From contig NZ_FOJP01000018.1 in the NCBI RefSeq assembly GCF_900111835.1, positions 1 to 64,000 on the forward strand: 64,000 nt of DNA, given 5' to 3'. Position 1 is the stretch's first letter, and the number at the start of each line of letters is the position of its first letter. Positions 1 to 64,000 of the stretch are shown piece by piece. The notes beneath the pieces are model-generated. The model searched no databases, was not told the origin of the DNA, and was given only the letters and a program-made list of their open reading frames with translations. The position numbers were made by a program, and so were the translations under genes. The stretch comes from Metapseudomonas otitidis (GTDB lineage Bacteria; Pseudomonadota; Gammaproteobacteria; Pseudomonadales; Pseudomonadaceae).

Positions 1-786
1 CTGCGCATGGGCCACGCCAAGCTGGTGGACACCATGATCCAGGACGGCCTGTGGGACGCCTTCAACGACTACCACATGGGCATCACCGCCGAGAACCTGG
101 TGGAAAAGTACGGCATCAGCCGGGAAGCCCAGGACGCCTTCGCCGCCGCCTCCCAGCAGAAGGCCTGCGCGGCCATCGAAGGTGGGCGCTTCAAGGACGA
201 GATCACCCCCATCCTGATCCCGCAGAAGAAGGGCGAGCCCATCGCCTTCGCCACCGACGAGCAGCCCCGCGCCGGCACCACCGCCGAGTCCCTGGCCAAG
301 CTCAAGCCGGCCTTCAAGAAGGACGGCAGCGTCACCGCCGGCAACGCCTCCAGCCTCAACGACGGCGCCGCCGCCGTGCTGCTGATGAGCGCCGACAAGG
401 CCAAGGCCCTCGGCCTGCCGGTGCTGGCGCGCATCGCCAGCTACGCCAGCGCCGGTGTCGACCCGGCGATCATGGGCATCGGCCCGGTCTCCGCGACCCG
501 CCGCTGCCTGGAGAAAGCCGGCTGGAACCTGGCCGAGCTGGACCTGATCGAAGCCAACGAAGCCTTCGCCGCCCAGGCCCTGTCCGTGGGCCAGGAGCTG
601 GGCTGGGATGCGAGCAAGGTCAACGTCAACGGCGGCGCCATCGCCCTCGGCCACCCCATCGGCGCTTCCGGCTGCCGCGTGCTGGTGACCCTGCTGCACG
701 AGATGATCAAGCGCGATGCGAAGAAGGGCCTGGCCACCCTGTGCATCGGCGGCGGGCAGGGCGTGGCCCTGGCCATCGAGCGCTGA
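1..786 (+). CDS. atoB: Acetyl-CoA acetyltransferase (thiolase), 3' part
   Basis: Condenses two acetyl-CoA, or cleaves acetoacetyl-CoA, in short-chain fatty acid and ketone-body metabolism in the cytosol. The reading frame is open from base 1, so the gene is cut by the window edge. About 261 C-terminal residues remain of a family length near 393. The N-terminal nucleophilic cysteine lies outside the window, but the C-terminal catalytic motifs are present: [17 protein letters not shown] (His) and CIGGGQG (Cys). The next gene on the same strand is an AtoE-type short-chain fatty acid permease, which supports a role in acetoacetate/short-chain fatty acid use. A MITE-like repeat separates the two genes, so co-transcription is uncertain. 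Another thiolase subtype cannot be excluded. Confidence 0.9.
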
Positions 787-869
787 TCCCCTGCCGGGCC
801 GACGCCCCGGTCGGCCTGGCTACACGCTTGTTCACGCAACGCTCCGCGCACCTGCGCGGGGCGGGACGT

Positions 870-887
870 ACCACGCCCTGGCGTGGT
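870..887. repeat. 18-bp perfect inverted repeat
   Basis: ACCACGCC-CT-GGCGTGGT lies between the thiolase gene and the MITE-like repeat. It could be a dimeric-regulator operator or a small hairpin. There is no T-run to make it a terminator. The function is unknown. Confidence 0.4.
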
Positions 888-907
888 GTCGTCGTTTCAG
901 ACCTACA

Positions 908-1047
908 GGGCATCTCTAGAAACGTAGGCGAGGCCGTCAGCGCAAGGCAAAAACAGGCGAAAAAGCGCAGTTTACGTAGTGTAAATGAGCATTTTGAGCC
1001 GGTTTTTAACGCCGCGATGACAACGCAGGTAGTTTTTAGAGGTGCCC
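908..1047. mobile_element. MITE-like repeat, 140 bp, with 16-bp terminal inverted repeats
   Basis: The left end GGGCATCTCTAGAAAC (908-923) and the reverse complement of the right end, GGGCACCTCTAAAAAC (1047-1032), agree at 14 of 16 positions. A central palindrome TTTAC-GTAGT-GTAAA sits at 971-985. The interior is locally AT-richer than the surrounding genes and has no convincing ORF. The 787-1139 intergenic region holds only this element, the palindrome at 870-887 and a GC-rich hairpin near 793-817. No clear target-site duplication is visible. It is probably a non-autonomous element mobilised in trans; copy number elsewhere is unknown. Confidence 0.6.
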
Positions 1048-1139
1048 AACAGGGGGCGAAGACCCCCGAGCCGCTCCACCCCTATCCAGTGCCGGTGCCC
1101 TCCATGCCTGGCCGACAAGAACAACAGTGAGGTAGACCG

Positions 1140-2558
1140 ATGGTCACGCAACTCCAAGAAAGCCGCTCCGCCCGTTTTGCCATGCGGTGCTCCGCCTGGG
1201 CCGAGCGCTGGTTCCCCGATTCCTGGGTCTTCGCCGCCGCGGCCGTGATGCTGGTGACCCTGGCCGTGCTGGCCATGGGCGCGCCTGCCAGCCAGGCGGC
1301 CAAGGCTTTCGGCGACGGGTTCTGGAGCCTGATTCCCTTCACCATGCAGATGGCCTTCGTGGTCATCGGCGGCTATGTGGTCGCCAGCTCCGGGCCGGCG
1401 TCGAAACTCATCGACCGCCTGGCGCGGGTGCCGAAGAACGGCCGCTCGGCGGTGGCCTGGGTGGCGCTGGTGTCCATGCTCGCGTCGCTGCTCAACTGGG
1501 GCCTGTCCCTGGTGTTCGGCGGCCTGCTGGTGCGGGCCCTGGCACGCCGGGAGGAGCTGAAGATGGACTACCGCGCCGCCGGTGCGGCGGCCTACCTGGG
1601 CCTGGGCGCCGTGTGGGCGCTGGGCCTGTCGTCGTCGGCGGCGCAGTTGCAGGCCAACCCGGCCAGCCTGCCGCCGTCGATCCTGGCAATCACCGGGGTG
1701 ATTCCGTTCACCGAGACGATCTTCCTCTGGCAATCCGGGGTCATGCTGCTGGCGCTCATCGTGGTGTCCCTGGTGGTGGCCTACATGACCGCGCCGAGCG
1801 CCGCCAATGCCCGTGACGCCAAGGCCTGCGGGGTGGACCCGAGCTTCACCGCGCCGCGCCAGGCCAAGCCGACCCGTCCGGGGGAGTGGCTGGAACACAG
1901 CCCGCTGCTGATCATCCTGCTGGTGGCCCTGGCCGGCGGCTGGCTGGCCCAGGAGTTCGCCAGCAAGCCGGCGATCACCGCCATCTCCGGCCTCAACACC
2001 TACAACCTGCTGTTCATCATGGCCGGCGCGCTGCTGCACTGGCGCCCGCGCAGCTTCCTCGATGCCGTGGCCCGGGCGGTGCCGACCACAACCGGGGTGC
2101 TGATCCAGTTCCCGCTGTACGGCTCCATCGCCGCGCTGATGACCACCGTGAACGGCAGCGACGGCCAGACCCTGGCACACCACATCTCCACCTTCTTCGT
2201 GCAGATCGCCAGCCACGACACCTACGCGCTGCTGATGGGCGTGTACTCGGCGGTGCTGGGCTTCTTCATCCCCTCCGGCGGTGGCAAGTGGATCATCGAG
2301 GCGCCCTACGTGATGCAGGTGGCCAACGACCTGCAGTACCACCTGGGCTGGGCGGTGCAGATCTACAACGCCGCCGAGGCGCTGCCGAACCTGATCAACC
2401 CCTTCTACATGCTGCCGCTGCTGGGCGTGCTGGGGCTGAAGGCGCGTGACCTGATCGGCTTCTCCTTCGTGCAGCTGCTGGTGCATGCGCCGCTGGTGCT
2501 GGTGATGCTCTGGGCGCTGGGGCGGACCCTGGCCTACATCCCGCCGGTGATGCCCTGA
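1140..2558 (+). CDS. atoE: Short-chain fatty acid permease, AtoE family
   Basis: A 472-residue inner-membrane protein that matches the AtoE/short-chain fatty acid transporter family in length and pattern. It has many hydrophobic segments and conserved-looking loops such as WGLSLVFGG (about residue 120) and FFIPSGGGKWIIEAPY (about 375-390). It is expected to import short-chain acids such as acetoacetate or butyrate, feeding the thiolase encoded just upstream. The ATG is preceded by GAGG at suitable spacing. The MITE-like repeat ends 93 bp before the start, so it may lie in the leader or promoter region. I recall the same thiolase-permease order in the P. aeruginosa carnitine/3-hydroxybutyrate region. 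Confidence 0.88.
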   Translation: MVTQLQESRSARFAMRCSAWAERWFPDSWVFAAAAVMLVTLAVLAMGAPASQAAKAFGDGFWSLIPFTMQMAFVVIGGYVVASSGPASKLIDRLARVPKNGRSAVAWVALVSMLASLLNWGLSLVFGGLLVRALARREELKMDYRAAGAAAYLGLGAVWALGLSSSAAQLQANPASLPPSILAITGVIPFTETIFLWQSGVMLLALIVVSLVVAYMTAPSAANARDAKACGVDPSFTAPRQAKPTRPGEWLEHSPLLIILLVALAGGWLAQEFASKPAITAISGLNTYNLLFIMAGALLHWRPRSFLDAVARAVPTTTGVLIQFPLYGSIAALMTTVNGSDGQTLAHHISTFFVQIASHDTYALLMGVYSAVLGFFIPSGGGKWIIEAPYVMQVANDLQYHLGWAVQIYNAAEALPNLINPFYMLPLLGVLGLKARDLIGFSFVQLLVHAPLVLVMLWALGRTLAYIPPVMP

Positions 2559-2630
2559 GGGCGGGCGGTGGCGCGGGCATCACGCCCGTGTCGCCGCCGG
2601 CTGGCGCTGGGGAGGAGGGCGGTCGGCAAG

Positions 2631-2664
2631 CTGTCATCAGTCGGTCATGAACGTGTCATAGCCT
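2631..2664 (+). promoter_or_regulatory. Candidate Pho box (three PhoB half-sites) with weak -10
   Basis: Three direct repeats, CTGTCAT (2631), CGGTCAT (2642) and GTGTCAT (2653), follow one another at an exact 11-bp period. This is the geometry of the PhoB consensus CTGTCAT-N4-CTGTCAT. The first two repeats form an 18-bp box ending at 2648. Ten bases later comes TAGCCT (2659-2664), the spacing expected between a Pho box and a -10, although that hexamer is a weak match. Phosphate control of the downstream DUF3859 gene is inferred. Confidence 0.6.
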
Positions 2665-2691
2665 GCCGCCATCCCAACCAAGGAGCGCGAC

Positions 2692-3156
2692 ATGAAAGCA
2701 ACCCGACTGAGTGCACTGATCGCCCTCGGCCTGGCGTCCGGAGCGGCCTGGGCCGATGTCCGGGTGGACGGGCCGGTGGAATACGGCGTGTTCGAGAGCC
2801 GCTACCAGGACTTCAAGCCCGGCGAGCGCGTGCTGACCAGCAGCGACCAGAGCATCCAGCAGACCGAGGTGGTGCCCGCCCGGCTCGGCACCAAGTTCGG
2901 CCTGCGCTACACCCTGGTCGGCAAGCGCGAGAACGACACGCCGCTGACCCTGCTGTACCTCACCCCGGGTGTGACCACTCCCGACGGCCAGCGCCACGAC
3001 AAGTTCGAGGTGATCCAGAAGATGGCCCCGGGCGCTCCCCAGGACGTGATGGCCTATGAGTTCACCGAGACCCACGAAGTGGTGCCCGGTGCCTGGCACT
3101 TCATGGTGTTCCAGGGTGACCGGCTACTTGCCGAGAAGCGTTTCGAGGTCCGCTGA
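2692..3156 (+). CDS. Secreted DUF3859 family protein
   Basis: 154 residues with an N-terminal signal peptide (MKATRLSALIALGLASGAAWA, cleavage near residue 21). The mature part is a compact beta-rich domain of the DUF3859 family, so a periplasmic location is expected. The biochemical role is unknown. The start is supported by AAGGAG eight bases upstream. The gene appears monocistronic, and the only regulatory clue is the candidate Pho box in its promoter. A GC-rich hairpin follows the stop codon. Confidence 0.8.
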   Translation: MKATRLSALIALGLASGAAWADVRVDGPVEYGVFESRYQDFKPGERVLTSSDQSIQQTEVVPARLGTKFGLRYTLVGKRENDTPLTLLYLTPGVTTPDGQRHDKFEVIQKMAPGAPQDVMAYEFTETHEVVPGAWHFMVFQGDRLLAEKRFEVR

Positions 3157-3532
3157 CCGCCTTTGCCGCCCGGTTCCGCCGGGCGGTCCCTCCCCACGGG
3201 CCAGGCCCGTCGCGCCCCAGGCGCCTGTGATTTCCCTCCCCGAATGACGACTGCCCGGCTGTTGGTTGGGCGGATGACTGGCGTATTGGCAGGCTCGGAC
3301 ATACTTTGTTACCGTACTTGCACTTTCGTACCAGATTCGCTCCCCGCTCCAACAACAAGAACAGCGTGACCGTCGCCGGCGTGCACTCCCGCGACGAGGA
3401 TGGACACCTGCGAGAGCGATGCCGAGGCCTGCCCATGTGCCCGGACGCCGTTCCGCAGCCGAGAGAAGAACAACAACAGGACCGGACGCAGAGCCGGCCC
3501 GAAATCTTGGCCGTCAAGGGAGGTACGTCGCT
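3157..3532. other. Intergenic region with one GC-rich hairpin
   Basis: The 376 bases between the DUF3859 and DUF1302 genes contain a perfect stem CCGCCCGG/CCGGGCGG at 3166-3186, a possible terminator for DUF3859 but without a T-run. The DUF1302 frame is open upstream to 3419, but that part has no signal-peptide character and is treated as leader. No gene or clear promoter is seen. Confidence 0.5.
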
Positions 3533-5476
3533 ATGAAGAGGTTCATCCGCAATCCTGTCGCACCCCATCGATCAGGGCCCGCTGGCGTCGCCTGGGGGCT
3601 GCTGCCCCTGCTGGTGGCGGGCTCGGCCCAGGCGGTGGAGTTCAGCCTGCTGGACAACCAGCTCACCGGCTCCATCGACACCACGCTGTCCTACGGCGCC
3701 ATGTGGCGGGTGCAGGGGCGGGACAAGGACAACATCAGCGACATCAACGCCGACGACGGCAATCGCAATTTCGATACCGGGCTGGTCTCCGAGGTGTACA
3801 AGGCCACGTCCGACCTCTCGCTGAAGTACGACAACTATGGCGCCTTCGTGCGCGGCACGGCGTACTACGACAGCCAGATCATGGACAAGCGCAACGACTA
3901 CTACGGCACCACCGGTGGCGTGGAGCGACCCAGCCAGTCCTTCCCCGATGACGACCGCTTCACCCAGGACACCCGCCACGTGGCCGGGCGCAAGGCCGAG
4001 GTGCTGGATGCCTACGTGTTCGGCAACTGGGACGTGGGCGACATGCCCCTGGGTGCCAAGGTGGGACGCCAGGTCATCAACTGGGGTGAGGGGGTGTTCT
4101 ACCGGGGTGGGGTGAACACCGTGAACCCGGTGGATGCGGCGCGCTTCCACCTGCCGGGTTCGGAGCTGAAGGAAGTGCTGGTGCCGATGGAGGCGCTGAG
4201 CTTCAACCTGGGGCTGACCGACAACCTGTCCATGGAGGCCTTCTACCATTGGAAGTGGAAGGAAACCCGGCTGGACCCGGTGGGCACCTACTTCTCCGAC
4301 ACCGACCTGTTCGCCGATGGCGGGCATACGGCGTACACCACCACGGCCAACCCCGACCTGCTGGCGATCATGGGCCTGCACCCCCTGGCGGTAGCGGCGG
4401 GTGCCATCGGCAATGGCGCCTACGGGCCCAATGCCTACGTCAATGCGGAGAACGGGACCTTCAAGGTCGCCAATATCGGCAAGGACCTGCAGGCGGACGA
4501 CAGTGGCCAGTTCGGCGTCGCCTTCCGCTACATGGCTGAGGAGCTGAACTCCACCGAGTTCGGTTTCTACTTCGTCAACTACCACGCCAAGGAGCCGCAG
4601 ATCGCCATCGACCTGACCGGCTACAACGGTGTGGACATGGCTGGCCTGGCAGGCTTCGGGCCGGCCGGCCCAGGGCTGGCAACGCTGGACATGGCCAGCA
4701 ATGCCCAGGCCCGTCGCCGTTATGTCGAAGACATCCGTATGTACGGTTTCAGCTTCAACACCACGGTGGGGGATGCCTCGGTGTCCGGCGAGATCGCTTA
4801 TCGCCCCAACGCGCCGATCGCCATCGCCGCCACTGACGACCTCCTCAGCGACCTGCTGGGGCAGGGTGTCAACGGGTTGACCAACATCTACGACGCCAGC
4901 GTTGCAGGCAATGCCGCCTGCGCCCAGGTATCCGGCAAGCAGCTCTGCCGCAGTTCGATCTTCGACAACTACGAGCGTGCCGAGACCTACAACACCTCCC
5001 TGTCCACCCTCTACAACTTCGGCCCGGCGCTGAGCTTCGACTCGGTGATCGGCGTGGCCGAGCTGGCGTCCCAGCACATCCGTGGCAGCAGCCTGAAGTA
5101 CACCGCCTTCGACGGCTCGGTGCGCAGGTTCACCAGTGCCACCGACAAGGCCTACGAGGACGAGCGCACCACCGACAGCGACCAGATCAGTCGCGACAGC
5201 TACGGCTACACGCTGCTGCTGTCCGGTAGCTGGAACGACGTCTATGCCGGGGTGAAGCTCTCGCCCTACGTAGTGTTCCAGCACGACTTCAAGGGCAACT
5301 CGGACCGCACCGGCAACTTCATCGAAGGGCGCAAGGCACACACCATCGGCGTGGACGCCAGCTACCTGAACAGCTTCGAAGTGGGCCTGCAGTACACCGA
5401 GTACTACGGCGCCGGGCGCAACAACAGCACCCGCGACCGCGACAACGTCTCGCTCACCGCCAAGTACTCGTTCTGA
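3533..5476 (+). CDS. DUF1302 outer-membrane family protein
   Basis: 647 residues from the ATG at 3533. This start was chosen because it begins with a basic, then hydrophobic signal peptide ending ...VAGSAQA, and has GGAGG upstream. An in-frame extension to 3419 lacks these features. The mature protein is rich in alternating beta-strand patterns and aromatic residues and ends in phenylalanine (SLTAKYSF), typical of outer-membrane barrels. This agrees with DUF1302, a family usually paired with DUF1329 and found near catabolic or lipid-related genes. The DUF1329 gene follows 47 bp downstream. It may pass or display a hydrophobic substrate; this is inferred. Confidence 0.85.
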   Translation: MKRFIRNPVAPHRSGPAGVAWGLLPLLVAGSAQAVEFSLLDNQLTGSIDTTLSYGAMWRVQGRDKDNISDINADDGNRNFDTGLVSEVYKATSDLSLKYDNYGAFVRGTAYYDSQIMDKRNDYYGTTGGVERPSQSFPDDDRFTQDTRHVAGRKAEVLDAYVFGNWDVGDMPLGAKVGRQVINWGEGVFYRGGVNTVNPVDAARFHLPGSELKEVLVPMEALSFNLGLTDNLSMEAFYHWKWKETRLDPVGTYFSDTDLFADGGHTAYTTTANPDLLAIMGLHPLAVAAGAIGNGAYGPNAYVNAENGTFKVANIGKDLQADDSGQFGVAFRYMAEELNSTEFGFYFVNYHAKEPQIAIDLTGYNGVDMAGLAGFGPAGPGLATLDMASNAQARRRYVEDIRMYGFSFNTTVGDASVSGEIAYRPNAPIAIAATDDLLSDLLGQGVNGLTNIYDASVAGNAACAQVSGKQLCRSSIFDNYERAETYNTSLSTLYNFGPALSFDSVIGVAELASQHIRGSSLKYTAFDGSVRRFTSATDKAYEDERTTDSDQISRDSYGYTLLLSGSWNDVYAGVKLSPYVVFQHDFKGNSDRTGNFIEGRKAHTIGVDASYLNSFEVGLQYTEYYGAGRNNSTRDRDNVSLTAKYSF

Positions 5477-5523
5477 CCGCGCGCCCGGCCGTGGCCGGGC
5501 TGTCACCTGACAGGGAGACCCCC

Positions 5524-6894
5524 ATGCTGAGCAAACCTTCGCTGCTGCTGGCCGCCTGCGTGCTGGCAACCATCACCTCCGAGGCCGGCGCCGCCGTGAC
5601 GGCCGACCAGGCCGCCGCGCTCGACAGCCGGCTGACCCCCTTCGGCGCCGAGAAGGCCGGCAATGCCGCCGGCACCATTCCCGCCTGGACCGGCGGGCTG
5701 ACCCAGGCCCCGGCCGGCTACAAGGGGCCCGGCCAGCACCATGTCGACCCCTTTGCCGGCGATACCCCGCAGTTCACCATCACCAAGGCCAACCTGGAGC
5801 AGTACAAGGCGCACCTGACGCCGGGCCAGGTGGCGCTGTTCAACGCCTACCCGGAGAGCTTCCAGATGCCGGTCTACGCCACCCGGCGTTCCGGCTCGGC
5901 GCCGCAGTGGGTCTACGACAACATCCGCCGCAACGCCACCAGCGCCAAGCTGCTCAACGGTGGCAACGGCTTTGCCGACGCCTACGGCGGCGTGCCGTTC
6001 CCGATCCCGCAGAACGGCCTGGAGGCGGTGTGGAACCACATCACCCGTTATCGCGGCACCTACATCGTGCGGCGCTCGGCGGAGGCGGGCGTGCAGCGCA
6101 ATGGCGCCTACTCCCTGGTCACCTCCGAGGACGAGGCGCTGTTCCGCTTCTACGACCCCAAGGGCAGCTACGCGGGCCTGCAGAACACCCTGTTCTACTA
6201 CCTCAGCTTCACCACCGCCCCGGCGCGCCTGGCCGGCAACGGCGCGCTGGTGCAGGAGATGCTCGACCAGGTCAAGGAGCCACGCCAGGCCTGGGGCTAC
6301 AACCCCGGACAGCGCCGTGTGCGGCGGGCGCCGACCCTGGCCTACGACACGCCCATCGAGTCCACCGACGGCCTGCGCACCGCCGATGACACTGACATGT
6401 ACAACGGCGCGCCGGATCGCTACGACTGGACCCTGGTGGGCAAGCAGGAGATCTACATCCCCTACAACAACTACAAGGTCACCAGCCCCGAGGTGAAGTA
6501 CAAGGACCTGCTGCAGCCCGGCCACATCAACCCCAAGTACACCCGCTACGAGCTGCACCGGGTGTGGGTGGTGGATGGCAAGCTCAAGCCCGGCGCCCGG
6601 CACATCTACTCGCGGCGCACGCTGTTCCTCGACGAGGACAGCTGGGGCGCTGCGGTGGTTGACCAGTACGACGGCCGGGGCGACCTCTGGCGGGTGTCGA
6701 TGGCCTACCTGAAGAACTTCTACGAAGTGCCCACGGTGTGGACCGCGCTGGACACCTTCCATGACCTCCAGGCCCGCCGCTACGGCGTGCAGTGGCTGGA
6801 CAACGAAGAGCCCGGCACCGTCGACTTCAGCCAGCCGTCCCCCGGTGACGCGGCCTTCACCCCGGCCGCCTTGAGGCGCAAGGCCTCGCGCTGA
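5524..6894 (+). CDS. DUF1329 periplasmic family protein
   Basis: 456 residues, starting at the ATG that opens a clear signal peptide (MLSKPSLLLAACVLATITSEAGA) with GGGAG upstream. The body belongs to DUF1329, often described as having a LolA/LolB-like lipid-binding fold. It includes the family-typical aromatic stretches YFYY-like near residue 220 and RYELHRVWVVDGKLK near 340-354. It is very probably co-transcribed with the DUF1302 barrel gene as an envelope pair. Substrate and pathway are unknown. No RND exporter gene, which often accompanies this pair, is seen here. Confidence 0.85.
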   Translation: MLSKPSLLLAACVLATITSEAGAAVTADQAAALDSRLTPFGAEKAGNAAGTIPAWTGGLTQAPAGYKGPGQHHVDPFAGDTPQFTITKANLEQYKAHLTPGQVALFNAYPESFQMPVYATRRSGSAPQWVYDNIRRNATSAKLLNGGNGFADAYGGVPFPIPQNGLEAVWNHITRYRGTYIVRRSAEAGVQRNGAYSLVTSEDEALFRFYDPKGSYAGLQNTLFYYLSFTTAPARLAGNGALVQEMLDQVKEPRQAWGYNPGQRRVRRAPTLAYDTPIESTDGLRTADDTDMYNGAPDRYDWTLVGKQEIYIPYNNYKVTSPEVKYKDLLQPGHINPKYTRYELHRVWVVDGKLKPGARHIYSRRTLFLDEDSWGAAVVDQYDGRGDLWRVSMAYLKNFYEVPTVWTALDTFHDLQARRYGVQWLDNEEPGTVDFSQPSPGDAAFTPAALRRKASR

Positions 6895-6896
6895 CC

Positions 6897-6923
6897 GCAG
6901 TCCCGCCCTACGGCAGGGACTGC
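6897..6923 (+). terminator. Possible stem-loop after the DUF1302-DUF1329 pair
   Basis: GCAGTCCC and GGGACTGC form a perfect 8-bp stem around an 11-base loop, starting three bases after the DUF1329 stop. No T-run follows, so it may only stabilise the mRNA 3' end. Confidence 0.35.
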
Positions 6924-6983
6924 TCGCCGACCCGGCGCCGCGTTATAGTCGCGCGATTCCAACCGAAGGGATGAGCTAGGACC

Positions 6984-7712
6984 ATGGTGGCGCCGGTGAG
7001 GATTCTGGTGGTGGACGACGATGCCGAGGTGCGCGAGCTGCTGCAGGACTACCTGGGCGGCCACGCCTACCAGGTGGAGACGGCCTGTGACAGCGGCAGC
7101 ATGCGCGCGGCCCTGGCAGTCGGCTTGCCGGACCTGGTGCTGCTGGACGTCGGCCTGCCCGGCGAGGACGGCCTGAGCCTCGCCCGCTACCTGCGCGAGC
7201 ACCACGACCTGCCGGTGATCATGGTCTCCGGCGCCGGCAGCGCCGTGGACCGTACCATCGGCCTGGAAGTGGGCGCCGACGACTACGTGGCCAAGCCCTT
7301 CGACCCCCGCGAACTGCTTGCCCGGATCAAGACCGTGCTGCGCCGCTACCAGCGCGCCCCGGCGTCCGCTGCCGTGGCGGAGGCCGTTGCCCCCGTCGAA
7401 CCCGATACCCGCCTGCAACTGGGCGCCTGCCGCCTGGACCTGGAGCGCCGCCAGCTGTTCGACGCCTCGGGCGCGGAAATTCCCCTCACGGCCATGGAGT
7501 TCGACCTGCTCCAGGCCTTCGCCCAGCGGCCCAACCGACCGTTGTCCCGCGACCAGTTGCTCAACCTCACCCAGAATCGCGACTGGAACCCCTTCGACCG
7601 CTCCGTCGACATCCGCATCGCCCGCCTGCGCCGCAAGCTCGAGACCGACCCCGACAAACCCCAGGTGATCCGCACCCTGCGCGGGGTGGGGTACATGTTC
7701 GTGCCGGGCTGA
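6984..7712 (+). CDS. OmpR/PhoB-family response regulator
   Basis: 242 residues: a receiver domain (about 5-120) with acidic pocket D11-D13, phospho-acceptor Asp55 (LVLLDVGLPG), the switch Ser/Thr region VSGAG and Lys in AKPFDP. A winged-helix C-terminal domain (about 145-240) ends in the usual VRTLRGVGYMF-type wing (here IRTLRGVGYMFVPG). It binds DNA when phosphorylated. The next gene is a hybrid histidine kinase on the same strand, a likely partner. GTG at 6987 is an alternative start. Two tandem TTGTTTCAA copies precede the kinase gene and are a plausible binding site. Confidence 0.9.
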   Translation: MVAPVRILVVDDDAEVRELLQDYLGGHAYQVETACDSGSMRAALAVGLPDLVLLDVGLPGEDGLSLARYLREHHDLPVIMVSGAGSAVDRTIGLEVGADDYVAKPFDPRELLARIKTVLRRYQRAPASAAVAEAVAPVEPDTRLQLGACRLDLERRQLFDASGAEIPLTAMEFDLLQAFAQRPNRPLSRDQLLNLTQNRDWNPFDRSVDIRIARLRRKLETDPDKPQVIRTLRGVGYMFVPG

Positions 7713-7751
7713 CCCCGCGCCTGGCGCCTCTGCTCGGCGCCAGGCCGCCGT

Positions 7752-7813
7752 TTGTTTCAATTGTTTCAACCGCGTTGTACCCCCTGAAATCCCTCGGGGC
7801 GGCTCTCTATACT
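7752..7813 (+). promoter_or_regulatory. Tandem TTGTTTCAA repeat and sigma-70-like promoter of the hybrid kinase gene
   Basis: TTGTTTCAA occurs twice head to tail at 7752-7760 and 7761-7769. Downstream lie CTGAAA (7784-7789) and, after 18 bp, TATACT (7808-7813), a good -35/-10 pair. The ATG follows at 7847. Direct repeats just upstream of a -35 are typical of activators of the OmpR family, but the 9-bp period is shorter than the usual 10-11 bp. Confidence 0.5.
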
Positions 7814-7846
7814 CCGCTCACCCAAGAGGCTCCTGGAGGCCTTCCG

Positions 7847-10666
7847 ATGAGCCAGACGGCCCACCGCCCGCTGTTCGACGGCGCCGCCGAACACCAGTTG
7901 CGCCAGATCGTCGACAACAGCAGCGCGGTCATCTACGTGAAGGACCTGGAAGGGCGCCTGCGCCTGGTGAACCGGGCGTTCGAGCAGGTGTTCAAGGTCA
8001 CTGCCGAGCAGGTCATCGGGCATGTCGACCATGAGTTCTTCCCGGCCGAGCTGGCCGATGTGCTGCGGGCCAATGACCAGAAGGTGGTGGAACTGGGTCG
8101 CGAGCAGGAGTTCGAGGAGCGCCTGCCGTTCAACGGCGTGGTGCGCACCTACCTGTCGAGCAAGTTCCCGCTGTTCGATGCGGAGGGGCGGGTCACGGCG
8201 GTGTGCGGCATCTCCACCGACATCAGTTCGCGCAAGAGCGTCGAGGAGGTGCTGCGCTACGTGGCCCTGGGGATTTCGGCGGCCACCGGTAACGAGGTGT
8301 TCGAGGCGATCGCCCGCTACATGGTGCGCTCGCTCCGGGCCGACTTCGCCTTCGTCAGCCGCATCAGCGACGAGGGACCGCACAAGCTCACCACCCTGGC
8401 GATGTATTACAACGGCTCGCTGCAGGCCAACTCGACCTACCCCTTGAGCGGTTCACCCTGCGGCGACGTGCAGGGACGGGCCTTTCATTTCGTCGGCACC
8501 GGGTTGCAGGCGCTGTACCCGAATGACGCTGTCTTCCGTGCCTATGGGGTCGACAGCTACGCCGGCTACCCGCTGTTTGCCACCGATGGCCGGCCGCTGG
8601 GGCTGATCGCCGCTGGCCGCCTGGGCCCGATGAAGGAGCGCGAGCGCGCCGAGTCGGTGCTGCGCATCTTCTCGGTACGGGCGGCGGCGGAGATCGAGCG
8701 CCTGGAGGCGGAGGCCAGCTACCGGGCGATCTTCGCCGGCTCCGAGGACGCCATCCTGGTGCTGGATGTGGAGACCGGGGCGCTGGTGGATGCCAACCCG
8801 CGCGCCTGCGCGACGGCCGGCTACAGCTACGAGGAAATGATCGGGCTGGACATCGACGCCTTCAGCGCCGGCTACGAGCCCTACACCGGGCGCCAGGCTG
8901 CGGGCTTCCTGGCCCGCGCGGCGGCGGGCGAGCCGCAGCGGTTCGAGTGGCACCGGCGCAACCGCGACGGCAGCCTGCATTGGGACGATGTGACCCTGAA
9001 GCGGGTGACCCTTTCGGGGGTGGACCGCATCCTGGTGTTCTGCCGCGAGATCACCCAGCGCAAGGAGGCGGAGCAGGCGCTGCGGGCCAGCGAGCTGCAG
9101 CACCGCACCATTACCGACACGGCGCTGGATTGCTTTATCAGCATGGACGGTGCCGGGCGCATCCTGGCCTTCAATCCGGCCGCCGAGCGCTGCTTCGGCA
9201 TCGCCCGGGACCAGGCGCTGGGGCGCGGGTTGCTGAAGCTGATCATCCCCGAGCGGTTCCACGTGATGTACGAACAGGACCTGGAGCGCTACGCGCAGAC
9301 CGGCAATGGCAGCTTCCTCGGCAAGCGCCTGGAAGTGGTGGCGCGCCGTGCCTCCGGCGAGGAGTTCCCGGCGGAACTGGCCCTGACCCATGTGAATGGC
9401 GACGAAGGCCCCCGCTACATCTGCTACCTGCGCGACATCACCGAGCGGCGCCAGGCCGAGGAGGAGAAGACCCGCCTGGAGCAGCAGTTGCGCCAGGCCC
9501 AGCGCATGGAAGCCATCGGGCACCTGACCGGGGGTATTGCCCACGACTTCAACAACCTGCTGACCAGCATGCTGGGCTACACGGTGATGGCGCAGGAGCA
9601 TGCCGAGTCCCTGCGCGACGAGCGCCTGGGCAAGTACCTGACCCGGGTGCAGCGGTCGGCGGAGAAGGCCCGCGACCTGATCCAGCAGATGCTGACCTTC
9701 AGCCGTGGCAGCCGGGGTACGCCCCAGGTGACGGCGCTGGACCGGTTGCTGGGCAGCTTCATCCGCCTGCTGGAGTCCACCCTGCCGGCCACCGTCGAGC
9801 TGGAGACCCACCTGGTGGCCGATCTGCCGCCGGTGCTGGCGGACCCGGTGCAGCTGGAGCAGGTGCTGATGAACCTCTGTATCAACGCCCGGGACGCCAT
9901 GGGCGGTGTCGGGCGCTTGCGCATCGAGCTGCAGCGGCAGCACCTGGGCGATGGCGTGTGCGCGTCCTGCCAGCAGCGGGTGGCGGGGCCCTTCGTCAGC
10001 CTGACGGTGAGCGACAGTGGCCCGGGCATCGACGCGGGCCTGCGTTCGCAGGTGTTCGAGCCGTTCTTCTCCACCAAGGCCAGCGGCCAGGGCAGTGGCA
10101 TGGGTTTGTCCATGGTCCACGGCATCGTCCATGAGTACGGCGGGCACATCCTGCTGGAGGGTGGTGCGGGGCAGGGGGCGGTATTCCGCGTGCTGCTGCC
10201 GGCCCACGAGGACGGGCAGCTTCCGGAGGGGATGGCCTGCTGCCCGGCGGAGCATGTTCCGGTTCGCGCGACCTTGCAGGGGCGGGTGGCGGTGGTGGAC
10301 GACGACCCGCTGGTGGGCGAATTCATGAGTGACCTGCTGGCCACCTGGGGGCTGGAGGTGCAGCTGTTCAGCGACCCGGAGCAGGCCAGCCTGCACCTGG
10401 GGGCCGACCCTTACGCGCGGGACCTGGTGATTCTTGACCAGAGCATGCCGAGGTTGACCGGCATGCAGTTGGCGCGGCGCCTGCTGGCGGCCCGTGCGGA
10501 CCTGCCGATCCTGCTCTACACCGGCTTCAGCGACAGCCTGGTGGAGGAGGACGTGCGCGCCCAGGGCGTGCGGGCGATGCTGACCAAGCCGCTGGACCAG
10601 GCCCGCTTGCATGCGCTGCTGGGCGAACTGCTGGAGGCGAGTAGTTACCGTACTGAAACAAACTGA
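7847..10666 (+). CDS. PAS-GAF-PAS-PAS hybrid sensor histidine kinase with receiver
   Basis: 939 residues from the ATG with GGAGG upstream; an in-frame TTG at 7775 lies within the promoter region and was rejected. Domain order: PAS (about 15-130), GAF-like (about 145-285), PAS (about 290-410), PAS (about 415-540), HisKA with His566 ([11 protein letters not shown]), HATPase (about 670-800) and a C-terminal receiver (about 825-935) with Asp in LVILDQSMP. No transmembrane segment is obvious, so it should sense a cytosolic signal. The GGIAHDFNN box is typical of the FixL/NtrB-like HPK4 group. The preceding OmpR-type regulator is the likely partner, with the attached receiver modulating or relaying phosphate. 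Confidence 0.9.
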
Positions 10667-10743
10667 GCGGCGGCAGCCACAGTACGGATACAGGGGCGGT
10701 GCAGGCTGTAACCATCAGCCACCGGCCATCAAGGACCGCCATC

Positions 10744-11430
10744 ATGGACACCCTCTCCGGACGCATCGCCGCCGTTTCCCTCGGCCTGACCAGCTGGCTG
10801 GTCGCCCTGGCCACCTTCCTCTTCGCCATCGGTTTTCTCGCCGGCCTGCCGCTGGCGCCTTTCCACCTGGAGGGGCCGCTGGCGGTGCCGCCTTGGCACG
10901 CCCTGGCACTGGACGGGCTGCTGCTGGTGGGGCTGGTGGCGGCCGTGCTGCTGGCCGCTGGCCGCAGCCACCGCGCGCGGCTGCTGATGGTGAGCGCGGT
11001 GGCGCTGCTGGTCATGGCGTTCTGGCAGCCCCTGGGGGGTGAGACCTGGCAGTTCGAAAACCCGTCCCTGCGGTTGGTGCTCTCCGCGGCCTTCGGCCTG
11101 GGGGCGGCTTTGCTGGCCTACGCGCTGGTGCTGGCGGATCTGCTGTCCGGATCGGGGCTGGTGGCGGCCTGGCGCCGGTTGCCGGCCGGCTCGGCCCGGG
11201 CGATTCCCGCCCTGGCCCGTGGCCTGCGCGGTGAGGCACGGCTTGCGTCCGGGCTCGGTGTGCTGCTGTGTGCCTGGGGCAGCCCGGCCATGGGGGTTGC
11301 GCACCTGGGGCTGGCGCTGCTGGCGAGCCTGGTGGTGGGGTGGACGATGGTGCGGGGCCGCGCCCGGTCATCCGGGCGGGTGCTGAGGCTGGAGCGTGCG
11401 CCGCGTGACGGGGTGCGCCACGCAGCCTGA
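10744..11430 (+). CDS. Degenerate MddA/NnrU-like integral membrane protein
   Basis: 228 residues with about five or six hydrophobic segments. The layout resembles the MddA (methanethiol S-methyltransferase)/isoprenylcysteine-methyltransferase-like family. It has an N-terminal ATFLFAIGFLAG segment, a middle AFWQPLGGETWQ stretch recalling the family WQP...W signature, and a C-terminal SPAMGVAHLGLALLAS recalling its ATPxMxxGHLLFA segment. The RHPxYxG and ERD/EEKD SAM-site signatures expected around the last segment are missing; the equivalent region reads GLRGEARLASGLGVLL. Methyltransferase activity is therefore unlikely. The ATG at 10744 has AAGGA upstream. Family assignment is from recalled motif patterns. 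Confidence 0.55.
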   Translation: MDTLSGRIAAVSLGLTSWLVALATFLFAIGFLAGLPLAPFHLEGPLAVPPWHALALDGLLLVGLVAAVLLAAGRSHRARLLMVSAVALLVMAFWQPLGGETWQFENPSLRLVLSAAFGLGAALLAYALVLADLLSGSGLVAAWRRLPAGSARAIPALARGLRGEARLASGLGVLLCAWGSPAMGVAHLGLALLASLVVGWTMVRGRARSSGRVLRLERAPRDGVRHAA

Positions 11431-11441
11431 GGCCAGGCGGA

Positions 11442-13064
11442 CTAGACGGTGAAGCGCGCCACCATGGCGTTGAGTTCCAGGGCCAGGCGCGAGAGCTGGT
11501 AGCTGGCGGTGGAGGTTTCGTTGGCGCCGGTGGCGGTCTGGGTGGACAGGTCGCGGATGTTGACCAGGTTGCGGTCCACCTCGCGGGCGACCTGGGCCTG
11601 CTCTTCGGCGGCGCTGGCGATCACCAGGGTGCGCTCGTTGATGTGGCTGACCTGCTCGGCGATCTCCACCAGGGCGGTGCCGGCGGCTTCGGCGATCTCC
11701 AGCATCTGGCGGGCACGCTGGTCGTTCTGGCTCATGGCGCTGACCGCCTCGCCGGTGCCGCTCTGGATGTTGCCGATCATCTGTTCGATTTCACGGGTGG
11801 ATTCCTGGGTGCGGTGGGCGAGGGCGCGTACCTCGTCGGCGACCACGGCGAAGCCGCGCCCCTGCTCGCCGGCGCGGGCGGCCTCGATGGCGGCGTTGAG
11901 GGCCAGCAGGTTGGTCTGCTCGGCGATGGCGCGGATCACGTCGAGCACCTTGCTGATGTTCTGTGCGCGTTCGGCCAGGCCTTCCACCAACTGGCTGGTC
12001 TGGGCAACGTCGTCGCTCATGTGGCGGATCGCCTGGACGGTCTGCTCGACTCGGCTGCGCCCGGCATGGGCCGACTGTTCGGAAGCCCGGGAGGCTTCGG
12101 AAGTGCCGGCGGCGTTGCGGGCCACTTCCTCGACGGCGGCAGTCATCTCGTTCACCGCCGTGGCGGCCATCTGGATTTCGTCGTGCTGCTGGCTGAGGGT
12201 GCGGTTGCTTTCCTCGGTGATGGCGCTCATTTCCTCGGCGGCCGAGGCGAGCTGGGTGGCGGAATGGCTGATCTGCTCGATGGTGCCGCGCAGTTGCTGC
12301 TGCATCTTCTTCAGGGCAGCGAGCAGTTGGGCGGGTTCGTCCCGGCCGGTGGTGTCGATGGGGCCGGTGAGGTCGCCGCCTGCCACCACGTCGGCGGCGC
12401 GCACGGCGATGTGCAGCGGCTGGGTGATGCTACGGGTCAGCAGCCAGGCCAGCAGCACGGTGGCCAGCACGGCCAGGGCCAGCACGCTGAGCACGGCAGT
12501 CTTGGCGCTGGCGTAGTCCTGGTCGGCTTTTACGTTGGCCTGCTCGGCGCCTTCGGTGTTGTAGTCCAGCAGCGCCTGCAAGGTCCTGATGGTGGCGCGG
12601 TAGTTCTCCAGCAGCGAACCCTGGACGAGGCGGTTGGCGCCGGCACTGTCACCACTGCGGGAGAGGCCCAGGAGCTGGGTGGACTCGTCCTGGAAGCGTT
12701 TGTACTGCTGCTGGAAGGCGCGGAACAGTTCGGTGTCCCGGCCGGCATCCATGTCCTTCTCGTAGGCCTGGCTGGTCTTCGCCAGGTTGGCCTCCAGCTC
12801 CTGTAGGCGCTGTTCAAGAGCGTGCTTGGCGGCCGCTTCGGCGAGCACGTGGCCCAGCTGCACCTGGCGTATTTCGGTGACCAGCAGTTCCAGCTTGGCC
12901 AGGTTCCTGAGGCTCGGGATCCAGCTCTGGCTCATTTCGGTGGAGGCGCCGTTGATCACCGCCATGCGGTTCAGCGAGAACAGGCCGGTGAGTATCAGCA
13001 GCAGGGTGATGAGGGCAAAGCTCGAGGCGGCGCGCGGGGCGATGGGGAACTGGCGCAGGAACAT
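11442..13064 (-). CDS. Methyl-accepting chemotaxis protein (4HB type), copy 1
   Basis: 540 residues. TM1 (about 11-30), a periplasmic four-helix-bundle ligand domain (about 31-185), TM2 (about 190-210), HAMP and a long cytoplasmic coiled coil. The hairpin tip signature [19 protein letters not shown]...[12 protein letters not shown] is intact, so coupling to CheW/CheA is expected. No C-terminal CheR-docking pentapeptide is present; the protein ends VARFTV. The ATG at 13064 is preferred over the in-frame GTG at 13070, because GGAG is well spaced for the ATG and too close for the GTG. The neighbouring gene is a close paralogue of almost equal length, suggesting tandem duplication with divergence of the ligand domain. 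Confidence 0.92.
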   Translation of the reverse strand: MFLRQFPIAPRAASSFALITLLLILTGLFSLNRMAVINGASTEMSQSWIPSLRNLAKLELLVTEIRQVQLGHVLAEAAAKHALEQRLQELEANLAKTSQAYEKDMDAGRDTELFRAFQQQYKRFQDESTQLLGLSRSGDSAGANRLVQGSLLENYRATIRTLQALLDYNTEGAEQANVKADQDYASAKTAVLSVLALAVLATVLLAWLLTRSITQPLHIAVRAADVVAGGDLTGPIDTTGRDEPAQLLAALKKMQQQLRGTIEQISHSATQLASAAEEMSAITEESNRTLSQQHDEIQMAATAVNEMTAAVEEVARNAAGTSEASRASEQSAHAGRSRVEQTVQAIRHMSDDVAQTSQLVEGLAERAQNISKVLDVIRAIAEQTNLLALNAAIEAARAGEQGRGFAVVADEVRALAHRTQESTREIEQMIGNIQSGTGEAVSAMSQNDQRARQMLEIAEAAGTALVEIAEQVSHINERTLVIASAAEEQAQVAREVDRNLVNIRDLSTQTATGANETSTASYQLSRLALELNAMVARFTV

Positions 13065-13162
13065 GGGCACTTCTCCGTGGGGGCCAGGCGGGGGACGCGG
13101 AGGAGTATAGGTTTTCTTGTTGGCCTGCGGAGCCCGATCTGTGGGCTTTTCAGGGGAAGCGA

Positions 13163-13184
13163 GGGCCTGCCGCTGGGCAGGCCC
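13163..13184 (-). terminator. Likely terminator of chemoreceptor copy 2
   Basis: A perfect 9-bp stem GGGCCTGCC/GGCAGGCCC with a 4-base loop begins 8 bases after the stop codon of the upstream chemoreceptor gene. It has a pyrimidine-rich but not T-only tail on the minus strand. Confidence 0.55.
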
Positions 13185-13192
13185 GGATGGCG

Positions 13193-14818
13193 TCAGACGG
13201 TGAAACGGGCAACCACGGCGCTGAGGTCGGCGGCCAGGCGGGACAGTTCCTGGCTGGCGCTGGAGGTCTGGTTGGAGCCGGTGGCGGTCTGGGCGGAGAG
13301 GTCGCGGATGTTGACCAGGTTGCGATCCACCTCGCGGGCGACCTGGGCCTGCTCTTCCGCCGCGCTGGCGATCACCAGGGTGCGTTCGTTGATGGCGCTG
13401 ACCTGGGCGGCGATCACGTCCAGGGCCTGGCCGGCGGCTTCGGCGATCTTGAGAATCTCCCGAGCGCGTTCGTCGTTCTGGCTCATGGCGCTGACGGCGT
13501 TGCCGGTGCCGGTCTGGATGCTGGCGATCATCTGTTCGATTTCGCGGGTGGATTCCTGGGTGCGGTGGGCGAGGGCGCGGACTTCGTCGGCGACCACGGC
13601 GAACCCCCGGCCTGCTTCGCCGGCCCGGGCGGCCTCGATGGCGGCGTTGAGGGCCAGCAGGTTGGTCTGCTCGGCGATGGCGCGGATCACGTCGAGCACC
13701 TTGCTGATGCCCTGGGCCTGGTCGGCCAGGCCGCCGACGATGCTGCTGGTCTGGCTGACTTCGCTGCTCATGGCGCGGATGGCCTGGACGGTCTGGGCGA
13801 CCTGGTGGCGGCCACCTTCGGCGGACTCTTCCGAGAGGCGCGAGGCTTCGGAGGTGGAGGCGGCATTGCGTGCGACCTCTTCGACGGCGGCGGTCATCTG
13901 GTTGACGGCGGTGGCGGCCATCTCCGTTTCGTCGTGCTGGCGGTTCATGGCCTGGTTGGTTTCGTCGGTCACCACGCTGAGCTGGTGGGCGGCGGCGGCC
14001 AATTGGCTGGAGGAGTCGGTGATGTGGCGGATGGTCTGGTGCAGGCTGCTGCGCATCTCGGCGAGGGCCTGCATCAGCCGCGCGGGCTCGTCCCGGCCCT
14101 GGGTGTCGATGGTGCCGGTGAGGTCGCCGTTGGCGACGGTGCGAGCGGCTTCCACGGCATTGCGGATCGGCACGACGATGCTGCGGGTGAGCAGCCAGGC
14201 CGTGGCGACGGCGAGCAGCGCGGCGAGTACCAGCACGAGGCTGACGGCGGTGCGGGCGCCTTCATAGGTGCTGGCGCTGGCATCACCGGAGCGGTCGGCT
14301 TCGAGGTTGCTCAGCTTGATCAGCTCGGTGAGGGTGGCGTGTACGCCTTCGTAAGATTCTCGCAGGGGGCCGCGCAGCAGTTCGTAGGCGTCGTCGGCGC
14401 GGTTGCTGCGGGAGAGTTGCAGCAACTGGTCGTGGCCCTGGAGGTAGGCTTCCTTGCGCTGGCGGTATTCGGCGAACAGGCGCTTCTCGTCCGGCAGCAG
14501 GAACAGGGGCTGGTAGATGCGCTCGATCTCGTCCAGCTCCTCGCGGATCTTGGCCATGCGCGCTTCCTGGCGGCTCATCTGCTCGGCCTCGCGGCTGAGG
14601 ATGTGGTTCATCTCGCTGAGGCGGTATTCGGCCATCAGGTAGCCGAGCTGGCTGGAGTACTCGACGCTGGGGAGCCAGATCTTGGATACCTGGTAGGCGG
14701 CTTCGTCCATGGTGGACATCCGCGACAGGCAGAAGAGCCCCAGGCCCACCAGCAACAGGGTGATGACGGCGAAGCCGCAGGCGGCGCGGATGGAAATGCT
14801 CAGGTTGCGCAGGGACAT
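13193..14818 (-). CDS. Methyl-accepting chemotaxis protein (4HB type), copy 2
   Basis: 541 residues from the ATG at 14818, preceded by GGAGGA. An in-frame upstream extension to 14857 lacks a ribosome site. Architecture is the same as the next gene: TM1, four-helix-bundle sensor (about 30-185), TM2, HAMP, signalling hairpin with [19 protein letters not shown] and the same VARFTV ending. The signalling half is almost identical to copy 1, while the periplasmic halves differ strongly, so the two receptors probably detect different ligands. A candidate FliA (sigma-28) promoter lies upstream. I recall a chemoreceptor gene at this place beside fabB in P. aeruginosa. Confidence 0.92.
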
Positions 14819-14859
14819 GGGAGGCTCCTCCGGGGATGCGCGTGGGCGTACGGGCATAA

Positions 14860-14886
14860 AGAGCGGAGGCGTTGCGCGGGACTTAA
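14860..14886 (-). promoter_or_regulatory. Candidate sigma-28 (FliA) promoter
   Basis: On the minus strand TTAAGTCC, 11 bases, then TCCGCTCT resembles the FliA consensus TAAAGTTT-N11-GCCGATAA with exact spacing but imperfect hexamers. It lies 42 bp before the chemoreceptor start. FliA control is common for Pseudomonas chemoreceptors. Confidence 0.35.
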
Positions 14887-14937
14887 ATGCGGCGGTGGGG
14901 TTTGGGAAAGGTCTGATGCGGTTTTACGTGGGGCATG

Positions 14938-14968
14938 AAAAAGGCCCGTATCCGGGGATACGGGCCTT
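14938..14968 (-). terminator. Rho-independent terminator of fabAB
   Basis: AAGGCCCGTATCC / GGATACGGGCCTT form a 13-bp inverted repeat (14941-14968), followed on the minus strand by TTTTTC. It lies 20 bases after the fabB stop codon. Confidence 0.85.
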
Positions 14969-14988
14969 CAGGTGTCGCCGGGGGCCGG

Positions 14989-16206
14989 TCAGGCCTTGAA
15001 GCGCTGCAGCACCAGGGTGGCGTTGGTGCCGCCGAAGCCGAAGCTGTTGGACATGACGGTGTCCAGCTTGGCGTCTTCGCGAACCTGGCGAAGGATCGGC
15101 ATGTCGGCCACTTCCGGGTCCAGCTCGTCGATGTTGGCCGAGGCAGCGATGAAGTTGCCTTCCATCATCAGCAGGCAGTAGATCGCCTCGTGGACGCCGG
15201 CGGCACCCAGGCTGTGGCCGGACAGGCTCTTGGTGGAGCTGATCACCGGGGCCTTGTCGCCGAAGACTTCGCGTACGCCGCGGATCTCCGCCACGTCGCC
15301 CACCGGGGTGGAGGTGCCGTGGGTGTTGAGGTAGTCGATCGGGGCCTGGACGGTGGACAAGGCCTGCTGCATGCAGCGGACCGCGCCTTCGCCGCTCGGG
15401 GCGACCATGTCGTAGCCGTCGGAGGTGGCGCCGTAGCCGACGATTTCGGCGTAGATCTTGGCGCCGCGCTTGAGGGCGTGCTCCAGTTCCTCGACCACCA
15501 CCATGCCGCCGCCACCGGCGATGACGAAGCCGTCACGCTTGGCGTCGTAGGCGCGGGAGGCCTTTTCGGGGGTGTCGTTGTACTGGGTGGAGAGGGCGCC
15601 CATGGCGTCGAACAGGCAGCTCTGGCTCCAGTGCTCTTCCTCGCCGCCGCCGGCGAAGACCACGTCCTGCTTGCCGAGCTGGATCTGCTCCATGGCCTGG
15701 CCGATGCAGTGCGCGCTGGTGGCGCAGGCGGAGGAGATGGAGAAGTTCACGCCCTTGATCTGGAAGGGGGTGGCCAGGCACGCGGAAACGGTGCTGCCCA
15801 TGGTGCGGGTCACGCGGTATGGGCCGATGCGCTTGACGCCCTTCTCGCGGAGGGTGTCGATGGCTTCCATCTGGTTGACGGTGGAGGCGCCACCGGAACC
15901 GGCGATGAGGCCGGTGCGCGGATTGGAGATCTGCTCGGGCGTCAGGCCGGAGTCCTTGATCGCCTGTTCCATCGCCAGGTAGGCGTAGGCGGCGGCGTCA
16001 CCCATGAAGCGGAAGATCTTGCGATCGATCAGCTCTTCCAGGTTCAGATCGACGGAACCGGAAACGTGGCTGCGCAGGCCCATCTCGGCGTAGGCCGGGT
16101 TGTGGCGGATACCGGCACGGCCGGCACGCAGGTTGGCGGAAACGGTTTCCTTGTCATTGCCCAGGCAGGAAACGATGCCCAGGCCGGTGATCACGACGCG
16201 ACGCAT
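14989..16206 (-). CDS. fabB: 3-oxoacyl-ACP synthase I (KAS I)
   Basis: 405 residues, the normal length for KAS I. The condensing-enzyme triad is visible: Cys161 ([10 protein letters not shown]), His296 ([11 protein letters not shown]) and His331 ([11 protein letters not shown]). It elongates unsaturated and saturated acyl-ACPs in type II fatty acid synthesis and is essential for unsaturated chains. fabA lies 11 bp upstream on the same strand, giving the classical fabAB operon. Expression is expected from the fabA promoter with its palindromic operator. A strong terminator follows. Confidence 0.97.
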
Positions 16207-16217
16207 GCGGATAACCC

Positions 16218-16733
16218 TTAGAAGCTGTCAGTTGAAGTGAAGAGGCCGACGCGGAGGCCTTCCGCGCTGTAGATCTCGCGCCCGTCGACGCTGACGGTGC
16301 CATCGGCGATGCCGAGGATCAGCGAGCGGTTGATGGTGCGCTTGATCTGGATGTTGTAGGTGATCTTCTTGGCGGTCGGCAGGATCTGACCGAAGAATTT
16401 CACCTCGCCCGAGCCCAGTGCACGGCCGCGGCCGGGGTTGCCCTGCCAGCCGAGGTAGAAGCCCACCAGCTGCCACATGGCATCGAGGCCCAGGCAGCCC
16501 GGCATCACCGGGTCGCCCTCGAAGTGGCAGGCGAAGAACCACAGGTCGGGGTTGATATCGAGCTCGGCGACGATTTCGCCCTTGCCGTACTTCCCGCCGG
16601 TTTCGCTGATGTGAACGATCCGGTCGATCATCAGCATGTTGGGGGCGGGCAGTTGCGCATTACCAGGTCCGAACAGCTCACCGCGACTGCAGCGCAGCAG
16701 GTCTTCCCGGGAATAGGCGTTTTGTCTTGTCAT
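16218..16733 (-). CDS. fabA: 3-hydroxydecanoyl-ACP dehydratase/isomerase
   Basis: 171 residues, the exact usual length. Catalytic His70 ([14 protein letters not shown]) and Asp84 (LGLDAMWQ) are present. It dehydrates 3-hydroxydecanoyl-ACP and isomerises the trans-2 to the cis-3 product, the branch point to unsaturated fatty acids. It is the first gene of the fabA-fabB operon. AGGAG lies upstream of the ATG, and a FabR/DesT-like palindrome with a -10-like hexamer lies about 80-130 bp upstream. Confidence 0.98.
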
Positions 16734-16814
16734 GCGAGCTCCTAAATGGTCCCCGTACTGCAGGGCTTGGCATTTCGTCCACTGCCGTGCGCATAGCGCC
16801 GAATCGGCAGACTA

Positions 16815-16863
16815 GTCATAGACTGTTGCGTTGCAGTGAAAGTCACAGAGTACACTCGTACAC
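16815..16863 (-). promoter_or_regulatory. fabAB promoter with DesT/FabR-like operator
   Basis: GTAC-ACTC-GTAC (16850-16861, flanked by A/C) has the same half-site spacing as the GTACA-N2-TGTAC core of FabR/DesT-type TetR operators, with one mismatch. On the minus strand TATGAC (16815-16820) fits a -10, and the operator lies just upstream of the expected -35. Repression or activation according to the acyl-CoA pool is inferred from DesT/FabR biology. Confidence 0.5.
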
Positions 16864-16941
16864 CTGCATTCCGATCGTCCCGGGTCGCGCGAGGTGGGGT
16901 TCGAGGGCACAGCCTGCCGCACTTTATCACCCGTTGCCCAC

Positions 16942-18864
16942 TCACCGAAGGTCGGGGGGGCAATCGGTCGCGCCGCCCAGCCAGCGCTGCAGCACACGCT
17001 GCAGGTCTGCCCGTTTGAACGGCTTGGCGAGGTAATCGTTCATACCCGCTTCCAGGCATGCTTCGCGGTCGCCCTGAAGGGCGTTGGCGGTGAGGGCGAT
17101 GATGGGGACCCGGGTGCCTCCATTCATGCCGCGAATCTGACGGGTGGCTTCATAGCCATCGAGCACCGGCAACCGGCAGTCCATGAGGATGGCGGCGAAC
17201 CCCGTGCGAGAAGCCGCCTGCACGGCCTGGGCACCGTCGCTGACCAGGCTGACGCGGTAGCCGAGGCTGCGCAGCATGGCTTCTATCACGGTCTGGTTGA
17301 CCGGGTTGTCCTCCACCAGCAGCACGTCCTGGCCGTTGCCCGCCGCGGCCTGGTCCGGGTAGGGGCTGTCCGTGCGGTTCACCTGCTGGCGGAAGGGCAG
17401 GGGGATTTCCAGGGTGAACACCGAGCCCTGGCCCTGGTGGCTTTCGGCGCGCAGGGTGCCGCCCATGCGCTCGGCCAGGGTGCGGGCGATGGGCAGGCCG
17501 AGGCCGGTGCCGCCGTAGCGCCGGGAAATGGAGCTGTCGGCCTGCTGGAAGGCGTCGAACATGTGCTCCAGCCGTTCCGGGGGAATGCCGATGCCGCTGT
17601 CGTGCACGGCGCAGGTGAGCCAGAGCACCTGGTCGTCCAGCGCCTGCCACTGGGTGACCACGCGGATGCTGCCCTCTTCGGTGAACTTCAGGGCATTGCC
17701 GACCAGGTTCACCAGGATCTGCCGGATGCGCGTCGGGTCGCCCTGGACCTCCACCTGTTCCAGGCCGGGCTGAGTCTCCACGATCAACGCCAGGCCACGC
17801 TGCTGGGCGCTGTGCTGGAACACCTGCACCGAACCGTTGATCAGCTCCAGCAGGTTGAAGGCGATGCGCTCCAGTTCCAGCGCGCCCCGCTCGATGCGGG
17901 AGAAGTCGAGGATGTCGTTGATCACCTTCAGCAGGTGCTCGGTGGACTCGGTGGCCAGGGCGGCGTACTCGGCCTGCTCCTGGGTCATTTCGGTTGTTTC
18001 AAGAAGTTGCAGCATGCCCAGCACACCGTTCATCGGCGTGCGCAGCTCGTGGCTCATCATCGCCAGGAAGTCGGACTTGGCGCGGTTGGCCTGCTCGGCT
18101 TCTTCCCGCGCGGCAATCAGCTGGTCGATGGCCTGGCGCTGTTCCCGGCTGGCGCGGTCGAGGCCGCTGGCGAGGTTGTTGATGTGCCGGGCCAGGTCAC
18201 CCAGTTCACCTTCCTCCATCACCGGCAGGCTGGCCTGGTAGTTGCCGGCCTGGATGGCCTCCACTGCCTGGCCCATGGCGCTGATGGGCTGTGACAGGCG
18301 GATGGCCAGGCGGCGCGCCACCAGGAAGGTGAGGATCAGGGCGAACAGCGCCAGCAGCGTGGCCTTGAGCAGTATCTCCTGCTGGCGACTGCTGAACGCA
18401 TCGTTGGACATGCCGACCACCACGCGCCCGAGGTAGCCGGTGGCCAGCTTGCTGTCGCCACGTCCGGCGTGGAACAGCGTCTCGTTGCCCAGTTGCACCT
18501 GCTGCAGGCGGATGGGCGCATGGAAGATCTCCACCTGCGCACCGTTGCGTTCGAGGGTGCCCGGCTGCTCGACGTAGGCGAGGATGGCGTCGTCCTGGTC
18601 GCGCACTTCCAGGAAACGCACATGGGGGGTGTCCAGGGTGGCCTTGAGCAGGCCTTCCAGCACCGGGCGGTTGCCGGCGATCACGCCGTATTCGGCTGCC
18701 GGCGCCAACTGGTTGGCGATCAACTGGCCGGTGTGGTTGAGCTCCTGGCGCAGGTCCTGCAGCCGGGCGAAGGTGAAGAAGCCGGTCAGCAGCAAGGTCA
18801 GCAGCAGGGCGGGGCCAAGACTGATGAGTTGGGTGCGGGTGTGGATGTCCCAGCTGCGGGTCAT
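16942..18864 (-). CDS. BarA-like hybrid sensor kinase (PA1611 type)
   Basis: 640 residues. TM1 (about 13-32), periplasmic BarA-type sensory region (about 33-160), TM2 (about 165-185), HAMP (about 186-240), HisKA with His272 (MMSHELRTPMNG), HATPase (N390, DSGIGI, GGTGLGL) and a C-terminal receiver (about 512-630) with Asp562 and Lys614. There is no Hpt domain, so phosphate must pass to a separate Hpt protein. By position beside fabA and by layout it looks like P. aeruginosa PA1611, which works with HptB and RetS in the Gac/Rsm lifestyle switch. This link is from recalled literature. AGGAGG lies nine bases before the ATG. Confidence 0.9.
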   Translation of the reverse strand: MTRSWDIHTRTQLISLGPALLLTLLLTGFFTFARLQDLRQELNHTGQLIANQLAPAAEYGVIAGNRPVLEGLLKATLDTPHVRFLEVRDQDDAILAYVEQPGTLERNGAQVEIFHAPIRLQQVQLGNETLFHAGRGDSKLATGYLGRVVVGMSNDAFSSRQQEILLKATLLALFALILTFLVARRLAIRLSQPISAMGQAVEAIQAGNYQASLPVMEEGELGDLARHINNLASGLDRASREQRQAIDQLIAAREEAEQANRAKSDFLAMMSHELRTPMNGVLGMLQLLETTEMTQEQAEYAALATESTEHLLKVINDILDFSRIERGALELERIAFNLLELINGSVQVFQHSAQQRGLALIVETQPGLEQVEVQGDPTRIRQILVNLVGNALKFTEEGSIRVVTQWQALDDQVLWLTCAVHDSGIGIPPERLEHMFDAFQQADSSISRRYGGTGLGLPIARTLAERMGGTLRAESHQGQGSVFTLEIPLPFRQQVNRTDSPYPDQAAAGNGQDVLLVEDNPVNQTVIEAMLRSLGYRVSLVSDGAQAVQAASRTGFAAILMDCRLPVLDGYEATRQIRGMNGGTRVPIIALTANALQGDREACLEAGMNDYLAKPFKRADLQRVLQRWLGGATDCPPDLR

Positions 18865-19228
18865 GGGGTGGTGCCTCCTGGGCCCGTCAGCGTGGAGTCA
18901 AGGTGCGTCAGCCCCCGGGCGTTTCCGCTTTGGTCGCTCGCCCGGGCGCCCGCGTCACCTTGGCGGCATGCGAGCCGTCGGGTAGAAGAGGCGGGCGAGG
19001 GGTGTGGAGGCATGCAGGGGTCTCGGCGCAGGGCTTGCCAGGTTGGGTGATGGCCGTTCGGCGGGCGTTCGGCACCGCAAAACCACGAAACGGTCACATG
19101 GGTGCGGGATTTTCGTCGCTCCCCCGCGGCTTGACCAGTGGCAGATGCCCGGTTTGAGACTGGTTGGTCGCTCGGGCCTCCGTATAATGCGCGGATTCGC
19201 CACCCGGGTGGCTCTACATGGACTGGTT
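18865..19228. other. Divergent intergenic region hybrid kinase / gpsA, with TATAAT
   Basis: 364 bases between two outward genes. A perfect TATAAT at 19183-19188 stands 41 bp before the gpsA ATG; no good -35 lies at 17 bp (CTGGTT), so it may need help or act as an extended -10. GCCCCCGGGCG...CGCCCGGGCGCC forms GC-rich inverted repeats near 18912-18953. No convincing gene is seen. Confidence 0.5.
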
Positions 19229-20251
19229 ATGACTCGAGATCAATCGATCGCAGTGCTGGGTGGCGGCAGCTTCGGCACCGCCATTGCCAACCTCCTCGCC
19301 GAGAACGGCAACAGCGTGCTGCAGTGGATGCGCGACCCCCAGCAGGCCGAGGCGATTCGCCAGAACCGCGAGAACCCCCGCTACCTCAAGGGGGTGAAGA
19401 TCCACCCCGGGGTCAGCCCCAGTTCCGACCTGCCGGCCGTGCTGGCGGCCTGCGACCTGGTGTTCGTGGCTATCCCCTCCAGCGCCCTGCGCAAGGCCCT
19501 GGAGCCGGTGGCCGAGCAGCTCGAAGGCAAGCTGCTGGTGAGTCTGACCAAGGGCATCGAGGCCCAGAGCTTCAAGCTGATGAGCCAGATCCTCGAAGAC
19601 GTGGCGCCCAAGGCGCGCATCGGCGTGCTCTCCGGCCCGAACCTGGCCAAGGAAGTGGCCGATCACGCGCTGACCGCCACCGTGGTCGCCAGCGAGGACG
19701 CCGAGCTTTGCCAGCGCGTGCAGCAGGCCCTGCACGGCAAGACCTTCCGCGTCTATGCCAGCGCCGACCGCTTCGGCGTGGAGCTGGGCGGCGCGCTGAA
19801 GAACGTCTACGCCATCATCGCCGGCATGGCCGCCGCCCTGGGCATGGGCGAGAACACCAAGAGCATGCTGATCACCCGGGCACTGGCCGAGATGACCCGA
19901 TTCGCCGTCAAGCTCGGCGCCAACCCCATGACATTCCTCGGCCTGGCCGGTGTCGGTGACCTGATCGTCACCTGCTCCTCGCCCAAGAGCCGCAACTACC
20001 AGGTGGGCTTCGCCCTGGGCGAGGGGCTGTCCCTGGAGGATGCCGTGGCCCGCCTGGGCGAGGTGGCCGAGGGGGTCAACACCCTCAAGGTGCTGAAAGC
20101 CCGTGCCGAGGAACTGCAGGTCTACATGCCGCTGGTCTCCGGCCTGCACGCCATCCTCTTCGAAGGGCGCACCCTGGCCCAGGTGATCGAGGTGCTGATG
20201 CGTGGCGAGCCGAAGACCGACGTCGACTTCATCCCCACCAGCGGCTTCTGA
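19229..20251 (+). CDS. gpsA: sn-Glycerol-3-phosphate dehydrogenase [NAD(P)+]
   Basis: 340 residues, the usual GpsA length. It starts with the Rossmann motif [10 protein letters not shown] (about 9-18). The central [14 protein letters not shown] and catalytic Lys region [10 protein letters not shown] are present, and it ends in the typical ...VDFIPTSGF. It makes glycerol-3-phosphate from DHAP for phospholipid synthesis. The ATG at 19229 is chosen over upstream in-frame codons because the family N-terminus starts here and a TATAAT promoter lies 41 bp upstream. A DUF4389 gene and sixA follow, probably in one operon. Confidence 0.96.
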
Positions 20252-20280
20252 ACCAGCCGCCCCAGGACCAGGAGCTAACC

Positions 20281-20628
20281 ATGAGCAATGAGCAAGAAGA
20301 CCTGCAGCGCGAGTCCATCCTGCTGCGTGTGTTGTGGATGCTGATCTTCGTCATCGTCTGGCAGTTGGCCGAGATCGTGCTCGGCGTGGTGGTGCTGGCC
20401 CAGTTGGGCTACCGCGCCTTCTACGGCGCGCCCAACGGCGGGCTGATGGCCTTCGGTGACAGCCTCAGCCAGTACCTGGCCCAGATCGGCCGCTTCGGCA
20501 CCTTCAATACCGAGGAAAAGCCCTGGCCGTTCGCCGACTGGCCGACCCCGCGCGCGCCGGAAGGCGAGGCCGCCCACAGCGTGCCCCCGGCGCCCCACCC
20601 GGTACGTGACGAAGAGCCGAAGCTGTGA
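20281..20628 (+). CDS. DUF4389 membrane protein
   Basis: 115 residues. One long hydrophobic segment (about 15-45), then an amphipathic region and a proline-rich, hydrophilic tail, matching the DUF4389 family. It sits between gpsA (29 bp gap) and sixA (4-bp overlap), the order I recall from other pseudomonads. AGGAG precedes the ATG. The molecular function is unknown; a single-pass inner-membrane protein tied to lipid metabolism is possible only by context. Confidence 0.8.
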   Translation: MSNEQEDLQRESILLRVLWMLIFVIVWQLAEIVLGVVVLAQLGYRAFYGAPNGGLMAFGDSLSQYLAQIGRFGTFNTEEKPWPFADWPTPRAPEGEAAHSVPPAPHPVRDEEPKL

Positions 20629-21089
20629 AGCTCTGGCTGCTGCGCCACGGCGAGGCTGAGCCCCGGGCCGCCACCGATGCCGAGCGACCGCTGACCCGCA
20701 ACGGCCGCCAGGAGGTGCTGCAGGCTGCAGCCCGCCTGGCGGGAGTGCCATTGGACGCGATCATCGTCAGCCCCTACCTGCGCGCCCGGCAGACGGCCGA
20801 ACTGGTGGTCGAGGCCCTGGCATTCCAGGGGGCGGTGCTGGTGGAGGGCTGGCTGACACCGGAAAGCGACCCGCGCGAGGCGCTCGACCGACTGGCTCGG
20901 CGGGAGGAGAGCCAGCTGCTGCTGGTGACCCACAACCCGTTCGTAGGGGAACTGGCTGGCTTGCTCGTCCACGGCCATCGCCAGCAGCCATTGGCCATGA
21001 GCACCGCCAGCCTGGCCGAACTCGACGGCGCAATGCCCCTGGCCGGGGTGATGGACCTGCGTGCGCTTCACCATCCCCATCGCCTGTGA
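20625..21089 (+). CDS. sixA: Phosphohistidine phosphatase SixA
   Basis: 154 residues of the small histidine-phosphatase (phosphoglycerate-mutase-like) fold. The N-terminal LRHGEAE carries the catalytic His8, SPYLRARQTAEL gives the second Arg, and VTHNPFVGELAG the second catalytic His. SixA removes phosphate from His residues of Hpt domains or the nitrogen-PTS. It starts with GTG in a GTGA overlap with the DUF4389 stop, so translation is coupled. Several hybrid kinases and one Hpt domain are encoded in this window, but no direct link is shown. Confidence 0.92.
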   Translation: MKLWLLRHGEAEPRAATDAERPLTRNGRQEVLQAAARLAGVPLDAIIVSPYLRARQTAELVVEALAFQGAVLVEGWLTPESDPREALDRLARREESQLLLVTHNPFVGELAGLLVHGHRQQPLAMSTASLAELDGAMPLAGVMDLRALHHPHRL

Positions 21090-21116
21090 CCCCGCCGGGG
21101 CTCAAGGAAGACTGCC

Positions 21117-21554
21117 GTGATCCGTGATTTCACCCGCCAGGCACTCGCCTGGCTTCTGGCCGTGGCCTGCATCCCCTTCGCGGGCGCTGCCGATCACCCC
21201 GACCCGTCCTACTTCGTCGGCCGCTACTGGGTGGTGGGCCGCCTGCCGGACAGCGGCACGCCCTACAGCGGCGACCTCAAGGTCTACCTGCATGAGGGCG
21301 AGATGGCGCTGTACTGGGAGGTGGGCGATGAGGTCTGGACCGGGCGGGCGACCTTCGTCGAGTCGGAGCTTGTCGATACCGCCACCCAGCTGCGCATCAC
21401 CGTCGAGCGCAATGGCCATCCGTACGAAGGGACGCTGCTCTGGCGTAACGACCTGGACAACTACCCAAGGGTCTCGGGCTACATCTACGACCCGAAGGTC
21501 GACACCGACAAACCGGGCTTGGAGGCCTGGTTCCCCAACCCCGAGTCCCCCTGA
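21117..21554 (+). CDS. Secreted protein of unknown function
   Basis: 145 residues starting with GTG (AAGGAAG upstream). A signal peptide ends near ...CIPFAGAADH. The mature part of about 120 residues is beta-rich with many Trp/Tyr residues and no cysteine, suggesting a small periplasmic beta-barrel or lipocalin-like fold. I recognise no catalytic motif. It lies 27 bp after sixA and may be co-transcribed. It faces the alx-like gene, leaving only 36 bp between the stop codons. Confidence 0.65.
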   Translation: MIRDFTRQALAWLLAVACIPFAGAADHPDPSYFVGRYWVVGRLPDSGTPYSGDLKVYLHEGEMALYWEVGDEVWTGRATFVESELVDTATQLRITVERNGHPYEGTLLWRNDLDNYPRVSGYIYDPKVDTDKPGLEAWFPNPESP

Positions 21555-21590
21555 ACGAAACGCCCGGCCAAGGGGCCGGGCGCAGTGGGG

Positions 21591-22577
21591 TCAGTGGCTG
21601 GGAGCCTTGTCACCCCTCGTCTTCCAGAGCGAGTAAAGTACGCCGCCGATCAGCAGGCCGAGGGTCACGCTCAAGGAGATGACCGGAGGAATCTTGCCGA
21701 TGAAGCCCACCAGGAAGATCTTGCCGCCGATGAACACCAGCACCAGGGCCAGGGCGTACTTCAGGTAGGCGAAGCGGTGGATCAGCGCCGCCAGGGCGAA
21801 GTACAGGGCCCGCAGACCGAGGATGGCGAAGATGTTGGAGGTGTAGACGATGAACGGGTCCTGGGTGATGGCGAAGATCGCCGGGACGCTGTCCACCGCG
21901 AACACCAGATCCGCCAGCTCGATCAGCACCAAGGCCAGCAGCAGCGGCGTACCCCAGAGCACCACACGGCCGCTGGTGTCCGGCTGGCGGACGAAGAAGC
22001 GCTGGCCGTGTAGTTGGTCGGTAATCCGCATGTGACGTCGCAGGAAGCGCACGAAGCGGTTCTCCGCCAGGTTCGGCTCATCGTCCACCTTGGCGAACAG
22101 CATCTTCACGCCGGTGATGACCAGGAACACGCCGAACACGTAGAGGATCCAGCTGAACTCATGGATCAGTGCGGCGCCCAGGGCGATCATCACGCCACGC
22201 AGCACGATCACGCCCATGATTCCCCAGAACAGCACTTTGTGCTGGTACTGCCGCGGGATGGCCAGGAAGCTGAAGATCATCGCCATCAGGAACACGTTGT
22301 CCATCGACAGCGACTTCTCGATCAGGAAGCCGGTGACGTAGTCCATGCTCGCGTCAGCGCCTTTCTGGTGCCAGACCCAGAGGCCGAACAGCAGACCTGC
22401 AGTGATGTAGCCGGCGGAGAGCATCAGGCTCTCCTTCACGCCGATCTCGCGCTCCTTGCGATGGAGCACGCCGAGGTCGAAGGCCAGCAGAGACACGACT
22501 ATGGCGATGAAGACCAGCCAGAGCCAGGTTGAGGTGCCGAGGAAGTCGGCGAAGAGAAATGAATCTAGGGCAGTCAT
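21591..22577 (-). CDS. Alx/TerC family membrane protein (probable Mn exporter)
   Basis: 328 residues with about nine hydrophobic segments. The conserved acidic membrane motifs are present: LAFDLGVLH (about residue 36), EKSLSMDNVF (about 88-97) and ELADLVFAVDSVPAI (about 215-230). The family includes E. coli Alx, linked to manganese export and alkaline pH, and TerC, associated with tellurite resistance. Length and the split halves agree better with Alx. AGGAGG precedes the ATG. In many bacteria alx genes carry a yybP-ykoY Mn riboswitch; the leader here is suggestive but not decisive. Confidence 0.88.
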   Translation of the reverse strand: MTALDSFLFADFLGTSTWLWLVFIAIVVSLLAFDLGVLHRKEREIGVKESLMLSAGYITAGLLFGLWVWHQKGADASMDYVTGFLIEKSLSMDNVFLMAMIFSFLAIPRQYQHKVLFWGIMGVIVLRGVMIALGAALIHEFSWILYVFGVFLVITGVKMLFAKVDDEPNLAENRFVRFLRRHMRITDQLHGQRFFVRQPDTSGRVVLWGTPLLLALVLIELADLVFAVDSVPAIFAITQDPFIVYTSNIFAILGLRALYFALAALIHRFAYLKYALALVLVFIGGKIFLVGFIGKIPPVISLSVTLGLLIGGVLYSLWKTRGDKAPSH

Positions 22578-22754
22578 GAGCCCCTCCTTTCAGTCGAATT
22601 GAACCAACTATGACTCCGACATGGCGGCGCTAACCGTCAGAGGGGCCCGGCGTCATGGCGGCGAGAATACGGACCGCCTCCTACCCACTCAAGCTGGCCT
22701 TTTTGCAAATTGTGTACGCCGCCGACAGACGTCACGGTCGATACATTTCTTAAC

Positions 22755-22804
22755 TTGCGCCTGGGATGGCGTGCGTGGAATAGTCGACCAAGCAAGTGCT
22801 TGGT
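22755..22804 (+). promoter_or_regulatory. Promoter and TetR-like palindromic operator of the acyl-CoA ligase gene
   Basis: ACCAAGCA-AG-TGCTTGGT (22787-22804) is a perfect 18-bp inverted repeat with 8-bp arms. TTGCGC (22755-22760) and AATAGT (22779-22784), 18 bp apart, form a plausible promoter whose start point would lie inside the palindrome. Such AAGCA/TGCTT operators are common for TetR-type regulators of acyl-CoA metabolism. No regulator gene is adjacent. Confidence 0.6.
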
Positions 22805-22841
22805 TGTCCCCGATTCACAAGAATAAGAAGGAGGAGGCCCT

Positions 22842-24509
22842 GTGGCTGATGCAGTCCGTTTGCCGCTCGACATGTTCTTCGAGCGTGAAGCACGTCATCC
22901 CAATAAGCGTTACCTGGTGCAGCCCATGGCAGGCGGCCAGGTGGAAGAGCTAACCTGGGGCGATGTCGGCGACCAGGCGCGACGCGCCGCCAGTTGGCTC
23001 AGGGGGCGCGACCTCCCCCCGGGCAGCCGCATCGCGATCATTTCCAAGAACTGTGCCCACTGGATCGTGGCCGACCTGGCGATCTGGATGGCCGGGCACG
23101 TCTCGGTGCCCCTGTACCCCAACCTCACCGGCGAGTCCGTCCGCCAGGTGCTGGAACACTCCGAAAGCGCCCTGGCGTTCATTGGCAAGCTGGACGACTG
23201 GCCGGCCATGAGCGGCGGGATTCCCGAGGGTGTGGCGACCATCGCGCTGCCCATCCACCCCGAGGGCACCTTCGACTACGCCTGGTCGGACCTGCTGGAT
23301 TCCACCCCCATCCGCGACAACCCCCGCACCCGTCCCGAGCAGCTCGCCACCATCATCTACACCTCCGGCACCACCGGCACGCCGAAGGGCGTCATGCAGA
23401 GCTTCGGCAACTTCGCCTTCGCCGCCGAGCACGGCGTGCAACTGTTCAATACCGGCGAGAGCGATCGCCTGCTGTCCTACCTGCCGTTGTGCCACGTGGC
23501 CGAGCGGATGTTCGTCGAGATGGCTTCCCTCTATGCCGGGCAGACGGTGTTCTTCGCCGAAAGCCTCGACACCTTCCTCCGCGACCTGCGCCGCGCGCGG
23601 CCCACGGCGATCTTCGGCGTGCCGCGCATCTGGACCAAGTTCCAGATGGGCGTTTTCGAGAAGATGCCCGCCCAGAAGCTGGACCGCCTGCTGCGCCTGC
23701 CACTGATCGGCCGCTTCATCGGGCGCAAGGTCCTCGCCGGCCTGGGGCTCGATGCCGTGCGCGTCGCCCTGTGCGGCGCGGCCCCGGTGCCCGAGGCGCT
23801 GCTGCACTGGTACAAGCGCCTGGGCCTGGACGTGCTGGAGGTCTACGGCATGACCGAGAACTGCGGCTATTCCCATGTCTGCCGCCCCGGTGAGCAGAAG
23901 ACCGGCTGGATCGGCCGCAACAGCCCCGGCGTCGAAGTGCGCATCAGCGAGGAAGGGGAGGTCCAGGTCCGCAGCGGCGCCACCATGCAGGGTTACTACA
24001 AGGACCCGGAACGCACCGCCGAGACCATCACCCCCGACGGCTTCCTGCGCACCGGCGACAAGGGCGAGCAGGACGCCGACGGCAACCTGCGGCTCACCGG
24101 CCGCATCAAGGAGATCTTCAAGACCAGCAAGGGCAAGTACGTCGCCCCCGCACCCATCGAGAACCGCCTGGCCGTGCACACCCGCATCGAGCAGGTGTGC
24201 GTGGTGGGCGACGGCCTGCCGCAGCCGATGGCCCTCTGCGTGCTCTCCGAGGTGGGGCGCCAGGAGGCCGGCAACGGCACCCGTGAACAGCTGGAAGGCA
24301 GCCTCCGGGCCCTGCTCGACGAGGTCAACCAGGCGCTGGACAAACACGAGCGCCTGCTCGGCCTGGTGCTGGTGAAGGACGTCTGGGCGGTGGACAACGG
24401 CTTCCTCACTCCGACCCTGAAGATCAAGCGCAACGTCGTCGAAGGCACCTACGGGCCGCGTTTCCCCGAGTGGATCGAGCGTCGCGAAACGGTGCTCTGG
24501 CACGACTGA
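22842..24509 (+). CDS. AMP-binding acyl-CoA synthetase
   Basis: 555 residues, starting with GTG 4 bases after GGAGGAGG. The adenylate-forming signature YTSGTTGTPKG is at 173-183. EVYGMTENCGY (A5-like), RTGDKGEQDADGNLRLTGR (A7/A8) and GKYVAPAPIEN follow, as in long-chain acyl-CoA synthetases. It activates a carboxylic acid, probably a fatty acid, to its CoA thioester. A hotdog thioesterase gene follows after 44 bp, so synthesis and hydrolysis of the thioester are paired. The operon has a perfect palindromic operator. Chain-length preference cannot be read from the sequence. Confidence 0.92.
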   Translation: MADAVRLPLDMFFEREARHPNKRYLVQPMAGGQVEELTWGDVGDQARRAASWLRGRDLPPGSRIAIISKNCAHWIVADLAIWMAGHVSVPLYPNLTGESVRQVLEHSESALAFIGKLDDWPAMSGGIPEGVATIALPIHPEGTFDYAWSDLLDSTPIRDNPRTRPEQLATIIYTSGTTGTPKGVMQSFGNFAFAAEHGVQLFNTGESDRLLSYLPLCHVAERMFVEMASLYAGQTVFFAESLDTFLRDLRRARPTAIFGVPRIWTKFQMGVFEKMPAQKLDRLLRLPLIGRFIGRKVLAGLGLDAVRVALCGAAPVPEALLHWYKRLGLDVLEVYGMTENCGYSHVCRPGEQKTGWIGRNSPGVEVRISEEGEVQVRSGATMQGYYKDPERTAETITPDGFLRTGDKGEQDADGNLRLTGRIKEIFKTSKGKYVAPAPIENRLAVHTRIEQVCVVGDGLPQPMALCVLSEVGRQEAGNGTREQLEGSLRALLDEVNQALDKHERLLGLVLVKDVWAVDNGFLTPTLKIKRNVVEGTYGPRFPEWIERRETVLWHD

Positions 24510-24553
24510 AGTCCGCGCCGGTCACCCCGGCGCCCACCCAACAAGGAGTCGAC

Positions 24554-24997
24554 ATGAGCCTGTGGCGCGAAACCCCCGATCTGGACCGCCTCAACGCCAC
24601 CCTGCGCAACACCATCGGCGAGGTGCTGGACATCCGCTTCGAAGCCTTCGACGAGGGCTCGATCACCGCCAGCATGGTGGTGGACGGCCGTACCCACCAA
24701 CCCTACGGACTGCTCCACGGCGGCGCGTCCGTGGTGCTGGCCGAAACCCTCGGCTCCACCGCCGCCTACCTGTGCATCGACACCAGCCGCTTCTATTGCG
24801 TAGGGCTGGAAGTGAACGCCAACCACCTGCGCGGTCTGCGCAGCGGCAGGGTCACTGCGGTTGCCCGGCCGGTGCACCTGGGGCGCTCCACCCATGTGTG
24901 GGACATCCGCCTCAGCGGCGACGATGGCAAGCCCAGCTGCATCTCGCGGCTGACCATGGCTATCGTGCCCCTGGGGGAGGAGCCGCCGCGCAGCTGA
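24554..24997 (+). CDS. PaaI-type hotdog acyl-CoA thioesterase
   Basis: 147 residues from the ATG with AAGGAG five bases upstream. It shows the hotdog signature GLLHGGASVVLAETLGS (about 52-68) with the likely catalytic Glu64 and the HGG loop. The family (PaaI/MenI/YbgC-like) hydrolyses acyl-, aryl- or hydroxybenzoyl-CoA esters in the cytosol. Together with the upstream ligase it may prevent trapping of CoA or set free a product acid. A bidirectional terminator follows. Confidence 0.9.
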   Translation: MSLWRETPDLDRLNATLRNTIGEVLDIRFEAFDEGSITASMVVDGRTHQPYGLLHGGASVVLAETLGSTAAYLCIDTSRFYCVGLEVNANHLRGLRSGRVTAVARPVHLGRSTHVWDIRLSGDDGKPSCISRLTMAIVPLGEEPPRS

Positions 24998-25007
24998 TGT
25001 GCAAAAG

Positions 25008-25034
25008 AAAGGGGTCGCTTCAGCGGCCCCTTTT
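25008..25034. terminator. Bidirectional terminator between thioesterase gene and xthA
   Basis: AAAGGGGTCGC-TTCA-GCGGCCCCTTTT forms an imperfect 11-bp stem with A-rich and T-rich flanks, placed between two convergent stop codons (24997 and 25038). Confidence 0.85.
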
Positions 25035-25037
25035 CAT

Positions 25038-25850
25038 TCATGCCAGGTCCAGCCAGATCGGCGCGTGGTCGGAGGGTTTCTCCATGCCGCGCAGATCGTA
25101 GTCGATCCCGGCATCGCGCAGTCGCGCCTGCAGCGGCTGGCTGGCGAGGATCACGTCGATGCGCAGGCCGCGCTTGGGGGTGTCCTCGAAACCGCGACTG
25201 CGGTAGTCGAACCAGCTGAAGCGATCATTCACCTCGGGGTGGAGGTCGCGGAAGCTGTCCACCAGGCCCCAGCCTTTCAGGGTGGCCAGCCACTCGCGCT
25301 CTTCCGGCAGGAAGCTGCACTTGCCGGTCTTCAGCCAGCGCTTGCGGTTCTCCTCGCCGATGCCGATGTCGCAATCTTCCGGCGAGATGTTGATGTCGCC
25401 CATCACCACCAGCGGCTGGGAGGGGGCGAAGCGGCTTTCCAGCAGCGCCTGCAGGTCGGCATAGAAGCGTTGCTTGGCCGGGAACTTCACCGGGTGATCG
25501 CGGCTCTCGCCCTGGGGGAAGTAGCCGTTCATCACCGTCACCGGGTTGCCCTGTTCGTCGGCGAAGGTGCCGTAGATGAAGCGGCGCTGGGCGTCCTCGT
25601 CATCCCCCGGGAAGCCCTTGTGCAACTCCAGCGGTGCCTGGCGCGACAGCAGCGCCACGCCGTAGTGGCCCTTCTGCCCGTGGTAGTGGACGTGGTAGCC
25701 GAGCTGGCGGATCTCCGCTTCCGGGAACTGCTCGTCGGCCACCTTGGTCTCCTGCAGGCCGATCACGTCGGGCTGGTGCTTGGCGATCAGCGCCTCCAAC
25801 TGGTGGGGGCGGGCGCGCAGGCCGTTGATGTTGAACGAAACGATCTTCAT
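25038..25850 (-). CDS. xthA: Exodeoxyribonuclease III (AP endonuclease)
   Basis: 270 residues of the exonuclease III/APE1 family: N-terminal [14 protein letters not shown], metal ligand Glu in QETKV, the Tyr/Asp active-site regions ([14 protein letters not shown]) and C-terminal [10 protein letters not shown] with the catalytic His. It repairs abasic sites and trims 3' blocked ends. An in-frame ATG four codons upstream (25862) is possible; the inner start fits the family N-terminus. Neither has a good ribosome site. The gene diverges from a GNAT gene. Confidence 0.93.
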
Positions 25851-26005
25851 GGGGGCAGCCATCCGGAAAAAGTATCGAATCCTAGCCCAACGCCCGCCGG
25901 GCCTGCCAGCACATGGCGGCGGGGCAGGGGGGCTGCTAGCTTTTCAGCCAGCCGGGGCAACTGCCCATCGCGGCGACCATAACCAGAACAACGAGGACAC
26001 CGTGC

Positions 26006-26668
26006 ATGCCCGGATACGTCACCCAAGCGCCGGTCGAAGTGCGCCTGCTCGACCGCGGCTACAGCCGCGAGGCCCGTTCGCTGCTCTACCACGCCTACCG
26101 GCACGAGCCCACCTACGCCTACCTGCTGGATGCCAACCGACCCGGCTATGACCAGCGCGTGCGCGCCACGGTGCGGGAGCTGGTCAAGCAGCACTTCATC
26201 GAGGAACTGCCGGCCATCGGCCTGCTGATCGAAGAGCGCCTGGTGGGCATCGCCCTCATCGCCCCGCCCCAGCGCCGGCTGGACATCACCGAAAGCTGGG
26301 GCTGGCGCCTGCGCATGTTGCTGACCACCGGCCTGGGCTGCACCCGGCGCTTCCTCGAATACCACGAGGCGGTGCTCGCCTGCCTGCCGCCCGGCCCGTA
26401 CCACGTGCTGCCGTTGCTCGGTATCCACCCGGAGTTCCAGGGGCGCCAGCTGGGCGAGCGATTGCTCCAGGCGCTGCACGAATGGTGCGCCGAGGACGCC
26501 GGCTCGCAAGGCGTGGTGCTGGATACCGGCAACCCGCGCTACCTCGACTTCTACCAGCGCCAGGGCTACCAGTTGCTCGGTGAGGTCGCCGTCGGGCCGG
26601 TGCTGGAGCGGGTCTTCTTCCACCCCAACCCGGCCCAGGCGCTGGAAGGCGTTGGCGTGAGCGCCTGA
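26006..26668 (+). CDS. GNAT family N-acetyltransferase
   Basis: 220 residues. The C-terminal half carries the GNAT acetyl-CoA loop, HPEFQGRQLGERLL (motif A, Q/R-x-x-G-x-G/A-like), and TGNPRYLDFYQRQGYQ (motif B). The N-terminal half (RSLLYHAYRHEPTYAYLL) is a substrate cap. The substrate is unknown. It lies between xthA and tamA-tamB, as I recall from P. aeruginosa. The first ATG is used; GAGGA lies about 11 bases upstream. Confidence 0.8.
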   Translation: MPGYVTQAPVEVRLLDRGYSREARSLLYHAYRHEPTYAYLLDANRPGYDQRVRATVRELVKQHFIEELPAIGLLIEERLVGIALIAPPQRRLDITESWGWRLRMLLTTGLGCTRRFLEYHEAVLACLPPGPYHVLPLLGIHPEFQGRQLGERLLQALHEWCAEDAGSQGVVLDTGNPRYLDFYQRQGYQLLGEVAVGPVLERVFFHPNPAQALEGVGVSA

Positions 26669-26772
26669 GCCGCCATGGTTGTCAGCCCGACACATCGCGC
26701 CATGAAATCCTCGGCCGACGAGGCGTCTGTGACTGAAGAAAGGCAGCGGAACGCCGTGCTAGCATCCCGCGC

Positions 26773-28503
26773 ATGAATGTTCGTCAAGGAATGCGCGGCC
26801 TAATGGCGCTCGCGCTGTTGGCCCTGTGCCCGCTCGCGCTGGCCAAGGCCTCGCTGGAAGTGAAGGTGTCCCCGGCCAATGCCGAGCTGAAGGCCAATAT
26901 CGAAGCCTTCATCGGCAGCCTGGGGGATCGAGATGAAACCGCCCTGCGTCGTTTCCGCCGTGCCGCCGAGGAGCAGGCGCGCCAGGCGGCGCAGGCGCTC
27001 GGCTACTACCAGGCGGAGATCGACAGCCAGGTACGCCCCGGCAAGGACCCGGTCCTGCAACTGGACGTGCAGCCCGGCGAGCCCGTCCGCCTGCGCCAGG
27101 TGACGGTGCGGGTGGAAGGCGAGGCCGCTGGCCTCAAGGCCTTCAAGGTGCCGAAAAGCAAGGCCCTGGCCCCGGGCGAGCCGCTCAACCACGGGCTCTA
27201 CGAAGACGCCAAGAAACTCATCCAGAGCCAGGCCCTGCGCTACGGCTTCTTCGATGGCCGCTTCCGCTCCCAACGGCTGGACATTGACCCCCGTGCCGGT
27301 GTCGCCGACATCGAACTGATCTACGACAGCGGGCCGCGCTACGCACTCGGCCGGGTCGCCTTCGACGGCGACACCCCCTTCGATCCCGACCTGCTGGCGC
27401 GCTTGGTGCCGTTCCCACCCAACACACCCTACGACGCCGACCAGGTCGCCAAGCTCAGCCAGAACCTCCAGGCCAGCGGCTACTTCGAGGAAGTGCGGGT
27501 GGACGCCCAGCCCGAGCCCGGTGCTGGCCGGCTGATCCCGGTGAAGGTGCGTCTCGGTGCCGTCAAACCCCGCACCCTGGGCCTGGGCGTCGGCTTCTCC
27601 ACCGACGTCGGTCCCCGTGCCCGGGCCAACTGGACCCGCCACTGGATCAACCCCCAAGGCCACCGCCTCGGGGCAGAAAGCGAAATCTCCACAGCACGGC
27701 AGAGCGTCGGCACCTGGTACGAAATCCCCCTCGACCCGCCGCTGACCGACAGCCTGCGCTTCACCAGCGGCTTCCAGCGCGAACAACTCACCGACGTCGA
27801 AAGCCGCCGTTTCACCCTGGGCAGCCAATGGCAGTCCAAGCTGCCGGACGACTGGCAGCGGGTCGTCTCCCTGCGCTGGGAGCAGGAGATCTACGACTTC
27901 GGCGACGGCAGCCCCAACGGGCGCAGCAGCTTCCTCATCCCCGGCATCGGCTACAGCGTCACCCGCAGCGACAACCGCCTCGACCCCAACCAGGGCTACC
28001 ACCTGCAACTGGACGTGCGCGCTGCCAAGGAGGGCGTGCTGTCCGACGCCGACATGACCTACGCCAGCGCCATGGCCAAAGGGCTCTACACCCTGCCGGG
28101 CGGCCATCGCCTGCTGGGCCGGGTCCAGGCCGGCGGCATCGCCACCACCGATTACGGCGCCATCCCGCCCTCGCTGCGCTTCTTCGCCGGCGGTGACCAG
28201 AGCGTGCGGGGCTATGACTACCAGACGCTTTCCCCGGAGGACCGCCAGGGCAACAAGGTCGGCGGCCGCTACATGGTGGTGGGTAGCGCCGAATACCAGT
28301 ACCCCATTGCCGAGCGTTGGCGCATTGCCGCCTTCGTCGACCGTGGCAACGCCGTCAACAACCTCAAGGACAAGCTCAAGACCGGCGCCGGCATCGGTGT
28401 GCGCTGGGTTTCCCCGGTCGGGCCGATCCGCCTCGACCTGGCCAAGGCCCTGGATGATCCCGGCGGCTTCCGCATCCACTTCTCCATGGGGCCGGAACTG
28501 TGA
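26773..28503 (+). CDS. tamA: Translocation and assembly module outer-membrane protein TamA
   Basis: 576 residues. A signal peptide (about 1-24, ending LALAKA) is followed by three POTRA-like domains (about 25-265) and a C-terminal Omp85 barrel with FFAGGDQSVRGYDYQTLSP (family motif, about residue 475-493) and VSPVGPIRLDLAK near the end. Like BamA, it inserts or assembles outer-membrane proteins, and with TamB it also takes part in phospholipid traffic to the outer membrane. tamB overlaps the stop codon by 4 bp (GTGA). No clear ribosome site is seen before the ATG. Confidence 0.94.
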   Translation: MNVRQGMRGLMALALLALCPLALAKASLEVKVSPANAELKANIEAFIGSLGDRDETALRRFRRAAEEQARQAAQALGYYQAEIDSQVRPGKDPVLQLDVQPGEPVRLRQVTVRVEGEAAGLKAFKVPKSKALAPGEPLNHGLYEDAKKLIQSQALRYGFFDGRFRSQRLDIDPRAGVADIELIYDSGPRYALGRVAFDGDTPFDPDLLARLVPFPPNTPYDADQVAKLSQNLQASGYFEEVRVDAQPEPGAGRLIPVKVRLGAVKPRTLGLGVGFSTDVGPRARANWTRHWINPQGHRLGAESEISTARQSVGTWYEIPLDPPLTDSLRFTSGFQREQLTDVESRRFTLGSQWQSKLPDDWQRVVSLRWEQEIYDFGDGSPNGRSSFLIPGIGYSVTRSDNRLDPNQGYHLQLDVRAAKEGVLSDADMTYASAMAKGLYTLPGGHRLLGRVQAGGIATTDYGAIPPSLRFFAGGDQSVRGYDYQTLSPEDRQGNKVGGRYMVVGSAEYQYPIAERWRIAAFVDRGNAVNNLKDKLKTGAGIGVRWVSPVGPIRLDLAKALDDPGGFRIHFSMGPEL

Positions 28504-31500
28504 GGCGCGTGGTCAAGGGGGCGTTGCTCGCCCTTGGGCTCACCCTGGGGTGCGTGGTGGCGACCGGAGCCTGGCTGCTGGGCAGCGAGAGCGGCGCACG
28601 CTGGGCACTGGGGTTGGTGCCGGGGTTGGCGGTGGAGGGTTTCAGCGGCCACCTGGGCGGCCAATGGCAGGCACAGCGTGTGGTGTGGCGCCAGGGCGAA
28701 AGCGTGGTCGCTATCACCGCCCCGCGCCTGGACTGGCAGCCCGGCTGCCTGCTGGGCATGACGCTGTGCATCGACCAACTGGCCGCCGACGAGGTGGCCC
28801 TGTCGTTCCCGGGGGAGGGCGGCAGCACTGACGAAGGCCCCGTCCGCCTGCCCGCCCTCGCGCTGCCGGTCGGCATCCGCCTGGGCGAGGCTCGCCTGGG
28901 GCGCCTCAGCCTGGATGGCGAGGCGCTGCTGGCCGATCTCCAGCTTCGCGCCACCTGGCTGGCGGACGGGCTCACCCTGGAACGTGTCAGCCTCCGTCGT
29001 GACGACCTCGCGTTGGACCTGCAAGGGCACCTTGCCCCCAGTGGGGATTGGCCGCTGGAAGCCACCGGCACCCTCGGTTTGCCGGCCCCAGGCGGCCAGG
29101 CCTGGTCACTGGCGTTGCACGCCAAGGGCGACCTGCAAGGGCAACTGACCGTCCAGGCCGACAGCGCCGGTTACCTGCAAGGCCGCCTGGAAGGCGAACT
29201 GCAGCCCCTGGCCGACCACCTCCCAGCCTCCGCCACGCTGAAGGTGGACGCCTTCAAGGCCTCGCCGGACCTGCCCGACACCCTGCAATTACAGCGGCTC
29301 ACCCTCCAGGCCCGCGGCGACCTGGCGCAAGGCTACGCGGTTGAAGGGCACGCCAGCCTGCCGGGCGAGGGCGGTGACGTACGCCTCGATCTGGCCGGCC
29401 GTGTAGACGCCAAGGGCGCGGACCTCAAGCGACTGGCCCTGATGGCTGCGCCGGAGCAGACGCTCGACCTGAACGGTCGGATCGACTGGCAACAGGCCCT
29501 GGCCCTGGATGCCCGCATCGCCTGGCGTGACTTCCCCTGGCACCGGCTGTATCCCGCGATCGACGAGCCGCCCGTGAGCCTGCAGCGCCTCGACGGCCAG
29601 GTGCAGTACCTCGACGGCCACTACCACGGGCAATTCGATGCCGCCCTGAAGGGGCCGGCCGGCGACTTCACCCTCGCCAGCCCGCTCAAGGGTGACCTGG
29701 GCCAGGTGGAGCTGGCCTACCTGCGCCTGACCGCCGGCCAGGGCAAGGCCCAGGGGCGCATCCAGGTGGGCTTCGCCAGCGCAGTGGATTGGGACGCCCA
29801 GCTTGCCCTCAAGGACCTCGACCCCGCCTACTGGGTCGCCGAACTGCCCGGTCGCCTGGCCGGCAACCTCGCCAGCCAGGGGCGCATGGCCGATCGCCTC
29901 GCCCTCACGGCGGACCTCGACCTCAAGGGCCAGCTGCGCGGCCAGCCCGCCGTGCTCCTGGCCAAGGCCCGTGGCGAAGGGCAGCGCTGGACGCTGGAGC
30001 AGGTCCAGGCACGCCTGGGCGACAACCGCATCGACGGCCAGGGCCGCCTGGAGGAGCGCCTCGATGGCCGGCTGGACATCGCCCTCAATCGGCTCGGCCA
30101 ACTCTGGCCCGGCCTGTTCGGCAGCCTCAAGGGGCGCCTCGACCTCGCCGGCAGCCTCGACGCACCCCAGGGCCAACTGGCCCTCGATGGCCAGCGGATC
30201 GGCCTCGGTCCCCAGCGCCTGCGTCAATTGCGCCTCCAGGCCAGGCTGGATGCCCGGCAGAACGGCACCCTGCAATTCGATGCCGACGACCTCGAATCCG
30301 GCGAGCGCGCCCTGGGTGACCTGCGCCTGACCGGCTCGGGCACGCTCCAGCGGCAGCAGGCCGAGCTGAGCCTGAAGGGCCCCGACCTGGGGCTTGGCCT
30401 GGCCCTCGACGGGCAACTGAAGGACGGCGACTGGCGCGGCCGCCTCAGCCGTGGCGACGTGCGGCTCGGCACCCAGGACTGGCGCCTGGAGCAGGCCGCC
30501 TCGCTGCAGCGCCTGGCCGACGGCCGCCTGGACCTGGGCGCCCATTGCTGGCGTTCCGGCGAAGCCAGCCTCTGCGCCGGCCAGCAGCGCCTCATGCCCG
30601 AACCCAACCTGGACTACCGCCTGCGGGACTTCCCCCTGGCCAGCCTGGCGCCCTGGCTGCCGGACGACTTCGCCTGGCAAGGGCAGCTGGACGGCGACCT
30701 GCGGCTGCAACTGCCATCCACCGGCCCCAGCGGCCGCATCCTGCTGGATGCCGGCAGCGGTGTGCTGCGGGTGCGGGAGGAGGGGGCCAAGGGCCAATGG
30801 CTGGATTTCCCCTACCAGAGCCTGCGCCTGGAGAGCAGCCTGCGCCCGCAGCGGGTGGACAGCCGCCTGCTGTTCGAAGGCGGCAAGCTCGGACGCCTGC
30901 GCCTGGACGCCCGCATCGACCCGCGCCCGACCCGCAAGCCGCTGCAGGGTGACTTCCAGCTGGAGGGCCTGGATCTCGCCGTGCTGCGACCCTTCGCCCG
31001 GGGCGTGGAGGAACTTGAAGGTCGCCTCGATGGCAGCGGCACCCTCGGCGGCACCCTGCTGGCACCCAACGTGATCGGGCAGGTGCGGCTGGGCGGAGGC
31101 CGCCTGGCCGGTGGCGAGCTGCCCACGCGGATCGAAGACCTCACGCTGGATGCACGCATCGCCGGCGAGCGGGTCGAGCTGTCCGGCACCTGGAGCGGTG
31201 GCGAAAAGGGCCAGGGCAGCCTGGGCGGCAGCGTCGCCTGGAGCCAGGGCCTGGATGTGGACCTGGCCCTGCGCGGCAACAGCCTGCCGGTGGTGGTGGA
31301 GCCGTATGCCAACCTCGACGTCGACCCCGACCTGCGTGTGCGCATGGCAGAGGGCCGGTTGGCACTGTCCGGCACCGTGCGCGTCCCCCGGGGCACCATC
31401 AAGATCCGTGAACTGCCGCCCCAGGCCGTGCGGGTCTCGTCGGATGCCCACCTGGTGGGCGAGCAGGACGAGGAAGCCCCGCTGCAACTGGCCATGGACG

Positions 31501-32147
31501 TCAACGTCGAAGTGGGCCAGGAACGGCTCAGCTTCAGCGGCTTCGGCCTGACCGCCGACCTCGCCGGGCACCTCAAGGTCGGCGACAACCTGGCCGCGCG
31601 CGGCGAACTGAACCTGAAGAACGGCCGCTACCGCGCGTACGGCCAGCGCCTCGACCTGCGCCGCGCGAGATTGCTGTTCGCCGGCCCGCTGGATCAGCCC
31701 TATCTGGACGTGGAAGCCGTGCGAAAGATCGGCGACGTCACCGCCGGCATCCGCCTCAACGGGCGTGCCGACGAGCCGACCACACAAGTGTTCTCCACCC
31801 CGGCCATGAGCCAGGAACAGGCGCTGTCCTACCTGGTGCTGGGGCGCCCCCTGGAGCGCGGCAGCGACGGCAACGCCCTGGGTCAGGCCGCCCTGGCGCT
31901 GGGGTTGTCCGGCAGTTCTTCGTTGACCAGCGACCTGGCGCAGAAGCTCGGCCTCAAGGACTTCCAGATCGGCGACGACGGCGCCACCGGCGTGCTCACC
32001 GACCGCCTCAGCATCCGCTATGGCCTTGGCGTACTGGAACCCACCAGCGTGGTGGCGCTGCGCTACGAACTGACCCGGCGCCTCTACCTGGAAGCCGCCA
32101 GCGGCCTGGCCAGCTCGCTGGACCTGTTCTACAAGCGGGACTTCTAG
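28500..32147 (+). CDS. tamB: Translocation and assembly module inner-membrane protein TamB
   Basis: 1215 residues. A single N-terminal membrane anchor (about 7-25) is followed by a very long beta-rich region of repeated amphipathic strands (AsmA-like/repeating beta-groove). The C-terminal conserved TamB (DUF490) domain (about 850-1215) ends in YLEAASGLASSLDLFYKRDF, a typical partner for TamA. It spans the periplasm and, with YhdP-like relatives, carries phospholipids to the outer membrane. GTG start in a GTGA overlap with tamA shows translational coupling. Confidence 0.94.
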   Translation: MRRVVKGALLALGLTLGCVVATGAWLLGSESGARWALGLVPGLAVEGFSGHLGGQWQAQRVVWRQGESVVAITAPRLDWQPGCLLGMTLCIDQLAADEVALSFPGEGGSTDEGPVRLPALALPVGIRLGEARLGRLSLDGEALLADLQLRATWLADGLTLERVSLRRDDLALDLQGHLAPSGDWPLEATGTLGLPAPGGQAWSLALHAKGDLQGQLTVQADSAGYLQGRLEGELQPLADHLPASATLKVDAFKASPDLPDTLQLQRLTLQARGDLAQGYAVEGHASLPGEGGDVRLDLAGRVDAKGADLKRLALMAAPEQTLDLNGRIDWQQALALDARIAWRDFPWHRLYPAIDEPPVSLQRLDGQVQYLDGHYHGQFDAALKGPAGDFTLASPLKGDLGQVELAYLRLTAGQGKAQGRIQVGFASAVDWDAQLALKDLDPAYWVAELPGRLAGNLASQGRMADRLALTADLDLKGQLRGQPAVLLAKARGEGQRWTLEQVQARLGDNRIDGQGRLEERLDGRLDIALNRLGQLWPGLFGSLKGRLDLAGSLDAPQGQLALDGQRIGLGPQRLRQLRLQARLDARQNGTLQFDADDLESGERALGDLRLTGSGTLQRQQAELSLKGPDLGLGLALDGQLKDGDWRGRLSRGDVRLGTQDWRLEQAASLQRLADGRLDLGAHCWRSGEASLCAGQQRLMPEPNLDYRLRDFPLASLAPWLPDDFAWQGQLDGDLRLQLPSTGPSGRILLDAGSGVLRVREEGAKGQWLDFPYQSLRLESSLRPQRVDSRLLFEGGKLGRLRLDARIDPRPTRKPLQGDFQLEGLDLAVLRPFARGVEELEGRLDGSGTLGGTLLAPNVIGQVRLGGGRLAGGELPTRIEDLTLDARIAGERVELSGTWSGGEKGQGSLGGSVAWSQGLDVDLALRGNSLPVVVEPYANLDVDPDLRVRMAEGRLALSGTVRVPRGTIKIRELPPQAVRVSSDAHLVGEQDEEAPLQLAMDVNVEVGQERLSFSGFGLTADLAGHLKVGDNLAARGELNLKNGRYRAYGQRLDLRRARLLFAGPLDQPYLDVEAVRKIGDVTAGIRLNGRADEPTTQVFSTPAMSQEQALSYLVLGRPLERGSDGNALGQAALALGLSGSSSLTSDLAQKLGLKDFQIGDDGATGVLTDRLSIRYGLGVLEPTSVVALRYELTRRLYLEAASGLASSLDLFYKRDF

Positions 32148-32316
32148 CAGGCAGCCGTGATCGAGGTTTCGGCCCGGAGCCCGCGCTTGAGTCCCCTGGC
32201 TTCCCGTGCCGCTGCAAGCGCAACGGCGGGCCTTCCAGGCGACTGACGGTGCTGTTCGGGGCGCCGGCATGGCCTCAGAATCCCGTCATCTTCCCCCGTT
32301 GACGTGCGAGGTCGCC

Positions 32317-32508
32317 GTGGACGTTTCCGCCAGCTCCATCTCCGACGCCAGTGCCGCCCAGCTCGCCATGAAGGTGCAGGTCTCGGTGCTGAAGAAGTCC
32401 GTCGACCTGCAGTCCCAGAGTGCCCTGGCATTGCTGGAGGCGCTGCCCGCACCGGTGAGCAACAGCAACCCGCCGAACCTGGGCAACGTCATCGACGTCA
32501 CCGCCTGA
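32317..32508 (+). CDS. Small YjfB-like (putative motility) protein
   Basis: 63 residues if translation starts at the GTG at 32317, preceded by GAGG at 5 bases. It matches the short YjfB family (N-terminal MDVSASSISDASAAQL, middle SVDLQSQSALALLEALP, C-terminal NPPNLGNVIDVTA). The family is annotated as putative motility proteins, but the role is not established. The frame is open further upstream, but that part is unlike the family. It stands alone between tamB and a convergent diguanylate cyclase gene. Confidence 0.75.
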   Translation: MDVSASSISDASAAQLAMKVQVSVLKKSVDLQSQSALALLEALPAPVSNSNPPNLGNVIDVTA

Positions 32509-32529
32509 ACCTCGGCAGCTTCCCCCTCT

Positions 32530-34014
32530 TTATTCCTGTCCGGCGGTCTCGCTGCAGGTGCGGTCGCGCCCGGCCTGCTTGGCACGGTAGAGCGCCCGGT
32601 CGGCGCGGGCAATGAGGCTGTGCAGGGTGTCTCCGGGGCGCAGTTCGGACAGCCCGATGCTCACGGTCACCGCTGTCTCGCCACCGTCGAAGTGGTGGTG
32701 CGCCTCGGCAACCCGCTCCCGCAGCTTTTCCGCCAGCTGCAATGCCGTGGCACTGCCGGTGTCCTTGAGCAGCAGGATGAACTCCTCGCCGCCCCAGCGG
32801 CAGAGAATGTCCGCCTGGCGCACGCCCGCCCGCAGGTTCTCGGCGAAGCCCTGCAGCACCTGGTCACCGGCCAGGTGACCGTGGGTGTCGTTGAGTTCCT
32901 TGAAGTGGTCCAGGTCCAGCAGCAGCGCGGTCAGCGGACGCTGGTCACGCAGTGATTCCTGCAGCGCCTGGCCCGCCAGCAGGTCGAAGCCGCGACGGTT
33001 GGGCAACCCGGTGAGGCTGTCGGTGGTGGCCAGCGCGGCGATGCGGTCGCGGTAGCGGCGCACCATCAGGTACAGCAGCACCAGCACCACCAGTGTCACC
33101 GCCAGGCTGATGCCCAGGTTGAGGTAGAGCACGTTGCGCACCGGCGACAGGGCGCCTTCTTCGGTCTTGTCGACGAACAGGTACCAGTCCAGCTCAGGGA
33201 TGAAGCGGGCATTGAGGTAATGCTCGCCGTCGGGGGCGTGGTACTGGTGATTGCCACCGCGCTGGTGCAGCACTGCCCGTACCACCGGGGCCAGGCCCGG
33301 CAGTTCCCCGAGGTCCTGGCCCACGCGGCTGCCTTCCGGCCCGCCCTGGGCGCTGGTGAGCACCACGCGGCCGGTGGTGTCGGTGAAGTAGATGGTCCGC
33401 TGGTAGCGCTGTTGGTACTCGTCGATCAGCTTCACCACTGCGTCCACCGTCAGACCCACGCCAGTGGCACCGAGGAAGCGGCCGTCGTAGTCCAGCACCT
33501 TGTAGTTGATGAAGATGGTCAGCCGGTCCTGGTTGGCCATGTCCACGTCCACGTTGATCTCGTAGGGCGTCTCCATGTCCCGCACGCGGTAGTACCAGAC
33601 GTCCCGGGGCTCGTCCGGCGAAACCTTCTTCAGTACGCCCCGTGACTGGTAGTAGGTGCCGGTGCGCTCGGAAATGAAGAAGCTGGTGAAGGCGCCGTAA
33701 TGCTCCTGGACTTCGCGCAGGTAGCGGGTCATGCGTTCCGGGTCCTGCTCGCCCTGCATGGCCCAGTCCCGCAGGAAGGTGTCGCGGCTCATCATCGAGG
33801 AGATCAGGATGGGCCGCACCAGGTCTTTCTGGATCTCGGAATAGACGTTGTCCGAGGTCAGCGGCAGCTCCGTGTTGACGATGCCGTCGCGGATCGACTC
33901 GAGGGAGGCGTAGTAGCTGACCAGCGATGTGACGGTGAAGCCACAGGTCAGCAGGAGAACGAGCAGGGCAACGAGGAAGCGCTGGTTACGCAAGCGGGGC
34001 AGGTGGGCTGACAT
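32530..34014 (-). CDS. Membrane-bound diguanylate cyclase with dCache-like sensor
   Basis: 494 residues. TM1 (about 12-34), a large periplasmic sensor of dCache type (about 35-292, with SFFISERTGTYYQ and GVGLTVDAV), TM2 (about 296-318) and a GGDEF domain (about 330-490). The active site is GGEEF (408-412), and the product-inhibition site RQAD stands five residues before it. Active, feedback-inhibited c-di-GMP synthesis is therefore expected. The ATG at 34014 (AGGA upstream) is preferred to a TTG at 34032, which lies inside a hairpin. Confidence 0.93.
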   Translation of the reverse strand: MSAHLPRLRNQRFLVALLVLLLTCGFTVTSLVSYYASLESIRDGIVNTELPLTSDNVYSEIQKDLVRPILISSMMSRDTFLRDWAMQGEQDPERMTRYLREVQEHYGAFTSFFISERTGTYYQSRGVLKKVSPDEPRDVWYYRVRDMETPYEINVDVDMANQDRLTIFINYKVLDYDGRFLGATGVGLTVDAVVKLIDEYQQRYQRTIYFTDTTGRVVLTSAQGGPEGSRVGQDLGELPGLAPVVRAVLHQRGGNHQYHAPDGEHYLNARFIPELDWYLFVDKTEEGALSPVRNVLYLNLGISLAVTLVVLVLLYLMVRRYRDRIAALATTDSLTGLPNRRGFDLLAGQALQESLRDQRPLTALLLDLDHFKELNDTHGHLAGDQVLQGFAENLRAGVRQADILCRWGGEEFILLLKDTGSATALQLAEKLRERVAEAHHHFDGGETAVTVSIGLSELRPGDTLHSLIARADRALYRAKQAGRDRTCSETAGQE

Positions 34015-34025
34015 CGGAGCGTCCT

Positions 34026-34058
34026 GGGGCAAGTGGCCACATGCTAGCCACTTGCCCC
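34026..34058 (-). terminator. Strong stem-loop between DUF4824 gene and diguanylate cyclase
   Basis: GGGGCAAGTGGC and GCCACTTGCCCC form a perfect 12-bp stem with a 9-base loop, starting 20 bases after the DUF4824 stop and ending 12 bases before the cyclase ATG. It may end the upstream transcript or fold the cyclase leader. There is no T-run. Confidence 0.5.
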
Positions 34059-34078
34059 GCCCGCGTCATCCGCGGCGT

Positions 34079-34876
34079 TCAGCGCAGCAGGCTGACATCC
34101 TCGATCCAGGGTTCCAGGCGCTTGCCGTAGGCCACTTTCAGGCGCATCGGCTTGATCGGCTCGTCGTAGGCGCCCACCAGTCGCTCCTCCACCTGCTGGC
34201 GCCAGCGATAAGGCACCTGCAGCGCATCCACCTCCAGTCGGCTCACCCGGGCCTGCAGGCGCGGCGGTGTCTGGTTGTGGTCGTACCAGGCATAGAGGCG
34301 TGCCTTCACCAGCGCATAGCGCTTGCGGTCCGGGTAGCGCTGGCGCAGGGCTTCCGCATCGCTGCCGGCGGCCACCACGAACAGGCGGCTGGCGCGGTCG
34401 CGCTCGTACTCGAACTGGCTGCGATAGGTGGCCTCCAGGGCGGTGTTCTCCTCGTTGCGCTTGCGCGCCAGGGCCTTCGTGGCGTCCTTCAGCCGGGCTT
34501 CGGCGCGACCGAGCTCTGCCTTCCAGGCGGGGCCATCCAGTTCGAGCACGGCGTAGGTGCTGCTCTCGTGGGTGTCGTAGTGGCCCTCCTTTCCTTCGAG
34601 GGGCAGGCCGATTTCCTCCAGCACGGCACGGTCGAGGAGAATTTCCTGCTCGTCCGCATCCCTTGGCGTGCGCCAGTCCAGGCGCAGGCCGAGCCCGCTG
34701 TTCTCGCCGGACCAGCCGAAGTCCGAATAGTCTCGGCTCAGCTCGCGCTGGGACAGTTCCAGGCGGCTGTCCGGCTTGCCGGCGCGGTTGTACCAGACCC
34801 CGGCCAGTGCCAGGCCGTTGACCACCAGGACCAGGCCTAGGGCAGCGGAAAGGGCGTAGCGATTCAGGCCGTTCAT
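34079..34876 (-). CDS. DUF4824 family membrane-anchored protein
   Basis: 265 residues. An N-terminal transmembrane segment (about 8-28) and a soluble, charged domain outside the cytoplasm, resembling DUF4824 proteins, which normally follow a DUF2157 gene as here. The start overlaps the DUF2157 stop (TGATG), so translation is coupled. The C-terminal region (LYAWYDHNQTPPRL; MRLKVAYGKRLEPWIEDVSLL) is beta-rich. The function is unknown. Confidence 0.75.
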   Translation of the reverse strand: MNGLNRYALSAALGLVLVVNGLALAGVWYNRAGKPDSRLELSQRELSRDYSDFGWSGENSGLGLRLDWRTPRDADEQEILLDRAVLEEIGLPLEGKEGHYDTHESSTYAVLELDGPAWKAELGRAEARLKDATKALARKRNEENTALEATYRSQFEYERDRASRLFVVAAGSDAEALRQRYPDRKRYALVKARLYAWYDHNQTPPRLQARVSRLEVDALQVPYRWRQQVEERLVGAYDEPIKPMRLKVAYGKRLEPWIEDVSLLR

Positions 34877-35946
34877 CAGCGGGCACCTCCCTTCAGCCAG
34901 CTGCGACGCAGACGGTTCAGCACCACCAGGATGAGCAGGGCGATCAGGCCCAGCAGCAGGAAGAACAGGTACTTCGGCAGCAGGTCCCACCACCAGTCGA
35001 AGAGCTTGGTGTAGAGGAAGATCACTAGGAAGGTCAGGCTGCCGTTGATCACCTCCGGCCAGTCACGCCGAGCGCCCAGCCAGATGCCGAGGGCCGCGAG
35101 GGCGAAGCCGCCGAGCTGGTAGCCACCTTCGATCAGGTCGCTGTCCAGAGGCAGGTAGCTGGAGCGGCCCCAGTTGGCCAGGACCAGCAGGGTCAGGAAG
35201 AAGGTGATCAGCCCCACCAGGCGATAGGTCGCGGCGAATCCGCCGAAGCGCACCTGGGACAGCACCTGCGGGACGAGGAACACCGCCACAGCCGCCGGCA
35301 GGAAGTTCTCCGGGTGCTCCCCCATGGACAGCCAGTAACCGCCACCCCAGGTCCCCACCCGCGCCGATATGAATGCCATCAGGCACAGCAGCCCGGCCAC
35401 CAGCAGCAAGCGTGCATTGCAGGCGTAGGCCAGCAGCAGCCCGTAGGCGCCCCAGGCGATGAAGGCCTTGTCCGATGGGGTGATGTTGAAGATCTGCCCG
35501 AGCATCACCAGGTTCAGCACGAAGGCGACGAAGGCCAGCATGGCCGCCAGCTTGCTGAAGTAGCCGGTGCTGTCGCGGCGCCGAACCAGCGCGGTCAGGC
35601 CCAGGGTGCCCAGGGTCGCGCCGACCAGGATGGCCACCTGCACGGTTTCGCTGAACAGCCCCCAGAACTGATAGAAGAAGAACAGCAGGCTCGCGCCCAG
35701 GGCCAGCGCCCCCAGCAGCGAGGCGATGCGCATGCCCAGGGACAGGCGACGGGTCTGGGTGTCGTGGTCGATGTCGTAGAGACTGCGCAGGTCGGCCAGC
35801 ACCTGGCGGTGGTGATCGCCGAGCTGATCGAGCTGGCCGGGGTCGAGCAGCAGCGCCTGCTCCTCGTGCAGGCGCTCCACCTCCCGGTAGAAAGCCTGGA
35901 TGTCGTCGGCGCGACGTTGTGCGTCCTCATGGGTGACGGCGGGCAT
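34876..35946 (-). CDS. DUF2157 integral membrane protein
   Basis: 356 residues from the ATG with AAGGA upstream; the frame is open further 5' but that part is not protein-like. An N-terminal cytosolic helical region (about 1-75; DUF2157) is followed by about nine or ten hydrophobic segments. With the coupled DUF4824 gene it forms a two-gene membrane unit found in various proteobacteria. It has no known function. A transporter or envelope sensor are both possible. Confidence 0.8.
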   Translation of the reverse strand: MPAVTHEDAQRRADDIQAFYREVERLHEEQALLLDPGQLDQLGDHHRQVLADLRSLYDIDHDTQTRRLSLGMRIASLLGALALGASLLFFFYQFWGLFSETVQVAILVGATLGTLGLTALVRRRDSTGYFSKLAAMLAFVAFVLNLVMLGQIFNITPSDKAFIAWGAYGLLLAYACNARLLLVAGLLCLMAFISARVGTWGGGYWLSMGEHPENFLPAAVAVFLVPQVLSQVRFGGFAATYRLVGLITFFLTLLVLANWGRSSYLPLDSDLIEGGYQLGGFALAALGIWLGARRDWPEVINGSLTFLVIFLYTKLFDWWWDLLPKYLFFLLLGLIALLILVVLNRLRRSWLKGGAR

Positions 35947-36165
35947 GGCGGGTCCTTGTGCGTGCGGTGCCGCCGAGCACTCTAGGCCTGGCCGAACAAC
36001 TGAGCAATCGGGCCGACGTGAAGTTGAGAAAACCCCGGCGAAATTGGGCGCCCGGTAGCGGCCTGGCGAAGAGCGTGTGTGTGGAAGCGCCTGTGCAGGA
36101 CGCTTCCGCCTGGCCTTGGCGGCAGGTATCTTCCGCACCTTCTGATTTTTCCAGGACCTTTGCTC

Positions 36166-36744
36166 ATGACCCGCCCATTGTCCCGCCTTGTTGCCCTGTG
36201 TGTTGGCCTGTTCGTGCTGCAGGCCGAGGCGCGGGTGGAGGTGGAGGCGGTGCAGCACCCGACCATCGGTCGCATGCTGGTGGCCAAGGTGTCGGAGGAG
36301 ATTGCGCCGGGTGACTACGACGCGCTGATGAAGGGCGTGCTGGGCAACCCCGGCAACTTCGCACGCAAGGTGCTGATGCTGGACAGCATCGGCGGCAGCG
36401 TGCCCGAGGCGATTCGCATGGGTCGGCTGGTGCGCGAGACCGGCTTCGACACCCTGGTGCCGTCCACCGGCCTGTGCCAGGGCACTTGCGTCTACCTGCT
36501 GGCGGCCGGCCGCAACAAGGCCGTGCGCGGTTCGGTGGGGCTGCACCGGCCGTACTACGCCCACGGTGACGCCTCGCGGGATGCGGCGCTGTACCAGGGT
36601 GTGCGCTACAACGCCTCGGCGTACTTCCGCGAGATGGGCATTCCCGACAGCCTGCTGGACGACATGCAGCGCATCGATCCGCGCCAGATGCGGGTCCTCG
36701 ACCCGAAGGACCTGGCGCGCTACCGGCTGATCAGCGGCAAGTAG
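36166..36744 (+). CDS. Periplasmic ClpP/crotonase-fold protein (COG3904-like)
   Basis: 192 residues with an N-terminal signal sequence (about 1-22). The core recalls COG3904 periplasmic proteins with a ClpP/crotonase fold: DSIGGSVPEAIRMGRLVRE, then STGLCQGTCVYLLAAG, then VGLHRPYY. The loop where ClpP carries its catalytic Ser contains two Cys (C-Q-G-T-C) instead, so it may form a disulfide rather than cleave peptides. Start: AGGA about 9-12 bases upstream of ATG. It is divergent from the DUF2157 gene. The function is unknown. Confidence 0.65.
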   Translation: MTRPLSRLVALCVGLFVLQAEARVEVEAVQHPTIGRMLVAKVSEEIAPGDYDALMKGVLGNPGNFARKVLMLDSIGGSVPEAIRMGRLVRETGFDTLVPSTGLCQGTCVYLLAAGRNKAVRGSVGLHRPYYAHGDASRDAALYQGVRYNASAYFREMGIPDSLLDDMQRIDPRQMRVLDPKDLARYRLISGK

Positions 36745-36762
36745 GCGCGCCGGGTCGCCCGA

Positions 36763-37065
36763 TCAACCCTGGGCGACGTTCACCGATACGGCCTGCACCA
36801 CGTGGGTGGGGGCGGCCATCCAGCCACCGGCCACGGCGGCTTCGCGGAAGGCCTGGTAGTGCGGGCTGGCGCGGTGGGCGTCGATGGCGGCCTGGTCGCG
36901 GTACAGCTCGTGGAGTTGCAGGCTGCCGTCATCCCCGGCGTAGAGGTCGTAGCGCAGGTTGCCGGGCTCGTTGCGGGTGCCTTGGACCAGGGCTTCCAGG
37001 GCCTGCAGGACGACCTCGCGGTGCTCCGGCAGGGGGCTCAGGGTGGCGAACAGGGCGATGCTCAT
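36763..37065 (-). CDS. Antibiotic biosynthesis monooxygenase (ABM) domain protein
   Basis: 100 residues, a single ABM/quinol-monooxygenase ferredoxin-like domain (FATLSPLPEHREVVLQAL; NLRYDLYAGDDG; LHELYRDQAAIDAHRASPHY). The family (YgiN-like) oxidises quinols or protects against reactive quinones. GAGGAG precedes the ATG. It is separated by 44 bp from the upstream DJ-1/PfpI gene on the same strand, so the two may form a stress-type operon under the divergent LysR regulator. Confidence 0.85.
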   Translation of the reverse strand: MSIALFATLSPLPEHREVVLQALEALVQGTRNEPGNLRYDLYAGDDGSLQLHELYRDQAAIDAHRASPHYQAFREAAVAGGWMAAPTHVVQAVSVNVAQG

Positions 37066-37109
37066 GGCGTCTCCTCGAAAGGGGGAGGCGCGACGCCTCC
37101 CCAATGGGT

Positions 37110-37787
37110 TCACAGCAGTTTCAGCAGGGCGTCTGCCGTGGCATCGGACGAGGCCGGGTTCTGTCCGGTCACCAGCAGGCCGTCCACCACCACATGGCTG
37201 TGCCAGTCATCGGCACGGCTGTAGCGGCCGCCATGGCCGCGCAGCATGTCCTCGACTAGGAAGGGCACCACCTCAGTGAGCTGCACGGCGGCTTCTTCGC
37301 TGTTGCTGAAGCCGGTCACCTGCTTGTCACGCACCAGCGGCTGGCCGTCGGCTGTCTTCACGTGGCGCAGCACGCCGGGAGCGTGGCATACCGCAGCCAC
37401 CGGCTTGCCCTGGGCCAGGAAGGCTTCGATCAGGGCGATGGAGCGGGCGTCCTCGGCCAGGTCCCAGAGCGGGCCGTGGCCGCCGGGGTAGAACAGCGCG
37501 TCGTAGTCGTCGGCGCGCACGGCTTCCAGGGGCAGGGTACTGGCCAGGGCCTGGCGGGCGGCCGGATCGGCGTCGAAGCGGCGGGTGGCGTCGGTCTGGG
37601 CGCTATCGTCGTGGCTCTTCGGGTCCAGCGGCGGCTGGCCGCCCTTGGGCGAGGCCAGGGTCAGGGCCATGCCGGCATCGAGGAAGTGGTAGTAGGGCGC
37701 GGCGAACTCTTCCAGCCAGAAGCCGGTGGCCAGGCCGGTGTCGCCGAGGCGGTCGTGGGAGGTGAGGACCATCAGGATCTTTTTCAT
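37110..37787 (-). CDS. DJ-1/PfpI superfamily protein
   Basis: 225 residues of the class I glutamine-amidotransferase-like/DJ-1/PfpI fold. The nucleophile elbow AAVCHAPG puts Cys134 next to His135, and GFWLEEFAAPYY supplies the acidic partner near residues 26-27. Members act as glyoxalase III, deglycase or hydrolase, or as redox sensors. HchA-like or isonitrile-hydratase-like activities cannot be separated here. It is transcribed away from a LysR gene with a T-N11-A palindrome between them, suggesting control by that regulator. Confidence 0.85.
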   Translation of the reverse strand: MKKILMVLTSHDRLGDTGLATGFWLEEFAAPYYHFLDAGMALTLASPKGGQPPLDPKSHDDSAQTDATRRFDADPAARQALASTLPLEAVRADDYDALFYPGGHGPLWDLAEDARSIALIEAFLAQGKPVAAVCHAPGVLRHVKTADGQPLVRDKQVTGFSNSEEAAVQLTEVVPFLVEDMLRGHGGRYSRADDWHSHVVVDGLLVTGQNPASSDATADALLKLL

Positions 37788-37852
37788 GTGCAGTCTCCCG
37801 CCCGTGGGGGCGTTGTTTCAGGTTGGCGACCATCCTAGGAGAGGGCGTAGGA

Positions 37853-37866
37853 TTCGATAATTCGAA
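37853..37866. promoter_or_regulatory. LysR-type T-N11-A box
   Basis: TTCGA-TAAT-TCGAA has perfect 5-bp arms and contains a T-N11-A match (T37853, A37865). It stands between divergent LysR and DJ-1/PfpI genes, 66 bp from the latter start. This is the usual site for autoregulation and activation of the divergent gene. Confidence 0.5.
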
Positions 37867-37891
37867 AGCTCTTATTCCTGGTATCCAAAAA

Positions 37892-38815
37892 GTGAATATC
37901 GCCAACAAGGACCTGAACCTGCTGCTGGTCTTCCATGTGCTCTACCAGGAGCGCAACGCCTCGGTGGCGGCCGAGCGCATGGCCCTCAGCCAGCCGGCCC
38001 TGAGCCACAAGCTGAACAAGCTGCGCCACCAGTTGGGCGACCCGCTGTTCGTGCGTGCGCCGCGCGGGCTGACGCCGACGCCCCGGGCCCACGAGCTGGC
38101 ACCGCGCATCCAGTGCCTGGTGGCGGAGCTGGAGGCCTTCTACGAACACAGCGACGGCCAGGACTTCCTCCAGCGCGCCGAGCGCATCCACCTCTACAGC
38201 ACCGACTACATGGAGCAGACGTTGCTGCCCGAACTGCTGCCGGTGTTGCGCCGCGAGGCACCGAACCTGGTGCTGGTGACCCACAACACCCGTGGCCTGC
38301 TCCCCCGTGAGGAACTGGAGAAGGGCACCTGCGACCTGGCCATCGCCGGGTTCTACGCCGACCTGCCGGACACCTTCCACCAGCAGCGCCTGCTCAGCGA
38401 GGACTTCGTGGTGCTGGCCTGGCGCGACAACCCGCACCTGGTCAGGGGGCTGGACCTCGACGCCTTCGTCGCCTGCGAGCACCTGCTCACCACCCTCACC
38501 GGCGACCTGGCCGGGCGGGTCGACCAGGCCCTGGCTGCGCTCGGTCGCCAGCGGCGGGTGGCGGCGGGGCTCTCCAGCTTCCTGGCGCCGCCCCGGCTGT
38601 TGCCCGGCACCGACCTGCTGCTGACCTGCCTGCGTTCCGTGGCCGAGGACGCGGTGGCCCGCGACCCGTCGCTGTGCCTGCATGCGCTGCCGGAGGCGCT
38701 GGCCCTGCCGAAGGTGGAGGTGATGCAGATCTGGCACCAGCGCACGGCCAGCGACCCGTTGCGGCGTTGGGTCCGCCAGCAGATCCAGGAGGCTGCCCGG
38801 CGCTTGCAGGGCTGA
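37892..38815 (+). CDS. LysR-type transcriptional regulator
   Basis: 307 residues if started at GTG 37892 (VNIANKDLNLLLVF), which gives the normal LysR N-terminus. The upstream in-frame ATG at 37823 would run through the putative operator. A winged HTH (about 8-66; RNASVAAERMALSQPALSHKL) is followed by a type 2 periplasmic-binding-like effector domain (about 90-300). It resembles the NodD/PnbR-like group with ...FVRAPRGLTPTPRA. It probably controls the divergent DJ-1/ABM pair. The ligand is unknown. Confidence 0.87.
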   Translation: MNIANKDLNLLLVFHVLYQERNASVAAERMALSQPALSHKLNKLRHQLGDPLFVRAPRGLTPTPRAHELAPRIQCLVAELEAFYEHSDGQDFLQRAERIHLYSTDYMEQTLLPELLPVLRREAPNLVLVTHNTRGLLPREELEKGTCDLAIAGFYADLPDTFHQQRLLSEDFVVLAWRDNPHLVRGLDLDAFVACEHLLTTLTGDLAGRVDQALAALGRQRRVAAGLSSFLAPPRLLPGTDLLLTCLRSVAEDAVARDPSLCLHALPEALALPKVEVMQIWHQRTASDPLRRWVRQQIQEAARRLQG

Positions 38816-38816
38816 A

Positions 38817-38834
38817 CTGTTGCTGGGGCAACAG
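38817..38834 (+). promoter_or_regulatory. Inverted repeat, candidate enhancer (UAS) for a sigma-54 activator, copy 1
   Basis: CTGTTGC-TGGG-GCAACAG is a perfect 7-bp inverted repeat, 100 bp upstream of the sigma-54 promoter at 38917. The same repeat with one different spacer base stands 101 bp upstream of the sigma-54 promoter at 45886. A second small repeat CAAC-A-GTTG lies at 38867-38875. Because it starts just after the LysR stop codon, terminator function is an alternative, but no T-run follows. Confidence 0.6.
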
Positions 38835-38916
38835 ATGTTCAGCAATTTGCCCTGCTGTGCAGATTCCAACAGTTGTTCGTTTTAAATAACTCACTGATTA
38901 ATAAGGATTATTTTTC

Positions 38917-38932
38917 AGGCACGGGTTGTGCA
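38917..38932 (+). promoter_or_regulatory. Sigma-54 (-24/-12) promoter of the SfnB-like operon
   Basis: AGGCACGGGTTGTGCA has the invariant GG-N10-GC and matches TGGCACG-N4-TTGCA at nearly all informative positions. Transcription would start near 38943, which makes the ATG at 38997 the natural start of the first gene. Confidence 0.75.
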
Positions 38933-38996
38933 ATCGATCTCTTCGCAAGCGTACGCGGCTGCTCGCGACGCAACAGGAATGATCGAGAACGGACCC

Positions 38997-40232
38997 ATGA
39001 CCCACCCTTCCGAACCCAAGGACCCGCGTGACCAGGCGCCCCCGCTACTCCCGGCGGCGCTGATCGAGAACGACGCCCAGGCCCTGCACGCCGCCCACGA
39101 AGTGGCCAGGCAGGCCCGGGATGGCGCCGCCCAGCGTGACCGCGACCGCCAGTTGCCCTGGCCCGAAGTGGAACTCTTCACCCGCCTGGGCCTGGGGGGC
39201 ATTCGCATCCCCCGCGCCTATGGGGGGGCCGAGGTTTCCCATGTGACCCTCGCCGAGGTGTTCCGCATCCTCTGTGTCGCCGACCCGGCACTGGGGCAGA
39301 TCCCGCAGAACCAGTTCGGCCTGCTCAGCGTGATCGAAAACGTCGGCAGTGAAGCGCAGAAGCGCCAGGTGTTCGCCGGCATCCTCGCAGGGCGCCGCCT
39401 GGCCAATGCCGGGCCCGAGCGCAATACCAAGCACACCCTGGAGATCAAGGCGCGCATCACCCGGGGCGACGCCGGCCTGGAGGTGAGCGGCGAGAAGTTC
39501 TATTCCACCGGCGCCCTGTTCGCCCATTGGGTGGCGGTCAAGGCCCTGGATGACAGCGGCACCGGCGTGCTGGCCCTGGTGGAGCGGGGCGTGCCGGGGC
39601 TGGCGATAGTCGACGACTGGTCCGGCTTCGGCCAGCGCACCACCGCCAGCGGCACCGTGCTGCTGGATCGCGTACCGGTGGCGGACGACCTGGTGTTCCA
39701 CAACAGTCGCCTGGCCGAGGTGCCGAGCATCCAGGGCGCGCTGTCACAGCTGATCCAGGCGGCCATCGACGCCGGTATCGCCGAGGCTGCCATCGGCGAC
39801 GCCATCGCCTTCATCCGCGAGCGCTCGCGGCCCTGGGTGGACGCCGGCGTCGAGCGTGCCAGCGAGGAGCTGTACACCATTGCCGAGATCGGCCGCCTGA
39901 AGACCGAGCTGAACGCCGCCAACGCGCTGCTGGAGCGCGCCGGCCAGGTGCTCGACGAAGTGGCCGCCGCGCCCATCGACGCCGCAGCGGCCGCCCGCGC
40001 TTCCATCGCCGTGGCCGAGGCCAAGGTGCTCACCACCGAGATCAGCCTGCTGGCCAGCGAGAAGCTGTTCGAGCTGGCCGGCAGCCGCGCCACCCTCGCC
40101 GAGTTCGGCCTAGACCGGCACTGGCGCAATGCCCGGGTGCACACCCTCCACGACCCGGTGCGCTGGAAGGTCCACGCCGTCGGCAACTACCACCTGAACG
40201 GCGCCTTCCCGGCCCGCCATTCCTGGATCTGA
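38997..40232 (+). CDS. SfnB-like acyl-CoA-dehydrogenase-type flavoprotein, first copy
   Basis: 411 residues from the ATG at 38997. The frame is open upstream to 38928, but that codon lies inside the sigma-54 promoter; an ATG at 38979 also remains possible. An N-terminal helical domain, a middle beta domain with KFYSTGALFAHW and DDWSGFGQRTTASGTV, and a C-terminal helical bundle match the acyl-CoA dehydrogenase fold of the SfnB/DszC-like monooxygenase group. Such enzymes act on sulfones or sulfonates, with reduced flavin supplied by a separate reductase. The role in sulfur acquisition is inferred from similarity, the sigma-54 promoter and the neighbours. Confidence 0.85.
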   Translation: MTHPSEPKDPRDQAPPLLPAALIENDAQALHAAHEVARQARDGAAQRDRDRQLPWPEVELFTRLGLGGIRIPRAYGGAEVSHVTLAEVFRILCVADPALGQIPQNQFGLLSVIENVGSEAQKRQVFAGILAGRRLANAGPERNTKHTLEIKARITRGDAGLEVSGEKFYSTGALFAHWVAVKALDDSGTGVLALVERGVPGLAIVDDWSGFGQRTTASGTVLLDRVPVADDLVFHNSRLAEVPSIQGALSQLIQAAIDAGIAEAAIGDAIAFIRERSRPWVDAGVERASEELYTIAEIGRLKTELNAANALLERAGQVLDEVAAAPIDAAAAARASIAVAEAKVLTTEISLLASEKLFELAGSRATLAEFGLDRHWRNARVHTLHDPVRWKVHAVGNYHLNGAFPARHSWI

Positions 40233-40241
40233 GGAGGCGCC

Positions 40242-41450
40242 ATGACCATTGCCCATCCCCACCCACACGCCCCCGTGGCAATCATCCGTGACGACGACGA
40301 AGCCCTGGAGGTGGCGCGCCAGGTGGCCGACCTGTTCCGGCCCGGCGCTGCCGAGCGCGACCGCGAGCGCCGCCTGCCCCTGGACGAACTGGAGCTGTTC
40401 AGTCGCACCGGCCTCTGGGGCATCAGCGTGCCCCGCGAGTTCGGCGGGGCCGGCGTGTCCCGTGTCACCCTGGCGCGGGTCATCGCGCTGATCAGCGCAG
40501 CCGACAGTTCCCTCGGGCAGATCCCGCAGAACCACTTCTATGCCCTGGAAGTGCTGCGGGTGAACGGCAGCCCCGAACAGCAGCGCCGCCTGTTCGCCGC
40601 CGCTCTGGCCGGCGAGCGTTTCGGCAACGCCCTGGCAGAGATCGGCACCCGCACCGCCAACGACCGCACCACCCAGCTGGTGCGGGACGGCGAGGGCTAC
40701 CGCATCCGTGGCCGCAAGTTCTACTGCACTGGTGCCCTCTACGCCCACCGCGTGCCGACCCTGGTGGTGGCCGAGGATGGCCACCAGTACCTGGCCTTTG
40801 CCGAGCGCAACGCGCCGGGGCTGACGGTGATCGACGACTGGTCGGGCTTTGGCCAGCGCACCACCGGCAGCGGCTCGGTGGTGTTCGACGACGTGCCGGT
40901 GGCGGCCGAGGACCTGGTGTCCTTCCAGGCCGCCTTCGAGCGCCCGACCACGGTCGGGCCTTTCGCCCAGATCCTCCATGCCGCCATCGACGTCGGCATC
41001 GCCCGCGCCGCCTACGAGGATGCGCTGGCCTTCGTCCGCACCCGTTCGCGGCCGTGGATCGACGCCGGGGTCGACAAGGCCAGCGACGACCCGTTGCTGA
41101 TCCACGCCTTCGGCCACCTGGCCATCCGCCTGCACGCCGCCGAGGCCATCCTCGACCGCGCCGGCCGGCTGCTGGATGCCGCCAGCGCCGAGCCCACCGC
41201 CGACAGCGTGGCCGCTGCGTCCCTGGGGGTGGCCGAGGCCCGTGCGCTGACCACCGAGGTCTCGCTCAGTGCCGGCAGCAAGCTGTTCGAACTGGCCGGC
41301 ACCCGCGCCAGCCTCGCCGAGCACAACCTCGACCGCCACTGGCGCAACGCCCGGGTGCACACCCTGCACGACCCGGTGCGCTGGAAGTACCACGCGGTGG
41401 GCAACTACTACCTCAATGACGTGCTGCCACCGCGCCGGGGGACGATCTGA
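40242..41450 (+). CDS. SfnB-like acyl-CoA-dehydrogenase-type flavoprotein, second copy
   Basis: 402 residues, a paralogue of the preceding gene over its full length. Blocks such as DDWSGFGQRTTGSGSV, RSRPWIDAGV and LDRHWRNARVHTLHDPVR are identical or nearly so. The start has GGAGG upstream, and only 9 bp separate it from the first copy. Its stop overlaps the start of the LLM monooxygenase (TGATG). Two successive SfnB-type enzymes in one operon suggest either different substrates or a heteromeric enzyme. No flavin reductase gene is present in the window. Confidence 0.87.
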   Translation: MTIAHPHPHAPVAIIRDDDEALEVARQVADLFRPGAAERDRERRLPLDELELFSRTGLWGISVPREFGGAGVSRVTLARVIALISAADSSLGQIPQNHFYALEVLRVNGSPEQQRRLFAAALAGERFGNALAEIGTRTANDRTTQLVRDGEGYRIRGRKFYCTGALYAHRVPTLVVAEDGHQYLAFAERNAPGLTVIDDWSGFGQRTTGSGSVVFDDVPVAAEDLVSFQAAFERPTTVGPFAQILHAAIDVGIARAAYEDALAFVRTRSRPWIDAGVDKASDDPLLIHAFGHLAIRLHAAEAILDRAGRLLDAASAEPTADSVAAASLGVAEARALTTEVSLSAGSKLFELAGTRASLAEHNLDRHWRNARVHTLHDPVRWKYHAVGNYYLNDVLPPRRGTI

Positions 41451-42892
41451 TGGCGCGCAAGCAGATCCTCCTCAACGCCTTCAACATGAACTGTGTGGGG
41501 CACATCAACCACGGCCTGTGGACCCACCCGCGCGACCGCTCCACGGACTACCGCAGGCTCTCCTACTGGACGGAGCTGGCGCAGCTGCTGGAGCGTGGCC
41601 TGTTCGACGGGCTGTTCCTGGCGGACATCGTCGGCGTCTACGACGTCTACCAGGGCAACGTCGACCTGACCCTGAAGGAGAGCATCCAGCTGCCGGTCAA
41701 CGACCCGCTGCTGCTGGTCTCCGCCATGGCGGGGGTAACCCGCCACCTGGGCTTCGGCGTTACCGCCAACCTCAGCTACGAGCCGCCGTACCTGTTCGCC
41801 CGGCGCATGAGCACCCTGGACCACCTGAGCGAGGGGCGCGTGGGCTGGAACATCGTCACCGGCTACCTGGAGAGCGGGGCCCGTGCCATGGGCCGCAGCC
41901 AGCAGGTGGAGCACGACCGCCGCTACGACCAGGCCGACGAGTACCTGGAGGTGCTCTACAAGCTCTGGCAAGGCAGCTGGGAAGCCGGGGCGGTGGTCAA
42001 CGACCGCCAGCGCCGGGTCTACGCCCATCCGGACAAGGTGCACAAGGTGGTGCACCACGGCGAATTCTTCGACGTGGAGGGTTACCACCTCTGCGAACCC
42101 TCGCCGCAGCGCACGCCGCTGCTGTTCCAGGCCGGCTCCTCGGCGCGCGGCCTGCGCTTTGCCGGCGAGCATGCCGAGTGCGTGTTCATCAGCGGCAGCA
42201 ACAAGGCCGCGACCCGCGCCCAGGTGGACAAGGTGCGCGCCGCCGCCGTGGCCGCCGGCCGTGATCCGCAGGCGGTGAAGGTGTTCATGGGCATCAGCGT
42301 GATCGTCGCGCCCACCGAGGCCGAGGCCCGCGCCAAGCACGCCGAGTACCTGGCCCATGCCAGTGCCGAGGCGGGTGTCGCCCACTTCGCCAGCTCCACC
42401 GGCATCGACTTCGCCCGCTTCGCGCTGGACGAGCCGATTCCCTACATGAAGACCAACGCCATCGAGTCCGCTGCCAGCAAGCTGCGTGACAACAGCCTGA
42501 CCCGCCGCGACCTGCTGGAGCAGCACGCCCTGGGTGGCCGCTACGTCCTGCTGGTGGGTTCGCCGACCCAGGTGGCCGACGAGCTGCTGGCGTGGATCGA
42601 CGAGACCGGGCTGGACGGCTTCAACCTCACCCGCATCGTCACCCCGGAGAGCTACGCCGACTTCATCGACCTGGTGGTGCCGGAGCTGCAGGCCCGAGGT
42701 GCCTACAAGACCGCCTATGCCGAAGGCACCCTGCGCCACAAGGTGTTCGGCGCGGGGGATCAGCTACCGGCGGACCATCGTGGAGCCCGTGTGGGAGCGA
42801 ATTCATTCGCGAATCGGCCCGAAGGGGCGACCCCGGACTCCCAGGGGAAGGCTGCGCCTTCCATCGCGAATGAATTCGCTCCCACGACCTGA
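41450..42892 (+). CDS. LLM-class flavin-dependent monooxygenase (NtaA/SnaA/DszA group), REPIN-extended C-terminus
   Basis: 480 residues. The body is a bacterial-luciferase-like TIM barrel with the family signatures GLFDGLFLADIVGVYD (about 50-65), SEGRVGWNIVTGY (about 128-140) and LLFQAGSSARGLRFAGEHAE (about 224-243). The NtaA/SnaA/DszA group oxidises substrates such as nitrilotriacetate, dibenzothiophene sulfone or dimethyl sulfide with FMNH2. Here a sulfur compound is the likely target. Residues 448-480 (from VGANSFANR on) are encoded by a REPIN and are not expected in relatives; the ancestral end is probably near DQLPADHRGAR. It is translationally coupled to the upstream flavoprotein gene. 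Confidence 0.87.
   Translation: MARKQILLNAFNMNCVGHINHGLWTHPRDRSTDYRRLSYWTELAQLLERGLFDGLFLADIVGVYDVYQGNVDLTLKESIQLPVNDPLLLVSAMAGVTRHLGFGVTANLSYEPPYLFARRMSTLDHLSEGRVGWNIVTGYLESGARAMGRSQQVEHDRRYDQADEYLEVLYKLWQGSWEAGAVVNDRQRRVYAHPDKVHKVVHHGEFFDVEGYHLCEPSPQRTPLLFQAGSSARGLRFAGEHAECVFISGSNKAATRAQVDKVRAAAVAAGRDPQAVKVFMGISVIVAPTEAEARAKHAEYLAHASAEAGVAHFASSTGIDFARFALDEPIPYMKTNAIESAASKLRDNSLTRRDLLEQHALGGRYVLLVGSPTQVADELLAWIDETGLDGFNLTRIVTPESYADFIDLVVPELQARGAYKTAYAEGTLRHKVFGAGDQLPADHRGARVGANSFANRPEGATPDSQGKAAPSIANEFAPTT
42791..42885. repeat. REPIN (paired REP elements) inside the 3' end of the monooxygenase gene
   Basis: GTGGGAGCGAATTCATTCGC at the left and its inverted counterpart GCGAATGAATTCGCTCCCAC at the right enclose about 55 bases. 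This is the known Pseudomonas REP sequence in doublet form. It is read in frame as protein up to a stop at 42890-42892, just beyond the element. Confidence 0.9.
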
Positions 42893-42916
42893 ACCCATTA
42901 CCCACGGATAGAAACC

Positions 42917-43711
42917 ATGCCCAAGCACACCCTCAAAACCCTGGTCCTTGGACTGCTGCTGGCCAGCGGCATCGCCCAGGCCGCCGACAAGCCCCTCAAG
43001 CTCGGCACCACCGCCGCCTTTGCCCCACCCCTGGAAGTGGCGGTGGAGGAGGCCGCCAAGCAGGGCCTCAAGGTCGAGCTGGTGGAGTTCACCGACTGGA
43101 ACACGCCGAACATCACCCTGGCCAATGGCGACATCGACGCCAACTACTTCCAGCACACGCCCTTCCTGGAGAACGCCAACAAAGAGGGTGGGTTCACCCT
43201 GAAGGCCTTCGCCCCCGGGATCATCAACAACGTCGGCCTCTACTCGAAGAAGTACAAGGCCATCGCCGATCTGCCTGAGGGCGCCAAGGTGGCCATCGCC
43301 AACGACCCCATCAACGGCGGTCGTGGCCTGCAGCTGCTGCAGAAGGCCGGCCTGCTGAAGCTCAAGGAAGGCGTGGGCTACAAGGCGACCCTGGATGACA
43401 TCGTCGAGAACCCCAAGCACATCGACATCATCGAGCTGGAGGCCGTGCAACTGGTGCGCGCCCTGGACGACGTCGACCTGGCCCAGGGCTACCCGCACTA
43501 CATCCGCCTGGCCGGCACGATCGACCCCAACAGCGCGCTGCTCTTCGACGGCATCGAGAACAAGGAGTACGTCATCCAGTTCGTCACCCGTGGCGATTAC
43601 CAGGACGACGGCCGCCTGGCCAAGTTCGTCGAGGTGTACCAGCACTCGCCGCAGGTGCGTGCCGCACTCGACAAGGCTCATGGCTCGCTCTACCAGCCCG
43701 GCTGGCAGTGA
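42917..43711 (+). CDS. MetQ/NlpA-family substrate-binding protein
   Basis: 264 residues with a cleavable signal peptide (ending GIAQA, about residue 22) and no lipobox cysteine. The family patterns are present: VELVEFTDWNTPNITLANGDIDANYFQHTPFL (described here by its key D-N-T-P and Y-F-Q-H residues), GIINNVGLYSKK and VAIANDPINGGRGLQLLQ. It should bind methionine or a related sulfur compound in the periplasm and deliver it to the MetNI-type transporter encoded downstream. A 356-bp gap rich in repeats separates it from metN, which is unusual for this transporter. Confidence 0.88.
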   Translation: MPKHTLKTLVLGLLLASGIAQAADKPLKLGTTAAFAPPLEVAVEEAAKQGLKVELVEFTDWNTPNITLANGDIDANYFQHTPFLENANKEGGFTLKAFAPGIINNVGLYSKKYKAIADLPEGAKVAIANDPINGGRGLQLLQKAGLLKLKEGVGYKATLDDIVENPKHIDIIELEAVQLVRALDDVDLAQGYPHYIRLAGTIDPNSALLFDGIENKEYVIQFVTRGDYQDDGRLAKFVEVYQHSPQVRAALDKAHGSLYQPGWQ

Positions 43712-43727
43712 CGTCCCTGGGATAGGC

Positions 43728-43825
43728 GTGGGAGCGAATTCATTCCCGAAAGGAGCGCGCAGCGCTCCCGGGCGGCCCCGGCAGGGCAGTCCTTCGGCCT
43801 GCATCGCGGATGAATCCGCTCCCAC
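43728..43825. repeat. REPIN (paired REP elements) downstream of metQ
   Basis: GTGGGAGCGAATTCATTC at the left and GGATGAATCCGCTCCCAC at the right frame a GC-rich middle. The arms are slightly diverged from the copy at 42791-42885. Confidence 0.88.
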
Positions 43826-43901
43826 TCTAGGGACGACTTCAGTCGCCCAGAGGCAGCAGCGCTACCTCAATGGAGTCGAGGAGCAGCCCTGTGGGCTGCC
43901 T

Positions 43902-43922
43902 GGCGAATGAGTTCGCCCCTAC
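43902..43922 (-). repeat. Single REP element
   Basis: On the minus strand GTAGGGGCGAACTCATTCGCC resembles one REP arm (variant GTAGGGGCGAATTCATTCGCC) without an opposite partner. Confidence 0.6.
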
Positions 43923-43966
43923 GGAGGTTCGCCGTGCGGTTTGGTCGAGGGGGCTGGTGGACGCGC

Positions 43967-44014
43967 GTAGCCCGGGAGCTGTGCCGGATATCCCCGGGCT
44001 GAAGCCTGGGCTAC
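43967..44014. repeat. GTAGCCCGGG inverted repeat
   Basis: GTAGCCCGGG (43967-43976) pairs with CCTGGGCTAC (44005-44014), one mismatch, enclosing a second small stem. It looks like another dispersed intergenic repeat type; it could also attenuate transcription into metN. Confidence 0.5.
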
Positions 44015-44067
44015 TGCCTTCCACGGCTCCGCTTTTCGGGCTTTAAACAGATTTTCGAGAGGCCCAC

Positions 44068-45144
44068 ATGGTCAGTTTCAATCGCAACATCCGCCTGGAC
44101 CTGCCGCACATCCGGCTGCAGGGGCTGGGCAAGGCCTACCCTGGCAACCAGGGGCCGGTGCAGGCGCTGCAGGGCATCGACCTGGAAATCCGCCGGGGCG
44201 AGGTGTTCGGCATCATCGGCCGCAGCGGCGCCGGCAAGTCGTCGCTGATCCGCACCCTCAACCGCCTGGAGAAGCCCTCGGTGGGCCAGGTGGTGATAGA
44301 CGAGGAAGACATCGGCACCTTCGACGAGAAGCAGCTGGTGCTGCTGCGTCGCCGCGTCGGCATGATCTTCCAGCACTTCAACCTGATGTCGGCCAAGACC
44401 GTCTGGCAGAACGTCGCCTTGCCGCTGAAGGTGGCGGGCGTGGCCAAGGCCGATATCGAGCGCAAGGTCGCCGAGCTGCTGGCCCTGGTGGGCCTGGCGG
44501 AGAAGCGCGACGCCTACCCGGCGCAGCTGTCCGGCGGGCAGAAGCAGCGGGTTGGCATCGCCCGCGCGCTGGTGCACCAGCCGGAGATCCTGCTCTGCGA
44601 CGAGGCCACCTCGGCGCTGGACCCGGAAAGCACCCAGTCGATCCTGGCGCTGCTGCGTGACATCAATCGGCGCCTGGGCCTGACCATCGTGCTGATCACC
44701 CACGAGATGGGCGTGATCCGCGAGATCTGCGACCGCGTGGTGGTGCTGGAGCGGGGGCGGGTGGTGGAGCAGGGCGAGGTCTGGCAGGTGTTCGGCGACC
44801 CGCAGCACGCAGTCACCCGCACCCTGCTGGGCACCCTGCGCCACGAGTTGCCAGACGACCTGCAAGGCCGCCTGGCCAACGAACCGGTGCCCGGCGGTGA
44901 CCTGCTGCTGGACCTGCACTTCACGGGTGCCAGTGGCCGCGAGCCGGACCTGCTGGCCATTGCCCAGGGCCTGGGCGCGCGGGTGAGCCTGTTGCATGGC
45001 GGCATCGACCGCATCCAGGGACGCCCGCAGGGGCACCTGCTGGTGCGGGTCGGCCTGGCCGGGCTGGGCAGTACGCAGGTGCTGGAGCGTGCCCACCAAC
45101 TGGCGGACAAGGCGGAGGTGCGTGGCTATGTCGCCCATGCTTGA
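44068..45144 (+). CDS. metN: MetN-type ABC transporter ATPase
   Basis: 358 residues. Walker [10 protein letters not shown] (51-59), Q-loop IFQHFN, signature [15 protein letters not shown], Walker [17 protein letters not shown], and an H-loop ITHEMG. The C-terminal part (about 275-358) is a NIL (ACT-like) domain, which in MetN binds methionine and inhibits transport. The permease gene overlaps its end by 17 bp. Methionine or another small sulfur compound is the likely cargo. Confidence 0.92.
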
Positions 45145-45781
45145 TCGGCTCTGGACCGGGCTGCTGGACACCCTGCTGATGATCGGCGCCTCGTCGCTGA
45201 TCGTGCTGCTGGTGGGCATTCCGCTGGCGTTGGTGCTGGTGACCACCGGGCCGGGCGGGATCTTCGAGGCACGTGTGCTGAACCGCACCCTGGGCAGCGT
45301 GGTGAACGTGCTGCGTTCGGTGCCCTTCCTGATCCTGATGGTGGCGCTGATTCCCTTCACCCGGTTGATCGTCGGCACCAGCTACGGCGTCTGGGCCGCG
45401 GTGGTGCCGCTGACCATCGCTGCCACGCCGTTCTTCGCGCGCATCGCCGAGGTGAGCCTGCGGGAGGTGGATTTCGGTCTGGTGGAGGCGGCCCAGGCCA
45501 TGGGTTGCCAGCGTCGTCACATCATCTGGAATGTGCTGCTGCCGGAGGCGCGGCCGGGCATCGTCGGTGGCTTCACCATCACCCTGGTGACCATGATCAA
45601 CTCCTCCGCCATGGCCGGCGCCATCGGCGCGGGCGGCCTGGGCGACCTGGCGTACCGCTACGGCTACCAGCGCTTCGACACTCAGATCATGCTCACGGTG
45701 ATCATCGTGCTGGTGCTGCTGGTGACCCTCATCCAGTTCGGCGGCGACCGCCTGGCGCGGTTGCTGAACAAGCGGGCCTGA
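45128..45781 (+). CDS. metI: MetI-type ABC transporter permease
   Basis: 217 residues from ATG 45128 (GGAGG upstream), the usual MetI length. A second ATG lies three codons further in. Five hydrophobic segments; the EAA-like loop [22 protein letters not shown] contacts the ATPase (key E-A-A and the G seven residues on). It ends before the inverted repeats at 45785-45824. It forms a MetQNI-type importer with the two preceding genes. Confidence 0.92.
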
Positions 45782-45784
45782 GGG

Positions 45785-45824
45785 CTGTTGCTGGAGCAAC
45801 AGTCCGGCAACAGGCTGTTGCCGG
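45785..45824 (+). promoter_or_regulatory. Inverted repeats, candidate sigma-54 activator enhancer, copy 2
   Basis: CTGTTGC-TGGA-GCAACAG (45785-45802) repeats the motif found at 38817. A second perfect repeat, CCGGCAACAG-G-CTGTTGCCGG (45804-45824), carries the same half-sites in the opposite order. It may also terminate metI transcription, although no T-run follows. The first repeat is 101 bp upstream of the sigma-54 promoter. Confidence 0.6.
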
Positions 45825-45885
45825 GTGTACAGCAGGGCGAGGCAGGGCAGGGCGCCAGGCCGCGCCGGCCGGGGCGCTGAGGGTT

Positions 45886-45901
45886 GGCATGGCGGCTGCA
45901 T
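45886..45901 (+). promoter_or_regulatory. Sigma-54 (-24/-12) promoter of the SsuABC-like operon
   Basis: TGGCATGGCGGCTGCA has GG-N10-GC and fits TGGCACG-N4-TTGCA with two mismatches. Transcription would begin near 45912, about 70 bp before the first ATG. Confidence 0.75.
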
Positions 45902-45983
45902 ATTCCCTGATCAAAGCGTGATGACGGCTATGGATAGCTGGATCGAATAAGGAGCGTCGCGCGTCTTCTGTCAGGAGCCTTCC

Positions 45984-46991
45984 ATGAGCCATTTCCCCCT
46001 GCGGGCCCGCCGGCCCGGTTTTCTCGGTCGCGTCGTCGGGCTGCTGGCCGCCTGCGCGGTACTCGCCTCGCCGTTGGCCGCCCAGGCCGAGACGCCGCCT
46101 GAGCAGGTCCGCCTCGACTACGCCTACTACTCGCCCACCAGCCTGGTGCTGCGCCATTTCGGCTGGCTGGAGCAGGCCCTGGGCCCGGATACGCGGGTGA
46201 GCTGGGTGCTGAGCCAGGGCAGCAACCGCTCGCTGGAGTACCTCAACGGCGGCAGCATCGACTTCGCCTCCACCGCCGGGTTGGCGGCCGTCCTGAGCCG
46301 GGCCAACGGCAGCCCGATCAAGACCGTGTACATCGCCAGCCGCCCCGAGTGGACGGCCCTGGCGGTACGCAAGGACTCGCCGATCAAGACCCTGGCCGAC
46401 CTCAAGGGCCGCAAGATCGCCGCGACCAAGGGCACCGATCCCTACCTGTTCACCCTGCGCAGCCTGGAACAGGCCGGCCTGGGCAAGGACGACGTGGAGC
46501 TGGTGCACCTGCAGCACCCGGATGGCCGCGTGGCCCTGGAGCGCGGTGACGTGGACGCCTGGGCCGGGCTCGATCCGCACCTGGCGGCCAGCCAGCTGCA
46601 GTCGGGGGCGCGCATCCTCTACCGCAACCTGGATTTCAACAGCTACGGGGTAGTGAGCGTGACCGAGGGCTTCGCCGCCGAACACCCGCAGACCATCAAG
46701 CAGGTGCTGCAGGCCTATGAGAAGGCCCGGCAGTGGGCGCGGGAGAACCCCGAGCCGCTGGCGGAGCTGCTGGCCAAGGAGTCCGGCCTGCCGCTGGAGG
46801 TGGCGCGGCTGCAACTGTCGCGCACCGACTTCTCCAACGCCCAGCCGGGCGCGGAGCACATCGCTGCGCTGAAGGCGGCGGCGCCGATCCTCGCCAGCGA
46901 GGGCCTGGTACGCCGTGGCGTGGACGTGGCCCAGGTGGTGGACCAGTTGATCGACCCGAGCTTTGGCACCCAGGCCATCGCCCGCCAGTGA
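45984..46991 (+). CDS. SsuA-like sulfonate-family substrate-binding protein
   Basis: 335 residues with a long signal peptide (about 1-36, ending PLAAQA). The mature protein shows the SsuA/TauA/NMT1-like pattern: DYAYYSPTSLVLRHFGWLE, QGSNRSLEYLNGGSIDFAST (key S-N and D-F-A residues), LADLKGRKIAATKGTDPY and GLDPHLAASQL. It probably binds an aliphatic sulfonate or sulfate ester in the periplasm. It is the first gene of a three-gene ABC operon behind a sigma-54 promoter. The precise ligand is not readable from sequence. Confidence 0.9.
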   Translation: MSHFPLRARRPGFLGRVVGLLAACAVLASPLAAQAETPPEQVRLDYAYYSPTSLVLRHFGWLEQALGPDTRVSWVLSQGSNRSLEYLNGGSIDFASTAGLAAVLSRANGSPIKTVYIASRPEWTALAVRKDSPIKTLADLKGRKIAATKGTDPYLFTLRSLEQAGLGKDDVELVHLQHPDGRVALERGDVDAWAGLDPHLAASQLQSGARILYRNLDFNSYGVVSVTEGFAAEHPQTIKQVLQAYEKARQWARENPEPLAELLAKESGLPLEVARLQLSRTDFSNAQPGAEHIAALKAAAPILASEGLVRRGVDVAQVVDQLIDPSFGTQAIARQ

Positions 46992-47013
46992 TGCAGTACC
47001 CCAGGAGAGCCCG

Positions 47014-47856
47014 ATGAGCAGCAAGAGCAAGACCCTGGCGGTGCCGCCGCGCCCCTGGCGACCCGCCGTGCCACTGGCCGCGCTGGTGGTGCGGGCCAAG
47101 GGGCTGGCGATTCCCCTGGCGGCGATCCTGCTGCTGGAGGTGGCCGTGCGTGCGGGCTGGGTGCCGGCGTACCAGATGCCGGCCCCCAGCGACATCCTGC
47201 TGACCCTGCAGGAGCTGGCGGCCGGGCCGCTGTGGGGGCATATCGGGGTCAGCCTGGGGCGCGTGGCCGCCGGGTTCGCCGTGGGGGCGTCCCTGGCGCT
47301 GGTCGCTGCTGCCTGGGTGGGTCTGAGCCGCGAGGCGGAGGCCTACCTGGAGCCGACCCTGGCCGCGTTGCGGGCGATTCCCAGCCTGGCCTGGGTTCCG
47401 CTCCTGCTGCTGTGGCTGGGCATCGACGAGCGTTCGAAGGTGGTGCTGATCGCCATCGGTGCGTTCTTCCCGGTTTACCTGAACGGGGTGGCGGCGATCC
47501 GCAACATCGACCGCAAGCTGGTGGAGGTGGGGCGCATGTACGCCTTCGGGCGGCTTCGGCTGGCCCGCCGCATCCTGTTGCCGGCGGCCCTGCCGGGGCT
47601 GTTCACGGGGTTGCGGGGTGGACTCAGCCTGGCCTGGATGTTCCTCGTGGCGGCTGAGCTGATCGCGGCCACCCGGGGCCTGGGCTACCTGCTGACCGAC
47701 GGCCGGGAAACCTCGCGGCCGGACCTGGTGCTGGCGGCGATCATCGTCCTGGCGCTGCTGGGCAAGCTCAGCGATGGGCTGCTGGCGACGCTGGAGCGGC
47801 GCCTGCTGGTGTGGCGCGATGCCTTCGCCGGCGAAGGCGGGGAGGCGCAACCATGA
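47014..47856 (+). CDS. SsuC-like ABC transporter permease
   Basis: 280 residues from the ATG with AGGAGAG upstream. Six hydrophobic segments and the EAA loop (VEVGRMYAFGRLRLARRILLPAALP, key E-G and the distal LPAALP) are as in SsuC/TauC. TRGLGYLLTDG near residue 220-230 is typical of the family. The stop overlaps the ATPase start (ATGA). It transports the compound captured by the preceding binding protein. Confidence 0.9.
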   Translation: MSSKSKTLAVPPRPWRPAVPLAALVVRAKGLAIPLAAILLLEVAVRAGWVPAYQMPAPSDILLTLQELAAGPLWGHIGVSLGRVAAGFAVGASLALVAAAWVGLSREAEAYLEPTLAALRAIPSLAWVPLLLLWLGIDERSKVVLIAIGAFFPVYLNGVAAIRNIDRKLVEVGRMYAFGRLRLARRILLPAALPGLFTGLRGGLSLAWMFLVAAELIAATRGLGYLLTDGRETSRPDLVLAAIIVLALLGKLSDGLLATLERRLLVWRDAFAGEGGEAQP

Positions 47857-48566
47857 GCCTGCCCCTGCTGGATTTCCGCGTACAGCGCAAGGCGTTCGCC
47901 GGGCACACGGTGCTGCAGGACGTGCACCTGCAACTGGCCGAGGGCGAGGTGGTGAGCCTGCTGGGCCCCAGTGGCTGCGGCAAGAGCACCCTGCTGCGCA
48001 TCGTCGCCGGCCTGGAGCGTGACTACAGCGGCCAGGCGCTGCGCGGTGAAGGCGAGGTGGCCTTCGTGTTCCAGGAGCCGCGCCTGATGCCCTGGCTGAC
48101 GGTGGCGGAGAACATCGGTTTCGCCGATGACCGGGCCTACGACCGGCCCCGGGTGGCGCAACTGATCCGCGAGGTGGGGCTGGAGGGGTTCGAGCAGGCC
48201 CTGCCCAAGCAACTGTCGGGCGGGATGGCCCAGCGCGTGGCCATTGCCCGGGGGCTGTATTCGCGGCCCCGGGTGTTGCTGCTGGATGAGCCCTTCAGCG
48301 CGGTGGATGCCTTCACCCGGATGAAGCTGCAGGATTTGCTGCTGGCCCTGGCTGCGCACCACGGCATTGCGCTGCTGCTGGTCACCCACGATGTGGACGA
48401 GGCCCTCTACCTGGGCGACCGCGTGCTGGTGATGGGCAGTCGCCCGGGGCGGGTGCTGGAGACGTTGGAGGTGCCGCTCGCACGCCCCCGCGACCGACGC
48501 GACCCGCTGCTGGCGCAGTTGCGTGCCGAGGCGTTGACGGCGTTGCACCGGGCCCACGCGTTCTAG
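47853..48566 (+). CDS. SsuB-like ABC transporter ATPase
   Basis: 237 residues. Walker A GPSGCGKST (38-46), Q-loop FQEPRLMPWLTVAENI (strongly SsuB/TauB-like), signature LSGGMAQRVAIARGL, Walker B VLLLDEPFSAVD and H-loop VTHDVDEAL. It completes the SsuABC-type importer. Translation is coupled to the permease by an ATGA overlap. Only 6 bp separate its stop from that of the convergent HD-GYP gene. Confidence 0.93.
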   Translation: MSLPLLDFRVQRKAFAGHTVLQDVHLQLAEGEVVSLLGPSGCGKSTLLRIVAGLERDYSGQALRGEGEVAFVFQEPRLMPWLTVAENIGFADDRAYDRPRVAQLIREVGLEGFEQALPKQLSGGMAQRVAIARGLYSRPRVLLLDEPFSAVDAFTRMKLQDLLLALAAHHGIALLLVTHDVDEALYLGDRVLVMGSRPGRVLETLEVPLARPRDRRDPLLAQLRAEALTALHRAHAF

Positions 48567-48572
48567 TGACCC

Positions 48573-49823
48573 TCAGCCGGTGGTCTTGCGCCGGGGATCG
48601 GGGATGCCGGACCAGAGCTCGTCGAGGTTGCGGAAGTTCCAGTCCGCCGGGGATTCTCGGCCGACGATGCGATCGCGGCCGGCGAGCTTGGCCAGGTCCA
48701 CCACTTCCTGGGGGATCGCGGTCTTCAGTCGGGCGGAATAGAACACCTTGACCTTGGGCGTGGTGAGGGACTTCTCGTGCTGCTCCATCACCACGCCCAG
48801 GCGCCCGCTCTCCAGACGCACCAGGGACCCGGTGGGGTAGATGCCGATGGATTTGACGAAGGCCTGGAAAACCAGCTCGTCGAAGTGGTCCTTGCTCCAT
48901 TCGGCCATGCGGCGGATGGATTCGGCCGGGTCCCAGCCACGCTTGTAGGGGCGGTCGGAGGTGATGGCGTCGTAGACGTCGCAGACCGCGCCCATCTTGG
49001 CCAGCAGGCTGATCTGGTCGCCGGCCAGGCGGTGCGGGTAGCCGGTGCCGTCGACCTTCTCGTGGTGGTGCAGGCAGACGTCCAGCACCAGGGCGCTGAC
49101 CTGGTGGCTCTCCAGCAGGATGCGCGCGCCTTCCTCGGGGTGCTTGCGTACGCACTGGAACTCGTCGTCGGTGAGCTTGCCGGGCTTGTTCAGCACATCC
49201 ATGGGGATGGCCATCTTGCCGATGTCGTGCAGCAGGCCGGCCAGCCCGGCCTCGCGCACCTGGGCCTCGCCCAGGCCAAGCTGGCGGGCGAGGGCGATCA
49301 TCAGGGCGCACACGGCCACGGAGTGCATGTAGGTGTATTCGTCGGCGGTCTTCAGCCGCGCCAGGCTGATCAGCGCATTGGGGTGGCGCAGCACCGAGTC
49401 GGAGATTTCCTGCACCAGGCCCTGGGCGTCGTCGACGCTGATGGCCTTGCCCATGCGGGCGTCGCTGAACATGCTCACCACGGCGTCCTTGGCCTTGGCA
49501 CAGAGCATAGCGGCACGGCTGACTTCGCTTTCCAGGTCGGCACGCTCGATGGGCGGCGCCTGCTCGGCGGCGGCCAGGCGGGCGTCGATCTCGGCTTCGG
49601 CCTCCTCGACGCTGACGCTGGGCTGGTCCTGGTGGATATCCAGGCCCTTGTCGGTGTCGATCCAGACTTCATGAACATCGCTGTTGCGGATGCGCTGCAG
49701 GTCCTTGTCGGTCTTGACCACGAACTTGGCGCGGAAGAACGGGTGGTCCATCCATGAACCGCAGAACTCCTGAACGTACATGCCCAATTGCAGGTCGGTG
49801 GTGGCGATGCGTTTGAGTGTCAT
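48573..49823 (-). CDS. HD-GYP c-di-GMP phosphodiesterase
   Basis: 416 residues. An N-terminal DUF3391 region (about 1-125; LKRIATTDLQLGMYVQEF) precedes an HD-GYP domain (about 155-330) with HD at 199-200 (LLHDIGK) and HHHEKVDGTGYP at 252-263. All metal-binding and signature residues are present, so c-di-GMP (or pGpG) hydrolysis is expected. It starts at ATG 49823; upstream in-frame sequence is not protein-like. It is divergent from the REC-GGDEF-EAL gene, placing two c-di-GMP enzymes beside one another. Confidence 0.92.
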   Translation of the reverse strand: MTLKRIATTDLQLGMYVQEFCGSWMDHPFFRAKFVVKTDKDLQRIRNSDVHEVWIDTDKGLDIHQDQPSVSVEEAEAEIDARLAAAEQAPPIERADLESEVSRAAMLCAKAKDAVVSMFSDARMGKAISVDDAQGLVQEISDSVLRHPNALISLARLKTADEYTYMHSVAVCALMIALARQLGLGEAQVREAGLAGLLHDIGKMAIPMDVLNKPGKLTDDEFQCVRKHPEEGARILLESHQVSALVLDVCLHHHEKVDGTGYPHRLAGDQISLLAKMGAVCDVYDAITSDRPYKRGWDPAESIRRMAEWSKDHFDELVFQAFVKSIGIYPTGSLVRLESGRLGVVMEQHEKSLTTPKVKVFYSARLKTAIPQEVVDLAKLAGRDRIVGRESPADWNFRNLDELWSGIPDPRRKTTG

Positions 49824-50058
49824 GGCACTACTCTGACGGGGGAAAGGCGCTCGGCAGGGCCGGCTGACACTCACTATAGGCGGGCGATGGCCGGCTTTGA
49901 AACGCCGCCTGCAAGCTTGCACGGCTGTTCTATCTTGAGTGAAGGCGCCGCGCGGCATGCGGCGTTCCGTCTTCGCCCGACGACCGTCCGGCGGCCCAAT
50001 GGCACCGTGCCATATTCGTCTAGTCTCTCTGTCAATCAGGGAAAGCGAGTAGCAGGGA

Positions 50059-51789
50059 ATGCAGGATTCTTTCAGCTCCGAGCCGGTGATCCTGATCGTC
50101 GATGACCAGGCCAGCGACGTCCTCATCCTCAGCGAGGCGATCCGCGACCTGGCGTCCATTCATGTCGCCAACGGGGGAACGGGAACGCTGGATGTGGCGC
50201 GGGCCTGCCGCCCGGACGTGGTGCTGCTGGACATCCAGATGCCGCTGATGGACGGCTTCGAGATCTGCCGGGCGATCAAGTCGGACCCGAAGTTGCGCGG
50301 GGCCTCGGTGCTGTTCGTCACCGCCCACAGCGGGCCGGAGAACGAGTTGAAGGCGCTGGAGAGCGGTGCCCTGGGCTTCATCCGCAAGCCACTCAACCTG
50401 CCGCTGGTGCGCGCCCATGTGCGTGCCCACCTGGATCTGCGCGAGCAGGCCAAGCGGGTGGTCTGCTTCGATGCCCTGACCGGTCTGCCCAACCGCGCCC
50501 TGCTGCAGGACCGTGCGGCCCAGGCCATCCAGAAGGCCCGGCGCAGCGAGGGGCGGGTGGCGATGCTCATGCTGGACCTGGACAACTTCAAGTTCCTCAA
50601 CGACACCATCGGCCATTCCATCGGGGACCAGGTGCTGCGCGAGGTGGCCCATCGGCTGTCTGCAGCGGTGCGTTCGGTGGACACGGTGAGCCGCCAGGGC
50701 GGTGACGAGTTCGTGGTGCTGCTGCCGGACGTGCAGGGCTTCGATGCGGTGGGGGATTTTGCCGACCGGCTGCTGGGGATCATCGCCCAGCCGCTGCTGA
50801 TCAACGGCAACCGCTATGACTTGTCGGGGAGCATCGGCATCAGCTTTTTCCCCGATGATTGCGACAATTTCGAGTCGCTTTACCGCTATGCGGACGCGGC
50901 GATGTATCAGGCCAAGCAGGAGGGCCGCAATCGCTTCCGCTTCTTCTCCGAGCAGATCGAGAACAGCACCCGGGCCCGCCACATGCTCGAACGGCATATG
51001 CGCCGGGCGCTGGAGCAGCGGGTGTTCGAGGTGTTCTACCAGGCCAAGGTGGACGTCACCGACGGCCGCCCCAGCGGCGTGGAGGCATTGGTCCGCTGGC
51101 GCACCTCCGATGGGCAACTGGTGTCGCCGGCGGACTTCATCCCCCTGGCGGAGGAGACGGGGCTGATCATCCCCATTGGCAAGTTCGTGATGCTGCAGGC
51201 CTGCAACGATGCCCAGCGGATGATCGCCATGGGCTGGCCGGTGTGCATGAGCGTGAACATCTCGGCGGTGCAGTTCCGTGAGGAGAGCTTCCTCGGCATG
51301 GTCACGGCCATCCTCGAGGAGTCGGGCCTGCCGCCGAACCACCTGGAACTGGAAATCACCGAGGGGGTGCTGGCCCACGACATCGACCGCACCCGTGCCA
51401 CCCTGCTGGCGCTGAAGGAGATCGGCGTGCGCATCGCCATCGATGACTTCGGCACGGGTTACTCCAGCCTGGCCTACCTCAAGCGCCTGCCCATCGATGT
51501 GCTGAAGATCGACCAGAGCTTCGTCCGCGAGATGCTCACCGACCGCAGCGATGCGGCCATCATCGAGGCGGTCATCCGCCTGGCCCAGGCGCTGGACCTG
51601 GAACTGGTGGCCGAGGGCGTGGAGTGTCCGCGCCAGGCCCGGCGTCTTCAGGAGCTGGGGTGGCGGCTGATGCAGGGCTACCTGTTCTGCCGGCCGCTGC
51701 CCTACGAGGACGCCTGTGGCTTCCTCGCCGAGCACTGTGAGCACCCGCGCTGCTGGACCACTCTGGATGGCGAGGGGGAGGCCGAGTGA
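50059..51789 (+). CDS. REC-GGDEF-EAL response regulator
   Basis: 576 residues. Receiver (about 10-125) with Asp58 (VVLLDIQMP) and Lys110; GGDEF domain (about 135-295) with intact GGDEF (214-218); EAL domain (about 305-560) with EAL (342-344), NISAVQF, ELEITEG, IDDFGTGYSSLAYL, LKIDQSF, AEGVE and QGYLF. Both catalytic sites look intact, so phosphorylation could switch between making and degrading c-di-GMP. The I-site RxxD before GGDEF is not matched (VDTV), so product inhibition may be weak. The next gene, a large hybrid kinase, overlaps by 4 bp and is the likely phosphate donor. Confidence 0.93.
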   Translation: MQDSFSSEPVILIVDDQASDVLILSEAIRDLASIHVANGGTGTLDVARACRPDVVLLDIQMPLMDGFEICRAIKSDPKLRGASVLFVTAHSGPENELKALESGALGFIRKPLNLPLVRAHVRAHLDLREQAKRVVCFDALTGLPNRALLQDRAAQAIQKARRSEGRVAMLMLDLDNFKFLNDTIGHSIGDQVLREVAHRLSAAVRSVDTVSRQGGDEFVVLLPDVQGFDAVGDFADRLLGIIAQPLLINGNRYDLSGSIGISFFPDDCDNFESLYRYADAAMYQAKQEGRNRFRFFSEQIENSTRARHMLERHMRRALEQRVFEVFYQAKVDVTDGRPSGVEALVRWRTSDGQLVSPADFIPLAEETGLIIPIGKFVMLQACNDAQRMIAMGWPVCMSVNISAVQFREESFLGMVTAILEESGLPPNHLELEITEGVLAHDIDRTRATLLALKEIGVRIAIDDFGTGYSSLAYLKRLPIDVLKIDQSFVREMLTDRSDAAIIEAVIRLAQALDLELVAEGVECPRQARRLQELGWRLMQGYLFCRPLPYEDACGFLAEHCEHPRCWTTLDGEGEAE

Positions 51790-54700
51790 GAAACCGCGGG
51801 CAGGTGTCCGTTCCACTGGTTGCCATGCTCCTCACGGCGCTGGCCGGCCTGCTGGTGACTGGCCTGCTGGCGGGGTTGCTGGAGCGCGCCAACCAGGATC
51901 GTCTGCACGAGGCCCTGCATGACGTCACCGAGCGTGCCGCAGATGGCGTTGTGAAGCGCCTGGAGCTTTACCAGTACGGTTTGCGTGGGGCTCGGGGCAG
52001 CCTGCTGACCGCTGGGGAGTGGGGCATGACGCGGGAGATCTTCCAGCGCTATGCCCGCTCCCGCGATATCGCCAAAGAGTTTCCGGGTGCGCGGGGCTTC
52101 GGGTTGATCCGCCGTGTGCCACAGGCCGAGCTGGCCGGTTTCCTGGTCAAGGCGCGGGCTGACGGGCCGGCGGATTTCGACATCCATGAGCTGACGGACC
52201 ACCCGGGCGAGCACTTCATCATCCAGTACATCGAGCCCCTGGCAGGCAACGAGCCCGCCATTGGCTTGGACATCGCCTCCGAGCGCAACCGCCGTGAAGC
52301 GGCCCTGTCGGCGATGCGCAGTGGTGAGGTGCGGCTGACGGCACCGATCACCCTGGTGCAGTCCCTGGGCAAGCCGCGCCAGTCGTTCCTGATCCTGATG
52401 CCGATCTACCGCAGCGGAGTGGTGCCGGCGACCGAGGCTGAGCGGGAGCGTCAGGCCCTGGGCTGGAGCTATTCGCCGCTGATCACCGAGCAGGTGCTGC
52501 AGGGGCTGGAGGTGGTGGACGAGACGATGCGCCTGCGCCTGCGGGACATCACCGAGGATTCGGACGAGCCGCTGTTTTACGAGAGCGCGCCGGATTCGGC
52601 CGAGGCGCCGGAAATCCACCAAGAGAAGGTCCTGCGGGATCTCTACGGCCGTCGCTGGGAGATCGAACTGGCTGCGCTGCCGGCGTTTGCCGAGCGTCTG
52701 GCGCTGCCGCCTCCGGCGATGGTGTGGGTGGCAGGGACAGGGCTGAGCCTGCTGCTGGCGGCGTTGCTGGGGGCGAGCCTGATGAGCCGCCGACGCAAGC
52801 ACCAGGTGCTGGCGGAGCAGGCGCGGCTGGCGGCCATCGTCGAGAACTCGGCCGATGGCATCGTCGGCCAGACCCTGGGTGGCGTGATCACCAGTTGGAA
52901 CCAGGGGGCCGAGGCGATCCTCGGTTACAGCGCCGAGCAGGCCATCGGCCAGGACCTGGCCGGGCTGGTGGTCCCGGAGCGCGGCCACGAGCAGGAAGAG
53001 ACATTGCTGCGCCAGGCGCTGGCCGGGGAACGCATCAGCCTCTACGAGACCCGCTACCGGCGCCAGGACGGCAGCCTGGTGCATGTGGCCCTGTCGATCG
53101 CGCCGATCCTGGATGGCCTGGGCCGGGTGGTGGGCATTTCGCGCACGGTGCGTGACATCACGGCGCAGAAGCAGGCAGAGGCGCGCATCCTCGAGCTCAA
53201 TGCCAGCCTGGAGACCCAGGTGGCCGAGCGCACGGCCCAGCTGTTGCGCACCAATGTGCTGCTGGACGGCGTGCTGACCGCGGCCACCGAGGTGTCGATC
53301 ATCGCCACTGACCCGGACGGGCTGATCCGGGTGTTCAACCGCGGTGCCGAGCGCTTGCTAGGGTACTCGGCCGAGGAACTGGTGGGGCGCCAGACGCCGG
53401 CGCTGCTGCATGTGACCGAAGAGGTGGTGGCCCGTGGCCGGGAGCTTTCCGCCTATTACGACAAGCCGGTGCAGGGGTTCCGGGTGTTCGTCCAGGTGCC
53501 TGAGCTGGAAGGTTCCGAGGCACGTGAGTGGACCTATGTGCGCAAGGATGGCAGCCGCTTCCCGGTGACCCTGGTGGTGACCGCGATGCGCGATGAGCAG
53601 GGGCGCATCACCGGCTACCTGGGCATTTCCCTCGACATCACCGAGCGCAAGGCCACCGAGCGGCGCCTGGCGGAGAGCCTGGCGAACACCCGTGCTGTGC
53701 TGGATACGGCGGTGAACCCGGTGATCACCTTCGATGGCGAGGGGCGCATCCAGACCTTCAACCCGGCGGGTGGCGTGGTGTTCGGGGTATCGCCCGAGCA
53801 TATGGTCGGGCGCTCCATCGAGGACCTGATCGAGCCCGTGTCCCTGGAGCGCTTCCACGAACTGCTCACGGGCTACGAGCAGCCGGTGGAGGGGCTGGGG
53901 CCCAGCGGGATGGAGCTGTGGGGGCGGCGCAGTGACGACAGCGCCTTCCCCATGCAGGTCACCCTGGCACCGATGCTGGTGGGTGGCGAGCAGCGCATGG
54001 TCTGCGTGGTGACCGACCTCAGCGAGCAGCATCGCCAGCGCAAGGAGCTGGTGGCCACCCGCGACCAGCTGCTGCTGGCCTCGGAGGTGGCGGGCTTGGG
54101 CATCTGGTCGTGGTTCCTGGAAGACAACCGGCTGCACTGGAACGACCGCATGTTCGAGCTGTATGGACAGCCGCGCAGCCTGCGGGAACAAGGCCTCACG
54201 TTCGACCATTGGCGCCAGCGTGTGCACCCGGACGACATGGACCGGGTGGTGGCGCAGTTGCAAGGGGCCATCGCCGGGACCGCCGTCTATGACCCGATCT
54301 TCCGCATCGTGCGGCCGGACGGGCAGGTACGTTACATCCAGGCGGCGGCTCAGATCGAACGGGACTCCCTGGGCCGGCCCACCCGGGTGACCGGGATCAA
54401 CCTCGACATCACCGCCCAGCGCGAACTGGAGTCGCGCCTGCGTGATGCGCGTGACAAGGCGGATGCGGCCAGCGCGGCGAAGAGCTTCTTCCTCGCCAAC
54501 ATGAGCCATGAAATCCGCACGCCGATGAATGCGGTGCTGGGCATGCTGCACCTGGTGCAGGGCACCGGGCTGGACAACCGCCAGCTGGACTACGTGCTCA
54601 AGGCGCAGACAGCGGCGCGCTCGTTGCTGGGGCTGCTCAACGACATTCTCGATTACTCGAAGATCGAAGCCGGCAAGCTGCAGCTCGATCCGCACCCGTT

Positions 54701-56693
54701 CGAGCTGGAGTCGCTGATGCGCGACCTGGCAGTGGTGCTGGCGGGCAACCAGGGCGACAAGGATGTAGAGGTGATGTTCGACCTCGACGCCAACCTGCCG
54801 CTGCACCTGGTGGGGGACAGCTTCCGCCTGCAGCAGGTGCTGATCAACCTGGGTGGCAATGCCCTGAAGTTCACCAGCCGTGGCCAGGTGGTGGTGGCCT
54901 TCCGTCAACTGGCCTGCGACGACACCTCGGTGTTGCTGCAGGTATCGATCAGCGACACCGGCATCGGCATCAGCCCGGAGCAGCTGGAGCGGATCTTCGA
55001 TGGCTTCACCCAGGCAGAGGCGTCCACCACGCGGCGCTTCGGCGGCACCGGGCTGGGCCTGGTGATCTGCAAGCGCCTGGTGGAGCTGATGGGGGCCGAG
55101 CTGAAGGTGGAAAGCCGGCCGGGAGAAGGCAGCCGCTTCTGGTTCGATGTGCGGCTGGGCATCAGCGAACCGGTCGCCGCCCTGCGCAGCGAGTGCCCGT
55201 GCGTGGATGCGCCGCTGCACCTGCTGGTGGTGGACGACAACCCGGTGGCGGGGGAGGTGCTGCTGCGCACGCTGCTGTCCCTGGGCTGGCGCAGTGAATA
55301 CGTGATGTCGGGCGAGGCGGCCGTCTCGGCGGTGCAGCAGGCGGCGCGGCGGGGCGACCCCTTCGATCTGGTGTTGATGGACTGGCGCATGCCGGGGCTG
55401 GACGGGCTGGCCAGCAGCCGTGCCCTGGCGGCACTGGGGGCTGCAGCACCCCGGGTGGTGATGATCACCGCCCACGGCAGCGAGGTGCTGGCGGACCAGC
55501 AACAGAAGGGGCGAGCACCGTTTGCGGCGTTCCTCACCAAGCCGGTGACGCCCCAGCAGTTGGCCACTGCCGTGCAACGGGCGATCTGGGGCGAGGAGGG
55601 GGCGGTGGGCCAGCCTACCGCCGGTGTAGCGCGGGTCCGGCACCTCGCCGGGTTGTGCCTGCTGGTGGTGGAGGACAACGCGCTGAACCGCCAGGTGGCC
55701 TCAGAGCTGCTGATGGGCGAGGGCGCGGAAGTGATCCTGGCCGAGGGCGGCCTGGAGGGCGTGCAGACGGTGCTGGCGGAGCCGGAGCGTTTCGATGCGG
55801 TGCTGATGGACATCCAGATGCCGGACATCGATGGCCTGGAGGCGTCCCGGCGCATCCGCCTGGATGAACGGTGCCGCACCCTGCCGATCATCGCCATGAC
55901 CGCCAATGCCTCGGAGCAGGACCGGCGCACCTGCCTGGAGGCGGGGATGAACGATCACGTCGGCAAGCCCGTGGACATCCAGCAACTGACCCGGGTGCTG
56001 CTGTTCTGGACCGGTGGGGCTACCCCGGCCCTGCCGGAGCCTCCGCCCCCCCGTGCCGAACCGGGTGCGCAGGTGTTGCTGGAGCCGCCGGCGTCGATCC
56101 TGTCGCGTTTTGCCGACAACCTGCCATTGCTGCAGACGGTGCTGGTCAGCTTCCGCGAGGAGACCGAGCGTCAGCTGGAGCAGTTGCAGCAGGCCCGTGA
56201 CGATGGCGACCTGCGCGGTGTGCTGGCGGCCTTGCATGGCATCAAGGGCAGTACCGGGACGATGGGGGCCAGGGCGCTTTCACACCTGGCCATGGAGCTG
56301 GAGAACCGGGGCCGTGGATTGACCCCGGATACGGCTGCTCCCTTCCTCGAAGACCCGAGCTGGCTGCTGCAGATGCGTGCGCTGCTGGTGGAGAGCAACC
56401 GGCAACTGCTTGAGCAATTCCAGGTGGATGCGTCGACTGGCCAGGGGCAGGAGCCCTTGCCGGCGCTGGAGGAGGGCGCCTGGCGTGAGGCGCTGCAGCA
56501 GACGCTGGAGCTGCTGGCCAGCGGATCGATCCAGGCGCTGGACCGCGCGCGGGAGCTTAAAGGGCGTGCTCCGGACAGCCTGCGGGAGGCGGCAGCGGCC
56601 TTTGCCGCGCGGGTGGAGCGTCTGGACTTCCAGGGCGCCCAGGCCTTGGCCCGTGACCTGTTGCCCAGTGATGCGGCGTCTTCGCCGGACTGA
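51786..56693 (+). CDS. CHASE-PAS4 hybrid sensor kinase with two receivers and Hpt
   Basis: 1635 residues, GTG start in a GTGA overlap with the REC-GGDEF-EAL gene. TM1 (about 9-31), periplasmic CHASE domain (about 60-300), TM2 (about 311-333), four PAS domains (about 340-460, 495-620, 632-750, 765-880), HisKA with His908 (NMSHEIRTPMNAVLG), HATPase (about 1005-1125; N-box NLGGNALKF, DTGIGI, GGTGLGL), receiver 1 with Asp1199, receiver 2 with Asp1342, and Hpt with His1484 (HGIKGSTGTMGA). A complete His-Asp-His relay is therefore on one chain. The Hpt can hand phosphate to the coupled response regulator and so control c-di-GMP. The CHASE ligand is unknown. Confidence 0.93.
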   Translation: MRNRGQVSVPLVAMLLTALAGLLVTGLLAGLLERANQDRLHEALHDVTERAADGVVKRLELYQYGLRGARGSLLTAGEWGMTREIFQRYARSRDIAKEFPGARGFGLIRRVPQAELAGFLVKARADGPADFDIHELTDHPGEHFIIQYIEPLAGNEPAIGLDIASERNRREAALSAMRSGEVRLTAPITLVQSLGKPRQSFLILMPIYRSGVVPATEAERERQALGWSYSPLITEQVLQGLEVVDETMRLRLRDITEDSDEPLFYESAPDSAEAPEIHQEKVLRDLYGRRWEIELAALPAFAERLALPPPAMVWVAGTGLSLLLAALLGASLMSRRRKHQVLAEQARLAAIVENSADGIVGQTLGGVITSWNQGAEAILGYSAEQAIGQDLAGLVVPERGHEQEETLLRQALAGERISLYETRYRRQDGSLVHVALSIAPILDGLGRVVGISRTVRDITAQKQAEARILELNASLETQVAERTAQLLRTNVLLDGVLTAATEVSIIATDPDGLIRVFNRGAERLLGYSAEELVGRQTPALLHVTEEVVARGRELSAYYDKPVQGFRVFVQVPELEGSEAREWTYVRKDGSRFPVTLVVTAMRDEQGRITGYLGISLDITERKATERRLAESLANTRAVLDTAVNPVITFDGEGRIQTFNPAGGVVFGVSPEHMVGRSIEDLIEPVSLERFHELLTGYEQPVEGLGPSGMELWGRRSDDSAFPMQVTLAPMLVGGEQRMVCVVTDLSEQHRQRKELVATRDQLLLASEVAGLGIWSWFLEDNRLHWNDRMFELYGQPRSLREQGLTFDHWRQRVHPDDMDRVVAQLQGAIAGTAVYDPIFRIVRPDGQVRYIQAAAQIERDSLGRPTRVTGINLDITAQRELESRLRDARDKADAASAAKSFFLANMSHEIRTPMNAVLGMLHLVQGTGLDNRQLDYVLKAQTAARSLLGLLNDILDYSKIEAGKLQLDPHPFELESLMRDLAVVLAGNQGDKDVEVMFDLDANLPLHLVGDSFRLQQVLINLGGNALKFTSRGQVVVAFRQLACDDTSVLLQVSISDTGIGISPEQLERIFDGFTQAEASTTRRFGGTGLGLVICKRLVELMGAELKVESRPGEGSRFWFDVRLGISEPVAALRSECPCVDAPLHLLVVDDNPVAGEVLLRTLLSLGWRSEYVMSGEAAVSAVQQAARRGDPFDLVLMDWRMPGLDGLASSRALAALGAAAPRVVMITAHGSEVLADQQQKGRAPFAAFLTKPVTPQQLATAVQRAIWGEEGAVGQPTAGVARVRHLAGLCLLVVEDNALNRQVASELLMGEGAEVILAEGGLEGVQTVLAEPERFDAVLMDIQMPDIDGLEASRRIRLDERCRTLPIIAMTANASEQDRRTCLEAGMNDHVGKPVDIQQLTRVLLFWTGGATPALPEPPPPRAEPGAQVLLEPPASILSRFADNLPLLQTVLVSFREETERQLEQLQQARDDGDLRGVLAALHGIKGSTGTMGARALSHLAMELENRGRGLTPDTAAPFLEDPSWLLQMRALLVESNRQLLEQFQVDASTGQGQEPLPALEEGAWREALQQTLELLASGSIQALDRARELKGRAPDSLREAAAAFAARVERLDFQGAQALARDLLPSDAASSPD

Positions 56694-56794
56694 AGGGTAT
56701 CGGGCCTGATACCGAATTCTTCCCGGCGCTGCGGAACTGGCGGGCGCCGGCTCGCTCAAATCGGCACTTCAACCACTGCCGAGGTGTGAGCAGC

Positions 56795-57088
56795 ATGCGT
56801 CTTCCCTTCAAGCCCTTCCTGGCCCTTCTGATGGTTCTGCCGTTGACCGCCTGCCTGGACAAGCAGGTGGACCAGACGGCGTTGTGCACCTTTACCTCCG
56901 ACGCCGATGCACGGCTGTGCAAGGAAGGCGAGCTGGCCTGGTTCAAGCCGGCCCGCTGGGGCAACGAGCAGTTGCCGTTGAGCGTGGCGGCGGCCTATTG
57001 CGACTTCAACCATCCGGTGATGCACAACAACGCGGGGGTGATCTGCGTGTTCACCGAGAAGCGCCTGCGGCTGGTCAACGGCCAGTAA
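56795..57088 (+). CDS. Small lipoprotein of unknown function
   Basis: 97 residues from the ATG. A short signal sequence ends in a lipobox LTAC (Cys near residue 20). After it the mature part of about 77 residues contains several Cys (LCTF, RLCKEG, YCDF, VICVF), possibly forming disulfides in the periplasm. No motif of known function is recognised. A GTG three codons upstream is an alternative. It lies downstream of the large kinase with a 101-bp gap, so it probably has its own promoter. Confidence 0.65.
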   Translation: MRLPFKPFLALLMVLPLTACLDKQVDQTALCTFTSDADARLCKEGELAWFKPARWGNEQLPLSVAAAYCDFNHPVMHNNAGVICVFTEKRLRLVNGQ

Positions 57089-57137
57089 GGCGGGGGCGGG
57101 CGAGGCGGGAGTATTCCGCCCTGGTCAGCAGGTGCAA

Positions 57138-57171
57138 ATAAAAAAGGCCCCGGTATCGCTACCGGGGCCTT
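57138..57171 (-). terminator. Rho-independent terminator of aceA
   Basis: AAGGCCCCGGTA-TCGC-TACCGGGGCCTT is a perfect 12-bp stem with a 4-base loop, followed on the minus strand by a T-run. It may also serve the convergent lipoprotein gene. Confidence 0.92.
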
Positions 57172-57216
57172 GAGGCATCCGGCTGGGCCCGAGGGCCCGC
57201 CGGTGAACAGTTCCTA

Positions 57217-58812
57217 TTAGTGGAACTGGTTCATGGTGTTGTCTTTACCGCTTGCCTTCAGAGCCGCTTCGCCAGCGAAGTACTCCTTGTGGTTGTCGCC
57301 GATGTCGGAGCCAGCCATGTTCTGGTGCTTGACGCAGGCGATGCCTTGGCGCAGTTCCTGACGCTGAACACCCTTCACGTAGGCCAGCATGCCCTCGTCG
57401 GCGAAGTAGCCTTTGGCCAGGTTGTCGGTGGACAGGGCCGCAGTGTGGTAGGTCGGCAGGGTGATCAGGTGGTGGAAGATGCCGGCGTGGGCGGAACCGT
57501 CACGCTGGAAGGTACGGATCTTCTCGTCTGCAACCTGGGCCAGTTCGGTCTCGTCGTACTCGACGCTCATCAGCTTGGCGCGGTCGTAGGCGGAAACGTC
57601 CTTGCCTTCGGCGACGAACGCGTCGAACACCTGCTGGCGGAAGTTCAGGGTCCAGTTGAAGGACGGGCTGTTGTTGTAGACCAGCTTGGCGTTCGGGATG
57701 ACCTGACGGATGCGGTCAACCATGCCCTTGATCTGGCCAACGTGCGGCTTCTCGGTTTCGATCCACAGCAGGTCGGCGCCGTTCTGCAGGCTGGTGATGC
57801 AGTCCAGTACGCAGCGGTCTTCGCCGGTGCCCTGACGGAACTGGAACAGGTTGGACGGCAGGCGCTTGGGACGCAGCAGCTTGCCTTCGCGGTTGATCAC
57901 GACGTCGCCGTTCTTCAGTTCGGCAGCGGAGATCTCTTCGCAGTCCAGGAAGGAGTTGTACTGGTCGCCCAGGTCGCCCGGCTGCTTGGTCACGGCGATC
58001 TGCTTGGTCAGGCCGGCACCCAGGGAGTCGGTACGGGCAACGATCACGCCGTCGTCCACACCCAGCTCGAGGAACGCGTAGCGAACGGCGTTGATCTTGG
58101 CGAGGAAGTCTTCGTGGGGAACGGTCACTTTGCCGTCCTGGTGGCCGCACTGCTTCTCGTCGGAAACCTGGTTCTCGATCTGGATGCAGCAGGCACCGGC
58201 TTCGATCATCTTCTTGGCCAGCAGGTAGGTGGCTTCCGGGTTACCGAAGCCAGCGTCGATGTCGGCGATGATCGGGACGACGTGGGTTTCGTAGCCGTCG
58301 ATCTGGGCCTGTACTTCGGCTTCCTTGGCCTTGTCACCGGCGGCGCGGGCAGCGTCCAGGGCGGTGAACAGCAGGTCCAGTTCGCGGGCGTCAGCCTGGC
58401 GCAGGAAGGTGTACAGCTCTTCGATCAGGCCGGCGACAGCGGTCTTCTCGTGCATGGACTGGTCGGGCAGCGGACCGAAGTCGGAACGCAGGGCGGCAAC
58501 CATCCAGCCGGACAGGTAGAGGTAGCGCTTGTTGGTGGTCTTCAGGTGCTTCTTGATGGAGATCAGCTTCTGCTGACCGATGAAGCCGTGCCAGCAGCCC
58601 AGGGACTGGGTGTAGACGGAGGAGTCGGCATCGTACTCGGCCATGTCCTTGCGCATGATGGCCGCGGTGTACTTGGCGATGTCCAGACCGGTCTTGAAGC
58701 GGTTCTGCACACGCATGCGAGCTGCGTACTCGGGGTTGATCGCGCTCCAGCTGCTGCCGTACTTCTCTTTCAGCGCGGCAACGGCTTTGATCTCGTTCTG
58801 ATATGCGGACAT
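57217..58812 (-). CDS. aceA: Isocitrate lyase
   Basis: 531 residues, the length of the Pseudomonas enzyme. It cleaves isocitrate to glyoxylate and succinate, the first step of the glyoxylate shunt needed on acetate and fatty acids. The catalytic Cys222 lies in KQCGH (a variant of the KKCGH signature), and substrate/metal residues occur in PIIADIDAGFG and IENQVSDEKQ. The ATG at 58812 has AAGGA upstream; an in-frame extension to 58890 lacks a start signal. The promoter and an RpiR-type operator lie about 380-450 bp upstream, leaving a long leader. This fits with the thiolase, AtoE and acyl-CoA synthetase genes elsewhere in the window. Confidence 0.97.
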   Translation of the reverse strand: MSAYQNEIKAVAALKEKYGSSWSAINPEYAARMRVQNRFKTGLDIAKYTAAIMRKDMAEYDADSSVYTQSLGCWHGFIGQQKLISIKKHLKTTNKRYLYLSGWMVAALRSDFGPLPDQSMHEKTAVAGLIEELYTFLRQADARELDLLFTALDAARAAGDKAKEAEVQAQIDGYETHVVPIIADIDAGFGNPEATYLLAKKMIEAGACCIQIENQVSDEKQCGHQDGKVTVPHEDFLAKINAVRYAFLELGVDDGVIVARTDSLGAGLTKQIAVTKQPGDLGDQYNSFLDCEEISAAELKNGDVVINREGKLLRPKRLPSNLFQFRQGTGEDRCVLDCITSLQNGADLLWIETEKPHVGQIKGMVDRIRQVIPNAKLVYNNSPSFNWTLNFRQQVFDAFVAEGKDVSAYDRAKLMSVEYDETELAQVADEKIRTFQRDGSAHAGIFHHLITLPTYHTAALSTDNLAKGYFADEGMLAYVKGVQRQELRQGIACVKHQNMAGSDIGDNHKEYFAGEAALKASGKDNTMNQFH

Positions 58813-59194
58813 GGTCAATCCTTCAAATGTGTATGGTTGAGCACCAACTTCCCCGTGCAAGGACCTGGACGGCCATGGCGGGTTGCTCACCGCAGTACGC
58901 TGAGAATGTGACCAGAGCGAGTGTGAACTCGGAGGGAGGGGTTGAGACGAACGGTGCAGGCGGCTTCGGTGATCGCTACCCGTGGCGCTTTCGGCTCGTG
59001 GATGCCTTGACGCACGAATAGGGGTGAAGTTTCGTCTGCCAGTTTCGCGGTGCTTCCCCGTCCCTCAGGACAACCTCGTTCCAGTCGCAACCTCGTCGCA
59101 CTGCCTTTTGGGCTACACAACACGGGTCGGCTCGTTGGTCTGGAGCACGGCCCGGAGGCCCGTTTCAGGGCCCCTGGTTAGCGGGAGCGGGGCC
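58813..59194 (-). other. Long aceA leader, about 380 nt
   Basis: If transcription starts just downstream of the -10 at 59195-59200, the mRNA leader is unusually long. I see no conserved riboswitch pattern and no convincing ORF. It may contain a second promoter nearer to aceA. Confidence 0.4.
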
Positions 59195-59259
59195 ATCATG
59201 CGCCTCAAACAAGTGTTCGTCAAACGTTTTTGTAGTGTTTTTTTGTGACTACTACAAAA
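59195..59259 (-). promoter_or_regulatory. aceA promoter with RpiR-family (RccR/HexR-like) operator
   Basis: On the minus strand TTGACG (59218-59223), a 17-bp spacer and CATGAT (59195-59200) make a good sigma-70 promoter pointing to aceA. Just upstream lies a perfect inverted repeat TTTTGTAGT-N14-ACTACAAAA (59228-59259), overlapping a shorter TTTTGT-N7-ACAAAA. Such TGTAGT/ACTACA and TTGT/ACAA half-sites resemble those of RccR and HexR, RpiR-type regulators of Pseudomonas central carbon genes including the glyoxylate shunt. Confidence 0.6.
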
Positions 59260-59294
59260 GTCGTGTGTGCGACTGGATGGTCAGTTGGGGGGGC

Positions 59295-60104
59295 TCAGTC
59301 GAGGCTGTCGACCTTCAGGCGCAGGGTCATGTTTTCGCTGCCCTGGGTGGTCTGGCGGTGCAGGAAACCACTGTTGTCGCTCTGGCTGGATTCGTTGACG
59401 CCGCCGACGGTGATCCATTCGCCGAGCCGGCCGCTGACGCGGGTATCGGTGCTCTGGATATCGATGGCGCCCGGCTGGGATTGGCTGAGGCGGTCGCGGT
59501 TGCTGCTGAGGCTGACGTGCACGGTCTGCCCGGTGACGCTGGCGGTGACGTAGAAGCCGCGGGTGACGTTGCGGTATTCGGTGTTGGTGTAGACCTGCCC
59601 ATAGGGCCCGGTGCTGGCGCTGGTGATGGGCACGCTCTGGCCGACCTGGATGAGGGCGGGGTAGCCCTCGGTGGCCTGGACCTGCTGGACGCCGCCGCCC
59701 CGGCTGTCGGTGCTGCGGCGGATGATGCGCACCTGGTCGCGGCCGTTGACTTCGCCACGGCCGGCCTGGACGTCGACGCCGCCGACGCTGGCCGAGCCGT
59801 TGACGCTGTAGCCCCGGTCGTCCTGGTAGTTGCTGTCGCTGGTGTCCACCGAGATCAGCAGGCGGCGCGGGGCGGTGTCGAGCTTGTCGAGCACGCCGCG
59901 CAGTTCCTGGATCTTCTGCGGGGAGGCATTGACGATCAGCTGGTTGCCGTAGGCGCTGACCCGGCCTTCGTTGCCGATCACCGACTGCACCACCGGCATC
60001 ACGTCCTCGGCGGTGCGGTAGTTGAGCGGGATGACTTCAGTGGCGGCCTGCAGGGGCAGGCTCAGGGCCAGGCAAAGGGCGGCGAGCAGGGCGCGTGGCG
60101 TCAT
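59295..60104 (-). CDS. Stand-alone secretin N-domain protein
   Basis: 269 residues with a signal peptide (ending LPLQA, about residue 21). Residues about 23-95 match a secretin N-domain (NolW/STN-like: VIPLNYRTAEDVMPVVQ, VSAYGNQLIVNASPQKIQEL). The remainder (about 96-269) is beta-rich with no secretin pore motif, so this is not a full secretin channel. It may bind a secretin or another envelope complex. It overlaps the upstream PLD-like gene by 4 bp as the last gene of the roxA operon. Confidence 0.75.
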   Translation of the reverse strand: MTPRALLAALCLALSLPLQAATEVIPLNYRTAEDVMPVVQSVIGNEGRVSAYGNQLIVNASPQKIQELRGVLDKLDTAPRRLLISVDTSDSNYQDDRGYSVNGSASVGGVDVQAGRGEVNGRDQVRIIRRSTDSRGGGVQQVQATEGYPALIQVGQSVPITSASTGPYGQVYTNTEYRNVTRGFYVTASVTGQTVHVSLSSNRDRLSQSQPGAIDIQSTDTRVSGRLGEWITVGGVNESSQSDNSGFLHRQTTQGSENMTLRLKVDSLD

Positions 60105-60730
60105 AGCAGGAAACTCCGCAGGTCGGGGGCGCTGACGCTCTGGTCCCAGGCCTGGTCGAACTGGACCTGGCGCAGGCGGCAGCGGCCGGGGTCGTTGTAC
60201 AGGGCGTAGCCGGCGAAGCTGTCCAGCTCCGGGCGCATCAGCAGGCCACGGTCGTCCGCCAGCAGGTAGGCACACTCTTCGCTGGCGTGGTCCGGGTTGA
60301 GTCGGCGGATCTGGCTGTTGCTGGACAGGCGGCGCACGAGGTTGAGCAGGCGGTGGCCTTCCTTCACCGGGCGGGTCACGTCGCGGATCAGGATGCGCAG
60401 GCGGTTGCGCGGGTTGGCCAGGAGGAAGCGGGTGCAGGCCGTCTGGATGCTGCTGTGGTGATAGAGCCAGGCTTCCAGGTCGGGCGTGTAGAGGTTGAGG
60501 CTGCGCTGGGCCTGTTGCAGGAGCGCCAGGGCGTGAGGGCGGGCTTCCTCGGGTTTGGCGAAGCGCTGCAGGGCGTCGTGCTGGCCGAGCACGAAGGGAG
60601 CGGGTTCCCAGGGGGCGGGTTCGCGCAGGTCCGGAACCGGGTTATGGACATCGAAACGTCCCGGTGAATGGAATTCGATGGCAGGCAGTTCGGCCTCGAT
60701 CTCTTCGTTTTCCGGGACGTTCGATTCCAT
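60101..60730 (-). CDS. PLD-like domain protein (DUF7931-like)
   Basis: 209 residues, cytosolic. The body (about 55-205) resembles one phospholipase-D-like domain: ALALLQQAQRSLNLYTPDLE, RNRLRILIRD and SEECAYLLADDRGLLMRPE. No HxKxxxxD catalytic motif is visible, so it is probably not an active phospholipase or nuclease. Relatives are often mis-annotated as acetyltransferases because they follow a GNAT gene. GAGGT precedes the ATG. It lies 8 bp after the GNAT gene in the roxA operon. Confidence 0.65.
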   Translation of the reverse strand: MESNVPENEEIEAELPAIEFHSPGRFDVHNPVPDLREPAPWEPAPFVLGQHDALQRFAKPEEARPHALALLQQAQRSLNLYTPDLEAWLYHHSSIQTACTRFLLANPRNRLRILIRDVTRPVKEGHRLLNLVRRLSSNSQIRRLNPDHASEECAYLLADDRGLLMRPELDSFAGYALYNDPGRCRLRQVQFDQAWDQSVSAPDLRSFLL

Positions 60731-60738
60731 GGGGACCT

Positions 60739-61164
60739 CTATTGGCTGTCGCGCACCATATCCACGTGGGGGATGCCGGCTTCGATGAATTCCTCGCTGA
60801 CCACACGGAAGCCATGGCGCTCGTAGAACGGCGTGGCGTGGACCTGGGCCGAGAGCATCTGCTGCTTGAGGCCGCGGCGCTCCGCTTCGGCGATCACCGC
60901 TTCGAGCAGGCGATCACCGACATGCAGGCCGCGCCAATCCTTGAGGACCGAAACGCGACCGATGTGGCCGTCGGGCAACAGGCGCGCGGTGCCGATGGCG
61001 TACTCGTGCTCGAGGGCGAGGAAGTGCACGGCGTCGGCATCCTCGGCATCCCACTCCTGTTCAGGCGACACGGATTGCTCGGCGATGAAGACCGCCTCGC
61101 GGATGCGTCGCAAGTCAGCGTTGTCCTTCTGCCAGTCGGCGATTCGGACGTGAATCTCACTCAT
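60739..61164 (-). CDS. GNAT family N-acetyltransferase (ElaA/YjcF-like)
   Basis: 141 residues. A typical small GNAT: RIREAVFIAEQSVSPEQEWD (N-terminal strand-helix), GTARLLPDGHIGRVSVLKDWRGLHVGDRL (motif A with R-G-x-x-x-G) and HATPFYERHGFRVVSEEF (motif B). The substrate is unknown. The start overlaps the roxA stop by 8 bp, so it is translated together with the ribosomal oxygenase. Confidence 0.85.
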   Translation of the reverse strand: MSEIHVRIADWQKDNADLRRIREAVFIAEQSVSPEQEWDAEDADAVHFLALEHEYAIGTARLLPDGHIGRVSVLKDWRGLHVGDRLLEAVIAEAERRGLKQQMLSAQVHATPFYERHGFRVVSEEFIEAGIPHVDMVRDSQ

Positions 61165-62323
61165 CGGCAAACTCCAGACTTCCTTGCTTGATCAGTTCCC
61201 ACAGAAGCTTACGCCCGTCTTCGTCGGCCAGCCATCGGCCGAGGTTCTCGATGTGCAGTGCATCGCTGGAGCACACCAGGCGCAGCAGTTCGCGCAGGGA
61301 GGAGGGCAGCAGGCGGCTCTGGCCGCTGGCGAACAGCACGAGGCCGATGTCCACTTCCGACCAGGCCATACGCGCGCTGGGGTTGCGGATGATCACGGCG
61401 CCGTCTTCGATGGCGCCGACGAAGGCTTCTTCATCGACTTCGATGCCAGTGACCAGTTCGGGGTAGCGCGGCTCGGTCATGAACTGGCCGAACCAGGTCA
61501 GCAGCAGGCGCTCGTCGCTCATGTGCTCGGCGATCAGGGCCTTGAGGCGGTCGAGGGCGTCCTGCTGGATCTGGTGCGGGTCTTCGACCGGCTGGATGTC
61601 GGCGTCGCTGTAGCGCTCCTCGTCCGGGATGAACTGGGCGAGGAAGTCGGTGAAGTGGGTGAGCACTTCGGCGGCGCTGGGGGCGCGGAAGCCGACCGAG
61701 TAGGTCATGCAGTCGTCTTCGGCGGTGCCGAAGTGGGCGAGGCGCGGCGGCAGGTAGAGCATGTCGCCGGGTTCCAGGACCCACTCATCGGTGCCCATGA
61801 ATTCGGCGAGGATGCGCAGATCCCCGTGGGGCAGCAGCGCGCTGTCGGCGTCGCACATCTGGCCGATGCGCCAGCGGCGGTGGCCGTGGCCCTGGAGCAG
61901 GAAGACGTCGTAGTTGTCGTAGTGCGGGCCGACACCGCCTCCCGGGGCGGCGTAGCTGATCATGACGTCGTCGATGCGCCAGTTGGGCAGGAAGCGGAAG
62001 TGTTCCAGCAGTTCGCCGACTTCCGGGACGAACTGGTCGACGGACTGCACCAGCAGGGTCCAGTCGCGCTCGGGCAGGTTCTGGTAGGTGTCCTCGGCGA
62101 AGGGGCCGCGACGCAGCTCCCAGGGGCGCTCGCCGTGTTCGAGGATGATGCGCGACTCGACTTCCTCTTCCAGGGACAGGCCGGCCAACTCATCGGGGGA
62201 GATGGGGCTTTCGAAGCCTGGGATGGCCTGGCGGATCAGCAGCGGCTTCTTCTGCCAGTAGTCACGGAGGAATTCGCGGGCAGAGATGCCGCCGAGGATT
62301 TGCAGGGGAAGATCGGAAGTCAT
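61157..62323 (-). CDS. roxA: Ribosomal oxygenase (JmjC-type cupin)
   Basis: 388 residues of the YcfD/RoxA family, which hydroxylates an arginine of ribosomal protein uL16 using Fe(II) and 2-oxoglutarate. The metal triad is visible: His134 and Asp136 (GPHYDNYDVF) and His197 (LPPRLAHFG). The C-terminal third is a helical dimerisation and winged-helix part, as in YcfD. It is the first gene of a four-gene operon and is separated from purB by a terminator. I recall the same neighbourhood in P. aeruginosa. Confidence 0.92.
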   Translation of the reverse strand: MTSDLPLQILGGISAREFLRDYWQKKPLLIRQAIPGFESPISPDELAGLSLEEEVESRIILEHGERPWELRRGPFAEDTYQNLPERDWTLLVQSVDQFVPEVGELLEHFRFLPNWRIDDVMISYAAPGGGVGPHYDNYDVFLLQGHGHRRWRIGQMCDADSALLPHGDLRILAEFMGTDEWVLEPGDMLYLPPRLAHFGTAEDDCMTYSVGFRAPSAAEVLTHFTDFLAQFIPDEERYSDADIQPVEDPHQIQQDALDRLKALIAEHMSDERLLLTWFGQFMTEPRYPELVTGIEVDEEAFVGAIEDGAVIIRNPSARMAWSEVDIGLVLFASGQSRLLPSSLRELLRLVCSSDALHIENLGRWLADEDGRKLLWELIKQGSLEFADE

Positions 62324-62340
62324 GGCAGTGAACCTGTGAA

Positions 62341-62367
62341 ATAAAAACGCCCGGCACGGCCGGGCGT
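62341..62367 (-). terminator. Rho-independent terminator of purB
   Basis: ACGCCCGGC-ACG-GCCGGGCGT forms a perfect 9-bp stem, followed on the minus strand by TTTTTAT. It lies 18 bases after the purB stop and before roxA. Confidence 0.9.
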
Positions 62368-62384
62368 ATGGAGGCGGTTGCCCG

Positions 62385-63797
<1,413 letters not shown>

Positions 63798-63863
63798 TCA
63801 TACATGAAAACCGACCCGGTCGCCGTGCCCGACCGGTCACCTTCCGGCGACCGGTCGCTGGGC

Positions 63864-64000
63864 TCACCCTCGTAGCAGGGGATAGAGTTCGGCGAGCAGC
63901 TTGCGACGGCTGAACAGCAACTGCCAGCGGTGGCCGCCGAGCTGGCGCCAGAGGCGGGCTGAGCGGATGCCGGCGAGCAGCAGGGCGCGGATCCTGGCGG
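63864..64000 (-). CDS. hflD: HflD family protein, C-terminal end
   Basis: Only the last 44 residues are in the window; the gene continues beyond its right edge. The end reads ...LRSARLW-like (here [19 protein letters not shown]), matching the conserved C-terminus of HflD (YcfC), a peripheral membrane protein linked in E. coli to lambda CII control. The stop codon is at 63864-63866. The hflD-purB order supports the call. Confidence 0.8.

Follow-up and report, generated by a model that had tools for sequence, protein, structure and literature searches.

The window (the whole 64,000-nucleotide stretch of DNA analysed here) carries two operons, each preceded by the same inverted repeat and a candidate sigma-54 promoter (Table 1). 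Promoter 1 is followed by SfnB- and NtaA/DmoA-type genes, and promoter 2 by SsuA, SsuC-like and SsuB-like genes. The listed start of the first operon gene, GTG 38928, falls within promoter 1, so we set it at ATG 38997; judged by eye, this start matches those of the relatives at loci L094 and L097. The MetI-like permease probably starts further inside its listed frame. The terminator scans picked out just one candidate site, at 46002-46017 within ssuA.

Table 1. Features of the two operons, their upstream regions and the activator cluster; the last three rows use the numbering of locus L045, the sfnR cluster of the same genome.
Feature	Position	Strand	Remarks
LysR-type regulator gene, upstream of enhancer 1	37823-38815	+	best NCBIfam match BsrA, below cut-off
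Enhancer 1 palindromic core, CTGTTGC-TGGG-GCAACAG	38817..38834	+	top-scoring box of the window
Enhancer 1 third half-site, CAGCA, CA at +26/+27 from palindrome start	38840..38844	+	position from comparison only
Sigma-54 promoter 1, GG-CACGGGTTGT-GC	38918..38931	+	second-best promoter of the window, 16.9 bits
SfnA/SfnB-family flavin monooxygenase-like gene	38997..40232	+	TIGR04022 575.6 bits, over cut-off
Second SfnB-family gene	40242..41450	+	TIGR04022 638.7 bits, over cut-off
NtaA/DmoA-type FMN-dependent monooxygenase	41450..42892	+	TIGR03860 546.2 bits, over cut-off
MetQ/NlpA-type substrate-binding lipoprotein	42917..43711	+	PF03180 264.6 bits; NCBIfam MetQ models below cut-offs
MetN-like ABC ATPase, NIL domain	44068..45144	+	PF00005, PF09383; TIGR02314 357.5 bits, below cut-off
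MetI-like ABC permease (ORF as listed)	44996..45781	+	NF008049 224.7 bits, over cut-off
Enhancer 2 palindromic core, CTGTTGC-TGGA-GCAACAG	45785..45802	+	3 bases past permease stop codon
Enhancer 2 third half-site, CAACA, CA at +26/+27	45808..45812	+	position from comparison only
Sigma-54 promoter 2, GG-CATGGCGGCT-GC	45886..45899	+	best promoter of the window, 17.4 bits
SsuA-family aliphatic sulfonate binding protein	45984..46991	+	TIGR01728 273.2 bits, over cut-off
SsuC-like permease (ORF as listed)	46963..47856	+	NF008470 191.3 bits, below cut-off
SsuB-like ATPase (ORF as listed)	47811..48566	+	NF008420 189.4 bits, below cut-off
FMN-reductase-like ORF	ends 6427		labelled by eye, from likeness to L075 (over MsuE cut-off)
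DszC/SfnB-like ORF	6445-7632		both models below cut-off
Activator gene P0001	7642-8742		third, after the FMN-reductase-like and DszC/SfnB-like ORFs

Both copies of CTGTTGC-N4-GCAACAG are exact inverted repeats, at the positions first reported for them. They are the only exact copies in their 6.34-Mb genome, for which base composition predicts 0.019; for the window, the two copies observed compare with an average of 0.01 over 100 shuffled versions. With one mismatch allowed, a scan of the genome returned 8 places, including the exact pair, against 4 in a reversed control. We scored the window with weight matrices for the box and the sigma-54 promoter that were trained on 38 sites outside it. 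Enhancer 1 (36.6 bits) and enhancer 2 (26.9 bits) were the two best boxes; the third (20.5 bits) was the enhancer 2 repeat on the opposite strand, and 20 Markov-generated 64-kb sequences had box-matrix maxima between 1.6 and 16.9 bits. Searched against the window, model R1 gave 27.8 bits (E 1.7e-7) and 25.0 bits (E 1.2e-6) for enhancers 1 and 2, respectively.

Promoters 1 and 2 read AGGCACGGGTTGTGCAA and TGGCATGGCGGCTGCAT, with GG at 38918-38919 and 45886-45887, and the third-ranked sigma-54 promoter of the window scores 15.3 bits with the same matrices. A scan for sigma-70-like sites at the two promoters found none. From palindrome start to GG the distance is 101 bp in both operons. The promoters had previously been put at 38917 and 45886, with spacings of 100 and 101 bp; the second position and spacing stand, whereas promoter 1 begins one base later, at 38918, and its spacing is also 101 bp. 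Since both distances are 101 bp, the match is closer than had been stated.

We surveyed 248 Pseudomonadaceae genomes with a strict pattern, the palindrome plus a sigma-54 promoter at a spacing of 88-118 bp. It returned 59 rows in 39 genomes, and none in the reversed control; these counts are not independent, because the genomes are related. Ten rows that looked intragenic were discarded as chance, judged by eye from the downstream frame, and two were duplicates, leaving 47 kept sites. All ten lie within open frames of 119-655 codons, a figure computed for the set-aside rows only. By resemblance, with representatives checked, 40 of the 47 precede sfnG, sfnF/msuE-type, sfnA/B-family, ssuA-type or ssuD genes; the other seven lie upstream of genes that are not known organosulfur genes, encoding an AMP-binding enzyme (4), a Peripla_BP_4 protein (2) or a betaine-type ABC transporter (1). 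The genome-wide search that the earlier note had suggested finds the box with its promoter mostly at sulfur genes. The spacing is 100-104 bp in 29 of the 47 kept sites. Taken together, their spacings (91-92, 100-106, 110, 113, 117-118) show no clean fit to the helical repeat.

At individual loci, box and promoter precede an sfnF-sfnG-like pair in G007 and G008 (L011, L012), sfnG in the window's own genome (L006) and in G005 (L014), and, in G035, which belongs to a different genus, both operon types, 11 kb apart. Elsewhere, they were found upstream of 17 of 29 fetched ssuA-type and 9 of 29 sfnA-type orthologues. Several results weigh against the SfnR reading set out below: 8 of 26 ssuA-type genes in activator-bearing genomes have no box within the 900 bp scanned, 20 of the 29 sfnA-type orthologues have none in up to 1500 bp scanned, and a looser earlier pattern gave 6 matches in 18 genomes of the genus versus 1 in the reversed control. 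A wider set comprised 118 loci with at least 121 places, the labels being partly derived from the matches themselves; among the matches listed, 70 of 121 places bore sulfur-type labels and 28 other recurrent ones (AMP-binding 8, OppA-like 9, Peripla_BP_4 5, TonB-type 2, RbsA-like 2, amino-acid permease 2), with 23 unlabelled.

Comparison of the kept sites brought out an element absent from the search pattern. CA occurs at +26/+27 from the palindrome start in all 47 kept sites, the window pair included, versus 2 of the 10 set aside. It belongs to a third half-site with the consensus CRACA, 11 bp past the CAACA of the right arm, and a weaker ACA is often present about 20 bp further on. This leads us to a sharpened, predicted definition of the enhancer as palindrome plus third half-site.

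A model trained without the window's own genome found five distinct places there at E <=0.0016, the next distinct one having E 0.5. Two of them are the window pair; the others lie at sfnG, at the sfnR cluster and at an operon for a betaine-type ABC transporter and a homocysteine S-methyltransferase, and in every case GG-N10-GC follows 101-104 bp downstream of the box. Among orthologues of the betaine-type (C13) transporter, the box occurs in 2 of 5 genomes (the window's own and G005). We therefore predict, from sequence comparison, that the Ssu-type importer, the betaine-type operon and the sfnR cluster are new members of the regulon; the substrates of the betaine-type operon may be S-methylated sulfonium compounds.

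The earlier note had placed the activator gene outside the window, and a search for SfnR-type proteins indeed yielded a good candidate, P0001, on another contig of the genome (G000:C15:205641-206738). P0001 has an AAA+ domain (PF00158) at residues 24-187 of 366 and the GAFTGA motif, and is without an N-terminal sensor; RpoN is encoded in the same genome. The known position of sfnR is downstream of sfnE (FMN reductase) and sfnC (DszC-like monooxygenase), and the order of genes at P0001 agrees with this sfnE-sfnC-sfnR arrangement. We infer that P0001 is a true SfnR orthologue. The name SfnR is absent from the 120 listed of its 2074 homologues, names that are partly missing or cut, and from the 15 listed of 114 generically named records in a plasmid search for the activator.

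Every one of the 32 genomes that have a kept site encodes an SfnR-like protein of at least 75% identity, versus 38 of 216 others (Fisher p 4e-21, kinship ignored). In 13 of the 32, picked by eye, a kept box lies on the same contig as the activator gene, at a distance of 1.9-15.5 kb. Weighing against the association, 38 of the 70 activator-bearing genomes have no kept strict-pattern site, and the match in G008 is partial (residues 3-231 only).

Alternatively, the repeats might act as hairpin terminators for the preceding LysR and MetI-like permease genes, a caveat raised in the earlier note: both start right after stop codons (38815, 45781) and both could form a 7-bp stem. Neither is followed by a T-run, as the intrinsic terminator (G+C-rich stem plus T-run) demands, and scans detected no terminator-like site overlapping either repeat, so that the caveat is unsupported and we rejected this reading. 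Termination would also need neither the conserved arm sequence nor a third half-site outside the hairpin nor a set distance to a promoter, and the same box stands ahead of sfnG and sfnF in other genomes; we regard terminators as highly improbable. Even less credible is that the palindrome serves the LysR-type regulator encoded next to enhancer 1 on the same strand, even though its sequence can be read as containing a T-N11-A LysR box and the sites of BsrA, the protein's best NCBIfam match (below cut-off), contain T-N11-A (PMC8407307). An orthologue of this regulator occurs in 18 of 248 genomes, and of the 32 genomes with a kept site the window's own is the only one to have it; we rejected the reading. 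Moreover, the sites go together with sigma-54 promoters, a class that LysR proteins are not known to activate.

A different enhancer-binding protein could occupy the sites, for example the SfnR paralogue of about 60-66% identity found in many relatives. The genome G001, an exception outside the strict pattern, has the box before sfnA yet encodes only the paralogue (63%), which weighs against SfnR itself, and in methanotrophs, 5 of the 6 genomes that share the box and its spacing encode a relative of 57-62% identity. By contrast, the window's own genome shows a single protein of the group at E <=1e-95 (8 of 39 first-look candidates scored), and every genome with a kept site has a member of the 75% group. 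We judge this alternative very unlikely.

We consider it highly probable, from the comparisons above, that each operon has a separate upstream SfnR enhancer and that SfnR, encoded elsewhere in the genome, activates both via sigma-54. Among the readings considered, comparison lends most support to co-regulation of the two operons by an SfnR-like protein, as originally suggested. SfnR would act as a free-standing sigma-54 enhancer-binding protein with its own enhancer ahead of each operon, a site made up of CTGTTGC-N4-GCAACAG and the third half-site, often with the weaker ACA. Once bound, it would contact, by looping across about 101 bp, the RNA polymerase-sigma-54 that waits at a TGGCA(C/T)-type promoter and would open that promoter, probably under sulfate shortage. 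Uptake through the Met-type and Ssu-type ABC importers would then be switched on jointly with C-S cleavage or oxidation by the SfnB-type and DmoA-type monooxygenases. We infer the binding, the looping, the inducing condition and the substrates.

A broader proposal, which we hold tentatively and at slightly less than even chances, is that a single ancient enhancer code is common to the activators of the SfnR family: the palindrome plus an in-phase third half-site, with a sigma-54 promoter some 101-104 bp away. The organosulfur programme that this code would serve in pseudomonads is wider than described. It would take in the Ssu-type importer and a betaine-like importer of the sulfonium type that is accompanied by homocysteine S-methyltransferase, and also the sfnR cluster, through which the system would feed back positively on itself. 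Methanotrophs, whose activator is 57-62% identical, would have redirected this code to genes that are not recognisable as sulfur genes. A testable definition of the SfnR enhancer would make the regulon readable from sequence, and the near-fixed distance between box and promoter offers a simple test system for spacing limits on looping activation.

PspF is a free-standing enhancer-binding protein with a GAFTGA-containing AAA+ domain and without an N-terminal sensor domain; P0001 matches it in domain make-up and differs in target genes and DNA site. In Pseudomonas putida DS1, sigma-54-dependent SfnR reportedly acts on sfnFG and sfnA, to go by the titles of work by Endoh (2003, 2005), Habe (2007) and Kouzuma (2008), cited in PMC8234197, PMC13352529 and PMC10949508. 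SfnR expression is said, again by cited titles, to be linked to CysB control. Lundgren (2019), by its title, reportedly deals with SfnR1, SfnR2 and the msu operon in P. aeruginosa PAO1. Like sfnR in the sfnECR arrangement of DS1, the activator gene here follows sfnE- and sfnC-like ORFs; unlike the targets known by title from DS1, those with box and promoter here also include the Ssu-type importer, the betaine-type operon and the sfnR cluster. The main text of a P. aeruginosa binding-site atlas (PMC8041468) contains no SfnR, PA2354, PA2359, TGTTGC or CAACAG. According to other sources, SfnG, SfnR1, MsuCDE and SsuBDE proteins are up in P. aeruginosa under sulfur starvation (PMC12581299), and SfnR proteins of PAO1 are grouped with organosulfur genes, as here (PMC8234197, PMC12581299). 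The P. putida sfnAB pair stands alongside ABC transporter genes (PMC8234197), a grouping that the first operon of the window resembles. From their sequences, the two operons are predicted to be additional members of the known SfnR/sigma-54 regulon.

An exact CTGTTGC-N4-GCAACAG palindrome occurs only twice in the 6.34 Mb genome of M. otitidis, both times in the window and each time 101 bp from a GG-N10-GC sigma-54 promoter. Base composition predicts 0.019 copies in the genome, and shuffling the window 100 times produced 0.01 copies on average. The earlier note had placed the promoters at 38917 and 45886, with spacings of 100 and 101 bp; the second position and spacing hold, and the first promoter starts one base later, at the same 101 bp. 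A scan of both promoter regions found no sigma-70-like promoter. For the first gene of operon 1, ATG 38997 is the probable start: the GTG listed for it, at 38928, falls within the promoter, and by eye two related loci (L094 and L097) support the later start.

Locations of the features (plain numbers, window positions; C13 and C15, other contigs of the M. otitidis genome, G000; L045 and L046, loci extracted)
Feature	Location	Description
Exact CTGTTGC-N4-GCAACAG, copy 1	38817-38834	before operon 1
Exact CTGTTGC-N4-GCAACAG, copy 2	45785-45802	before operon 2
GG-N10-GC sigma-54 promoter 1	start 38918	
GG-N10-GC sigma-54 promoter 2	start 45886	
Operon 1		two SfnB-family proteins, DmoA/NtaA-type monooxygenase, MetQ/MetN/MetI-like importer parts
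Operon 2		SsuA-, SsuC-, SsuB-like proteins
SfnR-like activator	G000:C15:205641-206738	366 residues, AAA+ domain from residue 24, GAFTGA
Model places, window	both window sites	
Model place, sfnG	C15:210693-210737	
Model place, betaine-type operon	C13:188261	region C13:188261-192502, in L046
Model place, sfnE-sfnC-sfnR-like genes	C15:203703	box and promoter at L045:5697-5813

We searched related genomes for such palindromes (boxes) joined to sigma-54 promoters. A first pattern, full arms with GGC-N9-GC at 65-95 bp, gave 6 rows in 4 of 18 genomes of the genus, against 1 control match. The improved pattern, CTGTTG-N6-CAACAG joined to GGC-N8-TGC at 70-100 bp, gave 59 rows in 39 of 248 Pseudomonadaceae genomes and none in the backwards-read control. 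One G008 row duplicated a G007 sequence; from the remaining 58 we removed ten that looked intragenic, on reading the first downstream gene, and one alternative promoter for the same box, leaving 47 kept sites. The earlier note had proposed checking whether such sites fall on sulfur genes, and mostly they do: 40 of the 47 precede sfnG, sfnF/msuE-type reductases, SfnA/SfnB-family genes, ssuA-type genes or ssuD, assigned by resemblance and verified on representatives only. Four others precede an AMP-binding enzyme, two a Peripla_BP_4 protein and one a betaine-type ABC operon. Box and promoter are 100-104 bp apart at 29 of the 47 sites and 91-92, 106, 110, 113 or 117-118 bp apart at the others (88-118 allowed). 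In G035, a genome from a different genus, orthologues of both window operons carry the box, with 11 kb between the two boxes and a spacing of 103 bp at each. Several Pseudomonas loci (L065, L079, L084, L085, L121 and L146) carry a box, spaced 104 bp from its promoter, upstream of a gene resembling the AMP-binding-enzyme gene of L079.

When the sites were aligned on the palindrome, CA stood at +26/+27 in all 47 kept sites (2 of 10 set-aside rows), even though these bases lie outside the search pattern, which argues that the repeat is a portion of a larger predicted enhancer, (A/G)CTGTTGC-N4-GCAACAG(T/C)-N4-CRACA. Enhancer 1 has A in place of T/C after the right arm. A weaker ACA lies about 20 bp beyond CRACA (27-31 of 47 kept sites per base). 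A second palindrome, of 21 bp (CCGGCAACAG-G-CTGTTGCCGG, window 45804-45824), shares bases with the third half-site (the CRACA element) of enhancer 2; no counterpart was seen at enhancer 1.

As a test on the window, we built weight matrices from 38 sites; the window pair and sites before orthologues of the window sfnA- and ssuA-type genes were left out, and the sfnG site of the own genome and several sites of the SfnB family were among the 38. The window boxes scored 36.6 and 26.9 bits (maxima in 20 random 64 kb sequences, 1.6-16.9), and the two promoters ranked first and second in the window. We then scanned orthologues (box >12 bits, promoter >6 bits). The ssuA-type gene has an orthologue in 63 of 248 genomes (E 1e-100), and box and promoter precede 17 of the 29 others fetched, at 91-103 bp. 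The sfnA-type gene has one in 75 of 248 (E 1e-150); 9 of 29 others have both elements, at 101-103 bp, and 20 lack them.

For the SfnR-type gene that the earlier note did not see in the window and proposed to look for, there is a candidate on C15, in a genome with 30 PF00158 matches that also encodes RpoN. The 366-residue protein has no sensor domain. Its gene follows FMN-reductase-like and DszC/SfnB-like ORFs (below cut-offs), an arrangement that matches sfnECR of P. putida. The next gene downstream encodes an alkanesulfonate monooxygenase and scores over its cut-off. The name SfnR appears on none of the 120 homologues listed of 2074. Relatives of at least 75% identity occur in 70 of 248 genomes: in all 32 with a kept site, although G008 gave a partial match, against 38 of the 216 others. 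The activator gene and a kept box are 1.9-15.5 kb apart in 13 of these 32 genomes. Among the fetched ssuA-type orthologues, box and promoter were present in 17 of 25 from genomes with the activator and in 0 of 4 from those without; counting the window's, 8 of 26 in activator genomes lack them. An exception to the pairing of box and activator is G001, with a relaxed box before sfnA and only a 63% paralogue. Another activator of the SfnR group could conceivably act at the boxes in relatives; in the own genome, just one protein of this group was found at E 1e-95 or better among the 8 of 39 first-look candidates scored.

A LysR-type regulator, distantly BsrA-like (below the family cut-off), adjoins operon 1 at 37823-38815. 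As a candidate binder of the boxes it fares poorly: 18 of 248 genomes have its orthologue, and the own genome is the only one of these among the 32 with kept sites; in G002, G003 and G011 the orthologue lies >100 kb from the sfnA-type gene. The caveat that the repeats might be terminators is not supported: neither has a T-run or a terminator scan match, and the conserved features would be needless for termination.

With the SfnR-like activator as the favored regulator, we predicted its targets using a sequence model that spans 50 positions and draws on 43 sites, none of them from the own genome. It found five distinct places in the own genome at E <=0.0016, the next distinct one being at 0.5 (150 of 4078 first-look candidates scored); rows at E 0.0018-0.043 are the same palindromes on the opposite strand. 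The operons at the C13 and C15:203703 sites are predicted targets. Genes for a betaine/choline-type ABC transporter, along with one resembling homocysteine S-methyltransferase, follow the C13 box, which is 103 bp from promoter TGGCATGAAGTCTGC; all score below NCBIfam cut-offs, and they possibly form an operon for sulfonium-compound use. Among orthologues, the one in G005 is preceded by a box at 102 bp and three others lack it. The weaker C15:203703 box (21.0 bits) lies 103 bp before GG-N10-GC promoter TGGAACGGGACTTGC, which at 8.6 bits falls under all 38 training promoters (lowest 10.3); the site suggests possible positive autoregulation of the sfnR-like cluster.

The extended pattern matched at least 118 loci (at least 121 places) in GTDB species genomes, and the matches listed are mostly Pseudomonas. 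Outside Pseudomonadaceae, the target at L212 of Cupriavidus basilensis is of reductase type, and a 69-70% activator relative is encoded within the locus; at L136 of Kluyvera cryocrescens the target is SfnB-like (51%), and the genome encodes a 51% relative. At least seven Methylococcaceae/Methylovulum loci in at least six genomes (L110, L118, L119, L144, L150, L183 and L207) have a box whose sigma-54-like promoter lies 101-103 bp downstream. The next gene encodes a ShlB/FhaC-type protein at L110 and a CecR/TetR-type regulator at L183 and, by likeness, L207; the next-gene proteins of L119, L144 and L150 have no Pfam match, no next gene was read at L118, and no recognised sulfur gene follows the box at these loci. 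Five of six of these methanotroph genomes encode a near-full-length activator relative (57-62% identity); the sixth, G251, has partial matches only (best 49%). A recurrent variant with 89-90 bp spacing (100 bp in L187) precedes an ABC substrate-binding protein gene in L108 (TIGR04028-like, below cut-off), L111, L114, L141, L178 and L187.

No publication joining the motif and SfnR was found in open-licence full texts, which exclude the P. putida SfnR studies. In P. putida, SfnR and sigma-54 reportedly control sfnFG and sfnA; the comparison here refines the definition of the cis-element and predicts further targets for SfnR/sigma-54 control.
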